Below are positions 1 to 64,000 of a stretch of DNA of 64,000 bases, piece after piece (position 1 is the stretch's first letter; each line of letters begins with the position of its first letter). The stretch spans positions 62,001-126,000 of the forward strand of contig NZ_JAGETZ010000007.1 of NCBI RefSeq assembly GCF_017571495.1. The letters are read 5' to 3'. The position numbers and the translations under genes were made by a program. Below the pieces are notes generated by a model. It worked only from the letters and a program-made list of their open reading frames with translations, did not search any database and had not been told where the DNA came from. This stretch comes from Hymenobacter negativus. Lineage in GTDB: Bacteria > Bacteroidota > Bacteroidia > Cytophagales > Hymenobacteraceae.

Positions 1-1005
1 GTTTTATTCCCCCTCACCAGTTGCCTGAAGCTCCTTAAGCCGCCGCACGATTTCGCCTACTATACTCCGTCGCCCGCACCCGACTACACCAATGCCAGCA
101 GCTGGGCCGCTCTGCCTACCCACCAGGATTCCGGCCACGCCACGCCACGCAAAACCACCCTGCGCGACCAACAAGCCACTGCTGAAGCCGACGTTTTCTT
201 CATTCATCCTACCACCTACTTCTGGCGCAAAGCTTGGAATGCCAACGTCAGCAACAGCCGCCTCAACCGCTATACCGACAAAAGCACCATTCGCAAGCAG
301 GCCACCGTATTCAATGCTGCCGCCCGCATCTATGCGCCGCGCTACCGGCAGGCCACCCTCTATTCTTTCTTCGATTCCACCGCAAATACCAGCGGCCGTC
401 AGGCCCTGAACCTGGCCTATTCTGACGTCCGTACTGCTTTCAAATACTACCTCGCGCACTACAACCAAGGCCGGCCCATTATCATCGCCGGACACAGCCA
501 GGGTACCGACCATGCTACGCGCCTCCTCCACGAATTTTTTGATAACGACCCCAAACTGCGCCGTCAACTCGTGGCAGCCTATCTCATCGGCTTCAAAGTG
601 AAGCCTCACGAATACCAAACCATTCGTCCCTGCCAGGACTCAGTCGCAACGGGCTGCTTCATAACTTACAACGCAGTAGCCACCGGCAACGATTTTCCAC
701 CCTTCCATCCCTTTGCCGTCACCAATCCCCTCACCTGGACCACGGATACCCTTCTGGCTCCCGCCAGCCTCAACCGCGGTGGCGTCAGCCAGCGCTTCAA
801 GCGCATCGACCCGCACCTCACCGATGCTAAAATCCACCGGGGTCTGCTCTGGGTTACGCCCCCAAAGCCCGGCGGCTATCCCCGCTTCATCCTTCCTGGT
901 GAATGGATTCTGCGTCATTCATACCACATTGCCGATTATAGCCTGTTCTATGTCAACCTCCGCGAGAATGCCCGGGCGCGGGTGCGGGCGTGGCAGCAGC
1001 GTTAG
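1..1005 (+). CDS. DUF3089 family alpha/beta-hydrolase-like protein (5' partial)
   Basis: The reading frame is open from the first base of the window, so the start lies upstream. The visible 334 codons match the DUF3089 family: an early FAYYTPSP-like segment, a FIHPTTYF segment, a nucleophile-elbow motif GHSQG near position 490, and a C-terminal half with LIGFKV, CFITYNAV and a final HSYHIADYSLFYVNLRENA segment. DUF3089 proteins have the alpha/beta-hydrolase fold and the Ser of GHSQG would be the nucleophile; the substrate is unknown. The gene ends 8 bp from the convergent gene at 1013. No signal peptide can be judged because the N-terminus is missing. Confidence 0.85.
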   Translation, partial: VLFPLTSCLKLLKPPHDFAYYTPSPAPDYTNASSWAALPTHQDSGHATPRKTTLRDQQATAEADVFFIHPTTYFWRKAWNANVSNSRLNRYTDKSTIRKQATVFNAAARIYAPRYRQATLYSFFDSTANTSGRQALNLAYSDVRTAFKYYLAHYNQGRPIIIAGHSQGTDHATRLLHEFFDNDPKLRRQLVAAYLIGFKVKPHEYQTIRPCQDSVATGCFITYNAVATGNDFPPFHPFAVTNPLTWTTDTLLAPASLNRGGVSQRFKRIDPHLTDAKIHRGLLWVTPPKPGGYPRFILPGEWILRHSYHIADYSLFYVNLRENARARVRAWQQR

Positions 1006-1012
1006 TGCCCAG

Positions 1013-1351
1013 TTACACCGATATCAAAATACTAATCAGGTAGCTCATAGGTACGGCCGCTCCCGCTGCAAAACTCAGCACATAATACCGCTTGCTTCTT
1101 ATCAGCAAGTACAGCAGTGCCCCCATGTTGGCTACCAGTACCGCACCTAACAACCATTTGTAGCTGGCAGGAAGCGGATTTATCTGAAAGCCAGACCCTG
1201 CTGGTAGCACGATGTCCTGCGTAGCAAAATCAACGCCTGTACCCCACAGGTACGCCACTATAAATCCGTTTAGCAACAACGTGCCGATGAGTATGGCGAG
1301 TATAGCACCTACTCGTGCCAGCTTGCTGGAGCTTTGAATAGCAGCATTCAT
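1013..1351 (-). CDS. small membrane protein, hypothetical
   Basis: 112 aa if translation begins at the ATG at 1351; an in-frame start 27 nt upstream lies in the tsf terminator hairpin and is less likely. Three hydrophobic segments are visible: about residues 15-37, 66-86 (LLGAVLVANMGALLYLLI) and 92-110. No family is recognised. It lies downstream of tsf on the same strand but behind a strong terminator, so it probably has its own weak promoter or depends on readthrough. It converges on the DUF3089 gene. Confidence 0.55.
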   Translation of the reverse strand: MNAAIQSSSKLARVGAILAILIGTLLLNGFIVAYLWGTGVDFATQDIVLPAGSGFQINPLPASYKWLLGAVLVANMGALLYLLIRSKRYYVLSFAAGAAVPMSYLISILISV

Positions 1352-1359
1352 CGTTACAG

Positions 1360-1397
1360 AGAAAAGCCCCGCCGGCAAGATGCCGGCAGGGCTTTCA
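1360..1397 (-). terminator. Rho-independent terminator of tsf
   Basis: A GC-rich hairpin (AGCCCTGCCGGCA, short loop, TGCCGGCGGGGCT on the minus strand) is followed by CTTTTCTC. It lies about 40 bp after the tsf stop codon. Confidence 0.8.
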
Positions 1398-1435
1398 ATT
1401 TAGCTAAAAATGGGGTGTTCAGCTAAAAACTCCAA

Positions 1436-2272
1436 TTAAGCGCCGATAGCTACACGCTTGAAGTCCGATACCGTCATGCCTTTCGACTTGCTATCGAGCA
1501 GCTGGGCGATGGTCATCGAGCCATCTTTCACAAACTCCTGGTTCAGCAGAGTCTGCTCTTTGTAGAACTTGTTCAGCTTGCCTTGTGCAATTTTCTCCAG
1601 CATCGCCTCGGGCTTGCCTTCAGCACGCGCCTGCTCTTTGCCGATTTCGATTTCGCGCTCTACCGTAGCCGAGTCTACGCCATCTTTGTCAACAGCAACG
1701 GGCTTCATAGCCACAATCTGCATCGCCACGTCGCGGCCCACGGCAGCAACGTCGGCCGAGCCTACATTTTTCAGGCCCACAAGTACGCCTTTCTTGCTGT
1801 CGGAGTGGATGTACGAAGCAACTTTCTCAGCGGTCAGGGTCACGTAGGTGAGGTCCAGCTTCTCGCCGATTTTGCCGGTCAGGTCGGTGATGTGCTCCTG
1901 AATGGTCAACCCGTCGTCCTCTTTCACAGCCAGCAGTTCTTCTTTGCTGGTCGCGTTGGTACGCACGGCCGCATCCAGAATGCGCTGCACCAGCTCGCGG
2001 AAGTTAGCCACTTTGGCTACCGATTCAGTTTCGCAAGCCAAGGCTACCAGTTTGCCATTGGTGCCATCTTCGCTCACGGCCACGGCCACGAAGCCTTCCG
2101 ACGTCGTGTTCTCAGCACGCTTGTCAGCGATTTTCTGACCAGCCTTGCGCAGAATGTCGCGCGCAGCTTCGAAGTCGCCATCGGCTTCGGTCAGGGCTTT
2201 TTTGCAATCCATCATGCCAGCACCGGTCATGGTGCGGAGCTTGTTTACGTCTGCGGCGGTAATAGCGGCCAT
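1436..2272 (-). CDS. tsf: translation elongation factor Ts
   Basis: 278 aa. EF-Ts is the nucleotide exchange factor that recycles EF-Tu-GDP to EF-Tu-GTP. The N-terminal signature is clear: ITAADVNKLRTMTGAGMMDC followed by KKAL, then the EGFVAV segment, and a C-terminal helical part with LLNQEFVKDGSMTI. Length is normal for Bacteroidota. It follows rpsB, as in most bacteria, but a terminator-like hairpin and a repeat hairpin lie in the 150-bp gap. The start codon ATG at 2272 is only 5 bp from the repeat hairpin, and there is no Shine-Dalgarno sequence. Confidence 0.97.
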   Translation of the reverse strand: MAAITAADVNKLRTMTGAGMMDCKKALTEADGDFEAARDILRKAGQKIADKRAENTTSEGFVAVAVSEDGTNGKLVALACETESVAKVANFRELVQRILDAAVRTNATSKEELLAVKEDDGLTIQEHITDLTGKIGEKLDLTYVTLTAEKVASYIHSDSKKGVLVGLKNVGSADVAAVGRDVAMQIVAMKPVAVDKDGVDSATVEREIEIGKEQARAEGKPEAMLEKIAQGKLNKFYKEQTLLNQEFVKDGSMTIAQLLDSKSKGMTVSDFKRVAIGA

Positions 2273-2277
2273 TTGAT

Positions 2278-2352
2278 GTAGCGCGGACTTTAGTCCGCGA
2301 ATTAAGTGGATGGTTTTTTTGAAAAGGGTCGCGGATTAACAGTCCGCGCTAC
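2278..2352. repeat. inverted repeat GTAGCGCGGACT...AGTCCGCGCTAC upstream of tsf
   Basis: Arms at 2278-2300 and 2329-2352 are imperfect inverse copies, and the left arm is itself a hairpin (CGCGGACT-TT-AGTCCGCG). In the tsf mRNA the last hairpin ends 5 nt before the ATG. It resembles short dispersed intergenic repeats rather than a ribosomal leader; whether it affects tsf translation is unknown. Confidence 0.75.
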
Positions 2353-2355
2353 AAA

Positions 2356-2403
2356 AAGAAAAAGGGAACCTCCGGAGCCTAGACTACTCGAAGGTTCCCT
2401 TTT
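2356..2403 (-). terminator. Terminator/attenuator between rpsB and tsf
   Basis: GGGAACCT and AGGTTCCC form a stem flanked by A- and T-tracts; on the minus strand the stem is followed by TTTTTCTTTTT. It lies 20 bp after rpsB and should limit readthrough into tsf. Confidence 0.75.
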
Positions 2404-2423
2404 TTCAAAGAGCGAGGAAGAGA

Positions 2424-3191
2424 CTATTCTTCGTCAGCAGCCGTTTTCTCAGCAATAGCAGCCTCATCGGCTTCTTTGCGGTCGGCATCTTCTTTGTCAA
2501 CTTTGCGCTCCGACAGGCCTTCTTCGATGGCCTTGCCAATCACGCCAACAATCAGTTGGATGGATTTCGAAGCGTCATCGTTGGCAGGAATCGGGAATTG
2601 CACCAGCTCAGGATTCGAGTTCGTATCGCAGATAGCGAAAACCGGGATACCCAGTTTAGCAGCCTCTTTCACGGCGATGTGCTCGCGCTTCACGTCCACT
2701 ACAAATAGCGCAGCGGGCAGACGGCCGAGGTCGGAGATACCACCCAGCACACGGCCGAGTTTCTCACGCTCACGCGACATCATCAGTTTCTCACGCTTTG
2801 CCAGTGCGGCGTAGGCGGTGTTTTCTTTCACCATCTTGTCGATGGTAGCCATCTTCTTCAGGCTCTTGCGAACCGTAGCGAAGTTAGTGAGCATGCCACC
2901 CAGCCACCGGTCGGTAACAAAAGGCATTTTCAAGCGCTCAGCTTCCGTCGTAACGATTTCCTGCGCCTGCTTTTTCGTGGCTACGAACATCACTTTGCGG
3001 CCGCTCTTCGCGATGTTGCGAATAGCTTGGGCTGCGTAGTCGAGCGAAACCAGCGTTTTGTTGAGGTCAATGATGTGGATGCCGTTCTTCTCCATGAAGA
3101 TGTACGGCGCCATTTTGGGGTCCCACTTGCGGGTGAGGTGACCAAAGTGGGCACCTGCGTCGAGCAGGTCCTTATAGGTAGTCTGGGCCAT
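2424..3191 (-). CDS. rpsB: 30S ribosomal protein S2
   Basis: 255 aa. S2 binds 16S rRNA of the small subunit and S1. The S2 signatures are visible: the N-terminal LLDAGAHFGHLTRKWDPKM, the central WLGGMLTN segment, and DLGRLPAALFVVDVKREHIA followed by AICDTNSNP. The C-terminus is an acidic/alanine extension of the kind common in Bacteroidota. It is third in the operon rplM-rpsI-rpsB, 18 bp behind rpsI, and is followed by a hairpin before tsf. Confidence 0.97.
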   Translation of the reverse strand: MAQTTYKDLLDAGAHFGHLTRKWDPKMAPYIFMEKNGIHIIDLNKTLVSLDYAAQAIRNIAKSGRKVMFVATKKQAQEIVTTEAERLKMPFVTDRWLGGMLTNFATVRKSLKKMATIDKMVKENTAYAALAKREKLMMSREREKLGRVLGGISDLGRLPAALFVVDVKREHIAVKEAAKLGIPVFAICDTNSNPELVQFPIPANDDASKSIQLIVGVIGKAIEEGLSERKVDKEDADRKEADEAAIAEKTAADEE

Positions 3192-3209
3192 GATATATTT
3201 CCTCCTGGA

Positions 3210-3596
3210 TTAGCGTTTCGAGAACTGGAACGAACGACGAGCCTTGCGCTTGCCGAATTTCTTGCGTTCCACCATGCGGGGGTCGCGGGTCATGAAACCT
3301 TCCTTCTTCAAAGCAGGGCGGGTTTCTTCGTTGTCGCTCACGAGCGCCTTAGTGATAGCCAGACGGATAGCCTCGGCTTGTGCCGAAATGCCGCCGCCGC
3401 GCACGTTCACCTTGATGTCGTACTGGCCGACTTGCTCGAGGATTGCCAGGGGTTGGTTCACAACGTTTTCCAGCAACTCATTGCTGAAATACGACTTCAT
3501 GTCCCGGTCATTGATAGTGATATTCCCTTGCCCGGCCTGCATGTAGATGCGGGCCACCGAGGTTTTTCTTCTACCAGAGGTGTTGGTAATTGCCAT
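3210..3596 (-). CDS. rpsI: 30S ribosomal protein S9
   Basis: 128 aa. S9 reaches the P-site tRNA with its basic C-terminal tail, here KFGKRKARRSFQFSKR. The N-terminus has the S9 pattern TSGRRKTSVARIYMQAGQG, and the family motif VRGGGISAQAEAIRLAITKAL is present near residue 65-90. It is 35 bp behind rplM, the usual bacterial gene order. Confidence 0.97.
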   Translation of the reverse strand: MAITNTSGRRKTSVARIYMQAGQGNITINDRDMKSYFSNELLENVVNQPLAILEQVGQYDIKVNVRGGGISAQAEAIRLAITKALVSDNEETRPALKKEGFMTRDPRMVERKKFGKRKARRSFQFSKR

Positions 3597-3631
3597 TTAG
3601 TGGAAAAATAAAAGCGTAAGCCGTCGTTGGC

Positions 3632-4084
3632 TTACAGGTTTTTCAGTTCGATTGCCACGGGCTGCTGGGCCTCGTGGGGATGCTCGGTACCAGCGTACAC
3701 GTACAGGTTGCGGTACTGAGCGGCGCCAAGGCGGTTGCCTTGCAGCATGCCTTTCACAGCGTGCTCAATTACGCGGCGCGAGTCGCGGTTCATCTGCTCG
3801 CGCACCGTACGACGCTTCTGGCCGCCGGGGTAGCCCGAGTGCGTGATGTAGACCTTCTCGGTCATTTTTTTGCCCGTTACACGCAGGTTGTCGGCGTTGA
3901 TAACGATGACATTGTCGCCGCAATCAGCGTTGGGCGTAAACGAAGGCTTATGCTTGCCACGCAGAATGTTGGCAATCTGCGAGCAAACGCGGCCCAGAGG
4001 GGCGACGCTGGCGTCTACGATAACCCAGCTCTTCTGGGCGTTGGCCTTACTGACGTGGGTCGTCTTGAAGCTCAGGTGGTCCAT
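3632..4084 (-). CDS. rplM: 50S ribosomal protein L13
   Basis: 150 aa. L13 is an early assembly protein of the large subunit. Recognisable segments are WVIVDASVAPLGRVCSQIAN, the LRGKHKPSFTPN motif and the YITHSGYPGGQKRRTV loop, followed by VKGMLQGNRLGAAQYRNLYVYAGTEHPH. It is the first gene of the rplM-rpsI-rpsB operon, transcribed from a well-formed promoter at 4157-4188 that gives a leader of about 70 nt. Confidence 0.97.
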   Translation of the reverse strand: MDHLSFKTTHVSKANAQKSWVIVDASVAPLGRVCSQIANILRGKHKPSFTPNADCGDNVIVINADNLRVTGKKMTEKVYITHSGYPGGQKRRTVREQMNRDSRRVIEHAVKGMLQGNRLGAAQYRNLYVYAGTEHPHEAQQPVAIELKNL

Positions 4085-4156
4085 GAGTCGAAAAAAAGGT
4101 ATGCTAAACTATTGAATAAGAGTACGGAGCCGATTGGGCTCCGGGAAAAACGGACA

Positions 4157-4188
4157 CAAAGGTACTGATTTATCGGATAATAGCCAAA
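4157..4188 (-). promoter_or_regulatory. Bacteroidota-type promoter of rplM operon
   Basis: On the minus strand TTTGG (4184-4188) and TACCTTTG (4157-4164) are 19 nt apart, matching the Bacteroidota sigma-A consensus TTTG-N17-20-TAnnTTTG. Confidence 0.85.
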
Positions 4189-4232
4189 CGTGGCGCAGTA
4201 GTTTTTCTGAAACGGCCTAACGGCTGGGCACC

Positions 4233-4240
4233 TACTTTTG
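4233..4240 (+). promoter_or_regulatory. -7 box TACTTTTG for the 4250 gene
   Basis: A TACTTTTG box ends 6 nt before the ATG at 4247 and 9 nt before the ATG at 4250, so the mRNA is likely leaderless or nearly so. The -33 element is weak. Confidence 0.6.
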
Positions 4241-4249
4241 CAGGTAATG

Positions 4250-5710
4250 ATGGATAATGGACCTCTGAAAGCCGATTTAGCTGATACGCGCTGGGCCTAT
4301 TTAGCAGGAGTAGTCTTGCTTGCAGTATCAATGATATTGGCCTTCAAGACCCAAAATACCTACGATACCGGCGACAGCATCCAACATTACCTGTGCAGTC
4401 GCTATGCCCTGGCACACCCCGAATTGTTCCTTGATTCGTGGGCAAAGCCGCTGTTTGTATTGCTCACTGTGCTGCCGTCGCAGGCGGGCTTTGTGGGTAT
4501 TATGCTGTTCCAATGCCTCGTTGCAGCGCTATCAGCACACTTAGCTTTTCGGGTGGCTGTGCAGCTTCGGATGCCGGCCCCTTGGTTGGCCGTACCATTT
4601 ACTTACGCGGCTCCGGACTACTTCTTAATGCAGTTTTCGGGACTTACCGAACCCCTGTTTGGCTTGGTGCTGATACTGGGTGTGGCCTTGGCGGCGCATA
4701 ACCGCGTAGGCTGGTCTGCGCTGGTGCTTTCCTGGCTGCCATTTGTGCGGGCCGAAGGATTTGTGCTGCTCATCGTTTGGGTAGTTTACCTGTTGGTAAG
4801 CAGAAATATGCGTTGGCTGGCGATGTTGGCAATCGGATTCAGTGTATACAGTGTAGCGGGCTGGCTGGCCTTCGACGAATTAGGTTGGGTCTTCGGCCGC
4901 AATGCTTACCGAGGCGGTCAGTCCAGCTACGGCCACGGCAACTGGTTTGATTACATTGTGCACTTGCAAGGCTGGCTGGGATGGGCCTTGTTGCCCCTAT
5001 TTGTAGCGGGTATGGTGTGGGGAGCAGTAGCTTGGCTGCGGCCTGCGTGGCGCCACCGTCCGGCCCAATGGACTACCGAACTGCTACTGGTGTATGGAAG
5101 CATCGTGGCTTATATCACGGCCCATTCCACCTTCTGGGCGCTTGGCATCTTTAAATCGTATGGCATGACGCGCGTACTAGCCGCCCTGACCCCGCTGGCA
5201 GCTATTGTAGCAATTAGCGGCTTGGCAGTGTTGACCGGATGGCTAAAAAGGCCCGAGGTGCGGCAGCGCGTGCAGATAGCCTTAGTAGCAGTAGTACTCA
5301 TATATCCTTTAACTGGACTGAACCTTGCGTTGCGCTGGCGCCGTGACTTTGGGCCGCAGGGGGAGTTGGTTCTAAACCATCAGGTTGCTGATTGGATACA
5401 TCACAATTACCCAGCTGGGCCACCTGCGCTGGTAACGACGATGCCAGCGCTCCATTTTGTGTTGGGGACCGACCCTTTCGCGAACTACATCCACCGCTTC
5501 GATGTGGTAGCTGCCCAACAGCCTTTGCCAGCGGGAACGGTGCTGGTGTGGGATAGCCGCATTGCAGTTGTTGATGATGGCGTTACACTGACGCAGCTAC
5601 GCAGCAACCCACAGTATGCGCTAAAATGGCAGCGTGGCATCCCTCGCAACCTCACCAAGCCGCATGCCAACGACTCGACCCACGTCGCCGTGTTCGTCCA
5701 GCGCCCCTAA
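4250..5710 (+). CDS. polytopic membrane protein, GT-C glycosyltransferase-like
   Basis: 486 aa from the ATG at 4250 (an ATG one codon earlier is possible; a TTG at 4238 lies inside the promoter box). About ten membrane segments are visible. After the first one comes a loop with YDTGDSIQHY, placing an Asp pair where GT-C mannosyl/glucosyltransferases keep their catalytic acidic residue, and later FVRAEGFVLL, a pattern also seen in that fold. The C-terminal 100 residues form a periplasmic tail. This suggests use of a lipid-linked sugar donor, but the acceptor and exact family are not recognisable. Only 18 bp separates it from the convergent RluA gene. Confidence 0.6.
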   Translation: MDNGPLKADLADTRWAYLAGVVLLAVSMILAFKTQNTYDTGDSIQHYLCSRYALAHPELFLDSWAKPLFVLLTVLPSQAGFVGIMLFQCLVAALSAHLAFRVAVQLRMPAPWLAVPFTYAAPDYFLMQFSGLTEPLFGLVLILGVALAAHNRVGWSALVLSWLPFVRAEGFVLLIVWVVYLLVSRNMRWLAMLAIGFSVYSVAGWLAFDELGWVFGRNAYRGGQSSYGHGNWFDYIVHLQGWLGWALLPLFVAGMVWGAVAWLRPAWRHRPAQWTTELLLVYGSIVAYITAHSTFWALGIFKSYGMTRVLAALTPLAAIVAISGLAVLTGWLKRPEVRQRVQIALVAVVLIYPLTGLNLALRWRRDFGPQGELVLNHQVADWIHHNYPAGPPALVTTMPALHFVLGTDPFANYIHRFDVVAAQQPLPAGTVLVWDSRIAVVDDGVTLTQLRSNPQYALKWQRGIPRNLTKPHANDSTHVAVFVQRP

Positions 5711-5728
5711 CATGGCTACGTAGCCCTG

Positions 5729-6442
5729 TTAACGGTTCTGCCCAAGCACTTCCACCAGCACCCGGAAGTCCTTTGGATATGGTGCTTCTACGCTGATTTC
5801 TTCGCCATTCAACCCTGTAAACTGAAGTTTTAGGGCATGCAGGGCAAAACGCTTAATGAAGGGCTGCTCTTCCTGGCCCTCTTTCAGGTTAAACTTCTTT
5901 TTGAGCGTAGATAGGTAGAAATCTTCCCCGCCGTAGTCTTTGTCGCCCACAATGGGAGACTGCAGGTACATAAGGTGCAGGCGAATCTGGTGCATGCGGC
6001 CGGTGATGGGCTCGCACAGAATGAGAGCGTGGCGGGTGAAGGTGTCGAGGGTGGTGAAGTAGGTCTCGGCGGGCTTGCCTTTGTAGGCGAGCCGCGCTTT
6101 GCCTCGGCTAGTGGTTTCGATGCTGCGCTCAACCAGTTGGCGGTCGAGCTGCGGCGTGCCCCACACCACAGCGTGGTATTGCTTCTTCACCTCGCGGTTT
6201 TCAAACTGCATGGCGAGGTGGCGGTAGGCGGCCGGGTTTTTGGCAAAGGCCAACGCGCCGCTGGTTTCGCGGTCGAGGCGGTGGGCGGCCTGAATATCAT
6301 CGTGGTGCTGGCGAGCCAAGCGCAGCATGTTGGGCGCGCCGCCCACCCGCTCATCGAGCGTGGCTAGAAACGGTGGCTTGTTGACGACGAGGTAGTCGTC
6401 GTTTTCAAAAATAACGAGGTCGGAAAAATCGGGAAGCTTCAT
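5729..6442 (-). CDS. RluA-family rRNA/tRNA pseudouridine synthase
   Basis: 237 aa from the ATG at 6442; an earlier in-frame start is excluded because the promoter box TACCTTTG lies at 6452-6459. The catalytic motif HRLDRETSGALAFAKN (Asp after Arg-Leu) is near residue 54, followed by a QYHAVVWG strand and the C-terminal RMHQIRLHLMYLQSPIVGD segment typical of RluA/RluC/RluD. It isomerises uridine to pseudouridine in structured RNA; no S4 domain is present, so an RluA- or TruC-like subtype is more likely than RluC/D. The target position cannot be read from sequence. Confidence 0.9.
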   Translation of the reverse strand: MKLPDFSDLVIFENDDYLVVNKPPFLATLDERVGGAPNMLRLARQHHDDIQAAHRLDRETSGALAFAKNPAAYRHLAMQFENREVKKQYHAVVWGTPQLDRQLVERSIETTSRGKARLAYKGKPAETYFTTLDTFTRHALILCEPITGRMHQIRLHLMYLQSPIVGDKDYGGEDFYLSTLKKKFNLKEGQEEQPFIKRFALHALKLQFTGLNGEEISVEAPYPKDFRVLVEVLGQNR

Positions 6443-6451
6443 AAGAAGCCA

Positions 6452-6459
6452 CAAAGGTA
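6452..6459 (-). promoter_or_regulatory. -7 box TACCTTTG for the RluA-family gene
   Basis: A perfect TACCTTTG on the minus strand ends 9 nt before the ATG at 6442; this fixes the start and implies a very short leader. Confidence 0.7.
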
Positions 6460-6495
6460 CGGCCACGGCCGTGCGCTATGTCTGCACGGTACGCT

Positions 6496-6945
6496 TCATG
6501 GGAGCATCATAACCTCTTTTGTTAAGACATTGAGCTTGAACACACGCAAGCTGTCGTTCTCAAAATGGCTTACGAAGCGGCATTCGGTCAGCTTATCGGC
6601 TCCGTCCTGATATAGTCCATCTGTCCACCAGATGTTATTAGGCTTATTGAACAGATTAACTGCCAGCTCTTGGCTGATGTCGTAAATTGTAATGCCGCAG
6701 CCGGCTATTACAACGTGATTTGCTGAATACAGGAGAATGGCCGCCGCAGGGTCGCCATAGTGCCAAGCGATGTTGAGGTCGCACTCCTCGAATGCATTGA
6801 AATTCTGACTGGTCGCCTTCTTTTTTAGGTAAACGCTTTCATGCAAAGAGTACACCTTGTAAGTAGCGTTTTCGGCCAAATACCTGATTGGGTTCGGTGG
6901 CTCATGCATTGACGCTTCGGCTAAATCTACCTTCTTACCAAACAC
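6496..6945 (-). CDS. hypothetical protein
   Basis: 149 aa from a GTG that shares one base with the TAG stop of the histidine kinase gene (TAGTG), suggesting translational coupling; an ATG 12 codons in is the alternative start. The protein has no signal peptide or membrane segment. Distinctive segments are WHYGDPAAAILLYSANHVVI and NIWWTDGLYQD. I do not recognise the family. Its position at the end of a two-component operon suggests co-transcription, but the composition and soluble alpha/beta look give no function. Confidence 0.6.
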   Translation of the reverse strand: MFGKKVDLAEASMHEPPNPIRYLAENATYKVYSLHESVYLKKKATSQNFNAFEECDLNIAWHYGDPAAAILLYSANHVVIAGCGITIYDISQELAVNLFNKPNNIWWTDGLYQDGADKLTECRFVSHFENDSLRVFKLNVLTKEVMMLP

Positions 6946-8012
6946 TAACTGGCTGCTGGTAACGTGCCTTTTGGCTTGTTAAGCTTGAACTCCAAGGTGG
7001 TACCTTCGCCAAGTGTACTCTTCACCTTGATGGTGGACTTGTGTGCTTCCACAATGTGTTTGCTGATGGCTAGGCCCAGCCCTGAGCCGCCAGACTCGCG
7101 GGAACGGCTTTTATCGATGCGATAGAAGCGCTCAAAGATGCGGCCCTGGTGTTCGGGGGCGATGCCCGCACCGTCGTCGCGCACGGCAACGCGCACGGAG
7201 CGGCTGCCTTCAATCAGCGACACCACTACCCGGCCATGGTCGCGGCCGTACTTGATGGCATTGTCAATCAAATTGACAAGGACCTGGCGAATGCGGTTGC
7301 GGTCGGCCACTATCATCAAACCCGCTTCGGGCAGGGTGGGCGGAAACAGCTCCAGCGTGGTGCCGCGCCGGGCGGCCTGCTGCTCCAGCAGCTCAAATAT
7401 TTCGCGTACCAGCACAATGAGGTCGAAGCGCTGGCGGCGCATGCGTACCACGCCTTTTTCGAGCTGCGCGATGGTGACGAGGTCCTGTACCAACGCATCC
7501 AGCGTATCGAGGCTGGCGGCGGCTTTGCTCAGAAATTTGCGGCGGGTAGCAAGGTCGATATCGTCGTCTTCATCGTCCAGAATGGTGTGCACAAAGCCTT
7601 GTGCGGCAAATAATGGCGTCTTCAACTCGTGCGATACATCGGCCAGAAACTCGCGGCGCAGGGCCTGCAGGCGCACCAACTCGTCCAACTCCTGCTGCCG
7701 ACGCTCGGCCATGAGCAGAATCTCATCGCGCACGCGCTTCACTGGCTCGGGGCGAAACAGGAACTTGCTGCTCAGCTTCTTGAACTCCTTCCGCTTGATA
7801 TGTTCGAGGCCTGCGTAGATGCCATTGATTTCCCGAAAAATCAGCGCCTCAAACGAGAGGTAAACTAACAAAAAGCACGCTGCTACCGTGACGCCCGCCG
7901 CCAGAAAGGCCTCGCGAAACGGCAGCGTAGGGCCAATGCGGGCATAGGTGGTGAGCACGCCCGCCACCAGTAGCGCAATAAGAATGGCAATGGTGCGGGA
8001 AGAAAGATTCAT
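6945..8012 (-). CDS. sensor histidine kinase, PhoR-like
   Basis: 355 aa. Two membrane helices (about residues 7-25 and 38-56) are followed by a dimerisation/phosphoacceptor domain with DVSHELKTPL (His128) and a HATPase domain with the N box LVNLIDNAIKYG, then DDGAGIAPEHQGRIFERFYR and GGSGLGLAISKHIVEAH. There is almost no periplasmic loop (about 12 residues), so the sensor probably reads a membrane or cytoplasmic signal. It sits 133 bp after the response regulator gene on the same strand, separated by an inverted repeat, and probably phosphorylates that regulator. The overall layout is close to Bacteroidota PhoR, but phosphate control is not demonstrated. Confidence 0.9.
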   Translation of the reverse strand: MNLSSRTIAILIALLVAGVLTTYARIGPTLPFREAFLAAGVTVAACFLLVYLSFEALIFREINGIYAGLEHIKRKEFKKLSSKFLFRPEPVKRVRDEILLMAERRQQELDELVRLQALRREFLADVSHELKTPLFAAQGFVHTILDDEDDDIDLATRRKFLSKAAASLDTLDALVQDLVTIAQLEKGVVRMRRQRFDLIVLVREIFELLEQQAARRGTTLELFPPTLPEAGLMIVADRNRIRQVLVNLIDNAIKYGRDHGRVVVSLIEGSRSVRVAVRDDGAGIAPEHQGRIFERFYRIDKSRSRESGGSGLGLAISKHIVEAHKSTIKVKSTLGEGTTLEFKLNKPKGTLPAAS

Positions 8013-8041
8013 AAATGGCAGGTATTCTTGGGTAAAAATAA

Positions 8042-8129
8042 GTCATCCTGAGTACTGTGAAGGACCTTACTACGCTTGAACAACCGTAGTTCTGGGCGTG
8101 GTAAGGTCCTTCGCAGTACTCAGGATGAC
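8042..8129. repeat. long inverted repeat (GTCATCCTGAG family) between response regulator and kinase genes
   Basis: Arms 8042-8070 and 8101-8129 (29 bp) match with one mismatch: GTCATCCTGAGTACTGTGAA... and its inverse. The same start GTCATCCTGAG recurs as a single arm at 15086. It could form a strong RNA hairpin inside the two-component transcript. Confidence 0.85.
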
Positions 8130-8145
8130 AGGCAGAATGAGCGCC

Positions 8146-8841
<696 letters not shown>

Positions 8842-8879
8842 GGGCGTTGGGCTTAATGTGAAGCGAGACAATGTTTCCG

Positions 8880-8887
8880 CAAAAGTA
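8880..8887 (-). promoter_or_regulatory. -7 box TACTTTTG of the response regulator gene
   Basis: It lies 38 nt upstream of the GTG at 8841 and rules out translation starts further upstream. Confidence 0.6.
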
Positions 8888-8945
8888 CCGCCTTGTAGGG
8901 CCGAGGCTATGTTACGATTGTGTGACCTTGGAATAAGGCAGTAGC

Positions 8946-9136
8946 CTAAACGCGCTGCCGTTCGGGCAGCCACAAGGCAATGCCGTATATGACATTGAGG
9001 AAAGTATACAACAATGCATGAATAGCCCACACCGCTGCGTAGGTCGAGGCTTGCGATACCGCCCCAAGCCAATAGCCGCAACCACTACTACGACTACAAT
9101 AGGGCAGTTTATGAGGAAGTACGTAATAGCGTCCAT
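8946..9136 (-). pseudogene. two-helix small membrane protein, frameshifted
   Basis: Two overlapping frames each hold half of a convincing small protein. From the ATG at 9136 the frame reads MDAITYFLINCP followed by a run of valines and AAIGLG, then becomes non-membrane and Cys/Pro-rich. The next frame continues from the same point as AVSQASTYAAVWAIHALLYT and ends with LWLPERQRV and a stop at 8946. Adding one G to the GGGG at 9062-9065 joins them into a 63-aa protein with two membrane helices. It is either a frameshift mutation, a sequencing error, or frameshifting in use. Confidence 0.6.
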
Positions 9137-9219
9137 GCAAGCGAGCCGGAGTGCCGTCGTCGGTAGCGGCTACGCAATCAGGAAAGAGTAATACATAGAA
9201 TGCTTGGCTGTGCCCGGCA

Positions 9220-10035
9220 CTAATTGGCCATGTTCAGGCGCGATTTCAGGCCTTTATAGCTGACCATGTCCACCTTCACTGTGCCTACAAACATCTCGGC
9301 CTGAAAAAGCACCGGAATCTTATTACGGTCGTCAGAAAAATACACCGAAATAGCGTTTTCGCCTCGGAAGAGCTTGTTGTTTGGCATTCTGGGCACCAGC
9401 TTAAAGGCGCGTACATCGCCGGCCTTGGTTTCCACCACCTCGCGCCCCTTAAACACCACTTCCAGCATGAAGTTGTCGCCGTCGAAATAGCCCGGCACGC
9501 GCACCACATCGCCCACGTGCATGCGCTCAAAATTGAGGGTGCGCAGGTAGTAAAAACCACTCACCAGCTCCAGCGAATTGTTGGCCACCTTCACCGTAGA
9601 GCGAGCGTTGTTGTGGGTGTGGTCGGTCACCTCGGCCATGTCGTGCAGGTGGTCGAACTCTACGGTTTCCTTTTTGCGGTAATTCTTCTCGGCAATCTCG
9701 CGCTGAGCGCGCAGGGGCAGAATGCTGGTGGTGTCGATATAGGCCCGCCACTGGTCGCGGATGCGCAGGAAAAAGTCGAACGAGCCGGTGGTTTTGCCAC
9801 TCACGGTGGCTTTGTAGCAGGGGCGGTCATTCACGCGCTCTAGGCTGCCGCTGGTCTCCACGGTTGCTTCGCCGCCGTTGATGAGGCCATAATGCACCGT
9901 ATATTTAATGGTTTCGCCGCGGCCAAAGCTGGATTGCGGAACGCTCCGCACGGCATCGCCAGGGCCCAGGGCCAGCTGCGCCGACGCCAATAGAAACAAA
10001 ATAGCAGGGGTAAAGATGAGCCAGCGGCGATTCAT
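9220..10035 (-). CDS. DUF3108 domain exported protein
   Basis: 271 aa from the ATG at 10035, just after a promoter box. The N-terminus MNRRWLIFTPAILFLLASAQ is a signal peptide. The body matches DUF3108: GETIKYTVHYGLINGGEATV near residue 36, a middle FFLRIRDQWRAYIDTTSILP, and RVPGYFDGDNFMLEVVFKGR later, followed by IPVLFQAEMFVGTVKVDM near the end. DUF3108 proteins are exported beta-rich proteins, possibly cell-envelope or LPS-linked, with no proven reaction. It lies downstream of recA but behind a terminator and with its own promoter. Confidence 0.85.
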   Translation of the reverse strand: MNRRWLIFTPAILFLLASAQLALGPGDAVRSVPQSSFGRGETIKYTVHYGLINGGEATVETSGSLERVNDRPCYKATVSGKTTGSFDFFLRIRDQWRAYIDTTSILPLRAQREIAEKNYRKKETVEFDHLHDMAEVTDHTHNNARSTVKVANNSLELVSGFYYLRTLNFERMHVGDVVRVPGYFDGDNFMLEVVFKGREVVETKAGDVRAFKLVPRMPNNKLFRGENAISVYFSDDRNKIPVLFQAEMFVGTVKVDMVSYKGLKSRLNMAN

Positions 10036-10099
10036 AAGGATAAATAAGAAATAGCTTACGCTGCGTTTAGACAAATGCAGTGCCAGCCCAATAATTCAC

Positions 10100-10107
10100 C
10101 AAAGATA
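10100..10107 (-). promoter_or_regulatory. -7 box TATCTTTG of the DUF3108 gene
   Basis: A consensus TATCTTTG on the minus strand lies 64 nt upstream of the ATG at 10035, directly after the recA terminator. Confidence 0.65.
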
Positions 10108-10113
10108 CAGATG

Positions 10114-10149
10114 TAAAAAAAGCCCGTTGCCTTGAGCAACGGGCTTTTA
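10114..10149 (-). terminator. Rho-independent terminator of recA
   Basis: AAGCCCGTTG, a short loop and CAACGGGCTT form a perfect stem followed by a T run on the minus strand, about 70 bp after the recA stop. Confidence 0.9.
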
Positions 10150-10219
10150 AGTTAAGAATTGGAAGTCAAAAGGTGAAACCGAATGTGGTATTACGCCTTG
10201 CCTTCAACTCCTGACCAAA

Positions 10220-11335
10220 TTACAGCGTGTCTTCGCCATCTTCCACAATGGTCAAATCGACGGGAATGATGTCTTCGTCGCCTTTGGCCATGGTGCGGAT
10301 TTTGGCTTCGATTTCCTCGGCTAGCTCAGGGTTGTCGAGCAACAAGGTTTTCACAGCTTCGCGGCCTTGGCCAATTTTCTGGTCGCCGTAGTTGAACCAC
10401 GAGCCGGATTTTCCGATGATGCCCATGTCGACGCCAAGGTCCACGATTTCACCGACTTTCGAAATGCCTTGGCCGTAAATGATGTCAAACTCGACCACTT
10501 TGAAGGGCGGTGCTACTTTGTTCTTCACCACCTTCACCTTGGTACGGTTGCCGGTTACGTTGTCTTTGTCTTCCTTAATTTGGCCAATGCGACGGATATC
10601 GAGGCGAACGGAAGCGTAGAATTTCAGGGCGTTACCACCGGTGGTGGTTTCGGGCGAGCCAAACATCACGCCGATTTTTTCGCGCAGCTGGTTGATGAAA
10701 ATGCAGCAGCAGCCGGTCTTGTTGATGGTGCCGGTGAGCTTACGCAAGGCTTGGCTCATGAGGCGGGCGTGCAGGCCCACTTTCGAGTCGCCCATGTCGC
10801 CTTCTAGTTCGCCTTTGGGCACAAGGGCAGCCACGGAGTCAATAACAATGATGTCAATCGCACCCGAAGAAATCAACTGGTCGGCGATTTCGAGGGCTTG
10901 CTCGCCGTTATCGGGCTGGGCGATGAGTAGGTTGCTGGTATCAATGCCCAGCTTCTCAGCATATGATTTGTCGAAGGCGTGCTCGGCGTCGATGAACGCG
11001 GCCATGCCACCTTTTTTCTGCGCTTCGGCAATCATGTGCATCGTCAGCGTGGTTTTACCCGACGATTCCGGGCCGTAGATTTCAATCACACGGCCACGAG
11101 GCACACCGCCAATGCCAAGGGCAATGTCGAGCGAGAGCGAGCCGGTGCTGATGCTCGGAATGTCGCCCACCTTGTTGTCGGAGAGCTTCATCACGGTGCC
11201 TTTGCCGTAAGCTTTGTCCAGCTTGTCGAGCGTAAGCTGAAGGGCTTTCATTTTTTCGGCAGCGACATTCATATCGCCTTTCTCCGCTTTTTCAACTTTA
11301 TCGGCTTTGGGGGCCGTTTTGGTAGCTAGTGCCAT
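10220..11335 (-). CDS. recA: recombinase A
   Basis: 371 aa. RecA forms filaments on single-stranded DNA, catalyses strand exchange and triggers LexA cleavage. The Walker A motif GPESSGKTT is at about residues 88-96; [18 protein letters not shown], the L2-region motif [20 protein letters not shown] and [14 protein letters not shown] are all intact. The N-terminus carries a 20-residue Lys/Ala-rich extension, and the tail is acidic. A promoter-like TTG-N18-TAACTTTA lies at 11370-11399. No SOS box can be confidently named. Confidence 0.98.
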
Positions 11336-11369
11336 GTTGGGGTGTTTGAGAAAAAGGAATTAGGTTTGG

Positions 11370-11399
11370 TAAAGTTAAGGGTTTTAGCGACGCTGCAAT
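11370..11399 (-). promoter_or_regulatory. Putative recA promoter
   Basis: On the minus strand ATTG and TAACTTTA are 18 nt apart (7/8 to the TAnnTTTG box), with the start codon 35 nt downstream. Confidence 0.45.
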
Positions 11400-11501
11400 C
11401 AGATAATTCTATTCCTCAGTTAAAACTTCGAATAGGCCCTTTTGCGACGGCTTTTTCTAACACACTGCCTACTGGAATCGTGCCGTAGAAAGCGGAAATA
11501 T

Positions 11502-12749
11502 ATGAGGAATTATCTAAAAATTTTAGTTGGCCTTGTGGCTGTGCTAATTAGAGTGGAAACAGCACAGGCGCAACTGGACAATCGTGCATTTACGAGTCCC
11601 CGACCGGGCCGGCCAGAAGGCCATATGGAAATGGATAATTTGCTAAATGAGCAAGGAAAGGAGATGGACTCTGTGACAGCGAATGTCATTCGCGCAGCAA
11701 TTCCTGCTGTTGCTGGGGACCTGCGCCTTTCCCTCAACGCCTTTACCTTCTTCAAAGACAACGAGTACTTCAACAAGATTGTTGATGGCTACACCTTATT
11801 CGGCACCCAGCTGAATCCGCAGTTGGTCTATTATCCAAGTAAAGATTTGCGACTGGAAGCCGGCGTGTTCATCTGGAAGGATTTTGGCAACCCGCAGTTG
11901 CAGCAGGTGCGCCCTACGTACCGCGCTACTTGGACTAAGGACAAGCATCAGTTTACCCTTGGGAATATTCGCGCCAACCTGAGCCACGGCTACATTGAGC
12001 CGATGTTCAACTTTGAGCGAGTAATACTAAACCCACTGGAAGAAGGCTTGCAATACCGCTACCTCGGCAACAAGCTGTTTGTGGATGTGTGGGTGGACTG
12101 GCAGCGACAGCAGTACCGCTACAGCAACTACCAAGAAGAAATTGCCGGTGGCCTAAGCAGCAGCTATACCCTGACGCAGCCGGAAAACGCCATTCAGGTG
12201 GCACTGCCTTTTCAGTTCACGGCTATTCATCACGGCGGACAGATTGACACTTTGAATAAACCGCTGCAAACACTGTTCAACGAAGCTGTGGGGATTGAGG
12301 CGCGCATGCTGCTGGGGAGCCGGCAACGCGCCCTGCGCTTCAACGGCTACGTGCTCGGCTTTCAAGACAACTCACCCACGCAAGGCCAGAACCCTTTTAA
12401 ATACGGCAACGGGCTCTACCTGAATACCACTCTTGAAACGCGCTATGCCGACGTGATGCTGAGCTATTGGCAGGGCTCGCGCTTCATTGCGCCGCTGGGG
12501 GGCGACTTATACCAGAGCGCCTCACGCACCGTGTCGAATCCCGAGTTTCTGGACCGCCAACGGAAGCTGTTGCTGGTGCGTCTGTTGCGCGACTTCCGCA
12601 TCTCGGATGCGGCAGCGCTCACGGTGCGTGTTGAGCCACTGTACGATTTCAACGCCAAGCTGCTGGACTTCTCGTTTGGGGTGTATTTAAACTTCCGGCA
12701 GGAATGGCTGCTGGGCAACGTAGGCAAACGGGTGCGGGTGGGGCAGTAA
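11502..12749 (+). CDS. outer-membrane beta-barrel protein, hypothetical
   Basis: 415 aa from the ATG at 11502; the start upstream in frame is dominated by Cys/Arg and lacks a signal peptide, while MRNYLKILVGLVAVLIRVET ends in an A-Q-A signal-peptidase site. Most of the chain is alternating aromatic/polar strands (for example LRLEAGVFIWKDFGN, YLNTTLETRYADVMLSYWQG) ending in the aromatic strand FSFGVYLNFRQEWLL. This looks like a 14-18-strand barrel. It has no plug or TonB box and no recognised family. It converges with the GNAT gene. Confidence 0.7.
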   Translation: MRNYLKILVGLVAVLIRVETAQAQLDNRAFTSPRPGRPEGHMEMDNLLNEQGKEMDSVTANVIRAAIPAVAGDLRLSLNAFTFFKDNEYFNKIVDGYTLFGTQLNPQLVYYPSKDLRLEAGVFIWKDFGNPQLQQVRPTYRATWTKDKHQFTLGNIRANLSHGYIEPMFNFERVILNPLEEGLQYRYLGNKLFVDVWVDWQRQQYRYSNYQEEIAGGLSSSYTLTQPENAIQVALPFQFTAIHHGGQIDTLNKPLQTLFNEAVGIEARMLLGSRQRALRFNGYVLGFQDNSPTQGQNPFKYGNGLYLNTTLETRYADVMLSYWQGSRFIAPLGGDLYQSASRTVSNPEFLDRQRKLLLVRLLRDFRISDAAALTVRVEPLYDFNAKLLDFSFGVYLNFRQEWLLGNVGKRVRVGQ

Positions 12750-12760
12750 GGGGCGGCACG

Positions 12761-12810
12761 GGCTTTCGCTTGTGCAATCACCACTAGTTTGCACAGCGCA
12801 AGCTAAAGCT
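12761..12810. terminator. imperfect hairpin between convergent genes
   Basis: GCTTTCGCTTGTGCAA and TTGCACAGCGCAAGCTAAAGC can pair imperfectly in the gap between the barrel and the GNAT genes; it may act on both transcripts. Confidence 0.4.
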
Positions 12811-13361
12811 TATGCCACATCCCGTGCCAGCCACAACCGGCAAATGCGGCTCATGGCGTCAGAATTGCGGAACCAGAGCGGCCGTTTGGGCGGCGGCTCA
12901 TGTTGGAAGCCCACGGCGCGGGCCACGGCTTGGCCCCGCTCGTTGCTCTGGAAGCAGCGCACAAGCAGTCGCTGGCGGTCCAATTGCCCAAAGCCAAAAT
13001 CAATAATCGCGGCCAAGGCTTCCCGTGCATAGCCCTGGCCCTCGGCAGCGGCAGCCAGGTAGTAGCCAATTTCGGCTTGTCCTTTTTGCTGGGGCATGAT
13101 GCAGATGTCGCCCAGGTAGGAACCTGCCATGCGGTCCCAGATGCCAAACACGTAGAAGCGTCCCGTGCGCCAGTCATCGGCAAACGCGCGCAGAGCAGCC
13201 CGGGCATCGGAAATGGAGCGCACGGCCTGCAACCGGTCGGGGAAGGAGGGCTGGAAGCGTGCCCGGTCGGCGTGGAGCAGGGCGAAGAAAGCCTCGGCGT
13301 CGGCCGCTTCGTAGGGGCGCAGGCAAAGGCGGGCAGTAAGGAGCGGGTCTGTCTGAACCAC
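12810..13361 (-). CDS. GNAT acetyltransferase, RimJ/RimL type
   Basis: 183 aa. The pattern LLTARLCLRPYEAADAEAFF at the N-terminus and the acetyl-CoA loop GYYLAAAAEGQGYAREALAA place it in the RimJ/RimL-like GNAT group that acetylates protein N-termini or small amines. The remaining core motifs LGDICIMPQQ and RLLVRCFQSNERGQAVARAV are also present. The GTG start at 13361 lies inside a CGGATT-type repeat arm, so the repeat supplies the start codon. Substrate unknown. Confidence 0.85.
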   Translation of the reverse strand: MVQTDPLLTARLCLRPYEAADAEAFFALLHADRARFQPSFPDRLQAVRSISDARAALRAFADDWRTGRFYVFGIWDRMAGSYLGDICIMPQQKGQAEIGYYLAAAAEGQGYAREALAAIIDFGFGQLDRQRLLVRCFQSNERGQAVARAVGFQHEPPPKRPLWFRNSDAMSRICRLWLARDVA

Positions 13362-13534
13362 GGATTTAGCGGATTCTGCGGATTTCGGGAATGATTGCCT
13401 GATTACGGTTGTGCCAGGCGAAGGTGGTGGTTTAACAGAAAAGGCAGCCCGAAGGCTGCCTTTTCAAGGAAATATACAGATGAGCACTTCTGCCAGGAAA
13501 ACATTCCCAAAATCCGGCCAATCCGCAGTTCAGA
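13352..13534. repeat. CGGATT-iteron inverted repeat bracketing a terminator
   Basis: Left arm 13352-13385 (TCTGAACCACGGATT...) and right arm 13509-13534 (inverse, one CGGATT unit shorter) enclose the terminator at 13439-13464. The left arm overlaps the start of the GNAT gene and the right arm abuts the stop codon of the next gene. The same arrangement occurs at 42502-42689. Confidence 0.75.
13439..13464 (-). terminator. Rho-independent terminator
   Basis: AAAAGGCAGCC and GGCTGCCTTTT form a tight stem, 70 bp after the stop of the 13535 gene. Confidence 0.85.
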
Positions 13535-13960
13535 TTACTTGTTTTCGCCCACGTATTGGCTAGGGCTACCTAGGGCCTGCTGGGTCCGCATAACATTCAC
13601 CTGCCGGGCGGCTTCGTTGAAGAATTCGAGGCGGCGGATGAGCATTTCCTTTACCAGCACACGGCCTTCGGGCGTGCGCATGGTGCCGCGCTTATCGGCT
13701 AGCACGCGCTGCATGGCGGCCAGCGTTTGGTCTTCGTGCTTCATGAACTGCTGCTGGAACTCGGCCAGCCGGGCTACGCCGCTGGCCGAAAGGGCGAAGT
13801 CTTCGCCGGCACCCTGGTTCAGCACTTCACACAGCACATACACTTCAATGGGCAAGCTCGTTTCGAGGGCTGTGGTGCGTAGGTCGAGGCCAGCGGCCAG
13901 AGCGTCGAGGATGATGCGCACATTGCGCTCAAATTGCTGATAGTAGGCTTGGGCTTCCAT
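13535..13960 (-). CDS. conserved hypothetical helical protein
   Basis: 141 aa from the ATG at 13960, beginning EAQAYYQQFERNVRIILDAL; the earlier TTG two codons upstream is less likely. The protein is almost all amphipathic helix, with LPIEVYVLCEVLNQGAGEDF in the middle and no signal or membrane segment. No family is recognised. It follows moxR by 136 bp across a repeat hairpin, so it may or may not be in the same transcript. Confidence 0.65.
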   Translation of the reverse strand: MEAQAYYQQFERNVRIILDALAAGLDLRTTALETSLPIEVYVLCEVLNQGAGEDFALSASGVARLAEFQQQFMKHEDQTLAAMQRVLADKRGTMRTPEGRVLVKEMLIRRLEFFNEAARQVNVMRTQQALGSPSQYVGENK

Positions 13961-13988
13961 TTTCAAATAGGGACTTTACGGGCACAAA

Positions 13989-14084
13989 GAACGTCATGCT
14001 AAGCGAAGTCGAAACATCTGCACCGAGGAAGTAAATAATTACTCTCGCAGTAGAGATGCTTCGAATTCGCTTAGCATGACGTTC
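13989..14084. repeat. long inverted repeat (GAACGTCATGC family)
   Basis: Arms start GAACGTCATGCTAAGCGAA and match their inverse over 31 bp with two mismatches, with about 34 nt between. Same core as repeats at 19219 and 39611. Confidence 0.85.
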
Positions 14085-14096
14085 CTCTATGGTCGT

Positions 14097-15062
14097 CTAT
14101 AATAACTCTTTCACAATCTGCTCTACGCCGATGCCCTCGGCTTCAGCTTTGAAGTTGCGCACAAGGCGGTGGCGCAATATCGGCACGGCAACGGCGCGTA
14201 CGTCTTCAATGTCGGGCGAGTATTTGCCATTGAGCAGAGCGTTGCACTTCGCGCCCACGATGAGGTGCTGCGAGGCCCGCGGGCCGGCGCCCCATTCCAA
14301 CAATTGGTTGGTGCGGGGGGCGGCGCGCTCGGTTTTGGGGCGAGTTTTGTGCACAAGGCTTACAGCGTATTCTACCACGTTGTCGGCCACCGGCACCCGG
14401 CGCACCAACTCCTGAAAGGCCTGGATATCGGCCGCGTGGAGCACTTTGCTAACCGTCTGCTTGATGTTAGAAGTCGTGTTTTTGACGATGTTCAGTTCTT
14501 CCGCATAAGTAGGGTAACCTAGCTCGATGTTGAACATAAACCGGTCGAGTTGGGCTTCGGGCAACGGGTACGTGCCTTCTTGCTCGATGGGGTTCTGCGT
14601 AGCCAGCACGAAGAACGGACGGCTCAGCGGATAGCGCTGCCCGGCTACCGTTACGGCGTATTCCTGCATGCTTTCGAGCAGGGCTGCCTGGGTCTTGGGC
14701 GGCGTCCGGTTGATTTCGTCGGCCAGGATGATGTTGGCGAAAATGGGGCCTTTCACGAAGTGAAAATCCCGCTGCTGGTTCATCGTTTCGGAGCCCACGA
14801 TGTCGGAAGGCATCAAATCAGGCGTGAACTGGATGCGGTTGAACGACAAGTCCAGCGAATCAGCAATGGTCTGAATCAGCAGGGTCTTGGCCAAGCCAGG
14901 TACGCCCACCAACAGGCTGTGCCCCTGCGAAAATACGGCGGTGAGTACCAACCGGACCACTTCGTCCTGTCCTACGATGACCTTGCCGATTTCCTGGCGC
15001 AGCTTCTGGAAGGAGGCAGCCAAGGCATCAGCAGCTTCTTTGTCGTTTTGAAATTGAGCCAT
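14097..15062 (-). CDS. MoxR-family AAA+ ATPase
   Basis: 321 aa. MoxR ATPases act as chaperones for metal insertion or complex assembly and usually work with von Willebrand A (BatA/B) proteins. The Walker A motif GVPGLAKT is near residue 48, Walker B is IILADEINRTPPKTQAALLE, and sensor 1 is FVLATQNPIEQEGTYPLPEA followed by QLDRFM. The C-terminal lid with TNQLLEWGAGPRASQ is also typical. No DUF58 or VWA gene follows here; the only Bat-type gene in the window is batD at 59566. It lies 99 bp after the SurA-like gene. Confidence 0.93.
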   Translation of the reverse strand: MAQFQNDKEAADALAASFQKLRQEIGKVIVGQDEVVRLVLTAVFSQGHSLLVGVPGLAKTLLIQTIADSLDLSFNRIQFTPDLMPSDIVGSETMNQQRDFHFVKGPIFANIILADEINRTPPKTQAALLESMQEYAVTVAGQRYPLSRPFFVLATQNPIEQEGTYPLPEAQLDRFMFNIELGYPTYAEELNIVKNTTSNIKQTVSKVLHAADIQAFQELVRRVPVADNVVEYAVSLVHKTRPKTERAAPRTNQLLEWGAGPRASQHLIVGAKCNALLNGKYSPDIEDVRAVAVPILRHRLVRNFKAEAEGIGVEQIVKELL

Positions 15063-15085
15063 TCGGAAGAAAAGATAGTAAGCTT

Positions 15086-15116
15086 GTCATCCTGAGCATT
15101 GCAAAGGACCTTCGCA
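15086..15116. repeat. single arm of GTCATCCTGAG repeat
   Basis: A half copy (GTCATCCTGAGCATTGCAAA...) of the repeat at 8042-8129, without its inverse partner, 24 bp upstream of moxR. Confidence 0.6.
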
Positions 15117-15160
15117 ACCCCAGACAACCCGCCGTATTTAATTGGTAGCTGCCGTCAACG

Positions 15161-16552
15161 TTACCTGTCGGCTACGTCCAGCACTTTGCACTGCGCATAC
15201 TCAGGAGCAATTTCCAGGTACACGGTGCCGCGGTTTTTCAGGAACCACTCGTCCAACGCTTTGTTTTTCTTCTCGTTGAGGGCCGCCGCGGCAATTTTCT
15301 GATAGTCGTCCTGCAGGTTGGCCTGATGGGGCGGGGTGTTCGACTTTAGATACAGAATGCGCATGGCGTCCTTGCCGTCGTCGGTGCGGTAGGGCAGGGG
15401 CGGCGTGATGTGGCCCACCTTCATGGTATCGATAGTGAAGAAGATGCCGGGGTCGAGCTTATCGAGGGGCAAGCGCGTGCCACCATCCTGCCGGTTTTGG
15501 AGCAGGCCACCGTTGCCGCTGCTGTTTTTATCCGAAGAGTTTTCTTTGGCCGCTTTCGCAAAGCTGATGCTGTCGCTCAAAATCTGGCGGCGCAGCTTCA
15601 CCAGTGTAGCTGCCGAGGCACCCGCATCAGCCGTGCCGGTTTCGGGCTTGAGCAGGATGTGACGCGTAGAATACGTGTTGCCCTTGCGCTCGATAAACTG
15701 AATAAGGTGGAAGCCGAACTGCGACTGTACCACCGGCGACATCTGCCCTGGCTCCAGCTTCATCGAAGCCGCTTCATACTCCGGTACCAGTTCACCGCGC
15801 TTGAAAAAGCCCAAGTAGCCGCCTTCCTTAGCTGAGCCCGGGTCTTCGGAATATTGCTTAGCCAGCGTGGCAAAATCAGCTCCGGCCAGCACCTGCGCCC
15901 GAATATCATTCAGTTTGGCAATGGCAGCCTGTTTAGCTTTTTCGTTCACTTGCGCCGGAATCACAATCTGGCCCACTTCCACTTCCGTGCTGAAGTAAGG
16001 CAGGCTATCCTTGGGCACCTTGCTAAAGTATTGCGAAACCTCGCGCGGCGTCACGGCTACTTTACCCGTGATGGTTTCCTGCATTTTTTGCTGGGTAAGC
16101 TGGTCCTTAATCTGGGGACGCAGGTCGTCTTTCAGGGTTTTGATGGGCTTGTTGTACTGCTCTTCAAGGCGCTTTTCGGAACCAATCTGCTGCACGAAGT
16201 AGGCCATGCGACGGTCCACTTCATTGTTCACCTGCTGGTCGGTCACGGTCACGGAGTCTACTTCAGCGCGGGCCAGCATCAGCTTATTCAGTACCAGACT
16301 CTGCAGAATTTTGCACTTCAAATCCGGGGGAATTGCCTTGCCTTCGGCGCGGGCTACTTCCTGCGCATAGATGAGTTCCACTTCGGAGCGAAGCACAATC
16401 TGGTTGTCTACTTTCACGACGATGCCGTCCAGAAGCTGCTGCCCCTTGGGCCGACTGATGCCCAGCTGTGCCTGGGAGGCGGGGGCAAAGCCTAGTAATA
16501 ACACCACCGTAAGCAGGGCCGATGCCACTGCGCGATTCACTTTAACAAGCAT
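15161..16552 (-). CDS. SurA-like periplasmic peptidyl-prolyl isomerase
   Basis: 463 aa from the ATG at 16552, which starts a signal peptide ending near FAPASQAQ; upstream residues in frame are not peptide-like. A SurA N-terminal region (residues about 45-170) is followed by two parvulin-type stretches: VEVGQIVIPAQV...GADFATLAKQYSEDPGSAKE and YSTRHILLKPE...SISFAKAAKENSSDKNSSGN. SurA helps outer-membrane barrels fold. It is adjacent to a second parvulin gene (16791) on the same strand, forming a foldase pair, with an inverted repeat between them. Confidence 0.9.
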   Translation of the reverse strand: MLVKVNRAVASALLTVVLLLGFAPASQAQLGISRPKGQQLLDGIVVKVDNQIVLRSEVELIYAQEVARAEGKAIPPDLKCKILQSLVLNKLMLARAEVDSVTVTDQQVNNEVDRRMAYFVQQIGSEKRLEEQYNKPIKTLKDDLRPQIKDQLTQQKMQETITGKVAVTPREVSQYFSKVPKDSLPYFSTEVEVGQIVIPAQVNEKAKQAAIAKLNDIRAQVLAGADFATLAKQYSEDPGSAKEGGYLGFFKRGELVPEYEAASMKLEPGQMSPVVQSQFGFHLIQFIERKGNTYSTRHILLKPETGTADAGASAATLVKLRRQILSDSISFAKAAKENSSDKNSSGNGGLLQNRQDGGTRLPLDKLDPGIFFTIDTMKVGHITPPLPYRTDDGKDAMRILYLKSNTPPHQANLQDDYQKIAAAALNEKKNKALDEWFLKNRGTVYLEIAPEYAQCKVLDVADR

Positions 16553-16703
16553 AGAAGAGTAATTAACGCCCGCCGGCAAGGTGCCAGGGCCGGACCCGTG
16601 AGCAGCTAACACGCAAACGGGCACACAAATTTCATGATAAATCCGTCGGCAGACAAAAACAAGGAGCCCGAGGAGCTGCAGAAGGTTGCAGGCTTAAAAC
16701 ACT

Positions 16704-16782
16704 TGTCAGTTAACGGCGAGCAGTTAGCAGTGAGCTCTCCCGTAGTAGATGCTCATCGCTAACTGCTCGCCATTAACTGACA
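16704..16782. repeat. long inverted repeat between the two foldase genes
   Basis: Arms 16704-16735 and 16751-16782 (32 bp, three mismatches; TGTCAGTTAA...GAGC) form a hairpin that touches the end of the 16791 gene. A different sequence family from the GTCATGCT hairpins. Confidence 0.8.
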
Positions 16783-16790
16783 GATGCTGT

Positions 16791-19106
16791 TTATTTAGTA
16801 ACCAGCTTGCTCACTTCGGCCTCGTTCACCTTCACTGGCTTGGCGGCGCGCATCTGAGCAATCCACTCTTTTTCGAGGTAGGCCTGATAATCAGAAGTAG
16901 CTTGGCCACGGGCTTCAGCCAACGTTTTGGGACCAGAAGGCAAGATTTTGTCAATGGTAGCAGCGTAGTAGCGTCCGTCTTTCTGCACGTTGTAGGTGCC
17001 CGGTCCTTTGCTCATTAGCTCGTCCATCACCTTGTTGTCGCCTTTTTGGAACACCCGCTGGGCAATTTGTACCGACAGCGGGTTCTGCTCATTGAAATCG
17101 GTTTCAATGGCGGCGGCGTTACCGGTGAACAGCGTTATCAGGGCAGCGCCATCGGTGCCGGCTGCTTTCTGTACCACTTTGCTAATGCGGGCGCGGTCAA
17201 CGCCGCGGCGGCGCAGGCTGCTGATGATGGAATCGGCGCGGGCACCAGCTAGATTAGATTTCTCACCCTTTTTCATGCGGCCCGTGATGGTAACCAGCAT
17301 GGTAGGGTCCTGCAGCATGCGCTTGCCCACTTCATCCAGCGCCATAACGCCCACTTTGGCTAGTGACGTGTTGCCAATGAACACGACCTTCTGAGGTACA
17401 TTCTTGGTGAGCATGTAGTGGCCACCCTTCACTTCTTTCTGCACGCGGGCCAGCAGTGCCGGCGTAGCAGCGCTGATGACGGTGCCCTGCACGCGCTGGT
17501 CCCACTGGTACTTGGCCTGATTCTCGGCGAAGTACTTCTTAAGACCCACCGTGTCCTCAATGGCCTTGCTCCACACCTTCTCGTCCATCAATTGGAAGAG
17601 CAGGATGCCGTCGCGGTACTCTTTCACCAGCATGCGGTAGTCCTCATACTTGGTATCGAGACTCCCTTTCTCAAAGTCGGTCAGCGACTGCTCCACGTAC
17701 TGGTCGTAGAGCTGCTGCATAGCGAAAGCCGGCTGGGCGCCCGTGCGGGGCCGCTGGTTTTGCTGTGCGTAAGTTAGGAAGTCCTTCACCAAGTAAGGCT
17801 TGCCCTTGATGGTGAACAGTGTAGAGTTGTCGTTGGCGCTGCCTTTAGCGGCCTTCATCGTAGCGGCAGGAGCCGTGTACTTGTAGCGTCCGGCGACGAG
17901 AGCTGTATCGGCTTTGCTAAAAGCATAGGTTTTGGCGGCGGCAACCTCCGAGAACTGGTCTTCCTGACGAATGCGCTTCAGGAACGCTGCTTTGTTAAGT
18001 TCCGAGCGCGAATCCTTGGCCACCTTGCTTTTCAAGCCCGATTCCATGTCGGAAAACTTGGCCAGCGGCTGCTTTTCAATCAGCTTGATAACGTGCCAAC
18101 CGTAGGGCGTCTGGACCGGAGCCGCGATATCGCCCGGCTTTTGCAGTTTGAACGCCACCTCCTCAAACGACGGAATCATGCGGCCCGTGCCAAAGGGCGG
18201 CAACTCGCCGCCGTTAGCTGCCGAGCCAGCATCTTCCGAGAATTGCGCCACGAGCTTGTCCCAATTTTCGCCCTTCTTCAGGCGGCTATAGAGCTCGTCA
18301 ATCTTTTTCTTCGCGGTGAGCGAGTCAGATTTGGCCGCATTGGTGGTGGCTCGAATCATAAGGTGAGCCACCTTGATTTCGCCCTGTGCCGTGCGCTTAT
18401 CATTCACCTTGATGAGGTGATAGCCAAAGCGCGTGCGAACAGGCTGCGACACTTGGCCTACCGGCGTTTTGTAAGCGGCCGTCTCGAACGGGTACACCAT
18501 CTGCATCGACGTGAAGTAGCCGAGCTTACCACCGTTCTCCTTCGCCGATGGGTCTTCGCTCTCGGTACGGGCCAACTGGCCAAAATCGGTGCCCGATAGT
18601 GCCTGCTGGCGGATTTTCTCAATCTTCTGGTAGGCGGTCAGCGTGTCCTGTGGGGTAGCATCGGGCGCTACGCGGATTAGGATGTGCGAGGCGTTTACCT
18701 CCTGGCCCATGCGGTCGTAGGCTTCGCGCACCAACTGGTCAGTCACGCTTTTTTCCGTCAGATAGGGCTGGGCCAGTTGCTGACGGTAGCCATCCAACTC
18801 GCGTTTGAAAGCCTGCGTAGTGTCGAGGCCGCGCTGCTCGGCTTCCAGCACCTTGAGGCGGAAATTGGTGTAGAGGTCCAGGTAATCAGTTACGCTTTGG
18901 CGGGTGCCGTAGTCCGGAGCCGAGCTATTGTTCTTGCGATATACGTAGGCAAACTCATTGGCCGGAACCGGGTACGTGCCCAGTGTTTCAACCGCTGGCC
19001 CGGTAGGAGTCGCTGCCGTGGCAGTCGAGGCAGCCGGTTTAGAAGTCTGGCAACCAGCCAGCACCGTAGCAACGGCCGCGCTGGCATACAGAATGCGTTT
19101 GTGCAT
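16791..19106 (-). CDS. PpiD/parvulin-type peptidyl-prolyl isomerase lipoprotein
   Basis: 771 aa. The N-terminus has a short signal ending in a lipobox (TVLAGC, Cys19). Two parvulin domains follow: one at about residues 137-235 (NASHILIRVAPD...FGYHLIKVND) and one at about 240-340 (VAHLMIRAT...YGWHVIKLIE). The remaining 400 residues are helical with a third, degenerate parvulin-like part. The family includes PpiD/SurA proteins that assist folding of exported proteins. Twice the usual PpiC length and lipid-anchored, it probably faces the periplasm at a membrane. It is followed by the SurA-like gene. Confidence 0.9.
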   Translation of the reverse strand: MHKRILYASAAVATVLAGCQTSKPAASTATAATPTGPAVETLGTYPVPANEFAYVYRKNNSSAPDYGTRQSVTDYLDLYTNFRLKVLEAEQRGLDTTQAFKRELDGYRQQLAQPYLTEKSVTDQLVREAYDRMGQEVNASHILIRVAPDATPQDTLTAYQKIEKIRQQALSGTDFGQLARTESEDPSAKENGGKLGYFTSMQMVYPFETAAYKTPVGQVSQPVRTRFGYHLIKVNDKRTAQGEIKVAHLMIRATTNAAKSDSLTAKKKIDELYSRLKKGENWDKLVAQFSEDAGSAANGGELPPFGTGRMIPSFEEVAFKLQKPGDIAAPVQTPYGWHVIKLIEKQPLAKFSDMESGLKSKVAKDSRSELNKAAFLKRIRQEDQFSEVAAAKTYAFSKADTALVAGRYKYTAPAATMKAAKGSANDNSTLFTIKGKPYLVKDFLTYAQQNQRPRTGAQPAFAMQQLYDQYVEQSLTDFEKGSLDTKYEDYRMLVKEYRDGILLFQLMDEKVWSKAIEDTVGLKKYFAENQAKYQWDQRVQGTVISAATPALLARVQKEVKGGHYMLTKNVPQKVVFIGNTSLAKVGVMALDEVGKRMLQDPTMLVTITGRMKKGEKSNLAGARADSIISSLRRRGVDRARISKVVQKAAGTDGAALITLFTGNAAAIETDFNEQNPLSVQIAQRVFQKGDNKVMDELMSKGPGTYNVQKDGRYYAATIDKILPSGPKTLAEARGQATSDYQAYLEKEWIAQMRAAKPVKVNEAEVSKLVTK

Positions 19107-19218
19107 ATGAAAAGAAGGAAGACGAAAACGCCGGACTATAAGAAGCCAGCAGAGCGGGCATAAAATTACCGATGCGAAATTAAGTAATTTCCGGTCGGAA
19201 TGGTGTCCGGATAAAAAA

Positions 19219-19253
19219 GAACGTCATGCTGCGACAAGCGCAACATGACGTTC
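19219..19253. repeat. short hairpin of the GAACGTCATGC family
   Basis: GAACGTCATGCTGCG and its inverse (one mismatch) with a short loop, 37 bp before the end of the 19290 gene; could double as a terminator for it. Confidence 0.75.
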
Positions 19254-19289
19254 AGTAGTTGAAGTCGTCCAGATTTGTCCCGAAATCCT

Positions 19290-19703
19290 CTAAGCCAGGT
19301 GCTTGCTAAGGTGGCACACCGTATGGTTACCCCGGGTGAAAAACTCCACCCGGTCCATGAGGCGATTGACCAGCGCCATGCCCATTCCGCCCTTGCGTCC
19401 CTGCTGGATGTAGGCGCGCAAATCAGGGCTCTGATGTGGTCCGGGAAGGAAAATAGTGTCGCCGTTGTCGGCAATTTCTACGTTCAGGTCGTGCTCGTCG
19501 ATAGCGAGCGTGAGGTCCAGAAACTGGGTTTCATCCTCGCCGTTGGCGTGAATAATAAAATTGGCTACTACCTCGTCTACGGCCAGCACTACCTGGTTCA
19601 CCACTACCTCCGACAGCTGACGACTGTCGAGGTAATTGCGCACAAAATCGCGCACCTCTTGCAGGTGGGCGCGCGAGCAGGCAACGCGGAGAACGGATTT
19701 CAC
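19290..19703 (-). CDS. RsbW-like anti-sigma factor / serine kinase
   Basis: 137 aa GHKL ATPase. The N box is VVLAVDEVVANFIIHAN (Glu and Asn for Mg-ATP), followed by LNVEIADNGDTIF and the G box KGGMGMALVNRLMD. RsbW-type kinases phosphorylate a STAS partner and may hold a sigma factor or other target. It is the last gene of a three-gene minus-strand set with a STAS protein (19814) and a SpoIIE-type phosphatase (20158), so it likely works by partner switching. No obvious target sigma factor is in the window. Confidence 0.88.
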   Translation of the reverse strand: MKSVLRVACSRAHLQEVRDFVRNYLDSRQLSEVVVNQVVLAVDEVVANFIIHANGEDETQFLDLTLAIDEHDLNVEIADNGDTIFLPGPHQSPDLRAYIQQGRKGGMGMALVNRLMDRVEFFTRGNHTVCHLSKHLA

Positions 19704-19710
19704 TTTAGAG

Positions 19711-19807
19711 GTTTTGAATGTTGAGGGTTGAGGGCTGAGTTGGATAAAATGTTGAACAAGAAGGTATAAGCCATCTCTAACTCAACATTCAAAACTCAGC
19801 CCTCACC
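19711..19807. repeat. interleaved inverted repeats in pseudoknot order
   Basis: Segments X (TTTTGAATGTTGAG, 19712-19725) and Y (19726-19739, GGTTGAGGGCTGAG) are followed by X' (19781-19794) and Y' (19795-19807), which are their inverse (Y' one base shorter). The order X-Y-X'-Y' is that of an H-type pseudoknot, not of a nested hairpin. It lies between the STAS and RsbW-like genes. Confidence 0.7.
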
Positions 19808-19813
19808 ACTTCA

Positions 19814-20143
19814 TTAGGCTGCTTCGGCTTCGGTGGCGCTGGGCACAATGGTCATCAGCGCATCAAGGCCCAGAATTTCGAATACGTTGAAGACTTTTTC
19901 CTGCATGTTGAAGAACACCAACTTCACGTTGGCATCCTGAAAGCGCTGCAGGTGCGAAATGAATACGCCTAAGCCGGCTGAGGAAATATAGCTCAGCTTA
20001 GCGCAGTCAATCAAGACTTTGCGAAAATTCAAAATATCAGGTTTAGCCAATTCAGTATCAAGGACAATAGCGGAGCTAGCGTCCAGCTCGCCGTCGAGCA
20101 GGAGGGTGAGCGTATCAGCGGAGGGTTGCGCGGTAACTTTCAT
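19814..20143 (-). CDS. STAS-domain anti-sigma factor antagonist
   Basis: 109 aa, a single STAS domain of SpoIIAA/RsbV size. The segment KVLIDCAKLSYISSAGLGVF contains the conserved Ser that RsbW-type kinases phosphorylate (Ser-Ser-Ala-Gly). When dephosphorylated by the neighbouring SpoIIE-type phosphatase it would bind the RsbW-like kinase. It is 14 bp downstream of the phosphatase gene and upstream of the kinase gene. Confidence 0.92.
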   Translation of the reverse strand: MKVTAQPSADTLTLLLDGELDASSAIVLDTELAKPDILNFRKVLIDCAKLSYISSAGLGVFISHLQRFQDANVKLVFFNMQEKVFNVFEILGLDALMTIVPSATEAEAA

Positions 20144-20157
20144 AGTGGGGCGATACG

Positions 20158-22266
20158 TCAGGCGGTTGGCGGGGGTTGGGCCGACTTGAATTTAATGACG
20201 AGCAAAGTCTGGTCGTCGTGGATGGGATAGCCAGAGGTAAAGGCGTTGAGGTCGTTTAGAATATACCTTTTGATTTCCTCGGCGTTCTGGAAATAACTTT
20301 CTTCAAGCCGAAGCTTCAGGCGGTCTTCTCCGTATTCATCGGTGCCACTACCGCCCCGCGCCTCCACAATGCCGTCGGTGTAAATCACCATCACATCGCC
20401 GGGACTGTAGTCGTAGAACTGGTTTTTGATGTGCTTCTCGTAGCTCTCGTTGCGAATAATACCCAGGCCCAGGCCAGCGGAGTCAAAGTAAAAAACCTCC
20501 TCGCGCAGGGCGTGGTAGTACAAGGTGTGGCAATGCCCGGCGCGGGCAAATACGAATCCTCCCTGCTCATAGTCAATGATGTAGAGCGAAGAGGTGATAA
20601 AGGATGACTTTTCCAGGCAGTGGGTGAGTGCCATGTTGGCTTGGGCCATGAACCTGCTGGGCACCGGAAACTTGTCGCGCTCGTTTTTGGCCAACGGGTT
20701 TTCCTGCATCAGCGAGTGAAAGATGCCTTTCATCTGAGCCATGTGGAAGGCTGCGGTCACGCCCTTGCCGCTCACATCGCCGATTATGACGGCCAGCCGC
20801 CGGCCCGGCAGGTGGAGGAAATCGTAGAAATCGCCGCCTACTTCACGGGCTGCCAGCGAGTGCGAGCTGATTTCGAACCAGTTATCCGTAGGCAGGTTCT
20901 TCGGGATGAGGCTGTCCTGCACCTGAAAGGAGATTTTTAGCTCTTCCTGAGTGCGCTGGTTATCGAGCGAGGTACGAACCAACTCGAGGTTCTCGATGCT
21001 GAGCACGGCCTGGCTCGTGAACGTTTGGAGGATGCTAAGGTCTTCGCGGTCAAAGGTGTGGGGCTCCAGCTTTAGCAGGTACAGCATGCCGTAGTTGAAC
21101 TGGAGCCCGCGCAGCGGCAGTTGCAATAAGGAGCGAAAGTGCTGCGGAAGTCCCTCAAAGCCTGCCCGCATATTCAGGTCGTTGGTAATAAACTCACCCT
21201 CGGGCAAGTCGTGGGCCGCTAGCCGCGTGCGCAACTCATCAACCTGGGGTTTGGATAGGTTGAAGTATTGCGTGGCTTCGGCGCTTTCGGCCCCAGCATG
21301 GCCCGGCGCCAGGTCGAGCCAGGCAGCATCGGCGCTGACGGTTTGCACAGCGGATTCCAATAGGATTCCGTAGACTTCGGCCGAGGTCTGGCCCCGCTGA
21401 ATGATTTGGGTAAGGCGCTGCAGGCGCAGAATCTCGCTACGCCGCTGCTCAATAATATCGGAAATAGGCAGATTGAAAAACGTCACCATGAGCCCCATCA
21501 AGGCATAAAATGCCGAGAAAAAGGCCGTGAGCAGCAGAAAAGCATACTGTGGCTGTGGGGCAATCAGCTGCGGGTCGGCCTGCGTGACGCGGAAGTATTG
21601 CACGAAAATAAGCACGCCCAGTAGCAGGCCAGCCTGCAGTAGCACGGCCCGCCATTTCTCGCGTTGGCTGAGATAAGCTACCCATTTCTGGTGCCCGCTG
21701 AGGTAAATTCCATAGAGCCCCAACGCCACGACAATGGGAATGCCGATGTAGTTGGGTGGGTTGATGCCGACCAGTCGAAAGAGCAAGGTAAACCCGAGCA
21801 GAACTTCGAAAACGGTCCATTCGCGCTGGAGCCGCTGGCCGGAGCGAAACAACACCAAGGCCCGCCAGGCATAGTTGGTGCGGGCCAGAAAAATAACAAA
21901 TAGCCCGAGATTGAGCGTGTATATACAGGTGAAAAAAAGGCTGTTGCTGCTAAAAACGGGCTGGTCTTTTGCCAGCCGCTCCAGCAGGTGCAAGCCCACA
22001 CAGGCCAGAGCCAGCATGCCCGGTCCGGTGAGCAACCCCCGTAATAGCCGCACAAAAGCCTGGCCCTGCAGCGGCGATGACCGATAGCGGTAGTATAGAA
22101 AAATGCCCAGCACGAATGCCCCTTGCGTCAGTTGGGTGCTCCATTCTGGCCAGACGCCCAGCCATGGGCTAGCTCCCGAGTGGCTGAGCGCACTAAGCAG
22201 CAGCAGCACCCAACTCAATAGGCTAAAGGGCAAAAGGAAATTCAGGAGTCGTTGAGACACAGGCAA
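20158..22266 (-). CDS. membrane-bound SpoIIE-type PP2C phosphatase with GAF domain
   Basis: 702 aa. Six to eight hydrophobic segments fill about residues 1-260, then a GAF-like region (about 290-430, TSAEVYGILLESAVQTVSAD onward), and a PP2C/SpoIIE catalytic domain (about 470-690) with REVGGDFYDFLHLP, IIGDVSGKGVTAAF and VMVIYTDGIVEARGG carrying the metal-binding Asp residues. The phosphatase would dephosphorylate the STAS protein encoded 14 bp downstream in response to a membrane or GAF signal. This is an Rsb/Spo-like module. Confidence 0.92.
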   Translation of the reverse strand: MPVSQRLLNFLLPFSLLSWVLLLLSALSHSGASPWLGVWPEWSTQLTQGAFVLGIFLYYRYRSSPLQGQAFVRLLRGLLTGPGMLALACVGLHLLERLAKDQPVFSSNSLFFTCIYTLNLGLFVIFLARTNYAWRALVLFRSGQRLQREWTVFEVLLGFTLLFRLVGINPPNYIGIPIVVALGLYGIYLSGHQKWVAYLSQREKWRAVLLQAGLLLGVLIFVQYFRVTQADPQLIAPQPQYAFLLLTAFFSAFYALMGLMVTFFNLPISDIIEQRRSEILRLQRLTQIIQRGQTSAEVYGILLESAVQTVSADAAWLDLAPGHAGAESAEATQYFNLSKPQVDELRTRLAAHDLPEGEFITNDLNMRAGFEGLPQHFRSLLQLPLRGLQFNYGMLYLLKLEPHTFDREDLSILQTFTSQAVLSIENLELVRTSLDNQRTQEELKISFQVQDSLIPKNLPTDNWFEISSHSLAAREVGGDFYDFLHLPGRRLAVIIGDVSGKGVTAAFHMAQMKGIFHSLMQENPLAKNERDKFPVPSRFMAQANMALTHCLEKSSFITSSLYIIDYEQGGFVFARAGHCHTLYYHALREEVFYFDSAGLGLGIIRNESYEKHIKNQFYDYSPGDVMVIYTDGIVEARGGSGTDEYGEDRLKLRLEESYFQNAEEIKRYILNDLNAFTSGYPIHDDQTLLVIKFKSAQPPPTA

Positions 22267-22372
22267 AAACTAGGAATAACACAAGCGCCACCGCCTATTG
22301 CGTCATTCTCGACGCTCAACCGAAGTGCAAGATACAATCGAGCATTGGAAATGGCTCCATTGGATTTGGGCC

Positions 22373-22412
22373 ATAAAAAACGGGCAGCACCGACCGTAGC
22401 CGGGGCTGCCCG
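22373..22412 (-). terminator. Rho-independent terminator of guaB
   Basis: AACGGGCAGC and GCTGCCCGTT pair, followed by TTTTTT on the minus strand, 28 bp after the guaB stop. Confidence 0.85.
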
Positions 22413-22439
22413 TTGCAAATCAACAAGTAAGCCAGAAAG

Positions 22440-24083
<1,644 letters not shown>

Positions 24084-24149
24084 TCAGAGGAAAGGGACTC
24101 TGGTAGGAAGAAATACTATAAGTAAGCTCTCCTTTCCATCATTAACTGC

Positions 24150-25913
24150 ATGAAGATTCTACACATTTTCTCCTTAGCCGCGTTGCTGGTCACCGAGGCC
24201 GTTCACCCCTTTGTCGCTACTGCCCAGAATGCCCCATGGGCCAAGCCGTTGACCAGCGACGTGAGCGGCAGCGACTTGGCCCTCGTTACCCGGGTGGTAG
24301 TCGACGCCAGCAATTACACCTTTGTATCGGGTTTCTTAAATGGGCCGGCCACCCTAGGCGGGGTGCCGGTGCCAGTAGGCGGGGCCCAACTCCGGAATGG
24401 CTTCGTGGCCCGGCTCGACCCGCAGGGGGCTGTGCAGTGGGTGCGCGCACTAGCCGCTGCCGGCTCCGGCATTGAAGCCGATGTGACCGGTCTGGCCCTG
24501 GATGCTGCGGGCAACGCAGTCCTCTGCGGCTCCTATCATAACGGGGCGCTGACACTGGGCAACTTTACGCTACCGGCGAATAGCACCGTAGCCCACACGA
24601 ATGGTGTGGTCGCGAAGCTTAGCCCAACGGGTAATTTTCTGTGGGCCCAAGCCGTTTCTGCCGGTTCCACGGAAAGTCTGTCGACTACAGCCGCTGCCGT
24701 TGATGCTGCCGGCACCGTTTACGTGGCAGTAAACACTTTTGGGACCTCCGCTTTTGCGGCTGGGCTGGGGCTGCGCAGCTTTTCAAGCGCCGGGGTACCG
24801 GGTGTGGGCACTGACTATCCGGGAATAAGCGGAACAGCGGTCAACAGTCCACTGGGGGTTTTTGGCAGCATTCTCGACTTGGTAGTGAATCCCACCACGG
24901 GGCAGTTGGGCGCGGTCGGCGATTTTCAGGGCACGCTTACGCTACGTGCGGCGGGCAGTGCAGGGCCAGCGCTTACGTTTACCTCGCCACCTGAGCCGCA
25001 AAAAGGAGCTTTCATCGCCGGGTTGTCAACCACGGGAGCTCCGGAGTGGGCGCAGGTACTGACCAGCACCGGCATGAGCCAGAATGGACGAACGGGTTCT
25101 TTTTTGAACCGACTGAACGGGGTGATACCAGCCGGAAACGGGTTTGCGGTGGCGGGTGGCTATCTGGGGGCGGGCACTATTGCCGGTGCCGTGCTGCCTG
25201 GCAGCGCCACTTCGGACAATATTACCGGTGTGCTGGCCCGGCTCGATGGTCAGGGCAGTTTGCTCTGGACGCGGGCCATATCGGGCGATGGGCAGCCGGA
25301 GAGCGGAGCGGTGGCCAATGCCCTGGCTACGGATGCAGCCGGGCAACTCCAGGTAGCCGCCTTTTTTGGTGGGCAGCTTGCGGCTGATGGCGGCGGGCAG
25401 ATAAGTGCTGGTGGTTCTGACCTGCTGCTGCTGACGTACTCACCGCAAGGCCAGTTGCTGGGTACCCAGCGCGATGGCAGCTATGGCAACGAATACCCGC
25501 AAGCCCTGGCCCTGGACCCCACGGGGCAGCCCCGCGTAGCTGGCTACTTTATGGGCACTTGTAGTGTAGGCGGCGTTGTGGTGGCCAGTGGCCCCCGGCA
25601 ATCCAACGGCTTTGTGGCCCGATTAAGCCGCACGCCGCTGGCCACCCGGGCAAACAGCGCGGCAGCGGCTGCTTTGCAGGTCTTCCCAAACCCCAGCAGC
25701 GGCGGCGCGGCTTTGCAAGTAAAGCTGCTGCCGGGAGCAGCCCCCACAGCCATACAACTGTTGAACGTACTCGGCCAGTCAGTGCATCAGCAGCAAGTAC
25801 CGGCCCGCACTGCCACAGCTACCGTGCCCACGGCAGGACTGGCGCCGGGGCGTTACGTGCTGCAGGTCGTGAACGCCGAAGGTGTAGCAACTCGGGGCGT
25901 GCTGGTGGAGTAG
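24150..25913 (+). CDS. T9SS-secreted beta-propeller-like protein, copy 1
   Basis: 587 aa. A signal peptide covers about residues 1-25 (ending VATAQ). The body is made of repeated blocks of the form G-D-A-G-N-x-x-x-x-G-x-F/Y (DAAGNAVLCGSYHNGALTLG, GFAVAGGYLGAGTI), with VARLDPQGAVQWVRAL-like strands, as in SBBP/beta-propeller secreted proteins. The last 80 residues are a type IX sorting domain: ALQVFPNPSSGG, QLLNVLGQSVHQQ, LAPGRYVLQV, GVLVE. It should be exported and either released or linked to the cell surface. It is paralogous to the gene at 26144. Confidence 0.85.
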   Translation: MKILHIFSLAALLVTEAVHPFVATAQNAPWAKPLTSDVSGSDLALVTRVVVDASNYTFVSGFLNGPATLGGVPVPVGGAQLRNGFVARLDPQGAVQWVRALAAAGSGIEADVTGLALDAAGNAVLCGSYHNGALTLGNFTLPANSTVAHTNGVVAKLSPTGNFLWAQAVSAGSTESLSTTAAAVDAAGTVYVAVNTFGTSAFAAGLGLRSFSSAGVPGVGTDYPGISGTAVNSPLGVFGSILDLVVNPTTGQLGAVGDFQGTLTLRAAGSAGPALTFTSPPEPQKGAFIAGLSTTGAPEWAQVLTSTGMSQNGRTGSFLNRLNGVIPAGNGFAVAGGYLGAGTIAGAVLPGSATSDNITGVLARLDGQGSLLWTRAISGDGQPESGAVANALATDAAGQLQVAAFFGGQLAADGGGQISAGGSDLLLLTYSPQGQLLGTQRDGSYGNEYPQALALDPTGQPRVAGYFMGTCSVGGVVVASGPRQSNGFVARLSRTPLATRANSAAAAALQVFPNPSSGGAALQVKLLPGAAPTAIQLLNVLGQSVHQQQVPARTATATVPTAGLAPGRYVLQVVNAEGVATRGVLVE

Positions 25914-26143
25914 CTAAACCAGGTTGCGTTAGGATTTGTCGATAAGCCCCATGGTGGTGTGAATGGTTGTTCGACAGCTGGATATCACCTGCCGGTGCCC
26001 TTTTGGGGCCATACTTCGCAATGGAATTAGCTACATGCACAATACGCATTTACGCTATTTCCCGTTTGCGCTGCTGGCAGATGGGCGTGCGTCGTTCAAC
26101 CGTTATTTGTGATTCATTTTTCACCCTTCCCACACTAGATTTT

Positions 26144-27814
26144 ATGAAAACAACTTTTCTGTTCTTACTGCTCGTGCTTGGCTGGAGCGCCAGGAGTGTA
26201 ATGGCTCAGACTCCTTGGGTGCAGGCCGTGAGCGGCGGTACGCAGTCGAATGCCTCCACTATTGCCACCGATGCCAATGGCAACTCTTATGTCGGAGGCA
26301 GCTTTACGAACACGATTACAATTGGCGGGACGGTATTGCAGGCAGCTACGTCCGCTGCTTTTGGCGCTTACGTGGCTAAATTTAGTCAGCAAGGGGCGCT
26401 AATTTGGGTACGGCAGCCAACGGTGCCAGGTTCCTATTCTCGGCTGGGCATCGAGAGTGTGGCCGTTGATGGCAATGGAAACGTCCTCATTGGGGGCACC
26501 TTCTCGGGCGGTGCTTGGACGTTGGGCAATGTTACACTCGCTGGCCATCCGGCCGGAGTGCTTTACTCGCAGGGGTTCGTGGCCAAGCTCGACCCGGCTG
26601 GTACTATCAGCTGGGCCCGGGCGGCAGTAGATGCCGGACGGCAGAGCACTGTTGGGGCGGTGGCCGTTGATCCGAGTGGCACCGTGTATGCGGCCGGCAG
26701 CCTGAACGGCAGTTCGGCCTCAGCGTTTATTCAGAAGTACTCGTCAGCTGGCGTAGTACAGCCAATAGCCGCAAACTCAATGCCCGGTGGCACGGGTAGC
26801 ATAACCATCACAGGGTTGGCGGTATCAGCGAACGGGCAGCAATTGGCACTGGCCGGCTGGGTACTCGAAGGCAGTGTGACGTTGCAGGCAGCCGGCACTG
26901 CTTCGGCACTGGTCGTGAATGCGCCGGGCATCAACAGTAGCACTGGGTTTGTGGCCGGCTACAGCCCGAATGGTGAGGGGCAATGGGTCCAGACGTTGAC
27001 TAGTGGCACCGGCAACCGGGCCCGGCTGGTGCGCATAGTAGCTGCGGGTGCCGATTTTCTGGCTTGCGGCTCCTACACAGGGTTGGCAACTATTGGCACT
27101 TTGTCAGTGCCAGGTTCTTCCACATATTCCAGTGGGCTAATAGCTCGGTTCGACAGCCAAGGTGCGGTGCAATGGGCGCGTGGCATCCAGGGCAGCAACT
27201 ACATCGAAGCCTGGGATGTAGCCGCCGACAGCAACGGCAATGGCTATGCAGTAGGCTACTTTGCCGGCCAGCTTGCTGCCACCGCCGGCGGCCTGAGCAG
27301 CGCAGGTGGATTCGACGCCTTCCTGCTGACCTACTCTCCCCAGGGTGGGCTGCTGAATGCACGGCGCGACGGTGGGAGCGGTCAGGAGTTCTTTACGGCG
27401 CTGGCGCTCACTGCTGGCGGGCAGCCCCGCGTGGCTGGATATTACACCTTCGGTCCCGGCAGCATTGCCGGGGTGAGTTTGCCCGCTGTGAGTAGCAATA
27501 CCGCCTTTGTGGTCGCGCTGGCTGCCACCGTGCTAGCCACGACTCCGGCCAACAGCGGCATGGCATCCTTCACGGTTTTTCCCGTTCCGGCACGTTCCGG
27601 CCAAACTTGGCAGCTCACCATTACGCCAATGCTATCGGCTGATGGGGGAGTAGTTCGGGTGCTGGATATGCTGGGCCGCGAAGTGCGTCGGCAAGTGTTG
27701 CCCATGCGGGAGACGGCCGTCAGCGTGCCTACGGCGGGCATGGCGCCGGGCCACTACCTACTGCAAGTATTAGGCTCTAATGGCGTTGCAACGCACGGCG
27801 TGCTGGTAGAATAG
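26144..27814 (+). CDS. T9SS-secreted beta-propeller-like protein, copy 2
   Basis: 556 aa from the ATG at 26144, which starts a signal peptide (MKTTFLFLLLVLGWSA) ending in MAQ; the upstream extension of the frame is not peptide-like. Body and C-terminus match the preceding gene closely: DANGNSYVGGSFTNTITIGG, VAKLDPAGTISWARAAVDAG, and a C-terminal sorting domain with SFTVFPVPARSG, VLDMLGREVRRQ, MAPGHYLLQV, GVLVE. The two are tandem paralogs 230 bp apart, each with its own leader. Function beyond secretion is unknown. Confidence 0.85.
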   Translation: MKTTFLFLLLVLGWSARSVMAQTPWVQAVSGGTQSNASTIATDANGNSYVGGSFTNTITIGGTVLQAATSAAFGAYVAKFSQQGALIWVRQPTVPGSYSRLGIESVAVDGNGNVLIGGTFSGGAWTLGNVTLAGHPAGVLYSQGFVAKLDPAGTISWARAAVDAGRQSTVGAVAVDPSGTVYAAGSLNGSSASAFIQKYSSAGVVQPIAANSMPGGTGSITITGLAVSANGQQLALAGWVLEGSVTLQAAGTASALVVNAPGINSSTGFVAGYSPNGEGQWVQTLTSGTGNRARLVRIVAAGADFLACGSYTGLATIGTLSVPGSSTYSSGLIARFDSQGAVQWARGIQGSNYIEAWDVAADSNGNGYAVGYFAGQLAATAGGLSSAGGFDAFLLTYSPQGGLLNARRDGGSGQEFFTALALTAGGQPRVAGYYTFGPGSIAGVSLPAVSSNTAFVVALAATVLATTPANSGMASFTVFPVPARSGQTWQLTITPMLSADGGVVRVLDMLGREVRRQVLPMRETAVSVPTAGMAPGHYLLQVLGSNGVATHGVLVE

Positions 27815-27907
27815 GAGCCCACTTAACAAAAGATTGAAGCAACCGGGCTAAACAATTCACGGTCCCAAGCCGTCTTAAGCACCTCCTAATTCACAATCTG
27901 GATTTCT

Positions 27908-28759
27908 ATGCCTGATTCCACCAACCAAACCTGGTTTATTACCGGTGCTTCGTCCGGGTTCGGCGAAGCCTTAGCCGACCATGTGCTCGACAAAGGCGGC
28001 CGCGTTGCCGCTACTTTCCGCAAGCCCGAACAGGCCGAAGCCTTCAGCCAAAAAGCGGACGGCCGCACCCTCGGTCTGGTGTGCGACGTGACCGACGAAG
28101 CCACTGTTAAAACGGCTGTTGCTGATGCCATCGCAAAATTCAGCCAGCTCGATGTCATCGTCAACAACGCCGGTTACGGCTCGATGGGCAGCATTGAAGA
28201 GGTGCCGGCCGAGGAAGTGCAGCGGCAGTTCGACGTAAACGTGTTTGGGGCGCTGCACGTGTTGCGGGCGGTACTGCCGCAGCTGCGCAAGCAGCGCTCG
28301 GGGCACGTGCTGAATATTACCAGCATTGGCGGGCTGAAGACCTTCCCCGGCGTGGGTATCTACAATGCCTCAAAATTTGCTCTGGAAGCCATTGGCGAAA
28401 GCCTGAGCCAGCAGGTGGGGCCGTTGGGTATTAAGGTTACCAACATAGAGCCCAGCGGGTTCCGCACCAAATGGGCCGGCGAGTCGGCCACTATTTCGAA
28501 CACCAAAATAGAGGACTACCAGCCCACTGTAGGCGAAAATATTCGGGGCATAGAGGGCTACAGTGGACGCCAGCCTGGCGACCCCGTGCGCGCCGCTCAC
28601 GCCATGTACGAGGTAGTGCAGATGGAAAACCCGCCCCTGCACCTGCCGCTGGGCAAAGCTGCCGTGAAGGGGGCTCGCGAGAAGTTTGCCGGCTTGGTGA
28701 AGGAGTTAGAGCAATACGCCGACATGGGTGACGCGGCCGATTTCCCGGCTGGCGAGTAA
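27908..28759 (+). CDS. short-chain dehydrogenase/reductase
   Basis: 283 aa classical-type SDR. The nucleotide-binding motif TGASSGFGEA is at residues 12-21, followed by VNNAGYGSMGSIEEV, and a catalytic YNASKFALE (Tyr-x-x-x-Lys) with the preceding Ser in NITSIGG. It would use NAD(P)H to oxidise or reduce an alcohol or ketone; the substrate is unknown. It stands alone, 33 bp before an inverted repeat. Confidence 0.92.
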   Translation: MPDSTNQTWFITGASSGFGEALADHVLDKGGRVAATFRKPEQAEAFSQKADGRTLGLVCDVTDEATVKTAVADAIAKFSQLDVIVNNAGYGSMGSIEEVPAEEVQRQFDVNVFGALHVLRAVLPQLRKQRSGHVLNITSIGGLKTFPGVGIYNASKFALEAIGESLSQQVGPLGIKVTNIEPSGFRTKWAGESATISNTKIEDYQPTVGENIRGIEGYSGRQPGDPVRAAHAMYEVVQMENPPLHLPLGKAAVKGAREKFAGLVKELEQYADMGDAADFPAGE

Positions 28760-28792
28760 GAAAGGCACGCATGTTGGCTGACCGCTAAAACT

Positions 28793-28882
28793 GGTCATGC
28801 TGAACGCAGTGAAGCATCGCCACCGCAGTAGTAATTGGATTTACTGTTGCGGTGGCGATGCTTCACTGCGTTCAGCATGACC
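28793..28882. repeat. perfect 35-bp inverted repeat (GGTCATGCTGAAC family)
   Basis: Arms 28793-28827 and 28848-28882 are exact inverses over 35 bp (GGTCATGCTGAACGCAGTGA start), with a 20-nt loop. Related to the GTCATGC hairpins elsewhere in the window. Confidence 0.9.
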
Positions 28883-28914
28883 GTTTTTTAACATGGATTA
28901 GGCTATCCAACGGT

Positions 28915-28922
28915 GTATCTTC
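28915..28922 (+). promoter_or_regulatory. -7 box TATCTTCG of the FRG gene
   Basis: TATCTTCG (7/8) ends 5 nt before the ATG at 28928, implying a leaderless mRNA. Confidence 0.5.
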
Positions 28923-28927
28923 GCCCC

Positions 28928-29770
28928 ATGCCCTTATCTGCTGCCAACGACTACGAAGCTACTTCTTGGGAAGACCTGCAACGGCTGCTGTTCCAGGATA
29001 CCTGGGATGCGCGCATCGGGCGGTTTCGGTCGCCGTTTGTGTACCGGGGCGGCCGCTCGCGCCATTTTCAACTAGAAACTAGCTTGCAGCGCCTTGGCGG
29101 CGAATACCACCAGCTGGAGCACCACTTGCTGCGCAACTTCCGCAAGTATGCCCGCGAAACGGGCCTGCCCGCCGCCGCTGCCAGCACCTGGGACTGGTTG
29201 GCCCTGGCCCAGCATCACGGCCTGCCCACCCGCCTGCTCGACTGGACGTACTCGCCCTACGTAGCCCTCCACTTTGCCACCGACGACCTGTCTGCCTACC
29301 ACGAAGACGGCATCATCTGGGCACTGAACTACGTGAAGGCTGCTGAACACCTGCCCCAGCGCCTGCGCCAGGCCCTTCAAACCGAAGGGTCAAACGTCTT
29401 CACCTCCGAGCTGCTGCAACCTGTGAGCAGCAGCCTGCGGGAGTTGGAAGAACTGCAAGCCGAACCCTACGTGCTGTTTTTGGAGCCACCCAGCCTGGAT
29501 GCCCGCATTGTGCATCAGTACGCGCTGTTTTCCCTGATGAGTACGGGCCAAAGTGTGCTGCACGACTGGCTGGCCAATCGGCCCGACCTCTACTTTCGCA
29601 TCATCCTGCCCGCCCACCTCAAGTGGGAAGTGCGCGACAAGCTCGACCAGGCCAACATTACCGAGCGGGTGCTGCTGCCGGGCCTCGGTGGCCTCAGCCG
29701 TTGGCTGCATCGGCACTACTCACCCCGCACCGATGGCAAGAACTTTCTTGACGACAACGAGATGCGCTAA
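28928..29770 (+). CDS. FRG-domain protein
   Basis: 280 aa from the ATG at 28928, placed 5 nt after a promoter box. The FRG pattern is plain: RSPFVYRGGRSRHFQLETSL near residue 36 (the Phe/Tyr-Arg-Gly core) and QHHGLPTRLLDWTYSPYVAL near residue 95-115 (the second conserved block). FRG domains are found in toxin-like and defence-linked proteins and in many stand-alone genes; their reaction is not established in general. Here no toxin partner, nuclease or modification gene is adjacent, so a role cannot be inferred beyond the domain. Confidence 0.85.
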   Translation: MPLSAANDYEATSWEDLQRLLFQDTWDARIGRFRSPFVYRGGRSRHFQLETSLQRLGGEYHQLEHHLLRNFRKYARETGLPAAAASTWDWLALAQHHGLPTRLLDWTYSPYVALHFATDDLSAYHEDGIIWALNYVKAAEHLPQRLRQALQTEGSNVFTSELLQPVSSSLRELEELQAEPYVLFLEPPSLDARIVHQYALFSLMSTGQSVLHDWLANRPDLYFRIILPAHLKWEVRDKLDQANITERVLLPGLGGLSRWLHRHYSPRTDGKNFLDDNEMR

Positions 29771-29803
29771 TGTTTGCTTGTAAAAGCGGAGGTCTGGAAA
29801 GGC

Positions 29804-30529
29804 CTAGCGGCGCACCAAGGCGACGTGGCTGGGCGTAGCAACGGCTACGCTGAGCTGCACGGCGTTGCGGGCTAGTGAATACCCAGCTGTGCCATTCTGG
29901 CTTTGGTGTAGGTATGCCATTTCTACTGTGGTGCGGCGACTGGCGCGGTAGCCCAGGCCGGCGCTAAGGCGGTTTTCCTCCATAAAACTACGTCCGTTGC
30001 GAGCACCCAAGCCAGCAAATAGTTCATCGGCGGCCACGGCATACAGGCTGCCTACTGGGAGCAGGCTGCCCGCATGCAGCGGCACCACCAGCCGCAACTG
30101 GTAACGTAGGCGTGGGGCAAACCGGAAGGCGGCTTCCGGGCTGGGGCGCAGCCACCGTTCCTCGGCGCGCAGGCGGTGACTGGCGCGCACGGGCCCACTC
30201 ACATCAGCCAGCATCACTTCCTGGTAAAAGCGGTGCTCTGGGGCCTTGAGCGCGTTGGTGGGACCACAGTCGTTGGCGGCCAGCACGTAGCCGGTGGTCA
30301 GGCTGAAGCTGGGGGCTACATGCAGGCGCAGGCCCACGCGGCCTAGTTGCTGAGCCATCAATTGGGCATTGCCCTGGCGGCTTTCTACTTCCGAATACAA
30401 GCTCCAGTGGTTGCGTAAGGGCAAGTCGGCGCTGAGCTTGAGCCAGCCCACGGGTGCCCCGCCACCCTGGCCGTGGGCAGCAAGACCGGTTATGAGAAGT
30501 AGGGATAGTAGCGGGAAGAAGTGTTTCAC
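29804..30529 (-). CDS. DUF2490 outer-membrane protein
   Basis: 241 aa. A signal peptide (MKHFFPLLSLLLITGLAA) precedes a barrel-like body with GWLKLSADLPLRNHWSLYSE near residue 28, HRLRAEERWLRPSPE near residue 120 and alternate-residue strands to the end. The pattern matches DUF2490, a small outer-membrane barrel family of Bacteroidota. Its start is 9 bp from two 14-bp direct repeats that may be a regulatory site. Confidence 0.8.
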   Translation of the reverse strand: MKHFFPLLSLLLITGLAAHGQGGGAPVGWLKLSADLPLRNHWSLYSEVESRQGNAQLMAQQLGRVGLRLHVAPSFSLTTGYVLAANDCGPTNALKAPEHRFYQEVMLADVSGPVRASHRLRAEERWLRPSPEAAFRFAPRLRYQLRLVVPLHAGSLLPVGSLYAVAADELFAGLGARNGRSFMEENRLSAGLGYRASRRTTVEMAYLHQSQNGTAGYSLARNAVQLSVAVATPSHVALVRR

Positions 30530-30538
30530 TCCCTCAAG

Positions 30539-30573
30539 TTACGTAATTGTTATGTCAGATTACGTAATTGTTA
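30539..30573. promoter_or_regulatory. direct repeats TTACGTAATTGTTA, possible operator
   Basis: Two exact copies (30539-30552 and 30560-30573) are spaced 21 bp start to start, two helical turns, in the 5' region of the DUF2490 gene. Each contains the palindrome TTACGTAA. This is a typical layout for a paired transcription factor site; the regulator is not known. Confidence 0.55.
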
Positions 30574-30627
30574 CCCCGGAATAGTAAAACTTAACATTGC
30601 CGAGATTTCGTGGCGGAATTAGACGCA

Positions 30628-33285
30628 TTATTGTCCCAACCGCTTCTTGGTAAGTTTGGTAGGAATGTGCTCCATTGGCTTGTCGGGCCACGGATGCCGA
30701 GGGTAACGGCCCTTCAGGTCCTTGCGAACGTCAAAATAGCCTTTCTCCCAGAAGCTGCGCAGGTCGCGCGTCACCTGCGCGGGCCGCCCGCCGGGCGAGA
30801 GCAGGTGCAGCAGCAGCGGCACCCGGCCAGCCGCTACGGTAGGCGTTTCGGTCAGGCCAAACAATTCCTGTAGTTTCACGGCCAGTACTGGCGCGGCGGG
30901 GTCGCTATAATCCAAGGTAATGTGCGAGCCGCTGGGCACTTCCAGCGCGGCCGGGGCCAGGCGGTCCAGTTCCTGGCGCTGGTTCCAGCCGCCGGGCAGG
31001 CGGGCCAGCAGCGGCTCTGTGAGGTCGAGGCGTTGCACCTGGTCGAGGGTTTTGAGGCCGGTGAGGTGCGGGCCCAGCCAGTCGGCTAGCTCCTGCGTCA
31101 GGGTCGCATCATCGAAGGGGCGCCAGCTGGGTGCCACTGGCTGTTCGCTGTCGGTGGTCAGGACTTCACTGACGGGGAAGTGCTGCCGCAGAAATTCCAG
31201 CCGCTGCTGTAGCTGGCGGGCATTGGCCGTCCAATTCAGCTTCTCCACGCCGGCTTCCTGCAGATAGGCCAGCAGTGCCCGGGCTACCAATGCGGGGTCG
31301 GGCTGGCCGATGACTTTTTCCTCCAGTAGCAGTGCGCCTAAGCGGCGCACCCGGCGGCCGGTCACGCGTTGGGTAGTGGGGTCGTAGCGCACTTCATCGC
31401 TGGTGGTAATCTGGTCGGCGAAGGCCAATTCCAGCTCATCCTGCCCCAATGGTGCCGCCAGCGTAGCGCGGGGAGCCGAGGCCGTACCCGCCAAATGCGC
31501 TACTGCGAAAAAGGTGGCCTGCGGGTCGACGTCCGTCGTATTTAGCCCCACGCGCTGGCCAGTCACGAGGCGCAGCCGGTCGTGGGTTTCGCGCTGGGCC
31601 AGCCGGTCGGGGTAGGCCAAGGCGGTGAGTAGGCCTACCGGCGACTGGGCAACGGAGTGGCTGAGTGACGGAGTGGTTTTGCCCAGCCGGCTGGTGAGGT
31701 TGCGGGCCACATCGCGCACGCGCTGCAAAGTGGCGTGGTGCAGAGCCAGGCCCGGCAGGGGCGGGCGGCCGCTGGCCAGTGCTTCGAGGCGCAGGCGCAG
31801 GTCGGGCGGGGCTGGCCGGGTATCGGTGGGGGAGGCCCAGCGCAGCAGGTCGCGCTCAGCCAGCAATGCTGCCAGCGAAGCCGCCGCCGCGCCGTGGTTC
31901 AGCTCCTGCCCGCGTACCACGAGGTGGCCCAGGCGCGGCGGCAGGCCCAGTGCGGCCAGCTGGCGGCCGTGGGGAGTTGGGAGGACTGTTTTCTCAGTTT
32001 CCTGCTCTCTTGCTTTCTTGCTTTCTTGCCCTACAATTGCTCCCAGTCGCAGCAGTAGCTCGCGTGCCTGGCCGTATGCGGCTGCGGGGGGCACGTCCAG
32101 CCAGCGCAGGCTGGTGGGCTCGGTGGCCCCCCACAGGGCCAACTCCAGAGCCAGACTGCTGAGGTCGGCGGTCTGGATTTCGGGTGGGCGGTGGGCCGGG
32201 AGGTTGTGATGTTCGGCTTTGGTCCAGAGGCGGTAGCAGGTGCCGGGTCCGAGGCGGCCGGCGCGGCCCCGGCGCTGGTCGGCGGCGGCGCGGGCCACGG
32301 GCACGGTTTCGAGGGTAGTGAAGCCGGTGCGTGGCACGAAGCGTGGCACCCGTGCAAAGCCGCCATCAATTACCACCCGCACCCCCTCAATGGTGAGGCT
32401 GGTTTCGGCAATGCTCGTGGCCAGGATGACCTTGCGCCGGCCGGCTTTCGACGGACGCAGGGCGGCGTCCTGGGTTTCGAGTGGCAGCTCGCCGTGCAGC
32501 AAATGCAGGTCAATGGTTTCAGCGAGTGAGTCCTCCAGCTTGCGGGCGCTGCGTTGCAGGTCGCCCACGCCAGGCAGAAACACCAGGATGTCGCCCTCGG
32601 GATGCGTAGTCAGCGCCGCCCGCACTTGGCCGGGTACCAACTCCGCCAGCCGCTCGGTGGGCTTGTTGGGTAGGGTGGAGGCCCGGCGCGGGTCGAGGTA
32701 GTGGGTGTCAATGGGAAACAGAAAGCCGGCCGACGACACCACTGGCGCGGGCAGCCACTGGCCCAGCCGCTGCGCTTCCAGCGTGGCGCTCATTATTAGA
32801 ATGCGCAGGTCATCACGCAGCACGGCCTGCGCGTCCAGCGCCAGCGCCAGGCCCAGGTCGGCATTGAGGCTGCGCTCGTGGAATTCATCAAACACCACGG
32901 CGGCCACCCCCTCCAAAGCGGGGTCGTCCTGAATCATGCGCGTGAGAATGCCTTCGGTGATGACTTCCACGCGGGTTTCCTTGCTCACTTTGCTGTCGAG
33001 GCGCACGCGGTAGCCGATGGTGCGGCCTACGGGCTCGCCCAGCAGCTGGGCCAGGCGGGCAGCTGCGCCACGCACGGCCAGCTGGCGGGGTTCCAGCACC
33101 AGGATTTTATCCTCAGCATTGCGCCACTCGGCGGCCAGCAGGGCCAGCGGCACCACGGTGGTTTTGCCGGCGCCGGGCGGCGCTTCCAGCACCACGCGGC
33201 TGTGGGCAGCCAAGGCGGCCCGCAACTCGGGTAGCGCCGCGATGATGGGCAAATCGGGGAGGGGCGGCAGGACAAAGTTGTTCAC
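30628..33285 (-). CDS. hrpB: ATP-dependent helicase HrpB
   Basis: 885 aa, DEAH-type superfamily 2 helicase. Walker A is EAPPGAGKTTVVPLALL, Walker B with the variant DEFH is VVFDEFHERSLNADL, motif III is LIMSATLE, and motif VI is DQRRGRAGRLGPGTCYRLW. The C-terminal HrpB domain (GSHITLDYSDPAAPVLAVKL and the final KDLKGRYPRHPWPDKP) is intact, as is the usual length. Role in bacteria is poorly defined (RNA helicase). It starts with GTG at 33285, only 4 nt after a perfect TAATTTTG box. Confidence 0.95.
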   Translation of the reverse strand: MNNFVLPPLPDLPIIAALPELRAALAAHSRVVLEAPPGAGKTTVVPLALLAAEWRNAEDKILVLEPRQLAVRGAAARLAQLLGEPVGRTIGYRVRLDSKVSKETRVEVITEGILTRMIQDDPALEGVAAVVFDEFHERSLNADLGLALALDAQAVLRDDLRILIMSATLEAQRLGQWLPAPVVSSAGFLFPIDTHYLDPRRASTLPNKPTERLAELVPGQVRAALTTHPEGDILVFLPGVGDLQRSARKLEDSLAETIDLHLLHGELPLETQDAALRPSKAGRRKVILATSIAETSLTIEGVRVVIDGGFARVPRFVPRTGFTTLETVPVARAAADQRRGRAGRLGPGTCYRLWTKAEHHNLPAHRPPEIQTADLSSLALELALWGATEPTSLRWLDVPPAAAYGQARELLLRLGAIVGQESKKAREQETEKTVLPTPHGRQLAALGLPPRLGHLVVRGQELNHGAAAASLAALLAERDLLRWASPTDTRPAPPDLRLRLEALASGRPPLPGLALHHATLQRVRDVARNLTSRLGKTTPSLSHSVAQSPVGLLTALAYPDRLAQRETHDRLRLVTGQRVGLNTTDVDPQATFFAVAHLAGTASAPRATLAAPLGQDELELAFADQITTSDEVRYDPTTQRVTGRRVRRLGALLLEEKVIGQPDPALVARALLAYLQEAGVEKLNWTANARQLQQRLEFLRQHFPVSEVLTTDSEQPVAPSWRPFDDATLTQELADWLGPHLTGLKTLDQVQRLDLTEPLLARLPGGWNQRQELDRLAPAALEVPSGSHITLDYSDPAAPVLAVKLQELFGLTETPTVAAGRVPLLLHLLSPGGRPAQVTRDLRSFWEKGYFDVRKDLKGRYPRHPWPDKPMEHIPTKLTKKRLGQ

Positions 33286-33289
33286 CGGC

Positions 33290-33297
33290 CAAAATTA
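33290..33297 (-). promoter_or_regulatory. -7 box TAATTTTG of hrpB
   Basis: Perfect TAnnTTTG on the minus strand with its last base 4 nt from the GTG start; the mRNA is probably leaderless. Confidence 0.55.
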
Positions 33298-33463
33298 CGC
33301 CCCGATGTCCGGCAGGTGCTAGCTGACTGTCGGGAGCAGCGTGACCGAACCATGACCTGGCCGTAATGTTCTGGTAAGGTTGCCGCCACGGACGGCGCGG
33401 ACCTTTGTGCGCCACTGTCCTCAATTTGCACGTACGCTGATATCAACCCCTTATTTCTAACGC

Positions 33464-34075
33464 ATGCAGTGGTACCAGGAAGAAATTGCCCGACTGAAGG
33501 AGTTGCCTGTAGCCTCCACAAAGTCGCGGCCGCGGGTGGTGTTCTACGGCAGTTCCACGTTTACGCGCTGGCCGGAGCTGGCGCGGTGCTTCCCGTGGGT
33601 TGAAACGGTGAACCTGGGCTTTGGGGGCTCGACGCTGGCGGCCTGTGCCTGGTTTTTTCAGCAGTTGGTGCCGCAGCAGCAGCCCGATGCGCTGCTGATT
33701 TATGCTGGTGACAATGACCTTGGCGATGGCCGCACGGCCGAAGAAGTGGTGTTGTTCTACGACCACCTGCTGGCTTCTGTGCGGGCTACGTTGGGCCAGA
33801 TTCCGGTAGTGTTCGTGAGCATTAAGCTGAGCCCGGCCCGCCAGCACCTGCGCCCGAGCATCGACTACGCTAATGCCACCATCCGCCAGCGCATTGCCGG
33901 GGCCGGCCCAAATAGTTATTACCTCGATATCAACCCCGGCATGGTGGACGGGCGAGGCTACCCCCGGCCGGCACTGTTTGAGGCCGATGGCCTGCACCTC
34001 TCGCCCGAGGGCTACGCCGTGTGGCAGCAGAAAATTGGGGCCGCGCTGATGCATTTATACCCTTCCACGCCTTGA
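33464..34075 (+). CDS. SGNH/GDSL-type hydrolase
   Basis: 203 aa. The four blocks of SGNH hydrolases are present: block I VVFYGSSTFTRW with the nucleophile Ser, block II NLGFGGSTLAA with Gly, block III LIYAGDNDLGDG with Asn, and block V ADGLHLSPEGY with the Asp/His pair. Enzymes of this fold deacylate or deacetylate lipids, sugars or cell-wall polymers. No signal peptide is seen, so it is cytoplasmic as read. The next gene, 16 bp downstream, encodes an esterase-like protein, suggesting an operon. Confidence 0.9.
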   Translation: MQWYQEEIARLKELPVASTKSRPRVVFYGSSTFTRWPELARCFPWVETVNLGFGGSTLAACAWFFQQLVPQQQPDALLIYAGDNDLGDGRTAEEVVLFYDHLLASVRATLGQIPVVFVSIKLSPARQHLRPSIDYANATIRQRIAGAGPNSYYLDINPGMVDGRGYPRPALFEADGLHLSPEGYAVWQQKIGAALMHLYPSTP

Positions 34076-34091
34076 AAACCGCTCTACCCCG

Positions 34092-34820
34092 ATGCGCCGC
34101 GAATACCACGAATGGCTGAGCCCGGTCCTGGACCGCCGAATGGAACTGCTTGTCTTTGGCGAAGCGGGCGCACGGGTACTGTTCTTTCCCACGCGCCGGG
34201 CCCGCTTCTTCGACTACGAAAACTGGGGCGTGGTGGAAGCCCTGCGGCCCAAAATCGAAGCTGGCCAAATCCAGCTCTACTGCGTAGACAGCATCGACGG
34301 CGAAAGCCTGTACTGCCCCGAAAAACACCCCGCCGAGCGTATTCAGCGGCATTTGCAGTACGAGCGCTACATTCTGGATGAGGTGCTGCCCCTCACCCAG
34401 CGCCTCAACCCCAACATGTGCCTGATAGCCGCTGGGTGCAGCATGGGCGCCTTTCACGCCGTCAACCTGGCCTTCCGGCATCCAGACTTGTTTGGCAAAG
34501 TGGTGGGCCTGAGCGGGCGCTACGACCTCACCCAGCCCATGGCCAGCTTCCGCGACTTGTTCCAGGGCTACGTCGATGAGGATGTGTATCTGAACACTCC
34601 AAACCGCTTTCTCGCTCACCTCGACCACGATTTCTACCTGGCTCACCTGCGCCGGCTCGACATCACACTAGCCGTGGGCAACACTGACGCCTTCCTCGAA
34701 AATAATATGGTGCTGAGCCAGCAGCTCCAGGAAAAGCACATCAACCACCAACTCCACGTTTGGAACGGCGAGGCCCATTCACCCCTGGCCTGGCAAAGCA
34801 TGGTTAACTTATACCTGTGA
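34092..34820 (+). CDS. putative esterase, alpha/beta-hydrolase
   Basis: 242 aa. The nucleophile elbow is AAGCSMGAFHAVNLAFRHPD with Ser in G-x-S-M-G, followed by LFGKVVGLSGRYD, and a late His in NGEAHSPLAWQ. This is the esterase D/YjfR-like group. It is 16 bp behind the SGNH hydrolase gene on the same strand, so the two are probably cotranscribed. Substrate unknown. Confidence 0.88.
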   Translation: MRREYHEWLSPVLDRRMELLVFGEAGARVLFFPTRRARFFDYENWGVVEALRPKIEAGQIQLYCVDSIDGESLYCPEKHPAERIQRHLQYERYILDEVLPLTQRLNPNMCLIAAGCSMGAFHAVNLAFRHPDLFGKVVGLSGRYDLTQPMASFRDLFQGYVDEDVYLNTPNRFLAHLDHDFYLAHLRRLDITLAVGNTDAFLENNMVLSQQLQEKHINHQLHVWNGEAHSPLAWQSMVNLYL

Positions 34821-34899
34821 GGCGGAGATGTTGGGGAGAAGCCGGCCGATTGATTTAGTGGAGATAACGCGTATTTTTCAGCCGCTATTCGTCCGCGCT

Positions 34900-35418
34900 A
34901 TGTCATTCAGCCTGCCCTTCTTCCAACGCACCACCCCACCCGCCGATTCGCCTTTGCCCACCATGCGCCGGTTTCTGACCGAAATCGGGCTGGAAACGCA
35001 GGAGATGCGCCTCCCCAAAGACACCTTTCTGCCTGGTCTGCTCATCGACGGTGGCCGGCTGCTCATCGACCCCGCCCGCTTGCTCTATCCCGGCGATGTG
35101 CTGCACGAAGCCGGCCACCTAGCCGTGACGCCTGCCGCCGAGCGAGCCCAGCTTTCGGGCAACGTGATGGCCAACAAGCCCGAGCAGCACGGCACCGACG
35201 GCGAGGAAATAGCCGCCATGCTGTGGTCGTACGCCGCCGCGCAAGCCGTTGATATCGCGCCGGAAGTCGTATTCCATCCTGCCGGTTACCGCAACCAAAG
35301 CACCTGGATGCTGGATAATTTCCGCCAGGGCATCTACCCCGGCCTGCCCCTGCTGGTCTGGATGGGCCTGACCACCACGCCCGACTTCCCGCGCATGAAT
35401 CGCTGGCTGCGCGAGTAA
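34900..35418 (+). CDS. small protein with HExxH zinc-binding motif
   Basis: 172 aa from the ATG at 34900 (an earlier in-frame start exists at 34828 but lies next to the previous stop). No known family. A clear zinc-metalloprotease motif HEAGH occurs at about residues 69-73 (YPGDVLHEAGHLAVTP), and a Glu-Glu pair follows about 30 residues later (GTDGEEIAAMLWSYAAA), a possible third ligand as in gluzincins. No signal peptide. A metalloprotease or metal-binding role is inferred only from these motifs. Confidence 0.6.
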   Translation: MSFSLPFFQRTTPPADSPLPTMRRFLTEIGLETQEMRLPKDTFLPGLLIDGGRLLIDPARLLYPGDVLHEAGHLAVTPAAERAQLSGNVMANKPEQHGTDGEEIAAMLWSYAAAQAVDIAPEVVFHPAGYRNQSTWMLDNFRQGIYPGLPLLVWMGLTTTPDFPRMNRWLRE

Positions 35419-35423
35419 GCCCG

Positions 35424-36176
35424 CTACACCTGCTGCATGGGCCACAGCTCCACGCTCACGGCGCCACCGGTGTGCACCAGCGGCGGAACGGTGGGCGTGG
35501 CCAAGCCGTGGCCTTCAACTAGGTTGGACTCATAATGGAGCAGCTGAGCCGTGCTGAGGGGCCAGGGCGTGTGCGCCACCCGGCCCCGGTACAGCTTGGT
35601 CTGGGCCTTGTTGCTGGCGTAGAGGCAGTAGCGCTCCGTCAGGAAAAAGGCCAGTGAGCCAGGTTCGGAGGGTGGCAGAGGCGCGCCAATTTTCCAGGTG
35701 GCGCGAAAAGTGGCCGGCGGGGCGCCGCCATGCGTGCGCTCGGCCATGAACTGGCGCAAGTTGGGGCTGGGCGTATCCATCCGCATGGTGGCGCGCAGGT
35801 AGGGCAGGTGAAAAAACGTGCGGGCCGTCCAGACCGCCAGCGCGCTGGTTGCATCAAGCGAGAAAAACCAGACGCCAGGCACGCCATCCAGGTGCACATA
35901 GGTCCGCACGTTCAGCTCCAGGAAGGCGTTGGTGCCGGGCACTTCCGGGGTCACGCGGGTGCGCACCTTGCTCATTTGAAACGGCACCACGGCCAGCCAC
36001 GCCATGCCGTCGTGGGTATCAACCTGCAACCGGGGCGGCAGGTGGGGCTGGAGGAGTGCAGCCGGCACCGGCCAATGCAAAAACAGCAGCTCGCTCCATT
36101 GCTGGCGCAGCAGTGGGATGCCTTCGGGCCGCTCGCGTAGGGCCAGCCGGGCCGAAAGGGTAGGGGGAGTGGACAA
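35424..36176 (-). CDS. DUF2071 (YqjF-like) protein
   Basis: 250 aa if it starts at the TTG at 36176 (STPPTLSARL); the frame stays open to 36224 without an ATG. The body has the DUF2071 marks: QQWSELLFLHWPVPAALLQP, DGMAWLAVVPFQMSKVR, and a run with VPGVWFFSLDATSALAV. The function of the family is unknown. It converges 5 bp from the HExxH gene and lies 109 bp behind the rhodanese gene. Confidence 0.82.
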   Translation of the reverse strand: MSTPPTLSARLALRERPEGIPLLRQQWSELLFLHWPVPAALLQPHLPPRLQVDTHDGMAWLAVVPFQMSKVRTRVTPEVPGTNAFLELNVRTYVHLDGVPGVWFFSLDATSALAVWTARTFFHLPYLRATMRMDTPSPNLRQFMAERTHGGAPPATFRATWKIGAPLPPSEPGSLAFFLTERYCLYASNKAQTKLYRGRVAHTPWPLSTAQLLHYESNLVEGHGLATPTVPPLVHTGGAVSVELWPMQQV

Positions 36177-36285
36177 TGGGTAGTTGTGGTTAGTAGTGAA
36201 CAGGTAACAATGAAAGGTTAACAATGGCTAGGTGTACGCCCGCTAATTGCTCACTGCTTGCTGCCTATTTGCGCCCTGCTAACTA

Positions 36286-36618
36286 CTAGTACGTGGGAAA
36301 CGTCGGGTCGACCTGTTCAGCCCAAGCGTCTACGCCGCCGCGCAGGCTGAGCAGGTTCTGGTAGCCTAGGCGCTGCTGCAGGTAGGCCAGGGCTTGCATG
36401 GAGCGCACACCGTGGTGGCAGATGAGCACCACCGGGCCTTCGGAGCGGATTTCGGCGGTGCGGCGCGTCAGCTCGCTCAGGGGCACCAACTGGCTGTTGG
36501 GCAGGTGGCAATACTCGAATTCCATGTCCTCGCGCACGTCCACCAGCTGGAGGTCGTCGCCGGCTTGCAGGCGGCGGTTCAGGTCGGCGGGGCTGATTTC
36601 TAGAGGAGTGCTTTGCAT
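36286..36618 (-). CDS. single-domain rhodanese-like protein
   Basis: 110 aa from the ATG at 36618. The rhodanese pattern LQLVDVREDMEFEYCHLPNS and the catalytic loop LICHHGVRSMQALAYL with Cys-His-His-Gly-Val-Arg-Ser are clear. Such proteins carry sulfane sulfur on the active Cys. A TATTTTTG box lies 22 nt upstream of the start. Downstream on the same strand is the DUF2071 gene. Confidence 0.93.
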   Translation of the reverse strand: MQSTPLEISPADLNRRLQAGDDLQLVDVREDMEFEYCHLPNSQLVPLSELTRRTAEIRSEGPVVLICHHGVRSMQALAYLQQRLGYQNLLSLRGGVDAWAEQVDPTFPTY

Positions 36619-36639
36619 GATGATGGCAAGATGAAGTAG

Positions 36640-36647
36640 CAAAAATA
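36640..36647 (-). promoter_or_regulatory. -7 box TATTTTTG of the rhodanese gene
   Basis: Consensus TATTTTTG on the minus strand, 22 nt from the ATG at 36618. Confidence 0.6.
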
Positions 36648-36693
36648 GGCCGTCTGGGCCCTACCTTTCGGCTTCTACTTACACCGGGCCCGC

Positions 36694-37344
36694 GTGTTTG
36701 CATTGTTGTTGCTCGATATTTCTTCGGCATTTGCGCAGTTTGCGCGCACCACTACCCTGCTCGAATGGGTGGCTGTGGTCACGGGTTTCGCCTGCGTATG
36801 GCTGGCTGCGCGCGAGTCGCTCTGGAACTTCCCCGTGGCCCTGGTAAGCTGCGCGCTCTACGTTGTTATCTACCACCGGGCGCAGCTGTACTCCGACCGC
36901 AACCTGCAATTCCTGTTCATTGCCCTCAGCCTGTACGGCTGGTACGAATGGCTGTATGGCGGCCGTGGCAAAACCGAATTGGGCGTGTCGCACACCACTC
37001 GCCGCGAATGGCTGGGCTCGGCTGTTTTTGCCCTGGCTTACACGCTGGGTTTCGGCTACTACCTGCGCTACCACACCGATGCGACCTTTCCCTACCTAGA
37101 CAGCTTTACCACGGCCGGCAGTATCGTGGCCCAATACCTGCTCACCCGCAAGCGCCTCGAAAACTGGCTGCTCTGGATTTTAGTCGACATCATTTACGTG
37201 CCCGTGCTCTGGTACAAAGCGCTTTATCCCACCAGCGCGCTGTATGCGCTCTACCTGGGGTTGGCTGCCTACGGCTACTGGCAATGGCGGCGCGAGCAGA
37301 AACTGTCTGCTTCTGTGCTGCCCCCGGCCACTGAAATGACCTAA
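36694..37344 (+). CDS. pnuC: PnuC-family transporter
   Basis: 216 aa, starting with GTG. About seven membrane segments; the family pattern is VWLAARESLWNFPVALVSCA, LYSDRNLQFLFIALSLYGWY and YLLTRKRLENWLLWILVDI. PnuC takes up nicotinamide riboside, while the near-identical PnuT takes up thiamine. It precedes a gene with a NadR-like kinase domain, which would trap the imported nucleoside (NR salvage); a TPP riboswitch receptor gene 2.7 kb away leaves a thiamine role open. A TACCTTTC box about 25 nt upstream could be its promoter. Confidence 0.9.
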   Translation: MFALLLLDISSAFAQFARTTTLLEWVAVVTGFACVWLAARESLWNFPVALVSCALYVVIYHRAQLYSDRNLQFLFIALSLYGWYEWLYGGRGKTELGVSHTTRREWLGSAVFALAYTLGFGYYLRYHTDATFPYLDSFTTAGSIVAQYLLTRKRLENWLLWILVDIIYVPVLWYKALYPTSALYALYLGLAAYGYWQWRREQKLSASVLPPATEMT

Positions 37345-37626
37345 TAAGCGCTTGTTGAAGATGAAATGTGAAGTTGATTTTGCCCAGGTACAGGACACGA
37401 GAAAAGACGGTGCTAGCCTAAAAACAGCTCTTATGCCTCGCGTCGCACTTCTAAGTTTGCTTTCTAAATACCCTGCTCCTCCTTCCTGGATAGCCGTTAG
37501 CTAGCGGCCGTCCACTCTTGCTGTTGAATCCACCACGCCGGGAGGCACCCGCATTACTCCTCCAGATAATGACTCCCAGCGTTGCCCTTTCCCCTGTATT
37601 TACGCCTTTCCCCCTCCACCCCAAAG

Positions 37627-39063
37627 TTGCTGCGCGTTTCCCTCACCGGCCCCGAATCTACGGGCAAATCGACGTTGGCTGCTCAGCTGGCGGCGCACTA
37701 CGGCACCTCGTTTGCCCCCGAGTATGCCCGCGAATACCTCGCCCGTTCCGGCCCGCACTACACGGCCGAAGACCTCGAAGAAATAGCCCGGGGCCAGCTA
37801 ATGGCCGAAGCTGCTGCCGCGGCAGCTGGCCACCGCGTTGTGTTCTGCGACAGCGACTTGCTGGTCATTAAAATCTGGTTCGAGCATTCCTTCGGCACCT
37901 GCCCCGAGTGGATAATGCAGTGCATCGACGAGCAGCAGTACGACCTTGTGCTGCTCATGGGCGTAGACTTACCCTGGGTGCCCGACCCGCTGCGCGAGCA
38001 CCCGCACCTGCGTCAGCAATTCTACGACCTCTACCGGCGCGAGCTAAGCGAGCGCATGTCCAACTTTGCCGAGATAGTGGGCTCCGGTGAGCGCCGTTTC
38101 GAGCAAGCCTGCTTTCTGGTTGATGAGCTGCTGCGGCCGACCACTTCGCAGTCCATTTTTGCCGAGAATTTTTTGCCGTACCGCCCCATGCACTACACCC
38201 TGACCACGCCGGCCTGCCACGCCACCTTCTCTGCCCACGGTGCCGAGCTCACCAGCCTGCGCACCCCCGACAACGGCCTCGAATACATTTGGGCCGCCGA
38301 CCCTGCTGTGTGGGCCCGGCACGCGCCGGTGCTGTTCCCCTTGGTGGGCCGCCTGCCCGACGATGCCTATTCCTACGCTGGCCGCGCCTACAAGCTGCCG
38401 CAGCACGGTTTCGCCCGCGACCAGGAATTTGCCGTGCTGCACCAGAGTCCTGCCGAGCTGGTATTCCAGCTGCACCACGACGAAACCACCCGCGCCGTTT
38501 TCCCCTTCGCTTTTGAGCTCACCATCACTTACACCCTGCGCGAGGCCCAACTCACCGTGCGCTGGGACGTGCGCAACCCCGCCACCGACCAGCCGTTGCT
38601 CTTCAGCATTGGGGCACACCCGGCCGTGCGCTGCCCCCTGCTGCCCGGCGAGGCCTTTGAGGACTATTATTTTGAGTTCGACCACCCCGTTACCCTGGAA
38701 CGCCACTTGCTGAAAGGCGGCCTGCTCACGGGCCAGACCGCGCCGGTGCTAAACGAGGAGCGGGAGCTGCCGCTCAGCTACTCCTTGTTTTCCGACGATG
38801 CCTTGGTGTTCAAGCACTACGATTTCAACCGCTTGGTGCTGCGCTCGCGCAAGTCGGAGCGTTTCGTGCGCTTTCAGTTCGATGGCTTTCCCTACCTCGG
38901 CCTCTGGACCAAAGGTCCCGGTGCGGGTTTCGTCTGCGTCGAGCCCTGGTACGGCGTAGCTAGCCCCGACGGCCGCCCCGGCGAGCTAAGCGAGAAAGAA
39001 GGCATCCTGACGCTGGAGCCCGGTCAGGTATTCACGGCAGCCTATACCATTGAGGTAGGGTAG
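37627..39063 (+). CDS. fusion: NadR-like nucleoside kinase plus aldose-1-epimerase (LacX type)
   Basis: 478 aa from a TTG at 37627 next to LRVSLTGPESTGKST; the start is uncertain, as the frame opens 15 codons earlier and no ATG is available. Residues about 1-175 are an AAA/P-loop domain like the ribosylnicotinamide kinase of NadR (GPESTGKST, EYAREYLARSG, QYDLVLLMGVDLPWVPDPLR). After a 15-residue linker, residues about 192-478 are a galactose-mutarotase fold of the LacX group (MHYTLTTPACHATFSAHGAE, APVLFPLVGRLPDDAYSY, KLPQHGFARDQEF). Neither frame shows a stop at the junction. The kinase half fits the adjacent pnuC; why an epimerase is joined is unclear. Confidence 0.8.
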   Translation: MLRVSLTGPESTGKSTLAAQLAAHYGTSFAPEYAREYLARSGPHYTAEDLEEIARGQLMAEAAAAAAGHRVVFCDSDLLVIKIWFEHSFGTCPEWIMQCIDEQQYDLVLLMGVDLPWVPDPLREHPHLRQQFYDLYRRELSERMSNFAEIVGSGERRFEQACFLVDELLRPTTSQSIFAENFLPYRPMHYTLTTPACHATFSAHGAELTSLRTPDNGLEYIWAADPAVWARHAPVLFPLVGRLPDDAYSYAGRAYKLPQHGFARDQEFAVLHQSPAELVFQLHHDETTRAVFPFAFELTITYTLREAQLTVRWDVRNPATDQPLLFSIGAHPAVRCPLLPGEAFEDYYFEFDHPVTLERHLLKGGLLTGQTAPVLNEERELPLSYSLFSDDALVFKHYDFNRLVLRSRKSERFVRFQFDGFPYLGLWTKGPGAGFVCVEPWYGVASPDGRPGELSEKEGILTLEPGQVFTAAYTIEVG

Positions 39064-39122
39064 GGCCGGATTCCAGAATAGCCTATAGCACATCATGCAG
39101 CCAGCATGAGGCTATCCAGCGC

Positions 39123-39581
39123 GTGACACCTTTTGAACCAGCCCTCAGCCCATTTACCTCAGTGCCCACCGCTCCCGAAATCCGGCCCATTCCGGCCGAG
39201 GCAACTTATGCCCTGCGCCACCAGGTACTGTGGCCCGATAAGCCACTGGCCTACGTGAAAGTTGAAAATGATGCCGCCGGCCAGCACTTCGGCATTTTTC
39301 GGCACGATGAGCTGGTGGCCGTCATTTCCCTATTCGTGGATGGTGCGGAAGCCCGCTTTCGCAAGTTTGCCACCCGGCCCGACTGCCAGGGGCAGGGTCT
39401 GGGCAGTGCCTTGCTTCAGCATGTCTTTGCCGAGGCCCGGCGGCAAGCCGCCCAGGTTATTTGGTGCGATGCCCGGCAGGACAGCGCTGGCTTCTACGCC
39501 CGATTTGGCATGCAGCCCGAGGGCGAAATCTTCTACAAAGGCCCAATTGCCTACGTGCGCATGGCGTTTGTTTTAGACTGA
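39123..39581 (+). CDS. GNAT acetyltransferase
   Basis: 152 aa from GTG. Core GNAT features: LRHQVLWPDKPLAYVKVEND, FRKFATRPDCQGQGLGSALL (acetyl-CoA P-loop with Gln/Arg-x-x-Gly-x-Gly/Ala), and DSAGFYARFGMQPEG. It is a YitI/YjcF-like N-acetyltransferase of unknown substrate. It lies 59 bp after the kinase-epimerase gene and may be cotranscribed. Confidence 0.87.
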   Translation: MTPFEPALSPFTSVPTAPEIRPIPAEATYALRHQVLWPDKPLAYVKVENDAAGQHFGIFRHDELVAVISLFVDGAEARFRKFATRPDCQGQGLGSALLQHVFAEARRQAAQVIWCDARQDSAGFYARFGMQPEGEIFYKGPIAYVRMAFVLD

Positions 39582-39610
39582 GCCTACGTCTGGGATTTCG
39601 GCAATACTAA

Positions 39611-39662
39611 GAACGTCATGCCAAGCGGGCGCGATGTTTCGGCTCCGCTCGGCATGACGTTC
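39611..39662. repeat. inverted repeat (GAACGTCATGCC family)
   Basis: GAACGTCATGCCAAGCGG and its inverse (one mismatch) with a 16-nt loop between convergent genes. Could serve as bidirectional terminator. Confidence 0.8.
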
Positions 39663-39692
39663 AAACGTGATTTGCAGTACCTGACTAACAAC

Positions 39693-39917
39693 TTATAGCT
39701 CCACGCGGCGGCGGTTGTATTCTGGCTCCCAGTCGTTGATGGGGCGCGAGATGCCGGGCGGCAGGTCCAGGTCGGGCAGGCCGGGGTCGTGGGGTTCGCC
39801 GCCATCGTCGTCGCCGTCTTGCGGAGGGGGTGGGGGCAGCACACGCCGGCGCCGTGGCATCACCAGCACGAAGAGAAAAAAGGCGCAGAAAGCAACGGCG
39901 TAGACTAGGCTGAACAT
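39693..39917 (-). CDS. small proline-rich single-helix membrane protein
   Basis: 74 aa. One hydrophobic helix at residues 2-20 (FSLVYAVAFCAFFLFVLV), then MPRRRRVLPPPPPQDGDDDG and an acidic tail ending NRRRVEL. No family recognised; it is plausible as a small conserved Hymenobacter-type membrane protein, and no competing gene overlaps it. Confidence 0.6.
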   Translation of the reverse strand: MFSLVYAVAFCAFFLFVLVMPRRRRVLPPPPPQDGDDDGGEPHDPGLPDLDLPPGISRPINDWEPEYNRRRVEL

Positions 39918-40071
39918 GGCGAAGAAAGGCTAAAACGGTGCGGACCTTAGAACGCAGGCCCCTGGCCTGGCGTTGCGTCGGCCGACGTCACTAAATTAAC
40001 TGACAGTCAGCAAACCGCCGCGCTGCTCCCTAGTGAAATAATAAAAAAATGCGCCCCGCGCATTTGGGGCC

Positions 40072-40079
40072 TACCTTTG
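40072..40079 (+). promoter_or_regulatory. -7 box TACCTTTG of the TPP-riboswitch transcript
   Basis: Perfect TACCTTTG; transcription would start around 40086, right at the 5' edge of the riboswitch. Confidence 0.75.
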
Positions 40080-40086
40080 CGGCATG

Positions 40087-40170
40087 TTTAGGGGTGCTGG
40101 CATTGTACGCAATGCTGGCTGAGATGATACCCATCGAACCTGAACCGGGTAATGCCGGCGCAGGGAACAA
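40087..40170 (+). ncRNA. TPP riboswitch (THI element)
   Basis: The conserved THI-box elements are all present in order: GGGGTGCTGG, a P3 hairpin (CATTG-TACG-CAATG), CTGAGATGATACCC, GAACCTGAACCGGGTAATGC and CGGCGCAGGGAA. This is the thiamine-pyrophosphate aptamer. It precedes the TonB-dependent receptor gene, so that gene should be repressed when TPP is abundant. The first in-frame ATG (40152) lies within the aptamer, so translation must begin downstream. A Rho-independent terminator is not seen, which suggests translational control. Confidence 0.93.
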
Positions 40171-40244
40171 ACAATCCGCGGACGTTTTCGCTGCTGCTCC
40201 GACCCCTGGGGCAACCGCGCGTTCCATTTTTACCCAGGCTTCTG

Positions 40245-42500
40245 TTGAAAACTGTATTCCTTGCGGGTGCCACCCTGCTGGGGCTGGCCACTGTGCCGGC
40301 CCATGCCCAGCAGCCCGTCCCCGCCGATACCGCCCGGCGGCGCACCATCCTCACGCCCGAGGCCGTGGTGACGGCCACCCGCGCCACCGACAAAACCGGC
40401 ACCACCTACCAAAACGTGAGCCGCGAGCAGCTGCAGGCCCGCAACTTCGGCCAGGATATTCCCTACCTGCTCGACCAGACGCCGAGCGTGGTCACGACTT
40501 CCGACGCGGGCACCGGCGTGGGCTACACCGGCATCCGCATTCGCGGCACCGACGGCACCCGCATCAACGTGACGCTGAACGGCGTGCCCGTGAACGAGGC
40601 TGAAAGCCACGGCGTGTTCTTCGTCGACTTGCCCGATTTGGCTTCTTCCACCCAAAGCATTCAGGTGCAGCGCGGGGCCGGGCCCAGCACCAACGGCGCG
40701 GGCGCTTTCGGGGCCAGCCTGAACGTGGAAACCCTCGGCCTGCGCCCGAAGGCTTATGCTGAAGTAAACAACTCGGTCGGCTCGTTTGGGACCTGGAAAT
40801 CGACCATTATGGCGGGTACGGGGCTGATAAACGGGCATTTCACGGTAGATGCCCGGGCCTCGCGGGTGCAGAGCGAAGGCTACGTGGACCGCGGCTGGTC
40901 GCGGCTAAAGTCGCTGTACCTGACCGGTACCTACTCCGATGAAAAAACGCTGCTGCGCGCCCTGGTCCTCACCGGCTACGAGACCACCTACCAAAGCTGG
41001 TTTGGCCTGGCCGACTCGCTGCTACACAAAAACCGCCGCTACAATGAGTCCGGCACCGACGCTGGCCAGCACCTGCCGGCCTATAAAAACCAGACCGACA
41101 ACTACCAGCAGGACTACTACCAATTCCTGATTTCGCGTCAGCTCTCGAAAACCCTCAACCTAAGCGTGACACCCTTCTGGACGCGCGGCGGCGGATATTA
41201 TGAGGAGTACAAGGCGAACCAGGAGTTTGAAAAATACGGCATCAGCGGGCCCGTCTTTCAGCCCAACGCCGTTGGCAGCCTCGATACACTCACGACCACC
41301 GACGTCATTCGGCGGCGCTGGCTGAAAACCGACCTCTACGGCGCCACCTATGCCTTGCAGCTGCGGCCCAGCAGCGGCCTCGTGACCGAGGCCACGCTCG
41401 GCGGCGCCTTCGTGGGGTACCGGGGCCAGCATTTCGATGAGCTGACCTGGGCCCAGCGCGGCCTCAACATTCCCGAAAGCGGCACCCGCTACGCCGACGA
41501 GCCCAACGCCCACAAAACGGACATCAACGTCTACGCCCGGGCCAATGTGAGCCTCACCGAAAAGCTGGGTGTCTTCGGCGACCTGCAGTACCGTACCGTG
41601 CGCTACGAACTGTTTGCGCCCGATAGCAATGCCGTTAGCGGCAAAAGCCAGCAGGCCATCAACTTCCAGTTCCTGAATCCCAAGGCGGGGCTTACCTACC
41701 AGGTTTCGACTGGCTTGCAGGCTTATGCGTCCTTTGCCGTGGCGCGCCGCGAGCCCACCCGCACCGACTATACCGATACACCCGCCAGCCGCCGGCCCAC
41801 CTCGGAAACCCTCTACAACTACGAAGCCGGTGTGCGCCATGCCTCAGCCAAGGTGCAGGCCAGCCTGAACTACTACTACATGGCCTACCGCAACCAGCTC
41901 GTGCTCAGCGGCCGGCTCGATGACGTAGGAAATGCCATCCACACCAACGTGGCCGATTCCTACCGCACCGGCGTGGAGGCCCAGGTGACTTACCGGCCCG
42001 TACCTCAGCTCAGTCTGACGGGTACTGCCACGGCCAGTCGCAACAAAATCAACCACTATACCGACTACCTGGCCATCTATAACGAAAAGTTCGAATACAC
42101 TGGTGACCAGCCCACTGCTTTCACCCAAACCAACATTTCCTTCTCGCCCGACCTCACCGCGTCCTACACCGTGGAGTACGAGCCGGTGGCGGGCCTGAAG
42201 CTGGCCGCGCTGGCCCGCTACGCCAGCCGCCAGTACCTCGACAACACCAGCACCGCGAGTCGCAGCATCAACCCCTACTACGTGCAGGACGTGCGCCTGC
42301 GCTACCTCTGGCACCCTGCCTCGTTTGCGGGGCTGCGCGAGGTGGAGCTGGCCGTGCTGGTCAACAACGTTTTCGCCACCGAGTACGTGAACAACGGCTA
42401 CACCTACGGCTACGTGTACGGGGGGCAAAACCAGTATTTCAACTACTTCTACCCACAGGCCAAAACCAACTTCCTGGCCTCTCTAAATCTGCGATTCTAA
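40245..42500 (+). CDS. TonB-dependent outer-membrane receptor, probably for thiamine
   Basis: 751 aa from a TTG at 40245, which begins a fair signal peptide (KTVFLAGATLLGLATVPAHA). The plug has ILTPEAVVTATRATDKTGTT, QDIPYLLDQTPSVVTTSDAG and a GYTGIRIRGTDGTRINVTLN motif; the remaining 600 residues are a barrel ending in an aromatic-terminated strand (FLASLNLRF). The TPP riboswitch in its leader points to thiamine or its precursors as substrate; this is an inference. It lacks the N-terminal carboxypeptidase-like domain of SusC proteins. A terminator follows at 42577. Confidence 0.9.
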   Translation: MKTVFLAGATLLGLATVPAHAQQPVPADTARRRTILTPEAVVTATRATDKTGTTYQNVSREQLQARNFGQDIPYLLDQTPSVVTTSDAGTGVGYTGIRIRGTDGTRINVTLNGVPVNEAESHGVFFVDLPDLASSTQSIQVQRGAGPSTNGAGAFGASLNVETLGLRPKAYAEVNNSVGSFGTWKSTIMAGTGLINGHFTVDARASRVQSEGYVDRGWSRLKSLYLTGTYSDEKTLLRALVLTGYETTYQSWFGLADSLLHKNRRYNESGTDAGQHLPAYKNQTDNYQQDYYQFLISRQLSKTLNLSVTPFWTRGGGYYEEYKANQEFEKYGISGPVFQPNAVGSLDTLTTTDVIRRRWLKTDLYGATYALQLRPSSGLVTEATLGGAFVGYRGQHFDELTWAQRGLNIPESGTRYADEPNAHKTDINVYARANVSLTEKLGVFGDLQYRTVRYELFAPDSNAVSGKSQQAINFQFLNPKAGLTYQVSTGLQAYASFAVARREPTRTDYTDTPASRRPTSETLYNYEAGVRHASAKVQASLNYYYMAYRNQLVLSGRLDDVGNAIHTNVADSYRTGVEAQVTYRPVPQLSLTGTATASRNKINHYTDYLAIYNEKFEYTGDQPTAFTQTNISFSPDLTASYTVEYEPVAGLKLAALARYASRQYLDNTSTASRSINPYYVQDVRLRYLWHPASFAGLREVELAVLVNNVFATEYVNNGYTYGYVYGGQNQYFNYFYPQAKTNFLASLNLRF

Positions 42501-42501
42501 T

Positions 42502-42689
42502 TATCTGAACCACGGATTCATGCGGATTTGTCGGATTACACGGATTTTGTGGAAGATTTATGAAAGCCCAACATGCAAAAAGGCCACTCATTTGGAGTGG
42601 CCTTTTTCACATCGTTTTTGCTTGGACATTAGCACCGTTCACAAAATCCGTGTAATCCGACAAATCCGCATAAATCCGTGGTTCAGATA
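42502..42689. repeat. 50-bp inverted repeat with CGGATT iterons around a terminator
   Basis: Arms 42502-42551 and 42640-42689 are inverse copies over 50 bp with one mismatch and contain repeated CGGATT units. The terminator (42577-42607) sits in the middle. The right arm overlaps the last codons and stop of the APC permease gene; the left arm starts 2 bp after the TonB receptor stop. A second, shorter copy of this arrangement is at 13352-13534. Confidence 0.9.
42577..42607. terminator. bidirectional Rho-independent terminator
   Basis: AAAAAGGCCACTC and GAGTGGCCTTTTT form a stem with T runs on both strands, between two convergent genes. Confidence 0.9.
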
Positions 42690-44440
42690 ATCAGGCGGAC
42701 GCCGCCCAGCTCCGAAATCTGGTAGGGAAACCGGTCGCCGGGCGAGCCGATGAACATGAAGTTTTTGGGGATGTTCCACTGCTCCGACAGCTCATTAATC
42801 AGGTCCGGACCAAAATGGCCTTCCATGGTCACGAAGTCTACTTCGATTTGCTCGTAGGCACGGTCCAAGACCCGGATGTCGTTCAGCAGCTCTTCGGGGT
42901 ACTTTTCGCCGGGCTGGAGCAGGGTTACGATTTTCAGGCGGTTGGTAAACTCATTTTCCACCACGTAGGTCATCACCTTGTTGAGGTTGGATACGTTGTC
43001 GCCCTTGGTGAAAAACACGAATTCCTGCTTGGCCAGCTCGCGCAGGTGGCGTTGTATCTTGAGGCGGGCCAGGCGCGCCACCCGTGGCAGGTGCAGCACC
43101 AGCGACTCGGCCGCCGACAGCAGGAGCTTGAGAATGGCAATGCGGTTGAGCATGATGGACACCACCGCCATGGCCGGCAGGAAGTATTCGAGGAACACAA
43201 TCAGGTATTCGGGGTGAATTTTGACGTTGCCGAACAGGGCCAGCAGCACGCCGGCCAGGGCCAGCGTCACCGTCAGAATGCCCGCATACACCGGCCGCGG
43301 CAGGTTGGGCCGCTTGCCCTTCAGCAGGAAGTTGCCGAGGGCAAAAAAGGCCATCACCGAGAGAAACGAGATGGTGTAGACGCCCGCCAGCGGCCCCAGC
43401 TGCCCGTTGGTGATGAGCAGGACCGAAATGCAGAGCAGAAAAAACGCAATCAGGATGAAGTAATTGCTGCCCCGGGCATTTTCCTTGAGGAAAAACTGCG
43501 GCAGAATCCGGTCCAGGGTCATGCGCTTCATCAGGCCGCTTACGCCCACAAAGGAGGTGAGCACGGCTCCGCTCAGCACGGCCACGGCATTTACCGAGAT
43601 GACCGTGCCCAGCCACGGCCCGCCCGTGACAGTGCCCAGGTACGAGAGCAGCGTTTCGGTGTGCTCGCCCACTTCTACCAGCGGCAGCACCGCCACGGCC
43701 AGAAACGCAATGAGCGGGTTGAAGACCGTGACCACCACCCACATATTGCGTAGCGTTTTCTGAAATACACCCTTGGCCTGCTCCTCCACGAAGTTGGCCG
43801 AGCTCTCGAACCCTGAAATGCCCAGCATGGCCGCGCTAAACCCAAAAAACAGCGCATTTAGGATACTGCCGCCCTTCACCGGCAACTGAAAGTTGAGCGC
43901 CAGATTATGCAGGCCGTGGGTGGCCAGGTACCACACTGCCACGCCCACCAGCAGCGTGAGCGACGTGAGGTGGGTAATGAAAATGATAACCGCCACAATA
44001 GCCGATTCGGACATACCCAGGATAGTGAGTGCTAGAAACAGCGCCAGCAGCCCCATGGTGGCCGGAATGATGGGCAGCCCGTGCCACAGCGTGTGCAGGT
44101 AGTGCATCGCCTCGTTGGCCGAGAGCACGGCCGTGGCCATGTAGGACAGGATGGTGAGCGAAGCGGCCAGGGCGGCATTGCGCTTGCTGGTGGTGTTCAG
44201 CAGCACGTTGTAGGCTCCGCCATTCAGGGGCAGGGCCCCCACCACTTCACCGTAGATTCGGCGAAACAGAAACAGCACGGCACCTACTACCAGCAGCGCC
44301 AGCCAGGCATATTGCCCGGCGTAAGAAATGGCCAGTGCCGACACGTACAAGCAAGACGAAGAAATGTCGTTGCCGCAAATGGCCGTGGCCTCCAGCTCGC
44401 TTAGCTTCTTGGCGTGGTGGGCGGGTATGGGGTTGGGCAT
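42683..44440 (-). CDS. APC-family amino acid/polyamine permease
   Basis: 585 aa from the ATG at 44440 (an earlier in-frame start 27 nt up is possible). Twelve membrane segments are visible, with the family pattern ELEATAICGNDISSSCLYVS and ALPLNGGAYNVLLNTTSKRN near the N-terminus, then FGFSAAMLGISGFESSANFV. About 150 residues at the C-terminus are cytoplasmic (after ILKLLLSAAESL) and lack a recognised domain. It should import amino acids or related amines; the substrate is unknown. It converges on the TonB receptor gene. Confidence 0.85.
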   Translation of the reverse strand: MPNPIPAHHAKKLSELEATAICGNDISSSCLYVSALAISYAGQYAWLALLVVGAVLFLFRRIYGEVVGALPLNGGAYNVLLNTTSKRNAALAASLTILSYMATAVLSANEAMHYLHTLWHGLPIIPATMGLLALFLALTILGMSESAIVAVIIFITHLTSLTLLVGVAVWYLATHGLHNLALNFQLPVKGGSILNALFFGFSAAMLGISGFESSANFVEEQAKGVFQKTLRNMWVVVTVFNPLIAFLAVAVLPLVEVGEHTETLLSYLGTVTGGPWLGTVISVNAVAVLSGAVLTSFVGVSGLMKRMTLDRILPQFFLKENARGSNYFILIAFFLLCISVLLITNGQLGPLAGVYTISFLSVMAFFALGNFLLKGKRPNLPRPVYAGILTVTLALAGVLLALFGNVKIHPEYLIVFLEYFLPAMAVVSIMLNRIAILKLLLSAAESLVLHLPRVARLARLKIQRHLRELAKQEFVFFTKGDNVSNLNKVMTYVVENEFTNRLKIVTLLQPGEKYPEELLNDIRVLDRAYEQIEVDFVTMEGHFGPDLINELSEQWNIPKNFMFIGSPGDRFPYQISELGGVRLII

Positions 44441-44582
44441 GGAGAAGGGCGTGTGAGTAGGAGGCAATACGACGAAGCGCCTGAAGCGGGCCGCAAGAAA
44501 TGAATTTCTGGTGTTTACTTCTTAAAAGCAGGCAATGTTGGCTGGCGCTGCCACCTGCGAACCGCACCTTGGCCCAGCCTGT

Positions 44583-44590
44583 TATCTTTG
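44583..44590 (+). promoter_or_regulatory. -7 box TATCTTTG of the acyl-CoA dehydrogenase gene
   Basis: Consensus box 36 nt before the ATG at 44627; a start at 44588 inside it is excluded. Confidence 0.65.
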
Positions 44591-44626
44591 CCTCAAACTC
44601 CCACCTCACCACCCAATCCCCGCCCC

Positions 44627-45862
44627 ATGTCTTCGGAAGCTGACGTTCTCTCCCCCCAGGCCAAAGCCCACACTGCCCAGAAAGGCAGCACCAACGCCAA
44701 CGGCTTCACCGATTATTTCGACCTCGACGGCCTGCTGACCGAGGAGCATCTGCTCATTCGCCAGTCCATCCGCGACTTCGTGAAGAAGGAAATCAGCCCC
44801 AACATCGAGAAATGGGCGCAGGACGCGCACTTCCCGAGTGAAATCGTGCGGAAGTTCGGCGATGTGGGCGCCTTTGGTCCCACCATTCCGCAGGAATACG
44901 GCGGTGGTGGCCTGGACTACATCAGCTACGGTCTCATCATGCAGGAAATTGAGCGCGGCGACTCCGGCATGCGCTCCACCGCCTCGGTGCAGGGCTCTTT
45001 GGTGATGTTTCCGATTTACCAATACGGCTCCGAGGAGCAGCGCCGCAAGTACCTGCCCAAGCTGGCCAGCGGCGAATGGCTGGGCTGCTTCGGCCTCACC
45101 GAGCCCGACCACGGCTCGAACCCCGGCGGCATGACCACCAACCTCAAGGACATGGGCGACCACTACCTGCTGAACGGTGCCAAGCTCTGGATTTCGAACT
45201 CGCCGGAGTGCCAGGTGGCCGTGGTGTGGGCCAAAAACGAGCATGGCCGCATCAAAGGCGTCATCGTGGAGCGCGGCATGGAAGGCTTCAGCACCCCCGA
45301 AATCCACAACAAGTGGAGCCTGCGCGCCAGCACCACCGGCGAGCTGGTGTTTGAGGACGTAAAAATTCCCAAGGAAAACATCCTGCCCAATGTGGACGGC
45401 CTCAAAGGCCCGCTTAGCTGCCTCGATTCGGCCCGCTTCGGCATTGCTTGGGGCGCCATCGGCGCGGCCATCGACTGCTACGAGTCGGCCCTGAAGTATT
45501 CGCTCCAGCGCGAGCAGTTCGGCCAACCCATCGGCGGCTTCCAGCTCCAGCAGAAGAAACTGGCCGAGATGATTACCGAAATCACTAAAGCCCAGCTCAT
45601 GGCCTGGCGCCTGGGTGTGCTCAAAAACGAAGGCAAAGCCACCAGCGCGCAAATCAGCATGGCCAAGCGCAACAGCGTTGAAATGGCCCTGCACGTAGCC
45701 CGCGAAGCCCGCCAAATCCACGGCGGCATGGGCATCACCGGCGAGTACCCCATCATGCGCCACATGATGAACCTGGAGTCGGTAATTACCTACGAAGGCA
45801 CCCACGACATTCACCTGCTCATCACCGGCGCCGACATTACCGGCATTCAGGCCTTTAAATAA
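44627..45862 (+). CDS. acyl-CoA dehydrogenase, glutaryl-CoA dehydrogenase-like
   Basis: 411 aa. FAD-dependent enzyme: LTEEHLLIRQSIRDFVKKEI at the N-terminus, the flavin-site signature LGCFGLTEPDHGSNPGGM near residue 150, and the base Glu in TYEGTHDIH near residue 390. The pattern GLTEPDHGSNPGG and the tail HLLITGADITGIQAFK are close to glutaryl-CoA dehydrogenases, which dehydrogenate and decarboxylate glutaryl-CoA in lysine/tryptophan breakdown. No other genes of that pathway are adjacent. Confidence 0.92.
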   Translation: MSSEADVLSPQAKAHTAQKGSTNANGFTDYFDLDGLLTEEHLLIRQSIRDFVKKEISPNIEKWAQDAHFPSEIVRKFGDVGAFGPTIPQEYGGGGLDYISYGLIMQEIERGDSGMRSTASVQGSLVMFPIYQYGSEEQRRKYLPKLASGEWLGCFGLTEPDHGSNPGGMTTNLKDMGDHYLLNGAKLWISNSPECQVAVVWAKNEHGRIKGVIVERGMEGFSTPEIHNKWSLRASTTGELVFEDVKIPKENILPNVDGLKGPLSCLDSARFGIAWGAIGAAIDCYESALKYSLQREQFGQPIGGFQLQQKKLAEMITEITKAQLMAWRLGVLKNEGKATSAQISMAKRNSVEMALHVAREARQIHGGMGITGEYPIMRHMMNLESVITYEGTHDIHLLITGADITGIQAFK

Positions 45863-45902
45863 GGTCTGATACTTGTAGCCTGATGAGGTAAGCGGCCACA
45901 CC

Positions 45903-46259
45903 ATGGATACCCTGGGCTATTTTCTGGTGTTGCTGCTGGTGGTAGGGTTTATCCTGCTAATTATAAAAATTGGTGGGTCGGCCAACTTCACCGTTTCGGT
46001 CGGCCCGCCGCCGGTAGTCTTTCCAGATAGCACGTCTGCTGCTTCTGAGGGAGGCCGTCGCGCGGATGGGAGCTACTGGCTGCTGTGGTTGGTGCTTTGC
46101 GTGCTGACGTCGTGGCTGATACTTAGTGAATCCTTCAAAGGGAGTTGCGACGGTGGTCTCTGTTCCGTTGGTTTCTTTTTGCTGCCTCTGGCCTGGCTTG
46201 GAGCCGGTGTCGTTGCCTGGCTGCTGAATAGGATTGCACGGTCTCGAAATAAGCGTTGA
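45903..46259 (+). CDS. hypothetical small membrane protein
   Basis: 118 aa. Three hydrophobic segments: residues about 5-22 (GYFLVLLLVVGFILLIIK), 60-76 and 90-110, with a Ser/Pro-rich loop between the first two. No family recognised. It is 40 bp behind the acyl-CoA dehydrogenase gene and ends in a terminator. Confidence 0.6.
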   Translation: MDTLGYFLVLLLVVGFILLIIKIGGSANFTVSVGPPPVVFPDSTSAASEGGRRADGSYWLLWLVLCVLTSWLILSESFKGSCDGGLCSVGFFLLPLAWLGAGVVAWLLNRIARSRNKR

Positions 46260-46299
46260 AAACGGCCGCCCCAGCAATGAGGCGGCCGTTTTTCTTTGA
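46260..46299. terminator. bidirectional terminator
   Basis: AAAACGGCCGCC and GGCGGCCGTTTTTC form a stem between convergent genes. Confidence 0.85.
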
Positions 46300-46309
46300 C
46301 CCAAAATTC

Positions 46310-46678
46310 CTAGCGCCGCTCCATCATGTATACGGTTTCGGTGGTGGCACCCACGCCTACGGTGCTTTGGGCCACGCTCACCAAGCGCCAGCCTTTGGCC
46401 GCTAGGGCATTCACCTGCAGCACTTCGGCGTGATGCAGGGCCACGGCCACATCGGTGCTGGTGCGGTCGGTGCCGATTTTAACATTGGTCAGGCGTTGTA
46501 CCTGCTGCTTGCCGTCGGGCAGAATGGTAATGACCTCGGGCACGTAGGACTCATTGCCCGGCCGGCCGCTGCCCACCACCATCAGGTAGCCCGTGGGTGC
46601 GGGCGCGGCGTTGGGATAGAATGCCCACGAGCCGGCTACGGCTAGGGCTAGCGCGGCGGAGAGAAATACTTTTTTCAT
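46310..46678 (-). CDS. exported hypothetical protein
   Basis: 122 aa from the ATG at 46678; upstream residues of the frame lack features. MKKVFLSAALALAVAGSWAF is a signal peptide, followed by a small domain with PTGYLMVVGSGRPGNESYVP and LAAKGWRLVSVAQSTVGVGA. The last part resembles DUF4177-like small exported proteins (a short beta-alpha-beta with a VYMMER end), but the match is loose. Function unknown. Confidence 0.65.
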   Translation of the reverse strand: MKKVFLSAALALAVAGSWAFYPNAAPAPTGYLMVVGSGRPGNESYVPEVITILPDGKQQVQRLTNVKIGTDRTSTDVAVALHHAEVLQVNALAAKGWRLVSVAQSTVGVGATTETVYMMERR

Positions 46679-46789
46679 AGAACGAGGAGAAAAGGAGCGT
46701 ATTGGATGGGACCACAATGTACTTTGCCCTGGGTAAAGGCACTTCGCCGACATCCAATTATTCGCTTTCTTCTTTAATTCTGCTCACGC

Positions 46790-47317
46790 ATGGGCATGTA
46801 CTGCGAACTCCGTCAAATTACTCTTGACTACGCTGGCAAGCTGCTGGCCGACCCAGACCAGGTGTTACACTACGTAGACAAAGCCGACTCGGGTCGCCTG
46901 CCCAAGGAAGCCCAGGGCGAGGACCTGAACCTCGACAAAGCTTGGCACGGTCTGCACTACCTGCTCACTGGCACGGACTGGGGCGGGCCGGAACCTACCT
47001 GCTACCTGCTGGCCGGTGGCGCGCAAGTCGGTGATGAGGAGGAGCACGACGTGTACGGCTACGGCCCGGCCCGCATCCTGATGCCGGCCCAGGTAGCTGC
47101 ATTTCGCACGGTTGTAGATGCACTGACAGTGGCCGAAATCCAACGCCGCTATAATGGCCCGGCGATGACCAAGCTGAAGATATATCCTGAAATTTGGGAC
47201 CGGGAAGCAGAAACCAGCGAAAATCTCGAATTTCTGGAAGAGGCTGCGAGCGAGTTGCGGGCTTTTCTGGGCTGTGCCACCCGTCAGCAACAGGCCATCA
47301 TTCTCTACCTGGCTTAA
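46790..47317 (+). CDS. DUF1877 (YfbM-like) protein
   Basis: 175 aa. The family has the pattern seen here: MGMYCELRQIT at the start, LNLDKAWHGLHYLLTG near residue 50, and YGPARILMPAQVAAF near residue 90. DUF1877 proteins are small, soluble and uncharacterised. It starts 112 bp from the divergent 46310 gene. No partner gene is apparent. Confidence 0.85.
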   Translation: MGMYCELRQITLDYAGKLLADPDQVLHYVDKADSGRLPKEAQGEDLNLDKAWHGLHYLLTGTDWGGPEPTCYLLAGGAQVGDEEEHDVYGYGPARILMPAQVAAFRTVVDALTVAEIQRRYNGPAMTKLKIYPEIWDREAETSENLEFLEEAASELRAFLGCATRQQQAIILYLA

Positions 47318-47328
47318 CATCCACCTCC

Positions 47329-47916
47329 TTACCGCATGTCTGGCCCCAACAGCGCGGAAAGTGCGTCTGCTTCTTCCTCGTAGTGGCGCAGGCGCAGGGC
47401 CAGTAGGGCGCGGGCAGCTAAGCTGGGGCGCCGGCGGGCGGCATGGTTGGTCATTCCTTGAAGGTGCTTTAGCCAGAGCTCATCAGAGATGGGCAGCACG
47501 ACGGTGGGCGGCAGGGCGGCGGCCAGGGCTTGGCCTAGAGCAGCCAGTGCCTGCCACCGCCGTACCAGAGTGGCGTCTTGTATAGCCCAGGTTTCCTGCT
47601 CGAAGCGCAGGCTATCGGCTAGATGGCGGCAGCGGCGCAGGCGCTTGGTAAGGGCCGCAACTTCATGCTCCGCCAGGGGCTGGGTCGGCAATGGTCCTGA
47701 TGGGGGCAGCCCTGCCGGGACGGCAGGGCTGGGTAGCTGGGCTAACCGTTAGAGCCGTTCGTTAGAGGCTGCCGAGAAGCTATGCCGGCCTGCTTCAACG
47801 TGCGCCACCTGCTCGGCAGTCACGCCCAGGTAGTCGCCCAACTCCAGTTGCGTGAGCGTGAAGCGCTGCCGCACTTCGGCGGCCAGGGTAGAGGAATAGG
47901 AGGTGGGGCGGTGCAT
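47329..47916 (-). pseudogene. helix-turn-helix protein interrupted by one in-frame stop
   Basis: From the ATG at 47916 an XRE-type HTH reads RQRFTLTQLELGDYLGVTAE followed by QVAHVEAGRHSFSAASNERL and then TAA at 47749-47751. The same frame stays open after the stop, through a Pro-rich linker (RLAQLPSPAVPAGLPPSGPL) into a helical C-terminal part (EVAALTKRLRRCRHLADSLR) that ends at 47329. The downstream part has no ATG and would begin with TTG. Without the stop it is one 195-aa DNA-binding protein. A GC-rich hairpin (47707-47731) lies in the linker. Confidence 0.65.
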
Positions 47917-47949
47917 ACAAACAGTTATTTGTAGGAGATGTAACGCCAT

Positions 47950-48025
47950 TGAGGGTCATTAATTATTTTTCAAAGGACCCTCAGTAGTCATTGAGGGTCC
48001 TTTGAAAAATAATTAATGACCCTCA
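47950..48025. repeat. perfect 34-bp palindromic repeat
   Basis: Arms 47950-47983 and 47992-48025 are exact inverses, starting TGAGGGTCATTAATTATT, with an 8-nt loop. Each arm also has short inverted ends (TGAGGGTC/GACCCTCA). AT-rich in a GC-rich genome. It lies 34 bp upstream of the broken HTH gene. Confidence 0.9.
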
Positions 48026-48056
48026 GTGAAGCGGGGATGCCGTCAGTACGAAGAGC

Positions 48057-48278
48057 TTACTCTACCACCAGCTGGCGCACCTGCTCGCTGCTACGCACCA
48101 AGTACACGCCGGCAGGCAGTTCCTCGGGCAGGACCAGCCGGGCGGTGCCGGTGGCATCGGCCGTGGCGGTGAGGCGCACCCGGCCCAGCGCGTCGAGCAC
48201 AGTGAGCAGGGGCGTGGCTCCCGTCGAGTTGGCTGTGCCGTGGGTGGGGTAGTTTGTAGTTTGGACCGCAGCCTGCAA
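48057..48278 (-). pseudogene. C-terminal T9SS sorting-domain remnant
   Basis: 73 codons encode only the last part of a secreted protein: [20 protein letters not shown], then [20 protein letters not shown]. There is no signal peptide and no body upstream; the 230 bp before it hold stops in every frame. It is a decayed fragment of a type IX cargo gene. The intergenic stretch 48279-48508 shows nothing else recognisable. Confidence 0.6.
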
Positions 48279-48508
48279 CTACGAGAATCTGCTTCGCCCG
48301 CCATACTGTAGCTAGCACGAGGTGGAGCAGGTTGTCATTGGCCCCACCAGCGACAAGTGCGGGGTGGATGTGCCGAAAATACGGCTCAGTAGCAGCTTTG
48401 CCAATGATTTGGGGATGGACTAGCGCAACGTAACAATTAAAACAGCACTCAACCAGTTTTACAGCATAGAACCCAAGAGGTCTTGGCTGGCGCTACCATG
48501 ATAACGAA

Positions 48509-49165
48509 ATGAATAGAACGTTCTGCTGGCTGTTTTATCTGTGGGCCAGTCTGGTAGCTGGCTGCCAATCAGACCCGCTTCCAGAGGCAACGATAAAGCA
48601 TCGGTATGTTTGGGGCGTCGCCAGGGCCCATCTGGTGGTACCAGATACAAGCATTTATCACTTGGTTGGTTACCTGGCTCGGCACCCCGTTATCCGGTGG
48701 GAGCAGGGAGATGGTATTGCACCGTTTAGGTATGGTCGGGTGATGTTCGATTGCCAAGGAAGAGGGTACAATTGCGGGCCTGAGTTGCTGCCTGGCGAAC
48801 TTACCAAGCTGTATCAAGCGGGCGTGCTCACCGCTGCCGATACCAGTTTCATTCTGTTGCAAAGGCAACAATCACACGATTTTCGGCTGGAGGCGGCTCG
48901 GCTACCAGGCTGCACCTTAGTGCCAGTTGATTCGCTCTTGGCGATGCGTGAGCGATACGTCGACTTTCAGCGGTGGACTATCCAGCGGTATGGGCACTCC
49001 ATTTATGGCGTGAGTTTGCCATTCTTTTCAAAAAATGGCCAAGTAGCTATCCTTCAAATCAGCTATCGGTGCGGTTTTCTCTGCGCCGAATACTTTACGG
49101 TGGTCATGCGACGGCACAACGACCAGTGGTATTTGGTGAAAATCATTAGTACCGCCCAGTCTTAG
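48509..49165 (+). CDS. putative lipoprotein, hypothetical
   Basis: 218 aa. Signal peptide with a lipobox (ASLVAGC, Cys19), so it is likely a lipoprotein facing the periplasm. The body (LLPGELTKLYQAGVLTAADT, YVDFQRWTIQRYGHSIYGVS, FTVVMRRHNDQWYLVK) matches no family I recognise. Lower GC than its neighbours, with several less common codons, hints at acquisition. Confidence 0.65.
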   Translation: MNRTFCWLFYLWASLVAGCQSDPLPEATIKHRYVWGVARAHLVVPDTSIYHLVGYLARHPVIRWEQGDGIAPFRYGRVMFDCQGRGYNCGPELLPGELTKLYQAGVLTAADTSFILLQRQQSHDFRLEAARLPGCTLVPVDSLLAMRERYVDFQRWTIQRYGHSIYGVSLPFFSKNGQVAILQISYRCGFLCAEYFTVVMRRHNDQWYLVKIISTAQS

Positions 49166-49191
49166 AATCATCAGGTACCAGGTTGTAAGGC

Positions 49192-50331
49192 CTACTCCGC
49201 CAGCAGCTCGGCCAGCCGGGATATCTCCGCTTTGGCTTCCGCTACTTCCTCGTTGTCGGGGTGATTTACTTCCACTACTTCCACAAAGCCGGCCATCATG
49301 ATGGTGATGACTTCGCGGGCATGATGGGCAAAGGCGGCGGCTTCTTCCAGTGTTTGCTCTTCCGCTGCTGCCGAGCTGTACATCATGTCCTCCAGGCTGC
49401 CAGTGGCCAGCACGTCGGTCACGGCGCTGAGGGCGCACACCTGCGCCGCCTGGTACATGCGCAGCAGCTCCGACCAGGTGAGGCCGAACGGCTCCTCCGC
49501 AACACTGCTGGCTAGGCGGGCAGCCAGCCGTTCCAGGGCTTTCTTACGGAGCCGGGCCACGCCAGCCAGGGCCCGGGCAAAAGGTGTTTCACCCAGCTCG
49601 GCCAGGATGTAGGGCAGGCGCAGGGCTGTGCCCAAGGTCACGCGCTGGCCTTCGTTGAAGGTTACGTGCACGGCGGCTTCCTGCTGGTCTTCGGCTTCAT
49701 CGGCGGCATCGAGGGCAGCGGCCGCCAGCTCGTCCGGCGACTGGCCGGTGGGGTAGAAGGGCCGCAGCGTATCGTCGAGGCGGGCGAAGATGCTCTCGGT
49801 TTGCAGGCGCCGCATGTGCAACTCCTCGTGCATGTCGGGGTTGGCGCCGGTCAGGTAGTGGGTGATGTTTTCCAGCAGCGACTCGCCAAAGGTCAGCAAG
49901 TAGTCGCGGGGCCCGGTAAAAGCATCTTCGGCTGCGCTGTGGCGCATGAGGTAGGCGCGCAGTGGCTCATCCAGGGAGCTTTCGAACACCAGCCGGCCAA
50001 TCACAATAAAATCGAACAGCTCCAGGGTGTGGGCGGCCATCACCCGGCCCAGCGTGGGCGTGTCGACGGCTGCCGTCACGGTTTGCAGGGCGTCAAGGTC
50101 GTATTCCAATAGTTCCTTCAGCGCCTGGGGCACAGGGTCTTCGGAGTGGCCCAGCAGCATGTGGTTGGCTACGCTGCCCAGCAGCAGCAGCGGCTTCATG
50201 GTTTCGTAGAGCTCGGGTGGCAGCTGCGACACCTGCCGGGCTAATTCAGCTTCAAACTGCGCTGCCTGTTCTGCGGCATTGTCTTCCTCGGAAGAGGAAT
50301 CCAGGTTCGCATCGTCATCAAAATCCGCCAT
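49192..50331 (-). CDS. hypothetical helical cytoplasmic protein
   Basis: 379 aa from the ATG at 50331 (MADFDDDANLDSSSEEDNAA); the longer upstream frame is not peptide-like. Almost entirely alpha-helical, with an acidic N-terminus and a segment ELYETMKPLLLLGSVANHML. No domain, signal or membrane segment is recognised. It overlaps no gene and converges with the lipoprotein gene. Confidence 0.65.
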   Translation of the reverse strand: MADFDDDANLDSSSEEDNAAEQAAQFEAELARQVSQLPPELYETMKPLLLLGSVANHMLLGHSEDPVPQALKELLEYDLDALQTVTAAVDTPTLGRVMAAHTLELFDFIVIGRLVFESSLDEPLRAYLMRHSAAEDAFTGPRDYLLTFGESLLENITHYLTGANPDMHEELHMRRLQTESIFARLDDTLRPFYPTGQSPDELAAAALDAADEAEDQQEAAVHVTFNEGQRVTLGTALRLPYILAELGETPFARALAGVARLRKKALERLAARLASSVAEEPFGLTWSELLRMYQAAQVCALSAVTDVLATGSLEDMMYSSAAAEEQTLEEAAAFAHHAREVITIMMAGFVEVVEVNHPDNEEVAEAKAEISRLAELLAE

Positions 50332-50446
50332 AAGAGGGATAGCCAGAAAGTGCCACGCACGATGGCAGTGGTAAATTGGGGGAAAATATTGGTTTACGCA
50401 GCATTTGAAAGAGGCGGTAAGTCCCACTCAAACCCGCTCATGCCGT

Positions 50447-50454
50447 AATTTGGC
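50447..50454 (+). promoter_or_regulatory. -7-like box TAATTTGG of the HIRAN gene
   Basis: It ends 4 nt before the ATG at 50459, again suggesting a leaderless mRNA; it has one mismatch to TAnnTTTG. Confidence 0.35.
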
Positions 50455-50458
50455 CCCC

Positions 50459-50806
50459 ATGATGAAAATCGTTCCCGAGTCCGAACCCCTGGTGCTGCTC
50501 GAATGCCTCGTGGCTGGCACCTCGCATCGCCCCAACCTGGAGAAGTACGAGCCGAAGCTGAAAGTAGGCCAGGCCCTGCTGCTCACCCGCGAGGCCGATA
50601 ACCATTACGACGACTGGGCCGTGCAGGTGCACACCGCCCCCGCCACCGACCCCTCCAACGTCTGGCTCGGCTACCTGCCCGAGGGCCGCAACGAAACCGT
50701 CGCGCGCCTGCTCGACGCCGGCAAGCACCTCTCTGCCCGCCTCAACCACAAATCCTGGGAAACCGACTGGCTGCACCTCGACATCGAAGTGCTGCTGCAC
50801 GAGTAG
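50459..50806 (+). CDS. stand-alone HIRAN-domain protein
   Basis: 115 aa from the ATG at 50459. The HIRAN pattern is clear: LLECLVAGTSHRPNLEKYEP, GQALLLTREADNHYDDWAVQ, VWLGYLPEGRNETVARLLDA. HIRAN domains bind DNA 3' ends or stalled forks and are usually fused to SNF2/helicase parts; this one stands alone. It lies 129 bp upstream of ruvB on the same strand, a possible functional hint to DNA repair. Confidence 0.85.
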   Translation: MMKIVPESEPLVLLECLVAGTSHRPNLEKYEPKLKVGQALLLTREADNHYDDWAVQVHTAPATDPSNVWLGYLPEGRNETVARLLDAGKHLSARLNHKSWETDWLHLDIEVLLHE

Positions 50807-50915
50807 CCAAACGTCGTGCCTCGGCTGCGCCCGGCATAACGGGCAAATTCTTCCTTCCAAAGGAGCTTTTTTGCCAGCGGAATGGTTACTCATTAGCTTA
50901 GCAAGCGCCGACCAA

Positions 50916-50923
50916 TAATTTTA
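50916..50923 (+). promoter_or_regulatory. -7-like box TAATTTTA of ruvB
   Basis: TAATTTTA (7/8) ends 12 nt before the ruvB ATG. Confidence 0.4.
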
Positions 50924-50935
50924 GCAACTATCGTT

Positions 50936-51991
50936 ATGCGAGAAGCCTTTCTCTCTGGCGGCACCGAAGGGTTCGATGCCACCGACAAGGACATTGATAA
51001 AGCCCTTCGGCCGCTCAGCTTCGATGATTTTACTGGCCAGGACAAGATTCTGGAGAACCTGAAAGTCTTCGTAGCCGCCGCCAAAATGCGCGGCGATGCC
51101 CTCGACCACGTCTTGCTGCACGGTCCTCCTGGCCTGGGCAAAACCACCCTCTCCCACATCATCGCCAACGAGCTGGGTTCGGGCATCAAAATGACCAGCG
51201 GCCCGGTGCTCGACAAGCCCTCCGACCTCGCTGGCCTGCTCACCAACTTGGAGCCGCACGATGTGCTATTCATTGACGAAATCCATCGCCTGAATCCGGT
51301 GGTGGAAGAGTACCTGTACTCGGCAATGGAGGATTACCGCATCGACATCATGCTCGATTCGGGTCCTAATGCCCGCTCAGTGCAGATTTCGCTGTCGCCC
51401 TTTACGCTAGTAGGCGCTACCACGCGCTCGGGCATGCTCACGGCTCCGTTGCGAGCGCGCTTCGGCATCTCGGCCCGCCTCGAATACTACGACTCCAAGC
51501 TGCTGACTACCATTGTGCAGCGCTCGGCCGAGATTCTGGGTACGCCCATCCACGAAGATGCAGCCTATGAGATTGCCCGGCGCTCGCGCGGTACGCCCCG
51601 CATTGCCAACAACCTGTTGCGCCGCACCCGTGATTTTGCCCAAATCAAGGGCGACGGCACCATTACAGTTGAAATCGCCCAGTTTGCGCTTAATGCCCTC
51701 GACGTGGACGCCCGTGGCTTGGACGATATGGATAAGCGGATTCTTACCACCATCATCGACAAGTTCAAAGGTGGTCCGGTGGGTATCAGCACCATTGCCA
51801 CGGCCTGCGGCGAGGAAGGCGAAACCATTGAGGAAGTGTACGAACCCTTCCTGATTCAGGAAGGCTACATCAAGCGCACCTCACGCGGCCGGGAGGCGAC
51901 GGAGGCTGCGTACCAGCACTTGGGTCGCCTGCTGCCCAACCATCTGCGCGGCAACAACGGCGCCAGCTTGTTCGATGAAATAACCCAATAG
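50936..51991 (+). CDS. ruvB: Holliday junction branch migration helicase RuvB
   Basis: 351 aa. RuvB is the AAA+ motor of the RuvAB complex that migrates Holliday junctions. Walker A is [20 protein letters not shown], Walker B is [20 protein letters not shown], sensor 1 is [13 protein letters not shown], arginine finger and lid are in [20 protein letters not shown]. The C-terminal winged domain with [17 protein letters not shown] is intact. Ends before a strong terminator. ruvA is not in the window. Confidence 0.98.
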
Positions 51992-52006
51992 CCTATTTTA
52001 CCTTAC

Positions 52007-52045
52007 GCAAAAACGCACCGCCAGCCAGCGGTGCGTTTTTGCGTG
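52007..52045 (+). terminator. Rho-independent terminator of ruvB
   Basis: CGCAAAAACGCACCG and CGGTGCGTTTTTGCG form a stem with a T run. Confidence 0.85.
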
Positions 52046-52060
52046 AGCTTGTCGTACTAT

Positions 52061-52543
52061 ATGCACACTTTTACCGCCGTGCTTGAGTTGATAGGCGTCA
52101 ATCCTTTTGTGCAGGTTCCTACCGAGGTGCTGGCCGATGTATTTTCCCAGGCCGGGCGCAGCAAGGGGCCGGTACGGGTGCATGGAACCGTCAACGGCAA
52201 GCCGTTTCAGCAAACGCTGGTGCGCTACGCCGGCTGCTGGCGCCTCTACATCAACCTGATGCTGCTGCCTAACTCGCCGCGCCGCATTGGAGAAGTACTG
52301 GCGGTGACTCTCGACTACAACCCATTGGCCCCACCAGCATTCACCTGCCCGGCCTTCGAACAGGCGCTGGCCCAAACCCCCGAAGCCCAGCTGGTGTTTG
52401 CCAGCCTGCCGCCCTCGCGCCAACTGGAGTTGGTACGGTACTTAGCACGTCTGAAGTCTCCGGAGAGCTTGGCGCGCAACCTCGACCGCGCCATCGGATT
52501 TTTGCTGGGCAAAAACCGGTTTGTCGGCCGTGACCGGCCCTAA
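52061..52543 (+). CDS. DUF1905 / YdeI-type protein
   Basis: 160 aa from the ATG at 52061. The N-terminal half is DUF1905-like (HTFTAVLELIGVNPFVQVPT, VHGTVNGKPFQQTLVRYAGC); the C-terminal half carries the YdeI/bacteriocin-protection-like helix ASLPPSRQLELVRYLARLKS. Function uncertain. It is 18 bp upstream of queG, suggesting a shared transcript. Confidence 0.82.
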   Translation: MHTFTAVLELIGVNPFVQVPTEVLADVFSQAGRSKGPVRVHGTVNGKPFQQTLVRYAGCWRLYINLMLLPNSPRRIGEVLAVTLDYNPLAPPAFTCPAFEQALAQTPEAQLVFASLPPSRQLELVRYLARLKSPESLARNLDRAIGFLLGKNRFVGRDRP

Positions 52544-52561
52544 CATTTAACCTTGCCTTGT

Positions 52562-53497
52562 ATGCTTTCCCAGTCCCAGTGGGCTCCCTTCATCAAGCGT
52601 CGCGCAGCGGAACTGGGCTTTATGGCCTGCGGCATTTCGAAAGCGGAATTCCTGGAGGAAGAAGCCCCGCGCCTCGAAACCTGGCTCACGCGCCGCATGA
52701 ATGGCAAGATGGGCTACATGGAAAACCACTTCGACAAGCGCCTCGACCCGCGCTTGCTGGTGGACGGCGCTAAATCGGTGATTTCGCTGCTGCTCAACTA
52801 CTACCCCGCCCCCGAAACCCAACAGCCCGACGATACCCTGAAAATCAGCAAGTACGCCTACGGCCGCGACTACCACTTCGTTATCAAAGACAAGTTGAAG
52901 ACACTGCTGGCCGACATGGAAGCCGAGATAGGGGCCATCGGCGGGCGTTGCTTCGTAGATTCTGCACCGGTGCTGGACAAGGCCTGGGCAAAGAAGTCCG
53001 GCCTTGGCTGGGTGGGCAAAAACTCGAACCTGATAACGCCCGGCACCGGCTCGTTCTACTTCATTGCCGAGCTGATTGTGGACGTGGAGCTTCCCGCCGA
53101 TGGGCCCATCCGGGACTACTGCGGTACCTGCACCAAGTGCGTAGATGCCTGCCCCACGCAGGCCATTACGGAACCCTACGTAGTAGACGGCAGCAAATGC
53201 ATCAGCTACTTTACCATCGAGCTGAAGGACCAGATTCCGATGGAAGTAGCTGGGCAGTTCGGCAACTGGATGTTTGGCTGCGACATCTGCCAAGACGTGT
53301 GCCCCTGGAACCGCTTCTCCAAGCCGCACAATGAGCCGCAGTTCAACCCTGCGCCCGGCCTGAAAGACCTGACGCCCGGCGACTGGCGCGAAATCACCCA
53401 CGAATTATTTACGGAGCTGTTCCGGCAGTCGGCGGTGAAGCGCACTGGCTACGAAGGCCTGAAACGCAACATCCGGTTTGTGACAGAAGGCAAATGA
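52562..53497 (+). CDS. queG: epoxyqueuosine reductase
   Basis: 311 aa from the ATG at 52562. QueG reduces epoxyqueuosine in tRNA to queuosine with a cobalamin and two [4Fe-4S] clusters. The first cluster motif is [16 protein letters not shown] and the second is [11 protein letters not shown], joined by [13 protein letters not shown]. The N-terminal [19 protein letters not shown] and [13 protein letters not shown] segments are typical. Normal length. It lies 18 bp behind the DUF1905 gene. Confidence 0.97.
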
Positions 53498-53519
53498 GAA
53501 CCTAGTGGCCGGGGCTGGC

Positions 53520-53735
53520 TTAGCCCACCCCCGCTACCGGAAACTCGCCCTGAAAATTGCCGAACACCCGCTTCAGCACGGTGCGGTAGATGCGAGCAAA
53601 CTGCTGGTAGCACCAGCTCCGAAAGTCGGGAACTTCGGCTGGAACCAGCATTCTGAGGGCTTTGCGAAGCTCTTTCTCGAAAAGGGCGCGGTTGAAGCTG
53701 ACTTTCATCAGAATCAATTTCACGTAGTCTAGCAT
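53520..53735 (-). CDS. small conserved-type hypothetical protein
   Basis: 71 aa from the ATG at 53735: MLDYVKLILMKVSFNRALFE followed by KELRKALRMLVPAEV and ICYQQFARIYRTVL-like end. It is basic and helical, without signal peptide or membrane helix. The frame is open further upstream but the extension is not peptide-like. No function is recognised. Confidence 0.6.
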   Translation of the reverse strand: MLDYVKLILMKVSFNRALFEKELRKALRMLVPAEVPDFRSWCYQQFARIYRTVLKRVFGNFQGEFPVAGVG

Positions 53736-53895
53736 GGGTGGGAAGTGAACGAAAGACAGTGAAAGAAGGTATTGGCACCCCAAAGCCCGCCGCAAAAGGC
53801 CACGGCTGGCTTTGGAATATAGAAATATACAACATTGAGGTAGGGCTTCGCAACTGACCAAGGCCAATAGCACCCCATAGGATGCCCGAATACGC

Positions 53896-53922
53896 AAAAA
53901 GAGCAGCCATGGCTACTCTTTC
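53896..53922 (-). terminator. terminator of the ferritin-like array
   Basis: AAAGAGTAGCC and GGCTGCTCTTT form a stem with TTTTTG after it on the minus strand, 33 bp downstream of the last ferritin-like gene. Confidence 0.8.
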
Positions 53923-53954
53923 GCTAAAAAAAGCCAGAATGTTGCACTACTCGG

Positions 53955-54812
53955 CTAGACGAACAAATCCATAGCCGCTTGCGCCGTAGCAGTATTGGCC
54001 GCCTCATCAAAAGACTCGGCCAGCGCTGGGTCGTGAATGGCAGCGCCTTTGCTAATGGTGAGGAAGGTGCTGAAGGGAATGGAAACGCCTGCCGACTGAT
54101 ATTGGATGGTGGTTTCTTCGCCACCGGTAGCGGCAGTAGTCAGCACCTGCGCGGCCGCCGGACGAGTAATGACAGCATCTTCTTCACTGGGCCAGTTCTG
54201 CACCACTGCACCCCGGCTCCGGCGCAGGCTGCGCACATGGGACGCATGCTGCGACTCAACGGGCAGTATGCGCAGGACGCTACGGGTCAGCACTGCATCG
54301 TACACCAGATTAAATGCGTGCGCGGTGTAGAGCCGCACGCCCAGGTCTTCGATTTGCTGCGCCAGGGCCAGAAAATCATCGAAGCTGGTGAACACGTTCG
54401 GGAACAGGACCGGGTTGGAAGACTGCCCGTGACGGCCACTGAAATCAAACGTGGGTACGGTGGGCACAATGGCTCCGGCATTTTGCAAGGCCTGCTGCAA
54501 TAGCGCGGCATGCTGCGTCTGGTGGGCCAGCATGCGCTCAAAATCCGGGCGTTGAGCTGTCGTAATCAAGCCGGCTGCGGCCAAGGCCTGCGTATAGAGT
54601 GCTACCTGCAGCCGCTCCAACTGCAGCAGTTGGAGCGCGGCATCAAACGAGCTGTCGAGGGTGCCGGCGGTGGTAGCCTGCGCGGTGCCCAGGCCCAGCG
54701 GAAGGGCTGCCGCGGCTGCACGTCCCAGCTTGGTCAGCAAAGCCCGGCGGGGAGTAGGCTCGGGAGCCGTCGGGGTGGCCGCTAAATGGTCGAGAACGGA
54801 AATCAGCTTCAT
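53955..54812 (-). CDS. ferritin-like exported protein, pair 3 partner (B-type, partly degenerate)
   Basis: 285 aa. A Tat-type N-terminus is suggested by TPRRALLTKLGRAAAAALPL, with an A-x-A site near QATTAG. The Ferritin_2-like four-helix part follows. Ligand positions compared with pairs 1 and 2: first helix keeps one Glu (QLLQLERLQVALY) but the second is Gln; the H-E-x-x-H block reads HQTQH, replacing Glu by Gln; the late LPVESQH keeps Glu and His. So two of the diiron ligands are lost. The ATG overlaps the end of the 54809 gene (ATGA), indicating tight coupling. Confidence 0.8.
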   Translation of the reverse strand: MKLISVLDHLAATPTAPEPTPRRALLTKLGRAAAAALPLGLGTAQATTAGTLDSSFDAALQLLQLERLQVALYTQALAAAGLITTAQRPDFERMLAHQTQHAALLQQALQNAGAIVPTVPTFDFSGRHGQSSNPVLFPNVFTSFDDFLALAQQIEDLGVRLYTAHAFNLVYDAVLTRSVLRILPVESQHASHVRSLRRSRGAVVQNWPSEEDAVITRPAAAQVLTTAATGGEETTIQYQSAGVSIPFSTFLTISKGAAIHDPALAESFDEAANTATAQAAMDLFV

Positions 54813-55531
54813 ACGGGAACGGCCAGGTTGGCCACGGAAATAACGTAGGGGGCGAAGTAGGGCGCCAGGGCAGTATTGACCTCCATCGGGGTTTTGGTGA
54901 TGAGCAGCCCGGTGCTATCCACCACGTTGCTGCTGGCAAAGGAGCCGGGTGTGAGCAAATCACGAATGGCAGCGGCCTGGCGCGACACGACCGACCCGGC
55001 TTTCAGCATCATCAACCGCTGCGATGTACCGCTAGCAGTGAACAGCGTCAGCAACACAGGGAAAGCAGCGGCGGCCAAATCGGCTATCTGCTGGGCGGCA
55101 GCCAGCACCCCAGCCCGGCTGGTGAGCGTGAAGGAGGTGAGGTTGAAGACGAAATCAGTGGGAAAGAGCACCGCCGTGCCAGCGGGGTCGATAAAGTAGC
55201 GGAATAGCTCGCGGTGCACGATGGCGTGGTCGCGCAGGTCGGCAAATACGGAGCGGTCGGTCGCGGTAAAGTCGGAAGGCGGTACATCCACTGCTTTCTG
55301 ATAAAGCGTGGTTTGGGCCAGGCTAAGCAGGTAAGCGTAATAGAGCAGCCCGGAATCGCCGCTGGGCAGGGTAAGTAGGTTGGGGTCGGACGTAACGGGC
55401 TCGGGAGTCGAGTCGCTACAGCCCGCTGCAATCAGAGCCACCGAAGCAGCCGAGGCGGCCGAAACCCGTAAAAAAACGCGCCGCCCCAGCGACTGTTCCC
55501 GCCAGGCGGGGAAAAAAGTGTAGTCAGACAT
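54809..55531 (-). CDS. ferritin-like Tat lipoprotein, pair 3 (A-type, ligands lost)
   Basis: 240 aa from the ATG at 55531. Signal region with twin Arg (LGRRVFLRVSAASAASVALI) ending in a lipobox Cys (AAGC). By alignment with the A-type genes at 56654 and 58547 the fold is kept (YAYLLSLAQTTLYQKAV; DHAIVHRELF; VVSRQAAAIRDLLTPGSFA), but the Glu residues are replaced: ALEQLEA by LLSLAQT, HEAIH by HAIVH, and VEARH by VVSRQ. Most or all metal ligands are gone, so it may be a structural partner rather than an iron-binding enzyme. Confidence 0.82.
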   Translation of the reverse strand: MSDYTFFPAWREQSLGRRVFLRVSAASAASVALIAAGCSDSTPEPVTSDPNLLTLPSGDSGLLYYAYLLSLAQTTLYQKAVDVPPSDFTATDRSVFADLRDHAIVHRELFRYFIDPAGTAVLFPTDFVFNLTSFTLTSRAGVLAAAQQIADLAAAAFPVLLTLFTASGTSQRLMMLKAGSVVSRQAAAIRDLLTPGSFASSNVVDSTGLLITKTPMEVNTALAPYFAPYVISVANLAVPV

Positions 55532-55631
55532 CTGGTAAGTATTCAGGCTGACCTGCTCACCCAATGAGCCAGGCTCCAGCCATTACAAAGGTACTCGCTA
55601 CCCTTCCATTGGTTGCAAAGGCCTTGAGAAA

Positions 55632-55665
55632 CAAAGCCGGCCCCGCGCGTGCAGAACCGGCTTTG
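55632..55665 (-). terminator. hairpin between pair 2 and pair 3
   Basis: CAAAGCCGG and CCGGCTTTG pair across a 16-nt loop, in the gap after the 55700 gene and upstream of the pair 3 start; no long T run. Confidence 0.5.
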
Positions 55666-55699
55666 GCTAAAAGAAGTGCCCTGAATGGACGCGGAACGC

Positions 55700-56620
55700 C
55701 TACGCGAGGAGCCGGCCGGCGCGTGAAGCATCCAGTACTTCTGCCGGCTGTAAGGCCTCATCAAAGGCAGCAGCGGCATCATCGGCTGAGTACTTTGGCG
55801 GTGTATCGCCAAAAGCCGTCGTGATAGGCAGCGCCGCCTTTGTCCCGATAGCGCCTTGGTTGATATTACTTTCTGCCATGCTGGGCTTAGTGCGTTCATA
55901 AGCGGGAATGCCGTAGGTAGTACCGCCCAGTGTGACCACCGTAGAGGTAGTCGAGGTGTTGGGTACGCCACCGGTATAGGTAGTGTCGGTGGCTACATCA
56001 TCGGCCGCGTTGGGCCAGGGCAGTTGGTTGCGCATGCTGCGGATGTGGGCTGCGTGCCGCGCCTCGACCGAGTGAATCTGGAGGGCCACGGTAAGCAGGT
56101 CATTAGGAGCCCCTAATAGCTCGGCTGCACGGCCTTTATAGGCGCGCACGCCTGTGTCTTCAAGCAACTGGGCCAGTTTCAGTTGGTCGGCGTAGCTGGC
56201 GGGCAGCAGGCTGGCATTGAAGCGGATACCTGTGGTGGCAGTGCCCGCAACGGGCGTGCCGCTCAGGGCACGAATGGCAGCGGTCAGGGCCGTGACGTGG
56301 GCGTCTTCGTGGGATTTGATAAGGCGAATAGCCGTATCGTCGGCCCCGCTCGGAATCTGGCGGGCGGCAATGAACTGCCGGTAGAAGTCGGCCTCCAGCA
56401 ATTCCAAAGTCAGGGCGTAATTCAGTACATCAATTGGAGTAGATGTGGTGCCGGCATAAGCTTTCTGGAACAGGGCCCCTAGGAACAGTGGCGAAGTAGC
56501 CAGTGCAGCCCGCTTGGCCACGGAGCCGAGGGAATTGAATACGGCGCGGCGCGAATCGAAGCGGCCCAGTACGTCGGAATCCACTTCGGCGAGGTGCTCG
56601 ATGATATTAAACAGGTTCAT
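55700..56620 (-). CDS. ferritin-like exported protein, pair 2 partner (B-type)
   Basis: 306 aa. After 22 residues a twin-Arg signal occurs: FDSRRAVFNSLGSVAKRAAL, ending with an A-Y-A site. The four-helix ferritin-like domain has ligands Glu73 and Glu76 (TLELLEADFYRQF), Glu105 and His108 (SHEDAHVTAL), and a later SVEARHAAHIRSM. Family: Ferritin_2 (desiccation-related/PCC13-62-like). It is 33 bp behind the A-type gene at 56654 and forms pair 2. Function: exported iron or redox role is inferred only. Confidence 0.88.
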   Translation of the reverse strand: MNLFNIIEHLAEVDSDVLGRFDSRRAVFNSLGSVAKRAALATSPLFLGALFQKAYAGTTSTPIDVLNYALTLELLEADFYRQFIAARQIPSGADDTAIRLIKSHEDAHVTALTAAIRALSGTPVAGTATTGIRFNASLLPASYADQLKLAQLLEDTGVRAYKGRAAELLGAPNDLLTVALQIHSVEARHAAHIRSMRNQLPWPNAADDVATDTTYTGGVPNTSTTSTVVTLGGTTYGIPAYERTKPSMAESNINQGAIGTKAALPITTAFGDTPPKYSADDAAAAFDEALQPAEVLDASRAGRLLA

Positions 56621-56653
56621 AACGAATGACGGGGCGAAAGAATAGACAGGAAC

Positions 56654-57388
56654 TTACTGGCCGATGGTGCTCACATCGAGCTGCACCACGGTGGCATCCA
56701 GGTAAGTATTCACGATTTTGATGACATCAGCGGGTGCCATCTGCTTGTCTAAGCCGGTAGTGGCATCTACCTGGTCGATTGCGGCGAAGGAGCCGGACGT
56801 GAGCAGGTCGCGGACGTAGGCCGCATGACGAGCTTCCACCGACACAATCTGCCCGGCAATGCTCACGTAAGCCGGCACTTTGAACAGCTTGCCCGCGCCG
56901 TTGTAGGCGGCTACGCCCAAGTCTTCAAACGTCTTGGCGGCCGTTAACAGCCGGGTGCGGTCCGTGAAAGTGGCGTCGTCGAATTTGAACGTGAGTGTTT
57001 GCAGCAACTGCCCCGGGAAGTCCCGGTTGATGGCTGCCTGCAGGAAGTCGCGGTGAATGGCTTCGTGTGTTGCCACGTTGGTAAGAACGGCCTTCTCAGC
57101 CGTCGATAGCACCGTAGTGGTTGCCGCCACTGCTTTGGCATAAAAGGCCGCTTCCAACTGCTCTAGGGCGTAGGCATAGTTGAGCACGCTGGCATCGCCA
57201 AAGCCCAGGCTCACGTTGATACTGGGGGCGGTGGTTTCCGATTCTTTGGAACAGCCGGCCAGTGCCAGCGCCGTAACACCAGCTGTAGCGCCGGCATACA
57301 TAAAGAAGGAGCGCCGCTTGATGGGAGTGTGCAGCGACTGCGCGGGCCGCGGGCTTTCGGAGTCAGTCGGCCGAAGGGTATCGGGCAT
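56654..57388 (-). CDS. ferritin-like Tat lipoprotein, pair 2 (A-type)
   Basis: 244 aa from the ATG at 57388. Signal region TPIKRRSFFMYAGATAGVTA with twin Arg at 25-26, lipobox Cys46 (LALAGCSK). Diiron-type ligands: Glu76 and Glu79 in YALEQLEAAFYAKA, Glu109 and His112 in THEAIHRDFL, the helix AFEDLGVAAYNGA, and VSVEARHAAYV near residue 195. All positions match the A-type gene at 58547. It is a lipid-anchored periplasmic protein loaded before Tat export, by inference. It heads pair 2. Confidence 0.9.
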   Translation of the reverse strand: MPDTLRPTDSESPRPAQSLHTPIKRRSFFMYAGATAGVTALALAGCSKESETTAPSINVSLGFGDASVLNYAYALEQLEAAFYAKAVAATTTVLSTAEKAVLTNVATHEAIHRDFLQAAINRDFPGQLLQTLTFKFDDATFTDRTRLLTAAKTFEDLGVAAYNGAGKLFKVPAYVSIAGQIVSVEARHAAYVRDLLTSGSFAAIDQVDATTGLDKQMAPADVIKIVNTYLDATVVQLDVSTIGQ

Positions 57389-57566
57389 GAGCGAAGAATA
57401 TTTAATGAGCAAATAGACGAATGGAGGCCAAAGCAGATAGTCTGAGCTAGGTGGCTCCGCCGCCCACAGACCTGCAAAGCCGGATTCCCAAACGGAATTC
57501 CGAAGGAAGATGCCGATACAAAGCTAACCCGTTGCAGGCGTCGGTACGGAAACTGCAAATTATCCA

Positions 57567-57631
57567 GGCCCTATAACGACGCAAAGCCGGTTCCGCGTAC
57601 TGCGGAACCGGCTTTGCGTCGTTATAGGGCC
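57567..57631. terminator. perfect 30-bp inverted repeat, terminator of pair 1
   Basis: Arms 57567-57596 and 57602-57631 are exact inverses with a 5-nt loop (start GGCCCTATAACGACGCAAAG). It ends 18 bp after the stop of the 57649 gene and has no long T run; it is an unusually long hairpin. Confidence 0.8.
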
Positions 57632-57648
57632 GAAAAGGCCATAACCAT

Positions 57649-58515
57649 CTAAGCTCCTACCAGGCCACCTGCGCGCGAGGCATCGAGGACTTCAGCAGCT
57701 TGCAAGTACTCATCAAACGAGGCTGCAGCATCAGCAGCGGTATACGTAGCGCCCAAGCCGGTGGTGATGGGCACGTTCGACTGGGTCGTATTGCTCTCAA
57801 CCGGGCTGGCGGCGGTGTACGCCGGAATGCCGTAGCCGAAAGGCGAAGTAGTCGAAGTCGGGCCCGTTACCCCGCTGGTGTATACCGGGTGAGCAGCCAG
57901 GTCATCGCCCGGATTAACCCAAGGCTTTTGACCGCGCATGTAGCGGATTTTCGAGGCGTGGCGGGCTTCCACGGAGTGGATTTGCAAGGCTACAGTCAGG
58001 AGGTCGGTACCGAGCAGTTCGCCGGCGCGGCCTTTGTAAGCGCGGACGCCGGTGTCTTCCAGCAACTGGGCAATGCCGAGCTGGGCCGCAAAAGTGGTGA
58101 GGCCGGCGAAAACGGCTGATTTAAACGGCGCGCTGGCCACTGGCGTACCACCCAGACCCGTGATGGCCGTACGCAGCAGCGCAACGTGTGCGTCTTCGTG
58201 GCCTTTGATTTGGTCGATAGCGGCTTTGTCGGCGGCCGAAGCACCTGCATATTGCGATGAAGCCTTCACTTTAGCATAAAAGTCCTGCTCGAACAGCTCT
58301 AGGGTCAGCGCGTACTGCAATACCTCCACTGGGGTAGAGGTAGTGCCAGCATAGGCTTTTTGGAACAAAGCACCCAGAAACAAAGGCGTAGCAGCCAAAG
58401 CAGAGCGTTTGGCGATGTTGCCCAACGAACCAAAAACGGCACGGCGCGAGTCGAAGCGGCCCAGAACGTCGGCGTCTACTTTAGAAAGGTCGTCGATTAT
58501 TTTGAAAAAATCCAT
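57649..58515 (-). CDS. ferritin-like exported protein, pair 1 partner (B-type)
   Basis: 288 aa. N-terminal segment DFFKIIDDLSKVDADVLGRF, then a twin-Arg signal DSRRAVFGSLGNIAKRSALA and an A-Y-A site. Ligands: Glu73 and Glu76 in TLELFEQDFYAKV, Glu107 and His110 in GHEDAHVALL, and SVEARHASKIRYM later, plus QLLEDTGVRAYKG. Very close to the pair 2 B-type protein. It is 31 bp behind the A-type gene at 58547. Confidence 0.9.
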   Translation of the reverse strand: MDFFKIIDDLSKVDADVLGRFDSRRAVFGSLGNIAKRSALAATPLFLGALFQKAYAGTTSTPVEVLQYALTLELFEQDFYAKVKASSQYAGASAADKAAIDQIKGHEDAHVALLRTAITGLGGTPVASAPFKSAVFAGLTTFAAQLGIAQLLEDTGVRAYKGRAGELLGTDLLTVALQIHSVEARHASKIRYMRGQKPWVNPGDDLAAHPVYTSGVTGPTSTTSPFGYGIPAYTAASPVESNTTQSNVPITTGLGATYTAADAAASFDEYLQAAEVLDASRAGGLVGA

Positions 58516-58546
58516 GACAAAGGTTGATTACAAGTGAAGGAAGGGA

Positions 58547-59293
58547 TTATTTGCCAACAGTGCTAGCATCAAGCTTCTCTGTGACAAACGACTGAGCGAT
58601 GGCAATTACATCCATCGGCGACATAGCCTTATCGAGACCACTGGCATCTACCTGGTCAGAAGAAGAGAAGGTGTTCGGAGTAATCAGTTCGCGAACATAT
58701 GCGGCATGCCGGGCTTCAACCGATACGATTTGGCCGGCAATAACCAAGTAGGCAGCTGTTTTAATCAGCTTGCCCGCACCGTTGTAAGCCGCCACACCAA
58801 GGTCCTCAAAAGCTTTGGCCGCATCCAGAATACCGAGTTTGGTATCCGTACCCGACTTCAGGCGCTTCGTGAAATCGATGTTCGAAAAATTGGGGGTCAG
58901 GTTCTGCAGAATCTTACCGGGAGCGTCGCGGTTGATAGCTGCCTTGAAGAAGTCGCGGTGAATGGCTTCGTGCGCAGCAACTTCAGAAAAATAAGCCGTT
59001 TCGGCCGCCGACAGACCCGTGTTGGTCGATGCCTTCACTTGCGCATAGAACGCAGCTTCCAGCTGTTCCAGAGCGTATGCGTAGTTAAGGACCCCAACAT
59101 CGCCGGAGCCTAAGCTGATGCCATTGTTAACAGGCGTGGAATCGCTGTCTTTCGAGCAGCCCGCCAGCACCAGAGCCGTAGCTCCAGCCGTGGCACCGGC
59201 GTACATGAAGAAAGAACGGCGCTTGATGGGCGTGTACAGCGGCTGGGCGAACGAAGCTTCGTCGGCGCTGCGGGGCTGAAGATTATCAGACAT
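58547..59293 (-). CDS. ferritin-like Tat lipoprotein, pair 1 (A-type)
   Basis: 248 aa. Twin-Arg signal TPIKRRSFFMYAGATAGATA followed by lipobox Cys46 (LVLAGCSKDS). Ligands Glu76 and Glu79 (YALEQLEAAFYAQV), Glu109 and His112 (AHEAIHRDFF), AFEDLGVAAYNGA, and VSVEARHAAYVREL. It is the first gene of the whole array. The upstream region (59294-59565) is shared with the divergent batD gene; no clear TAnnTTTG box is seen for it (TGCCTTTG at 59332-59339 is the best match). Confidence 0.9.
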   Translation of the reverse strand: MSDNLQPRSADEASFAQPLYTPIKRRSFFMYAGATAGATALVLAGCSKDSDSTPVNNGISLGSGDVGVLNYAYALEQLEAAFYAQVKASTNTGLSAAETAYFSEVAAHEAIHRDFFKAAINRDAPGKILQNLTPNFSNIDFTKRLKSGTDTKLGILDAAKAFEDLGVAAYNGAGKLIKTAAYLVIAGQIVSVEARHAAYVRELITPNTFSSSDQVDASGLDKAMSPMDVIAIAQSFVTEKLDASTVGK

Positions 59294-59533
59294 GAGCGAG
59301 AAATGGTTTGGTGAGAGATTACTAGGAAGGCAAAGGCAATAGGAGACCAGCCGGAGCCGGAGGTCCGCTTTTTTATAAGAAAACCCAGCTTGATTGGGTG
59401 ATTTATGGGCAGATACGGCTACAGTGGCGCTAAAGGATTTAATAGGCGCTCATTTTTTTGTTTATCAACTGTCTTTCAACCGTAGCCGCCGGAGGCTAAG
59501 GCTTGTTGGAAAGCCGATTCCAGCGTTTAACGC

Positions 59534-59541
59534 TACTTTTA
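59534..59541 (+). promoter_or_regulatory. -7-like box TACTTTTA of batD
   Basis: TACTTTTA (7/8) lies 24 nt before the ATG at 59566. Confidence 0.5.
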
Positions 59542-59565
59542 AGGTCTGCTATTAAGCCAGTGACT

Positions 59566-61059
59566 ATGGGACGACTTTTTGGGGTGTTGGCGTTGCTGTG
59601 GGGGCTGGGTCAGCCCGGCACGCCCCCCGCCGTCCCGGCCGCGCCTACCCAGACGGCCGCAGCCGATGTGGCCCTGCTGCCTGGCCCGGCCACACTGCCC
59701 GTTACAGGAATATATACAGTGTCTTTCCGCCTGCGCGGAGGCCAGTTAGGCAAATACTCCGATTTTCCGGAGCTGGAAGGCTTTAAGAAAAGCGGCAAAA
59801 CCAGTACCACCACCACACGAATCGTGCAGGGCCGCCGCTTCAGCGACCTCACCATTACGCAGCGCTACATGCCGTATGGAGAGGGTGAAATCGTTATCAA
59901 GCCGTTTCAGATGACTGTGAACGGTGTGGTACTGCGCAGCACGGAAGCCACCGTACGGGTGCAGGCGGCATTGCCCAATCCTACAGCCATGACTAAGCCA
60001 GTGCCTGGCAATACCCAGCTGCAAGCCGTGGGCGACTTGGATAAGATGTTTGGCAAACCCAAGCCGGTGCTGTACCAGGACGTGCCCGACCACGCCTTTC
60101 TGGCCGTGATGGCCGACCGGCCCCGCGTGTTTGCGGGGGAGGGCGTGCGGGTGGGCCTCTATTTTTACCTCAAGCCCGAAGACCAGGCGCTGCTGGCTTT
60201 TCACGATTTTAATAACCAGCTGCCGCCGCTGTTACACGAGTTGCACCAGCCCACCGCGTGGCAGGAACCCGGCCCCGAACCCAGCGTGACGCCCGATACC
60301 GTGCGCCACCTGGGCCAGCGCTACCTGCGTTTCCGACTGGCCGAAAACCTCTATTATCCGCTCACGTCTCAGCCCCTGCGCTTCCCGCCCTTGGCCCTGA
60401 CAATGGTGAAGTACAAGGTGCTGAAAAAGCCGGAGCCCGGCCAGGACAACCGCTTGGCAGGATACAAAACCTATTATTCGCCCGGCGTGAGCGTGCAGGT
60501 GCGGGCACTGCCGCAGGCGGCCCGGGGCGGAGCCGTAGCCGTGGGTAGTTACAAGGTGCTGGAGGCCGTCAGCCGCACGAAATTTCGGGTGGGCGAGTCA
60601 TTCACGTACACCTTTGGCCTGGAAGGAAAGGGGAATTTATCGGCCCTACTAGCCCCGGCACTTGCGCCGAGGCCGGGCGTGGATGTGTATGGGCCGGAGG
60701 TGCGCGAACAGCCCGCACCGGGTGGGGGGCGTAAGCTTTTTCGTTATCGACTGGTGGCCCGCCGCCCCGGCGTGCTGCCCCTCGATAGCCTGCTGCAAGT
60801 GGTGATTTTCAACCCCGCTACCACCCGCTACGATACCCTGCGACCCGATTTGCGACCCGAAATACGTGGCGTCGCCACCCCAGCCCCATTGTCTAAACCC
60901 GAGGATGACCCCTTCTACGGTCCGGCTCTGGCCGGTGCCGATACCACGATGCAGTCCTTGGATGTGTACCGCGACGTGCGCCGCTATGCCGATTGGCTGC
61001 TGCTGGGGCTGGTAGCCGTGGCGGGCTTCGGCTGGTGGCGGGCAGGGCGGCAGGCGTAG
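59566..61059 (+). CDS. BatD-like oxygen-tolerance protein
   Basis: 497 aa from the ATG at 59566. Signal peptide MGRLFGVLALLWGLGQPGTP, then a long periplasmic part with immunoglobulin-like strands (YTVSFRLRGGQLGKYSDFPE, RFSDLTITQRYMPYGEGEIV, ASAVRPRVFAGEGVRVGLYF-like), and one membrane helix near the C-terminus (ADWLLLGLVAVAGFGWWRAG). This is the BatD layout of the MoxR-Bat systems; the usual BatA/B partners are absent here and moxR lies 45 kb away in the window. Confidence 0.8.
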   Translation: MGRLFGVLALLWGLGQPGTPPAVPAAPTQTAAADVALLPGPATLPVTGIYTVSFRLRGGQLGKYSDFPELEGFKKSGKTSTTTTRIVQGRRFSDLTITQRYMPYGEGEIVIKPFQMTVNGVVLRSTEATVRVQAALPNPTAMTKPVPGNTQLQAVGDLDKMFGKPKPVLYQDVPDHAFLAVMADRPRVFAGEGVRVGLYFYLKPEDQALLAFHDFNNQLPPLLHELHQPTAWQEPGPEPSVTPDTVRHLGQRYLRFRLAENLYYPLTSQPLRFPPLALTMVKYKVLKKPEPGQDNRLAGYKTYYSPGVSVQVRALPQAARGGAVAVGSYKVLEAVSRTKFRVGESFTYTFGLEGKGNLSALLAPALAPRPGVDVYGPEVREQPAPGGGRKLFRYRLVARRPGVLPLDSLLQVVIFNPATTRYDTLRPDLRPEIRGVATPAPLSKPEDDPFYGPALAGADTTMQSLDVYRDVRRYADWLLLGLVAVAGFGWWRAGRQA

Positions 61060-61143
61060 TTTTGGGGCGGAGTTATCTGTCATCCTGGACAGTTCTGCTT
61101 TAGGACGACAAAAACACCTAACACTAAGCACTAAGTACCAAGA

Positions 61144-62223
61144 ATGTCTAACACCTTCGGCTCCCTCTTTCGCATCACCACATTTGGCGAGTCGCACGGA
61201 GCGGGCATCGGCGTGATTATCGACGGTTGCCCGGCAGGCGTAGCAGTAGAGGCGGCGCATATTCAGGCGGCGCTGGACCGGCGCCGGCCCGGCCAGTCTG
61301 ACCTCACCACACCGCGCAAAGAGGCTGATACCGTGCACATCCAGTCGGGCCTGTTTGAGGGTGTGACGACGGGCACGCCCATCAGCCTGTTCATCCCCAA
61401 CGCCGACCAGCGCTCCGACGACTACTCGCACATTGCCCACGCCTACCGCGCCAGCCACGCCGACTACACCTACGACGTGAAATATGGCCGCCGCGACTAC
61501 CGTGGCGGTGGCCGCAGCTCGGCCCGCGAAACAGCGGCCCGCGTGGCAGCTGGCGCTGTGGCAGCCCGGCTGCTGGCGCACTTTGGCATCGATACCGTGG
61601 CCTACGTCTCGGCAGTGGGTGAGGTGGAAGTGCCGCTGGAATACACCGAGCTGGATTTGAGCCTTATCGACAGCAATCTGGTGCGCTGCCCGCACCCTGA
61701 AACGGCCGCTCTGATGGAAGCCCGCATCCGGGCCGCGCAGGCCGCGCACGATACCGTGGGCGGCGTGATTACGGGTGTGGCCCGGCACGTTCCCGCTGGC
61801 CTGGGCGAACCAGTTTTCGACAAGCTGCCTGCTGTGCTAGGCCACGCCCTGCTCAGTATTAATGCGGTGAAAGGGTTCGAGTTTGGCTCCGGCTTTGAAG
61901 GGACTAAGTTGCCCGGCTCGGTGCATAATGATGCGTTTTATACCGACGAAACCGGGGCCGTGCGCACCCGCACCAACCACAGCGGCGGCAGCCAGGGCGG
62001 CATTAGCAACGGGCAGGATATTTATTTTCGCGTTGCCTTCAAGCCTGTGGCCACGTTGCTCCAGCCCCAGCAAACCATCAATGACCAGGGCGAGGCCATC
62101 ACGCTGGTGGGCCGGGGGCGCCACGACCCCTGCGTGCTGCCTCGTGCCGTGCCCATTGTGGAAGCCATGACCCAGCTCGTGCTGGCCGATTTGCTGCTGC
62201 GCGCCCGAGCGAATCAACTGTAA
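61144..62223 (+). CDS. aroC: chorismate synthase
   Basis: 359 aa. It converts 5-enolpyruvylshikimate-3-phosphate to chorismate with reduced FMN, the last step of the shikimate pathway. Family motifs: [34 protein letters not shown], the [20 protein letters not shown] active-site stretch, and [18 protein letters not shown]. Full length and intact; the gene stands alone, 84 bp after batD. Confidence 0.97.
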
Positions 62224-62281
62224 TACTGGCATGGGCTTGCCGATTTGAAGGAATTGCCAAAGCCGGGACAACCCTAATTCT

Positions 62282-62529
62282 ATGCCGGCTTGTGTACGCA
62301 CAGCAGGTAAACCATTTGAACACAACAAGCGCCATTTTTACCAAGCAGCAGTAGCCTGGGCCACCGGGCAATACGTGGGTACACACATTTACAACTTGCG
62401 AAAACCGAGTTCCTCGTATCAGATGCAAACGACGTAGGAGGGCGCCTAGATGCACTCAATCGGCTTGCCGCTTTGCAAGGTCGGCTAGCAATAGCTGACG
62501 AATCCCAGCACAAGCTCCAAGCAAAATGA
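62282..62529 (+). pseudogene. split 82-aa hypothetical gene (one-base deletion)
   Basis: Two frames join at AAAA 62401-62404. The first half starts at the ATG at 62282 and reads PFEHNKRHFYQAAVAWATGQ YVGTHIYNLRK before going out of frame; the second continues as TEFLVSDANDVGGRLDALNR LAALQGRLAIADESQHKLQ and stops at 62527-62529. Adding one A restores a single 82-aa chain. It occupies most of the otherwise empty 400 bp between aroC and the NFU gene. No family recognised. It may be a mutation or a sequencing error. Confidence 0.5.
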
Positions 62530-62535
62530 TGTAGG

Positions 62536-62577
62536 TACATTTGCAACCTCTGAACGCCCATTGTGGTTGTACCTTTG
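62536..62577 (+). promoter_or_regulatory. two tandem -7 boxes upstream of the NFU gene
   Basis: TACATTTG (62536-62543) and TACCTTTG (62570-62577) both match TAnnTTTG and are 34 bp apart, suggesting two start sites for the NFU gene at 62627. Confidence 0.6.
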
Positions 62578-62626
62578 CGGCTGCCGTTGCGGCGGCGCTT
62601 TCTTCTTGATTTTTAAGCTCTCAGCC

Positions 62627-63226
62627 ATGTCTGTTTCCATTTATGCCGAAGCTTCTCCCAACCCGGAGAGCATGAAATTTGTCCTCAACCAAAACCTGTT
62701 GGTGGATGGTGTGAGCGTAGATTATCCCAACCTCGAAGCCGCCGCTAATTCGCCGCTGGCGCAGGAGTTGTTTGGCTTCGATTACGTGGGCCGGGTGTTC
62801 ATCGCCCAGAACTTCGTCACCGTTACTAAAAACCAGCCTGAACTGGGCTGGACCCAGCTTATTCCTGAACTGCGCCAGTTCCTGAAAAGCTACGTTGAAG
62901 CTGGCGGTCCCATTTTCCTGGTCGACCCCGCCGCTGAACAAAAAGCCGCGCAAGCCGCCACCGCCGGCGACCCCAGCCAGCAGGAAGGCCAGATTGCTCA
63001 GAAAGTTATCGACTTGCTCGACAATTACGTGCGTCCCGCCGTGGAACAGGACGGTGGCAACATTACCTTCAAAAGCTACCACGAAGGCATCGTGACTGTG
63101 AATCTGCAAGGTTCCTGCTCCGGCTGCCCCTCAGCTACGGTTACCTTGAAATCAGGCATTGAAAACCTGCTCAAGCGCATGGTTCCCGAGGTACAAAGCG
63201 TAGTGGCCGAAGGAATTATGGTGTAA
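62627..63226 (+). CDS. NFU iron-sulfur cluster scaffold protein
   Basis: 199 aa from the ATG at 62627. Residues about 1-90 are an Nfu N-terminal domain (SIYAEASPNPESMKFVLNQN, FGFDYVGRVFIAQNFVTVTK), and about 120-190 a NifU C-terminal domain with the cluster-ligating CxxC in NLQGSCSGCPSATVTLKSGI. It delivers [4Fe-4S] clusters to target enzymes. It is followed by a clear terminator. Confidence 0.95.
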   Translation: MSVSIYAEASPNPESMKFVLNQNLLVDGVSVDYPNLEAAANSPLAQELFGFDYVGRVFIAQNFVTVTKNQPELGWTQLIPELRQFLKSYVEAGGPIFLVDPAAEQKAAQAATAGDPSQQEGQIAQKVIDLLDNYVRPAVEQDGGNITFKSYHEGIVTVNLQGSCSGCPSATVTLKSGIENLLKRMVPEVQSVVAEGIMV

Positions 63227-63324
63227 GTTGGCTGCTGCCGTGGTGTGAATGTTTTGCGCGCTTATTGCAAGCGCAACGCAGTAAAACGTCCGCTTCTCAC
63301 TGGCTAGCCCTGTAAAGTAAAAAG

Positions 63325-63355
63325 CCCCGGCTCTGCGTAGAGCCGGGGCTTTTAC
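63325..63355 (+). terminator. Rho-independent terminator after the NFU gene
   Basis: AAAAGCCCCGGCTC and GAGCCGGGGCTTTT form a strong stem. Confidence 0.85.
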
Positions 63356-63449
63356 GTTGGAGAAAGGCTTCGTTACGTCTTGGGGCTAGCTACCTGAGAA
63401 GCGGAAGGATACTTCGCTTGTGTGCAATGACAGATGGTGTTTAATCTTC

Positions 63450-64000
63450 TTATTTCAACTGCGATTTAACCGTGAAATTCCTGGCTACGGTGAAGCCGAA
63501 ATAAATGTCGCCATCGAAGAAATTGCCATTCGTTTGGGGCACGAAGAACTTCTCGGTCATGCCTTGGGCATTGGTGACGTGGAGCTGAAAAACGTGGCCG
63601 CCAGTCTCGATGTCCACACCCAGGCCGAGGGCATTGTAGTAATTGTCAGCGGCGTAGCCGGGTAGCAGGTAGAAGTAATCGGCGGTGAGGGCGATGCGCT
63701 TGGTGAGCTTCTGGCGCAGGCCCGCACCGATGGAATACACATCATTCTGCATGCCATCGAGGGGCACATAATTGCGATGGATGAGCGTGGGCATGAGCTG
63801 CAGCGACAGGCTAGGGCTGAATTTCCGCGCAATAAGTACCTGGTAGGCGTAGTCTAGGCGCGAGGCCGTGCTGCGTTCAGTCGTGTTAGCCGGCGTATTG
63901 AACTTAAGGGTAGTGATGGCTGATGAGGCGAACAAGGTGACTGAAACCGGCATGGCCCGGGAGCCAGTAGTTTGCTGCAACGCCTTGTATTTCAAAAAAC
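63450..64000 (-). CDS. DUF5777 beta-barrel protein (5' partial)
   Basis: The frame is open to the window end, so the N-terminus is missing; 183 codons are visible. The pattern ASRLDYAYQVLIARKFSPSL, TLIHRNYVPLDGMQNDVYSI and NGNFFDGDIYFGFTVARNF is that of DUF5777, a Bacteroidota outer-membrane barrel family often placed with cytochrome or heme-related operons. It ends with a short charged tail. The upstream partner cannot be seen. Confidence 0.8.
   Translation of the reverse strand, partial: FLKYKALQQTTGSRAMPVSVTLFASSAITTLKFNTPANTTERSTASRLDYAYQVLIARKFSPSLSLQLMPTLIHRNYVPLDGMQNDVYSIGAGLRQKLTKRIALTADYFYLLPGYAADNYYNALGLGVDIETGGHVFQLHVTNAQGMTEKFFVPQTNGNFFDGDIYFGFTVARNFTVKSQLK

Follow-up and report, generated by a model that had tools for sequence, protein, structure and literature searches.

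The window analysed here, a stretch of 64,000 nucleotides of Hymenobacter DNA, contains six genes arranged as three A/B pairs, all on the minus strand and each open without an internal stop. Within the pairs, the A and B genes are separated by 31 bp (pair 1) and 33 bp (pair 2) or overlap (-4 bp, pair 3), while spacers of 236 bp (pair 1/pair 2) and 135 bp (pair 2/pair 3) lie between the pairs. The array and its two flanking genes consist of the following features:

59503..61059, plus strand: divergent flanking gene with a BatD domain, one end of the conserved array site
58547..59293, minus strand: A1, Tat-type lipoprotein with a Ferritin_2 domain (114.3 bits) and the full metal-ligand set
59216..59221, minus strand: A1 twin-arginine codons R25 R26; among 52 A proteins R25 is invariant and R26 conserved in at least 90%
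59156..59158, minus strand: A1 lipobox Cys46 codon; C46 is invariant among 52 A proteins, and the mature N-terminus reads CSKDSD
57649..58515, minus strand: B1, Tat-type soluble partner with a Ferritin_2 domain (104.7 bits) and the full ligand set
58441..58446, minus strand: B1 twin-arginine codons R24 R25, both invariant among 50 B proteins
56654..57412, minus strand: A2, A1-like, full ligand set (Ferritin_2, 121.9 bits)
55700..56620, minus strand: B2, B1-like, full ligand set (Ferritin_2, 100.5 bits)
54809..55564, minus strand: A3, degenerate A that retains RR and lipobox, most metal ligands gone (Ferritin_2, 34.6 bits)
53955..54812, minus strand: B3, degenerate B with a 4-bp overlap with A3 (Ferritin_2, 68.5 bits)
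52553..53497, plus strand: flanking gene with a QueG domain, opposite end of the conserved array site

For A2 and A3, the ATG at 57388 and at 55531, respectively, is a likelier start than the upstream TTG. All six proteins exceed the curated Pfam cut-off for Ferritin_2 (PF13668, 24.7 bits), with scores of 34.6 to 121.9 bits. The A proteins begin with RR followed by the lipobox Cys and the B proteins with RR followed by an A-x-A-like stretch; B1 additionally displays a long conserved n-region and a C-terminal FDE motif. The one-strand, three-pair layout and its gaps, as described in the first-pass annotation, are borne out by the ORF coordinates, and the family membership and the two N-terminal types it proposed are likewise seen in the window proteins. 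Related loci were taken from the best 80 of 595 matches (79 loci) and therefore lean to near relatives of A1; a gene similar to the BatD-type flank is present at 43 of these 79 and one similar to the QueG-type flank at 41.

The A/B pair is a conserved unit whose members are inherited together and do not swap partners. In 81 stretches, each A was checked for a B following it downstream. The 132 A and 131 B ORFs there yield 129 pairings, a count in which one frameshifted pair in L120 enters twice, and leave 3 A and 3 B ORFs without a partner, far beyond what chance would give. With the genus itself set aside, a phylum sample of 30 genomes gives 68 strong matches, all 68 in same-strand pairs, and an order sample of 22 genomes gives 81, of which 78 are so paired and the other three all sit at contig ends; a 55.6-bit fragment of a broken B in G103 is not counted in the order sample. 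The pair order is thus conserved in other Bacteroidota, and the lack of joint conservation on which the first-pass annotation had staked its proposal is not what was found. Its description of the system as unusual does not hold, the family being present in all 41 sampled genomes of the genus. Across the 125 of 129 pairings that could be scored (4 not scorable), A and B distances correlate at 0.873 versus a mean of 0.069 for within-locus shuffles, none of 1000 shuffles being as high, and the true partnering fits best at all 33 multi-pair loci. In a tree of 73 rows, drawn from 19 of the 81 stretches plus plasmid proteins, one branch separates A from B (support values 87 and 94, neither starred); alphaproteobacterial A falls within A and alphaproteobacterial B within B, and on alphaproteobacterial plasmids, too, the two genes stay together. 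Haladaptatus and Pseudanabaena have relatives that are not paired. Locus L132 was omitted at two analysis steps, and pS comparisons were retained at pS < 0.65 (108, 100, 161 and 130 comparisons).

Strict co-inheritance of this kind could arise from linkage and tandem duplication alone. The one candidate A-B fusion examined, a 507-aa open frame over both genes in G081, was rejected; L070 has a TAA stop and 23 bases between A and B, and no fusion was noticed. Among the openly accessible papers listed, none dealt with an A/B pair of the PF13668 family, most subscription-journal papers lying outside the scope.

The twin arginines are present in both partners in 126 of the 129 pairings, missing from two A and one B, and in alignments of 52 A and 50 B rows, from which the most diverged A and B were omitted, they stand out as some of the best conserved residues in N-termini that vary elsewhere. 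All nine chosen proteins from Pseudomonadota, Acidobacteriota, Cyanobacteriota and Haloarchaea carry them, in the context (S/N)RRxx(L/F/I). The Pfam TAT_signal model scores A1 at 12.8 bits, under its cut-off of 22.7, and matches none of the other five at E <= 1; NCBIfam gave no Tat model match at E <= 1 for the six proteins, and nothing useful otherwise. The proposed Tat signals accordingly stand as near-invariant twin arginines in both partners but not as a Pfam match, and Tat export of both partners is supported by this conservation. The genome holds one tatC; tatC lies near a pair at 2 of the 79 loci from the best 80 of 595 matches, too few to weigh. The lipobox pattern is found in 127 of 129 A proteins, the exceptions being L185 (LNAC) and L120 (a fragment).

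Following the Cys, many A lipoproteins, A1 and A2 only weakly, show acidic residues reminiscent of the Bacteroidota surface export signal (LES), so that the cell surface is a candidate location besides the periplasmic membrane proposed in the first-pass annotation. Among the 127, 24 fit C-x-K-(D/E)2, a further 42 have three or more acidic residues, 27 have two and 34 have none or one. In the window, A1 (CSKDSD) and A2 (CSKESE) have two and A3 has one, with only two other lipoprotein-like N-termini for control.

By predicted fold, A1 and B1 are closest to RvFeMP-1 (RvY_06210), a tardigrade ferritin-like metabolite phosphatase. The A1 and B1 AF2 models (pLDDT 84 and 77) both place it at the top, with Z 22.4 against 15.5 for the next structure for A1 and Z 20.1 against 16.3 for B1. 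Foldseek with A1 gives E 6e-6 for RvY_06210 versus 0.1 for the Mn-catalase KatB. Sequence searches at E <= 0.01 match no natural protein of solved structure other than RvY_06210, the phmmer match being weak and confined to B1 (E 4e-4), and identity by fold alignment is about 20%. Both models fall with clade 2 of the FeMP/Tar-fer-related phosphatases, being ferritin-like, free of an IgG-like domain and nearest to RvFeMP-1. The ligand pattern EEYHEHEDGEH is shared by A1, B1, A2 and B2, so that conserved E / ExxH / E / ExxH ligands occur in pairs 1 and 2, including the M1 ligands (Glu of helix 1, Glu and His of helix 2).

In the available text of PMC11616004, RvFeMP-1, a PF13668 protein like A and B, binds Zn/Mg (PDB 8KCE/8WAI/8W9K); its phosphatase activity is reported as low, and neither a physiological metal nor a physiological substrate is established. 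Its Glu51, Glu90, His93, Glu132 and a helix-4 carboxylate correspond to the A/B ligands. It differs from A and B in its extra IgG-like domain, in being a one-gene homodimer and in Asp135, described as essential, where both A and B carry Gly; that text also mentions no Tat or lipid signal. The same source describes DRB0118, a bacterial phosphatase that, like A and B, has Gly at the Asp135 position and no IgG-like domain, but is a single, mainly dimeric protein (compared by description only). Its loss lowers desiccation survival (PMC11616004, PMC1274311), and it was counted among iron-storage ferritins in the accessible part of PMC1274311, on unpublished grounds. PCC13-62 of the resurrection plant Craterostigma plantagineum shares PF13668 and a secretory signal and is desiccation-induced; it is a plant protein for which the available text of PMC11616004 mentions no A/B pair (again compared by description only).

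Pair 3 departs from this arrangement. A3 reads SQYHAHADAVQ and B3 EQYHQHEDGEH, the helix-2 bridging Glu and the second helix-1 Glu of B3 being replaced by Gln. Both are short of the full M1 set, which limits the assignment of pair 3 to a degenerate PF13668 pair. The loss of ligands makes pair 3 unequal to pairs 1 and 2, and the first-pass description of all six proteins as diiron-type fails for A3 and B3. Pair 3 sits in a Hymenobacter lineage in which 17 of 30 pairs have lost both sites. When a site is scored as lost upon change of any of the helix-1 Glu, helix-2 Glu or His, helix-3 Glu or helix-4 Glu, the 129 pairings comprise 93 with full sites in both partners, 17 in which both are lost, 14 with a loss in B alone, 1 with a loss in A alone and 4 not scorable. 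Pair 3 is a retained pair, probably inactive. Correlated site loss was considered as proof of A-B interaction and rejected, because on the tree (125 of 129 pairings) the losses reduce to few events (6 changes in A, 7 in B) and a test on independent pairs cannot reach significance.

The reading we favour, with a probability of about 0.55, is that the tandem modules encode a dinuclear metallohydrolase, exported by Tat, anchored by lipid and probably heteromeric, alongside one retained pair that is probably inactive. Folding would take place in the cytoplasm, each A joining its own B about a dinuclear metal site, probably as a heterodimer that pairs through helix 4, and the folded complex would leave by Tat. 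The lipid of A would then tether the complex to the outer membrane, perhaps with exposure at the cell surface. The complex may hydrolyse phosphorylated metabolites, damaged nucleotides included, an activity that would help desiccated or irradiated cells. Pair 3 may retain a structural or regulatory role or be decaying. Points against the favoured reading are the weak sequence similarity to RvFeMP-1 and the low activity reported for that protein, Gly in place of its essential Asp135, the earlier count of DRB0118 among iron-storage ferritins, the sub-cut-off TAT_signal score, the three proteins without RR, and the fact that linkage and tandem duplication could explain the co-inheritance. PF13668, a family found in plants, tardigrades and bacteria, has links to desiccation tolerance, but its function is barely understood; a strictly paired bacterial branch with natural versions devoid of the metal site offers a compact genetic system for probing that function, for asking whether A and B form a two-subunit machine, and for asking where it resides. 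The sequence and fold also call the 'ferritin-like' annotation into question, indicating a hydrolase-type relative.

A more specific version is less likely and is put forward tentatively: A and B would be obligate partners, each specific to the other, in a heterodimer whose two metal sites are unequal, A being catalytic and B supportive and under less constraint to keep its site. The heterodimer would be assembled before export, leave intact by Tat and be displayed on the surface by the lipid of A as a stress phosphatase. In Hymenobacter, a duplicated pair would repeatedly have turned into a pseudoenzyme pair, retained for a function other than catalysis. If the heterodimer is exported whole, either twin arginine could serve both subunits.

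It is doubtful that A and B instead form separate homodimers, merely co-transcribed and co-inherited. The reported homodimers of DRB0118 and RvFeMP-1, the unpaired relatives in Haladaptatus and Pseudanabaena, and the capacity of linkage alone to yield congruent A-B distances are set against the Bacteroidota samples outside the genus, where no strong match stands single save at contig ends, and against the pairs held together on alphaproteobacterial plasmids.

Unlikely, too, is an exported enzyme of redox or reactive-oxygen chemistry (an oxidase, a peroxidase or a Mn-catalase-like protein) that protects from oxidative stress. The ferritin-like superfamily commonly employs diiron/dimanganese chemistry, and the neighbouring genes include some for ECF sigma, RskA anti-sigma and fasciclin proteins, with a peroxiredoxin-like gene beside the relative in Pseudanabaena. 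At 29 chosen non-Hymenobacter loci, 108 neighbouring ORFs were called, of which 71, from 19 of the 29 loci, were scanned after near-copies were dropped. Among the first 25 of 94 families listed, none recurs in more than 4 of the 71 ORFs. Neither those families nor the flanking and neighbouring genes named above give a clear pointer to phosphate metabolism, a point against the favoured phosphatase reading. Against the redox reading, the Foldseek values place A1 far nearer to RvY_06210 than to KatB, and the assayed relatives gave phosphatase activity (available text of PMC11616004).

The exported two-subunit ferritin or ferroxidase handling periplasmic iron, as the first-pass annotation had it, now appears improbable. 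The ferritin fold and the carboxylate/His dinuclear ligand set of pairs 1 and 2 agree with it, and Tat exports cofactor-loaded proteins. Bacterial ferritins, bacterioferritins and Dps, mostly cytoplasmic cage proteins, share the four-helix bundle with A1 and B1 (Z about 14 to 16, e.g. mini-bacterioferritin 9QQ4), but these matches cover the bundle alone and lack the C-terminal part common to A1/B1 and RvFeMP-1, and their Z is clearly lower. No other ferritin family exceeds its Pfam cut-off in the window proteins; at E <= 1, Ferritin_2 is joined among related families only by sub-cut-off Rubrerythrin matches (A1 19.6 and A2 16.5 of 22.8 bits). RvFeMP-1 and DRB0118 are moreover reported as dimers, the RvFeMP-1 face being unlike that of ferritins (available text of PMC11616004). 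A ferritin cage was accordingly set behind the phosphatase relationship, since RvFeMP-1 leads by both fold and sequence, and the iron role gives way to a nearest solved and assayed relative that is a Zn/Mg-binding phosphatase.

Sec export with an incidental RR pair is highly improbable: the sub-cut-off TAT_signal score and the three proteins without RR (two A, one B) agree with it, but the twin arginines persist within variable N-termini and their context recurs in four other phyla, Haloarchaea included.

The six-gene, one-strand Ferritin_2 (PF13668) array of the first-pass annotation is borne out: six ORFs lie at 53955-59293 on the minus strand of the window, each scoring above the Pfam Ferritin_2 cut-off. 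They form three tandem pairs (A1/B1, A2/B2, A3/B3), and a fourth pair lies elsewhere in the genome.

A1 and A2 (within 53955-59293, minus strand): twin-arginine signal of KRRSFFMYAG type, with lipobox Cys
A3 (same array): twin-arginine signal of GRRVFLRV type, with lipobox Cys
B1 and B2 (same array): SRRAVF-type twin arginines behind an n-region, then an A-x-A-like site
B3 (same array): PRRALL-type twin arginines behind an n-region, then an A-x-A-like site
Fourth A/B pair, own genome: G000:C22:385126-386390 (locus L039)

The A/B arrangement is a real, conserved two-gene unit within a known family. Every one of the 41 genomes sampled from the genus, the own one among them, has Ferritin_2 matches, and in 36 of these their number is even; matches occur in 41/296 genomes of a phylum sample and 32/118 of an order sample. 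Outside the genus, all 68 strong matches (>60 bits) of the phylum sample lie in same-strand neighbouring pairs (30 genomes), and all 8 weak ones are single (8 genomes). In the order sample, 78 of the 81 strong matches outside the genus are paired (22 genomes); the other three (one in genome G055, two in G143) sit at a contig end or start, in the case of G143:C114 probably so. The pair order suspected from the window is thus kept in other Bacteroidota. Among the open-access papers listed in literature searches, none describes this PF13668 pair arrangement. An ORF survey covered 81 stretches: the window, the C22 pair and 79 named loci from the best 80 of 595 matches, a set that leans towards near relatives of A1. 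It gave 132 A and 131 B ORFs in 129 pairings, B downstream of A, with the frameshifted pair of L120 counted twice in each figure. A stands without B at a contig end (L118), at the end of a fetched stretch (L137) and in L132, where B is missing; there it is the last A, and short B pieces lie upstream.

The partners share their history. The correlation between the patristic distances of A and those of B is 0.873 (77 pairs, 33 multi-pair loci); shuffling partners within loci gives a mean of 0.069, with 0/1000 shuffles reaching the observed value, and in 33/33 multi-pair loci the actual partners fit better than any other permutation. Pairs therefore duplicate as blocks, without partner swapping. 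Linkage alone could explain this co-inheritance, which is no proof of A-B contact. The position of the array, with aroC-batD on one side and queG on the other, is conserved; among the 79 loci (best 80 of 595 matches) the flanks include batD in 43, aroC in 39 and queG in 41. As Adhaeribacter, Rufibacter, Pontibacter and Sabulibacter carry a single pair at this site, the window's three pairs most likely grew in tandem from one.

Structure prediction offers a lead to function, short of proof. The AlphaFold2 models reach pLDDT 84 for A1 (bundle helices >90) and 77 for B1, and at E ≤0.001 Foldseek returns only chains of RvY_06210 (6/6 for each), a tardigrade ferritin-like protein. In VIA-align, A1 superposes on 8KCE with Z 22.4 (rmsd 1.9, 163 residues) and B1 on 8W9K_C with Z 20.1 (rmsd 2.0, 161 residues); next best for both is the mini-bacterioferritin 9QQ4 (Z 15.5, rmsd 2.1, 135 residues for A1; Z 16.3, rmsd 2.0, 135 residues for B1). 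RvY_06210 also comes up when PDB sequences are searched with profiles (3.3e-4 with A, 3.2e-7 with B); a designed maquette matched by the B profile (0.0022) is regarded as chance. RvY_06210, or RvFeMP-1, is described in PMC11616004 as a metal-dependent phosphatase with a Zn/Mg dinuclear site, acting on nucleotides and sugar phosphates; the Deinococcus relative DRB0118 is a phosphatase too. The activities were low, and the paper does not settle the native metal. In an alignment read by hand with a numbering shift of 3, RvFeMP-1 ligands Glu51, Glu90, His93, Glu132 and Asp162 correspond to E76, E109, H112, E163 and E193 of A. Its Asp135 is replaced by Gly166; DRB0118 also has Gly there and is active nonetheless (PMC11616004). 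PMC1274311 had earlier classed the Deinococcus proteins as iron-storage ferritins, for unpublished reasons.

No ligand is missing from pairs 1 and 2 (EEYHEHEDGEH in A1, B1, A2 and B2), whereas A3 reads SQYHAHADAVQ and B3 EQYHQHEDGEH. Among the 129 pairings (loci from the best 80 of 595 matches), the site is full in both partners in 93, lost in both in 17, in B only in 14 and in A only in 1, 4 being not scorable. Pair 3 falls in a clade (support 100) of 30 pairs, each from a different locus and standing last in the stretch fetched there. In this clade the site is lost in both partners in 17 pairs, in B only in 4, in A only in 1 and intact in 8. Elsewhere the site is lost in B only in 10 pairings, in every case through replacement of the helix-3 Glu by Val or Ser. 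The C22 pair is of this kind: its A site is full and its B lacks the helix-3 Glu (EEYDEHVDGEH), a B type seen in several other loci. On the tree, losses are recurrent but few (6 changes in A, 7 in B). Median dN/dS, rough because synonymous sites are near saturation, is 0.437 (A) and 0.385 (B) in lost pairs against 0.251 and 0.322 in intact pairs of the same loci, and ~0.27 for both genes of window pair 3 against L111; lost-site genes thus remain constrained, more loosely than intact ones. The last pair of Hymenobacter lapidarius (L120) is frameshifted, so some last pairs are decaying.

The proposed Tat signals stand as motifs: twin arginines occur in both partners in 126/129 pairings (best 80 of 595 matches), but Pfam's Tat model stays below its cut-off on the window proteins. 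R25 and C46 are invariant in 52 A proteins, with R26, F28 and G33 nearly so, in an N-terminus that otherwise varies; in 50 B proteins, R24 and R25 never vary. A alone lacks the arginine pair in L147 and L153, and B alone in L181; that one partner retains it in each of these few cases would fit co-export of a complex. Nine of nine chosen proteins from other phyla carry the motif. Ahead of the twin arginines, B1 (residues 1-22) and its relatives have an n-region (MN.F.II..IEKVDPEV..RL) that is partly conserved and unusually long, which is odd for a discarded signal peptide. The own genome has one TatC; in 2 of the 79 loci (L158, L185; best 80 of 595 matches) tatC lies beside the pair within the fetched stretch, possibly a direct link to the Tat machinery. 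In Capnocytophaga, C-X-K-(D/E)2-X is the best form of the surface export signal, and Bacteroides and Flavobacterium acidic motifs function there as such signals (PMC5080379). C-x-K-(D/E)2 occurs in 24/127 A proteins and at least three acidic residues in 42 more (best 80 of 595 matches); A1 and A2 have two after the lipobox Cys and A3 one. Judged from these residues, A may be surface-displayed.

Beyond Bacteroidota, plasmids of Mesorhizobium (L190) and Methylobacterium (L191) carry an A/B pair whose proteins score as A and B and group with the respective clades. Their A, without lipobox, is ~41-50% identical to A1, and IS21 genes lie near the L190 pair; cross-phylum transfer is likely. Granulicella has two adjacent PF13668 genes, taken as the tree root, in neither group. 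Unpaired genes of Haladaptatus (with B, support 80) and Pseudanabaena (with A, support 95) indicate that pairing is not universal in PF13668.

Neighbouring genes elsewhere are suggestive of responses to envelope stress or to damage, though no single case is decisive. In L170 and L187 the strand of the pair also carries RskA anti-sigma and fasciclin genes upstream of it, and RskA is also near the pair in L163 and L178, the latter with an ECF sigma gene; the neighbourhood recalls the mycobacterial SigK/RskA-fasciclin arrangement. A Mo-oxidoreductase gene follows the pair in Dyadobacter (L154), with like genes in at least four more loci. On Hymenobacter plasmid NZ_CP110137.1 (L193), the pair adjoins umuD and a Y-family DNA polymerase gene.
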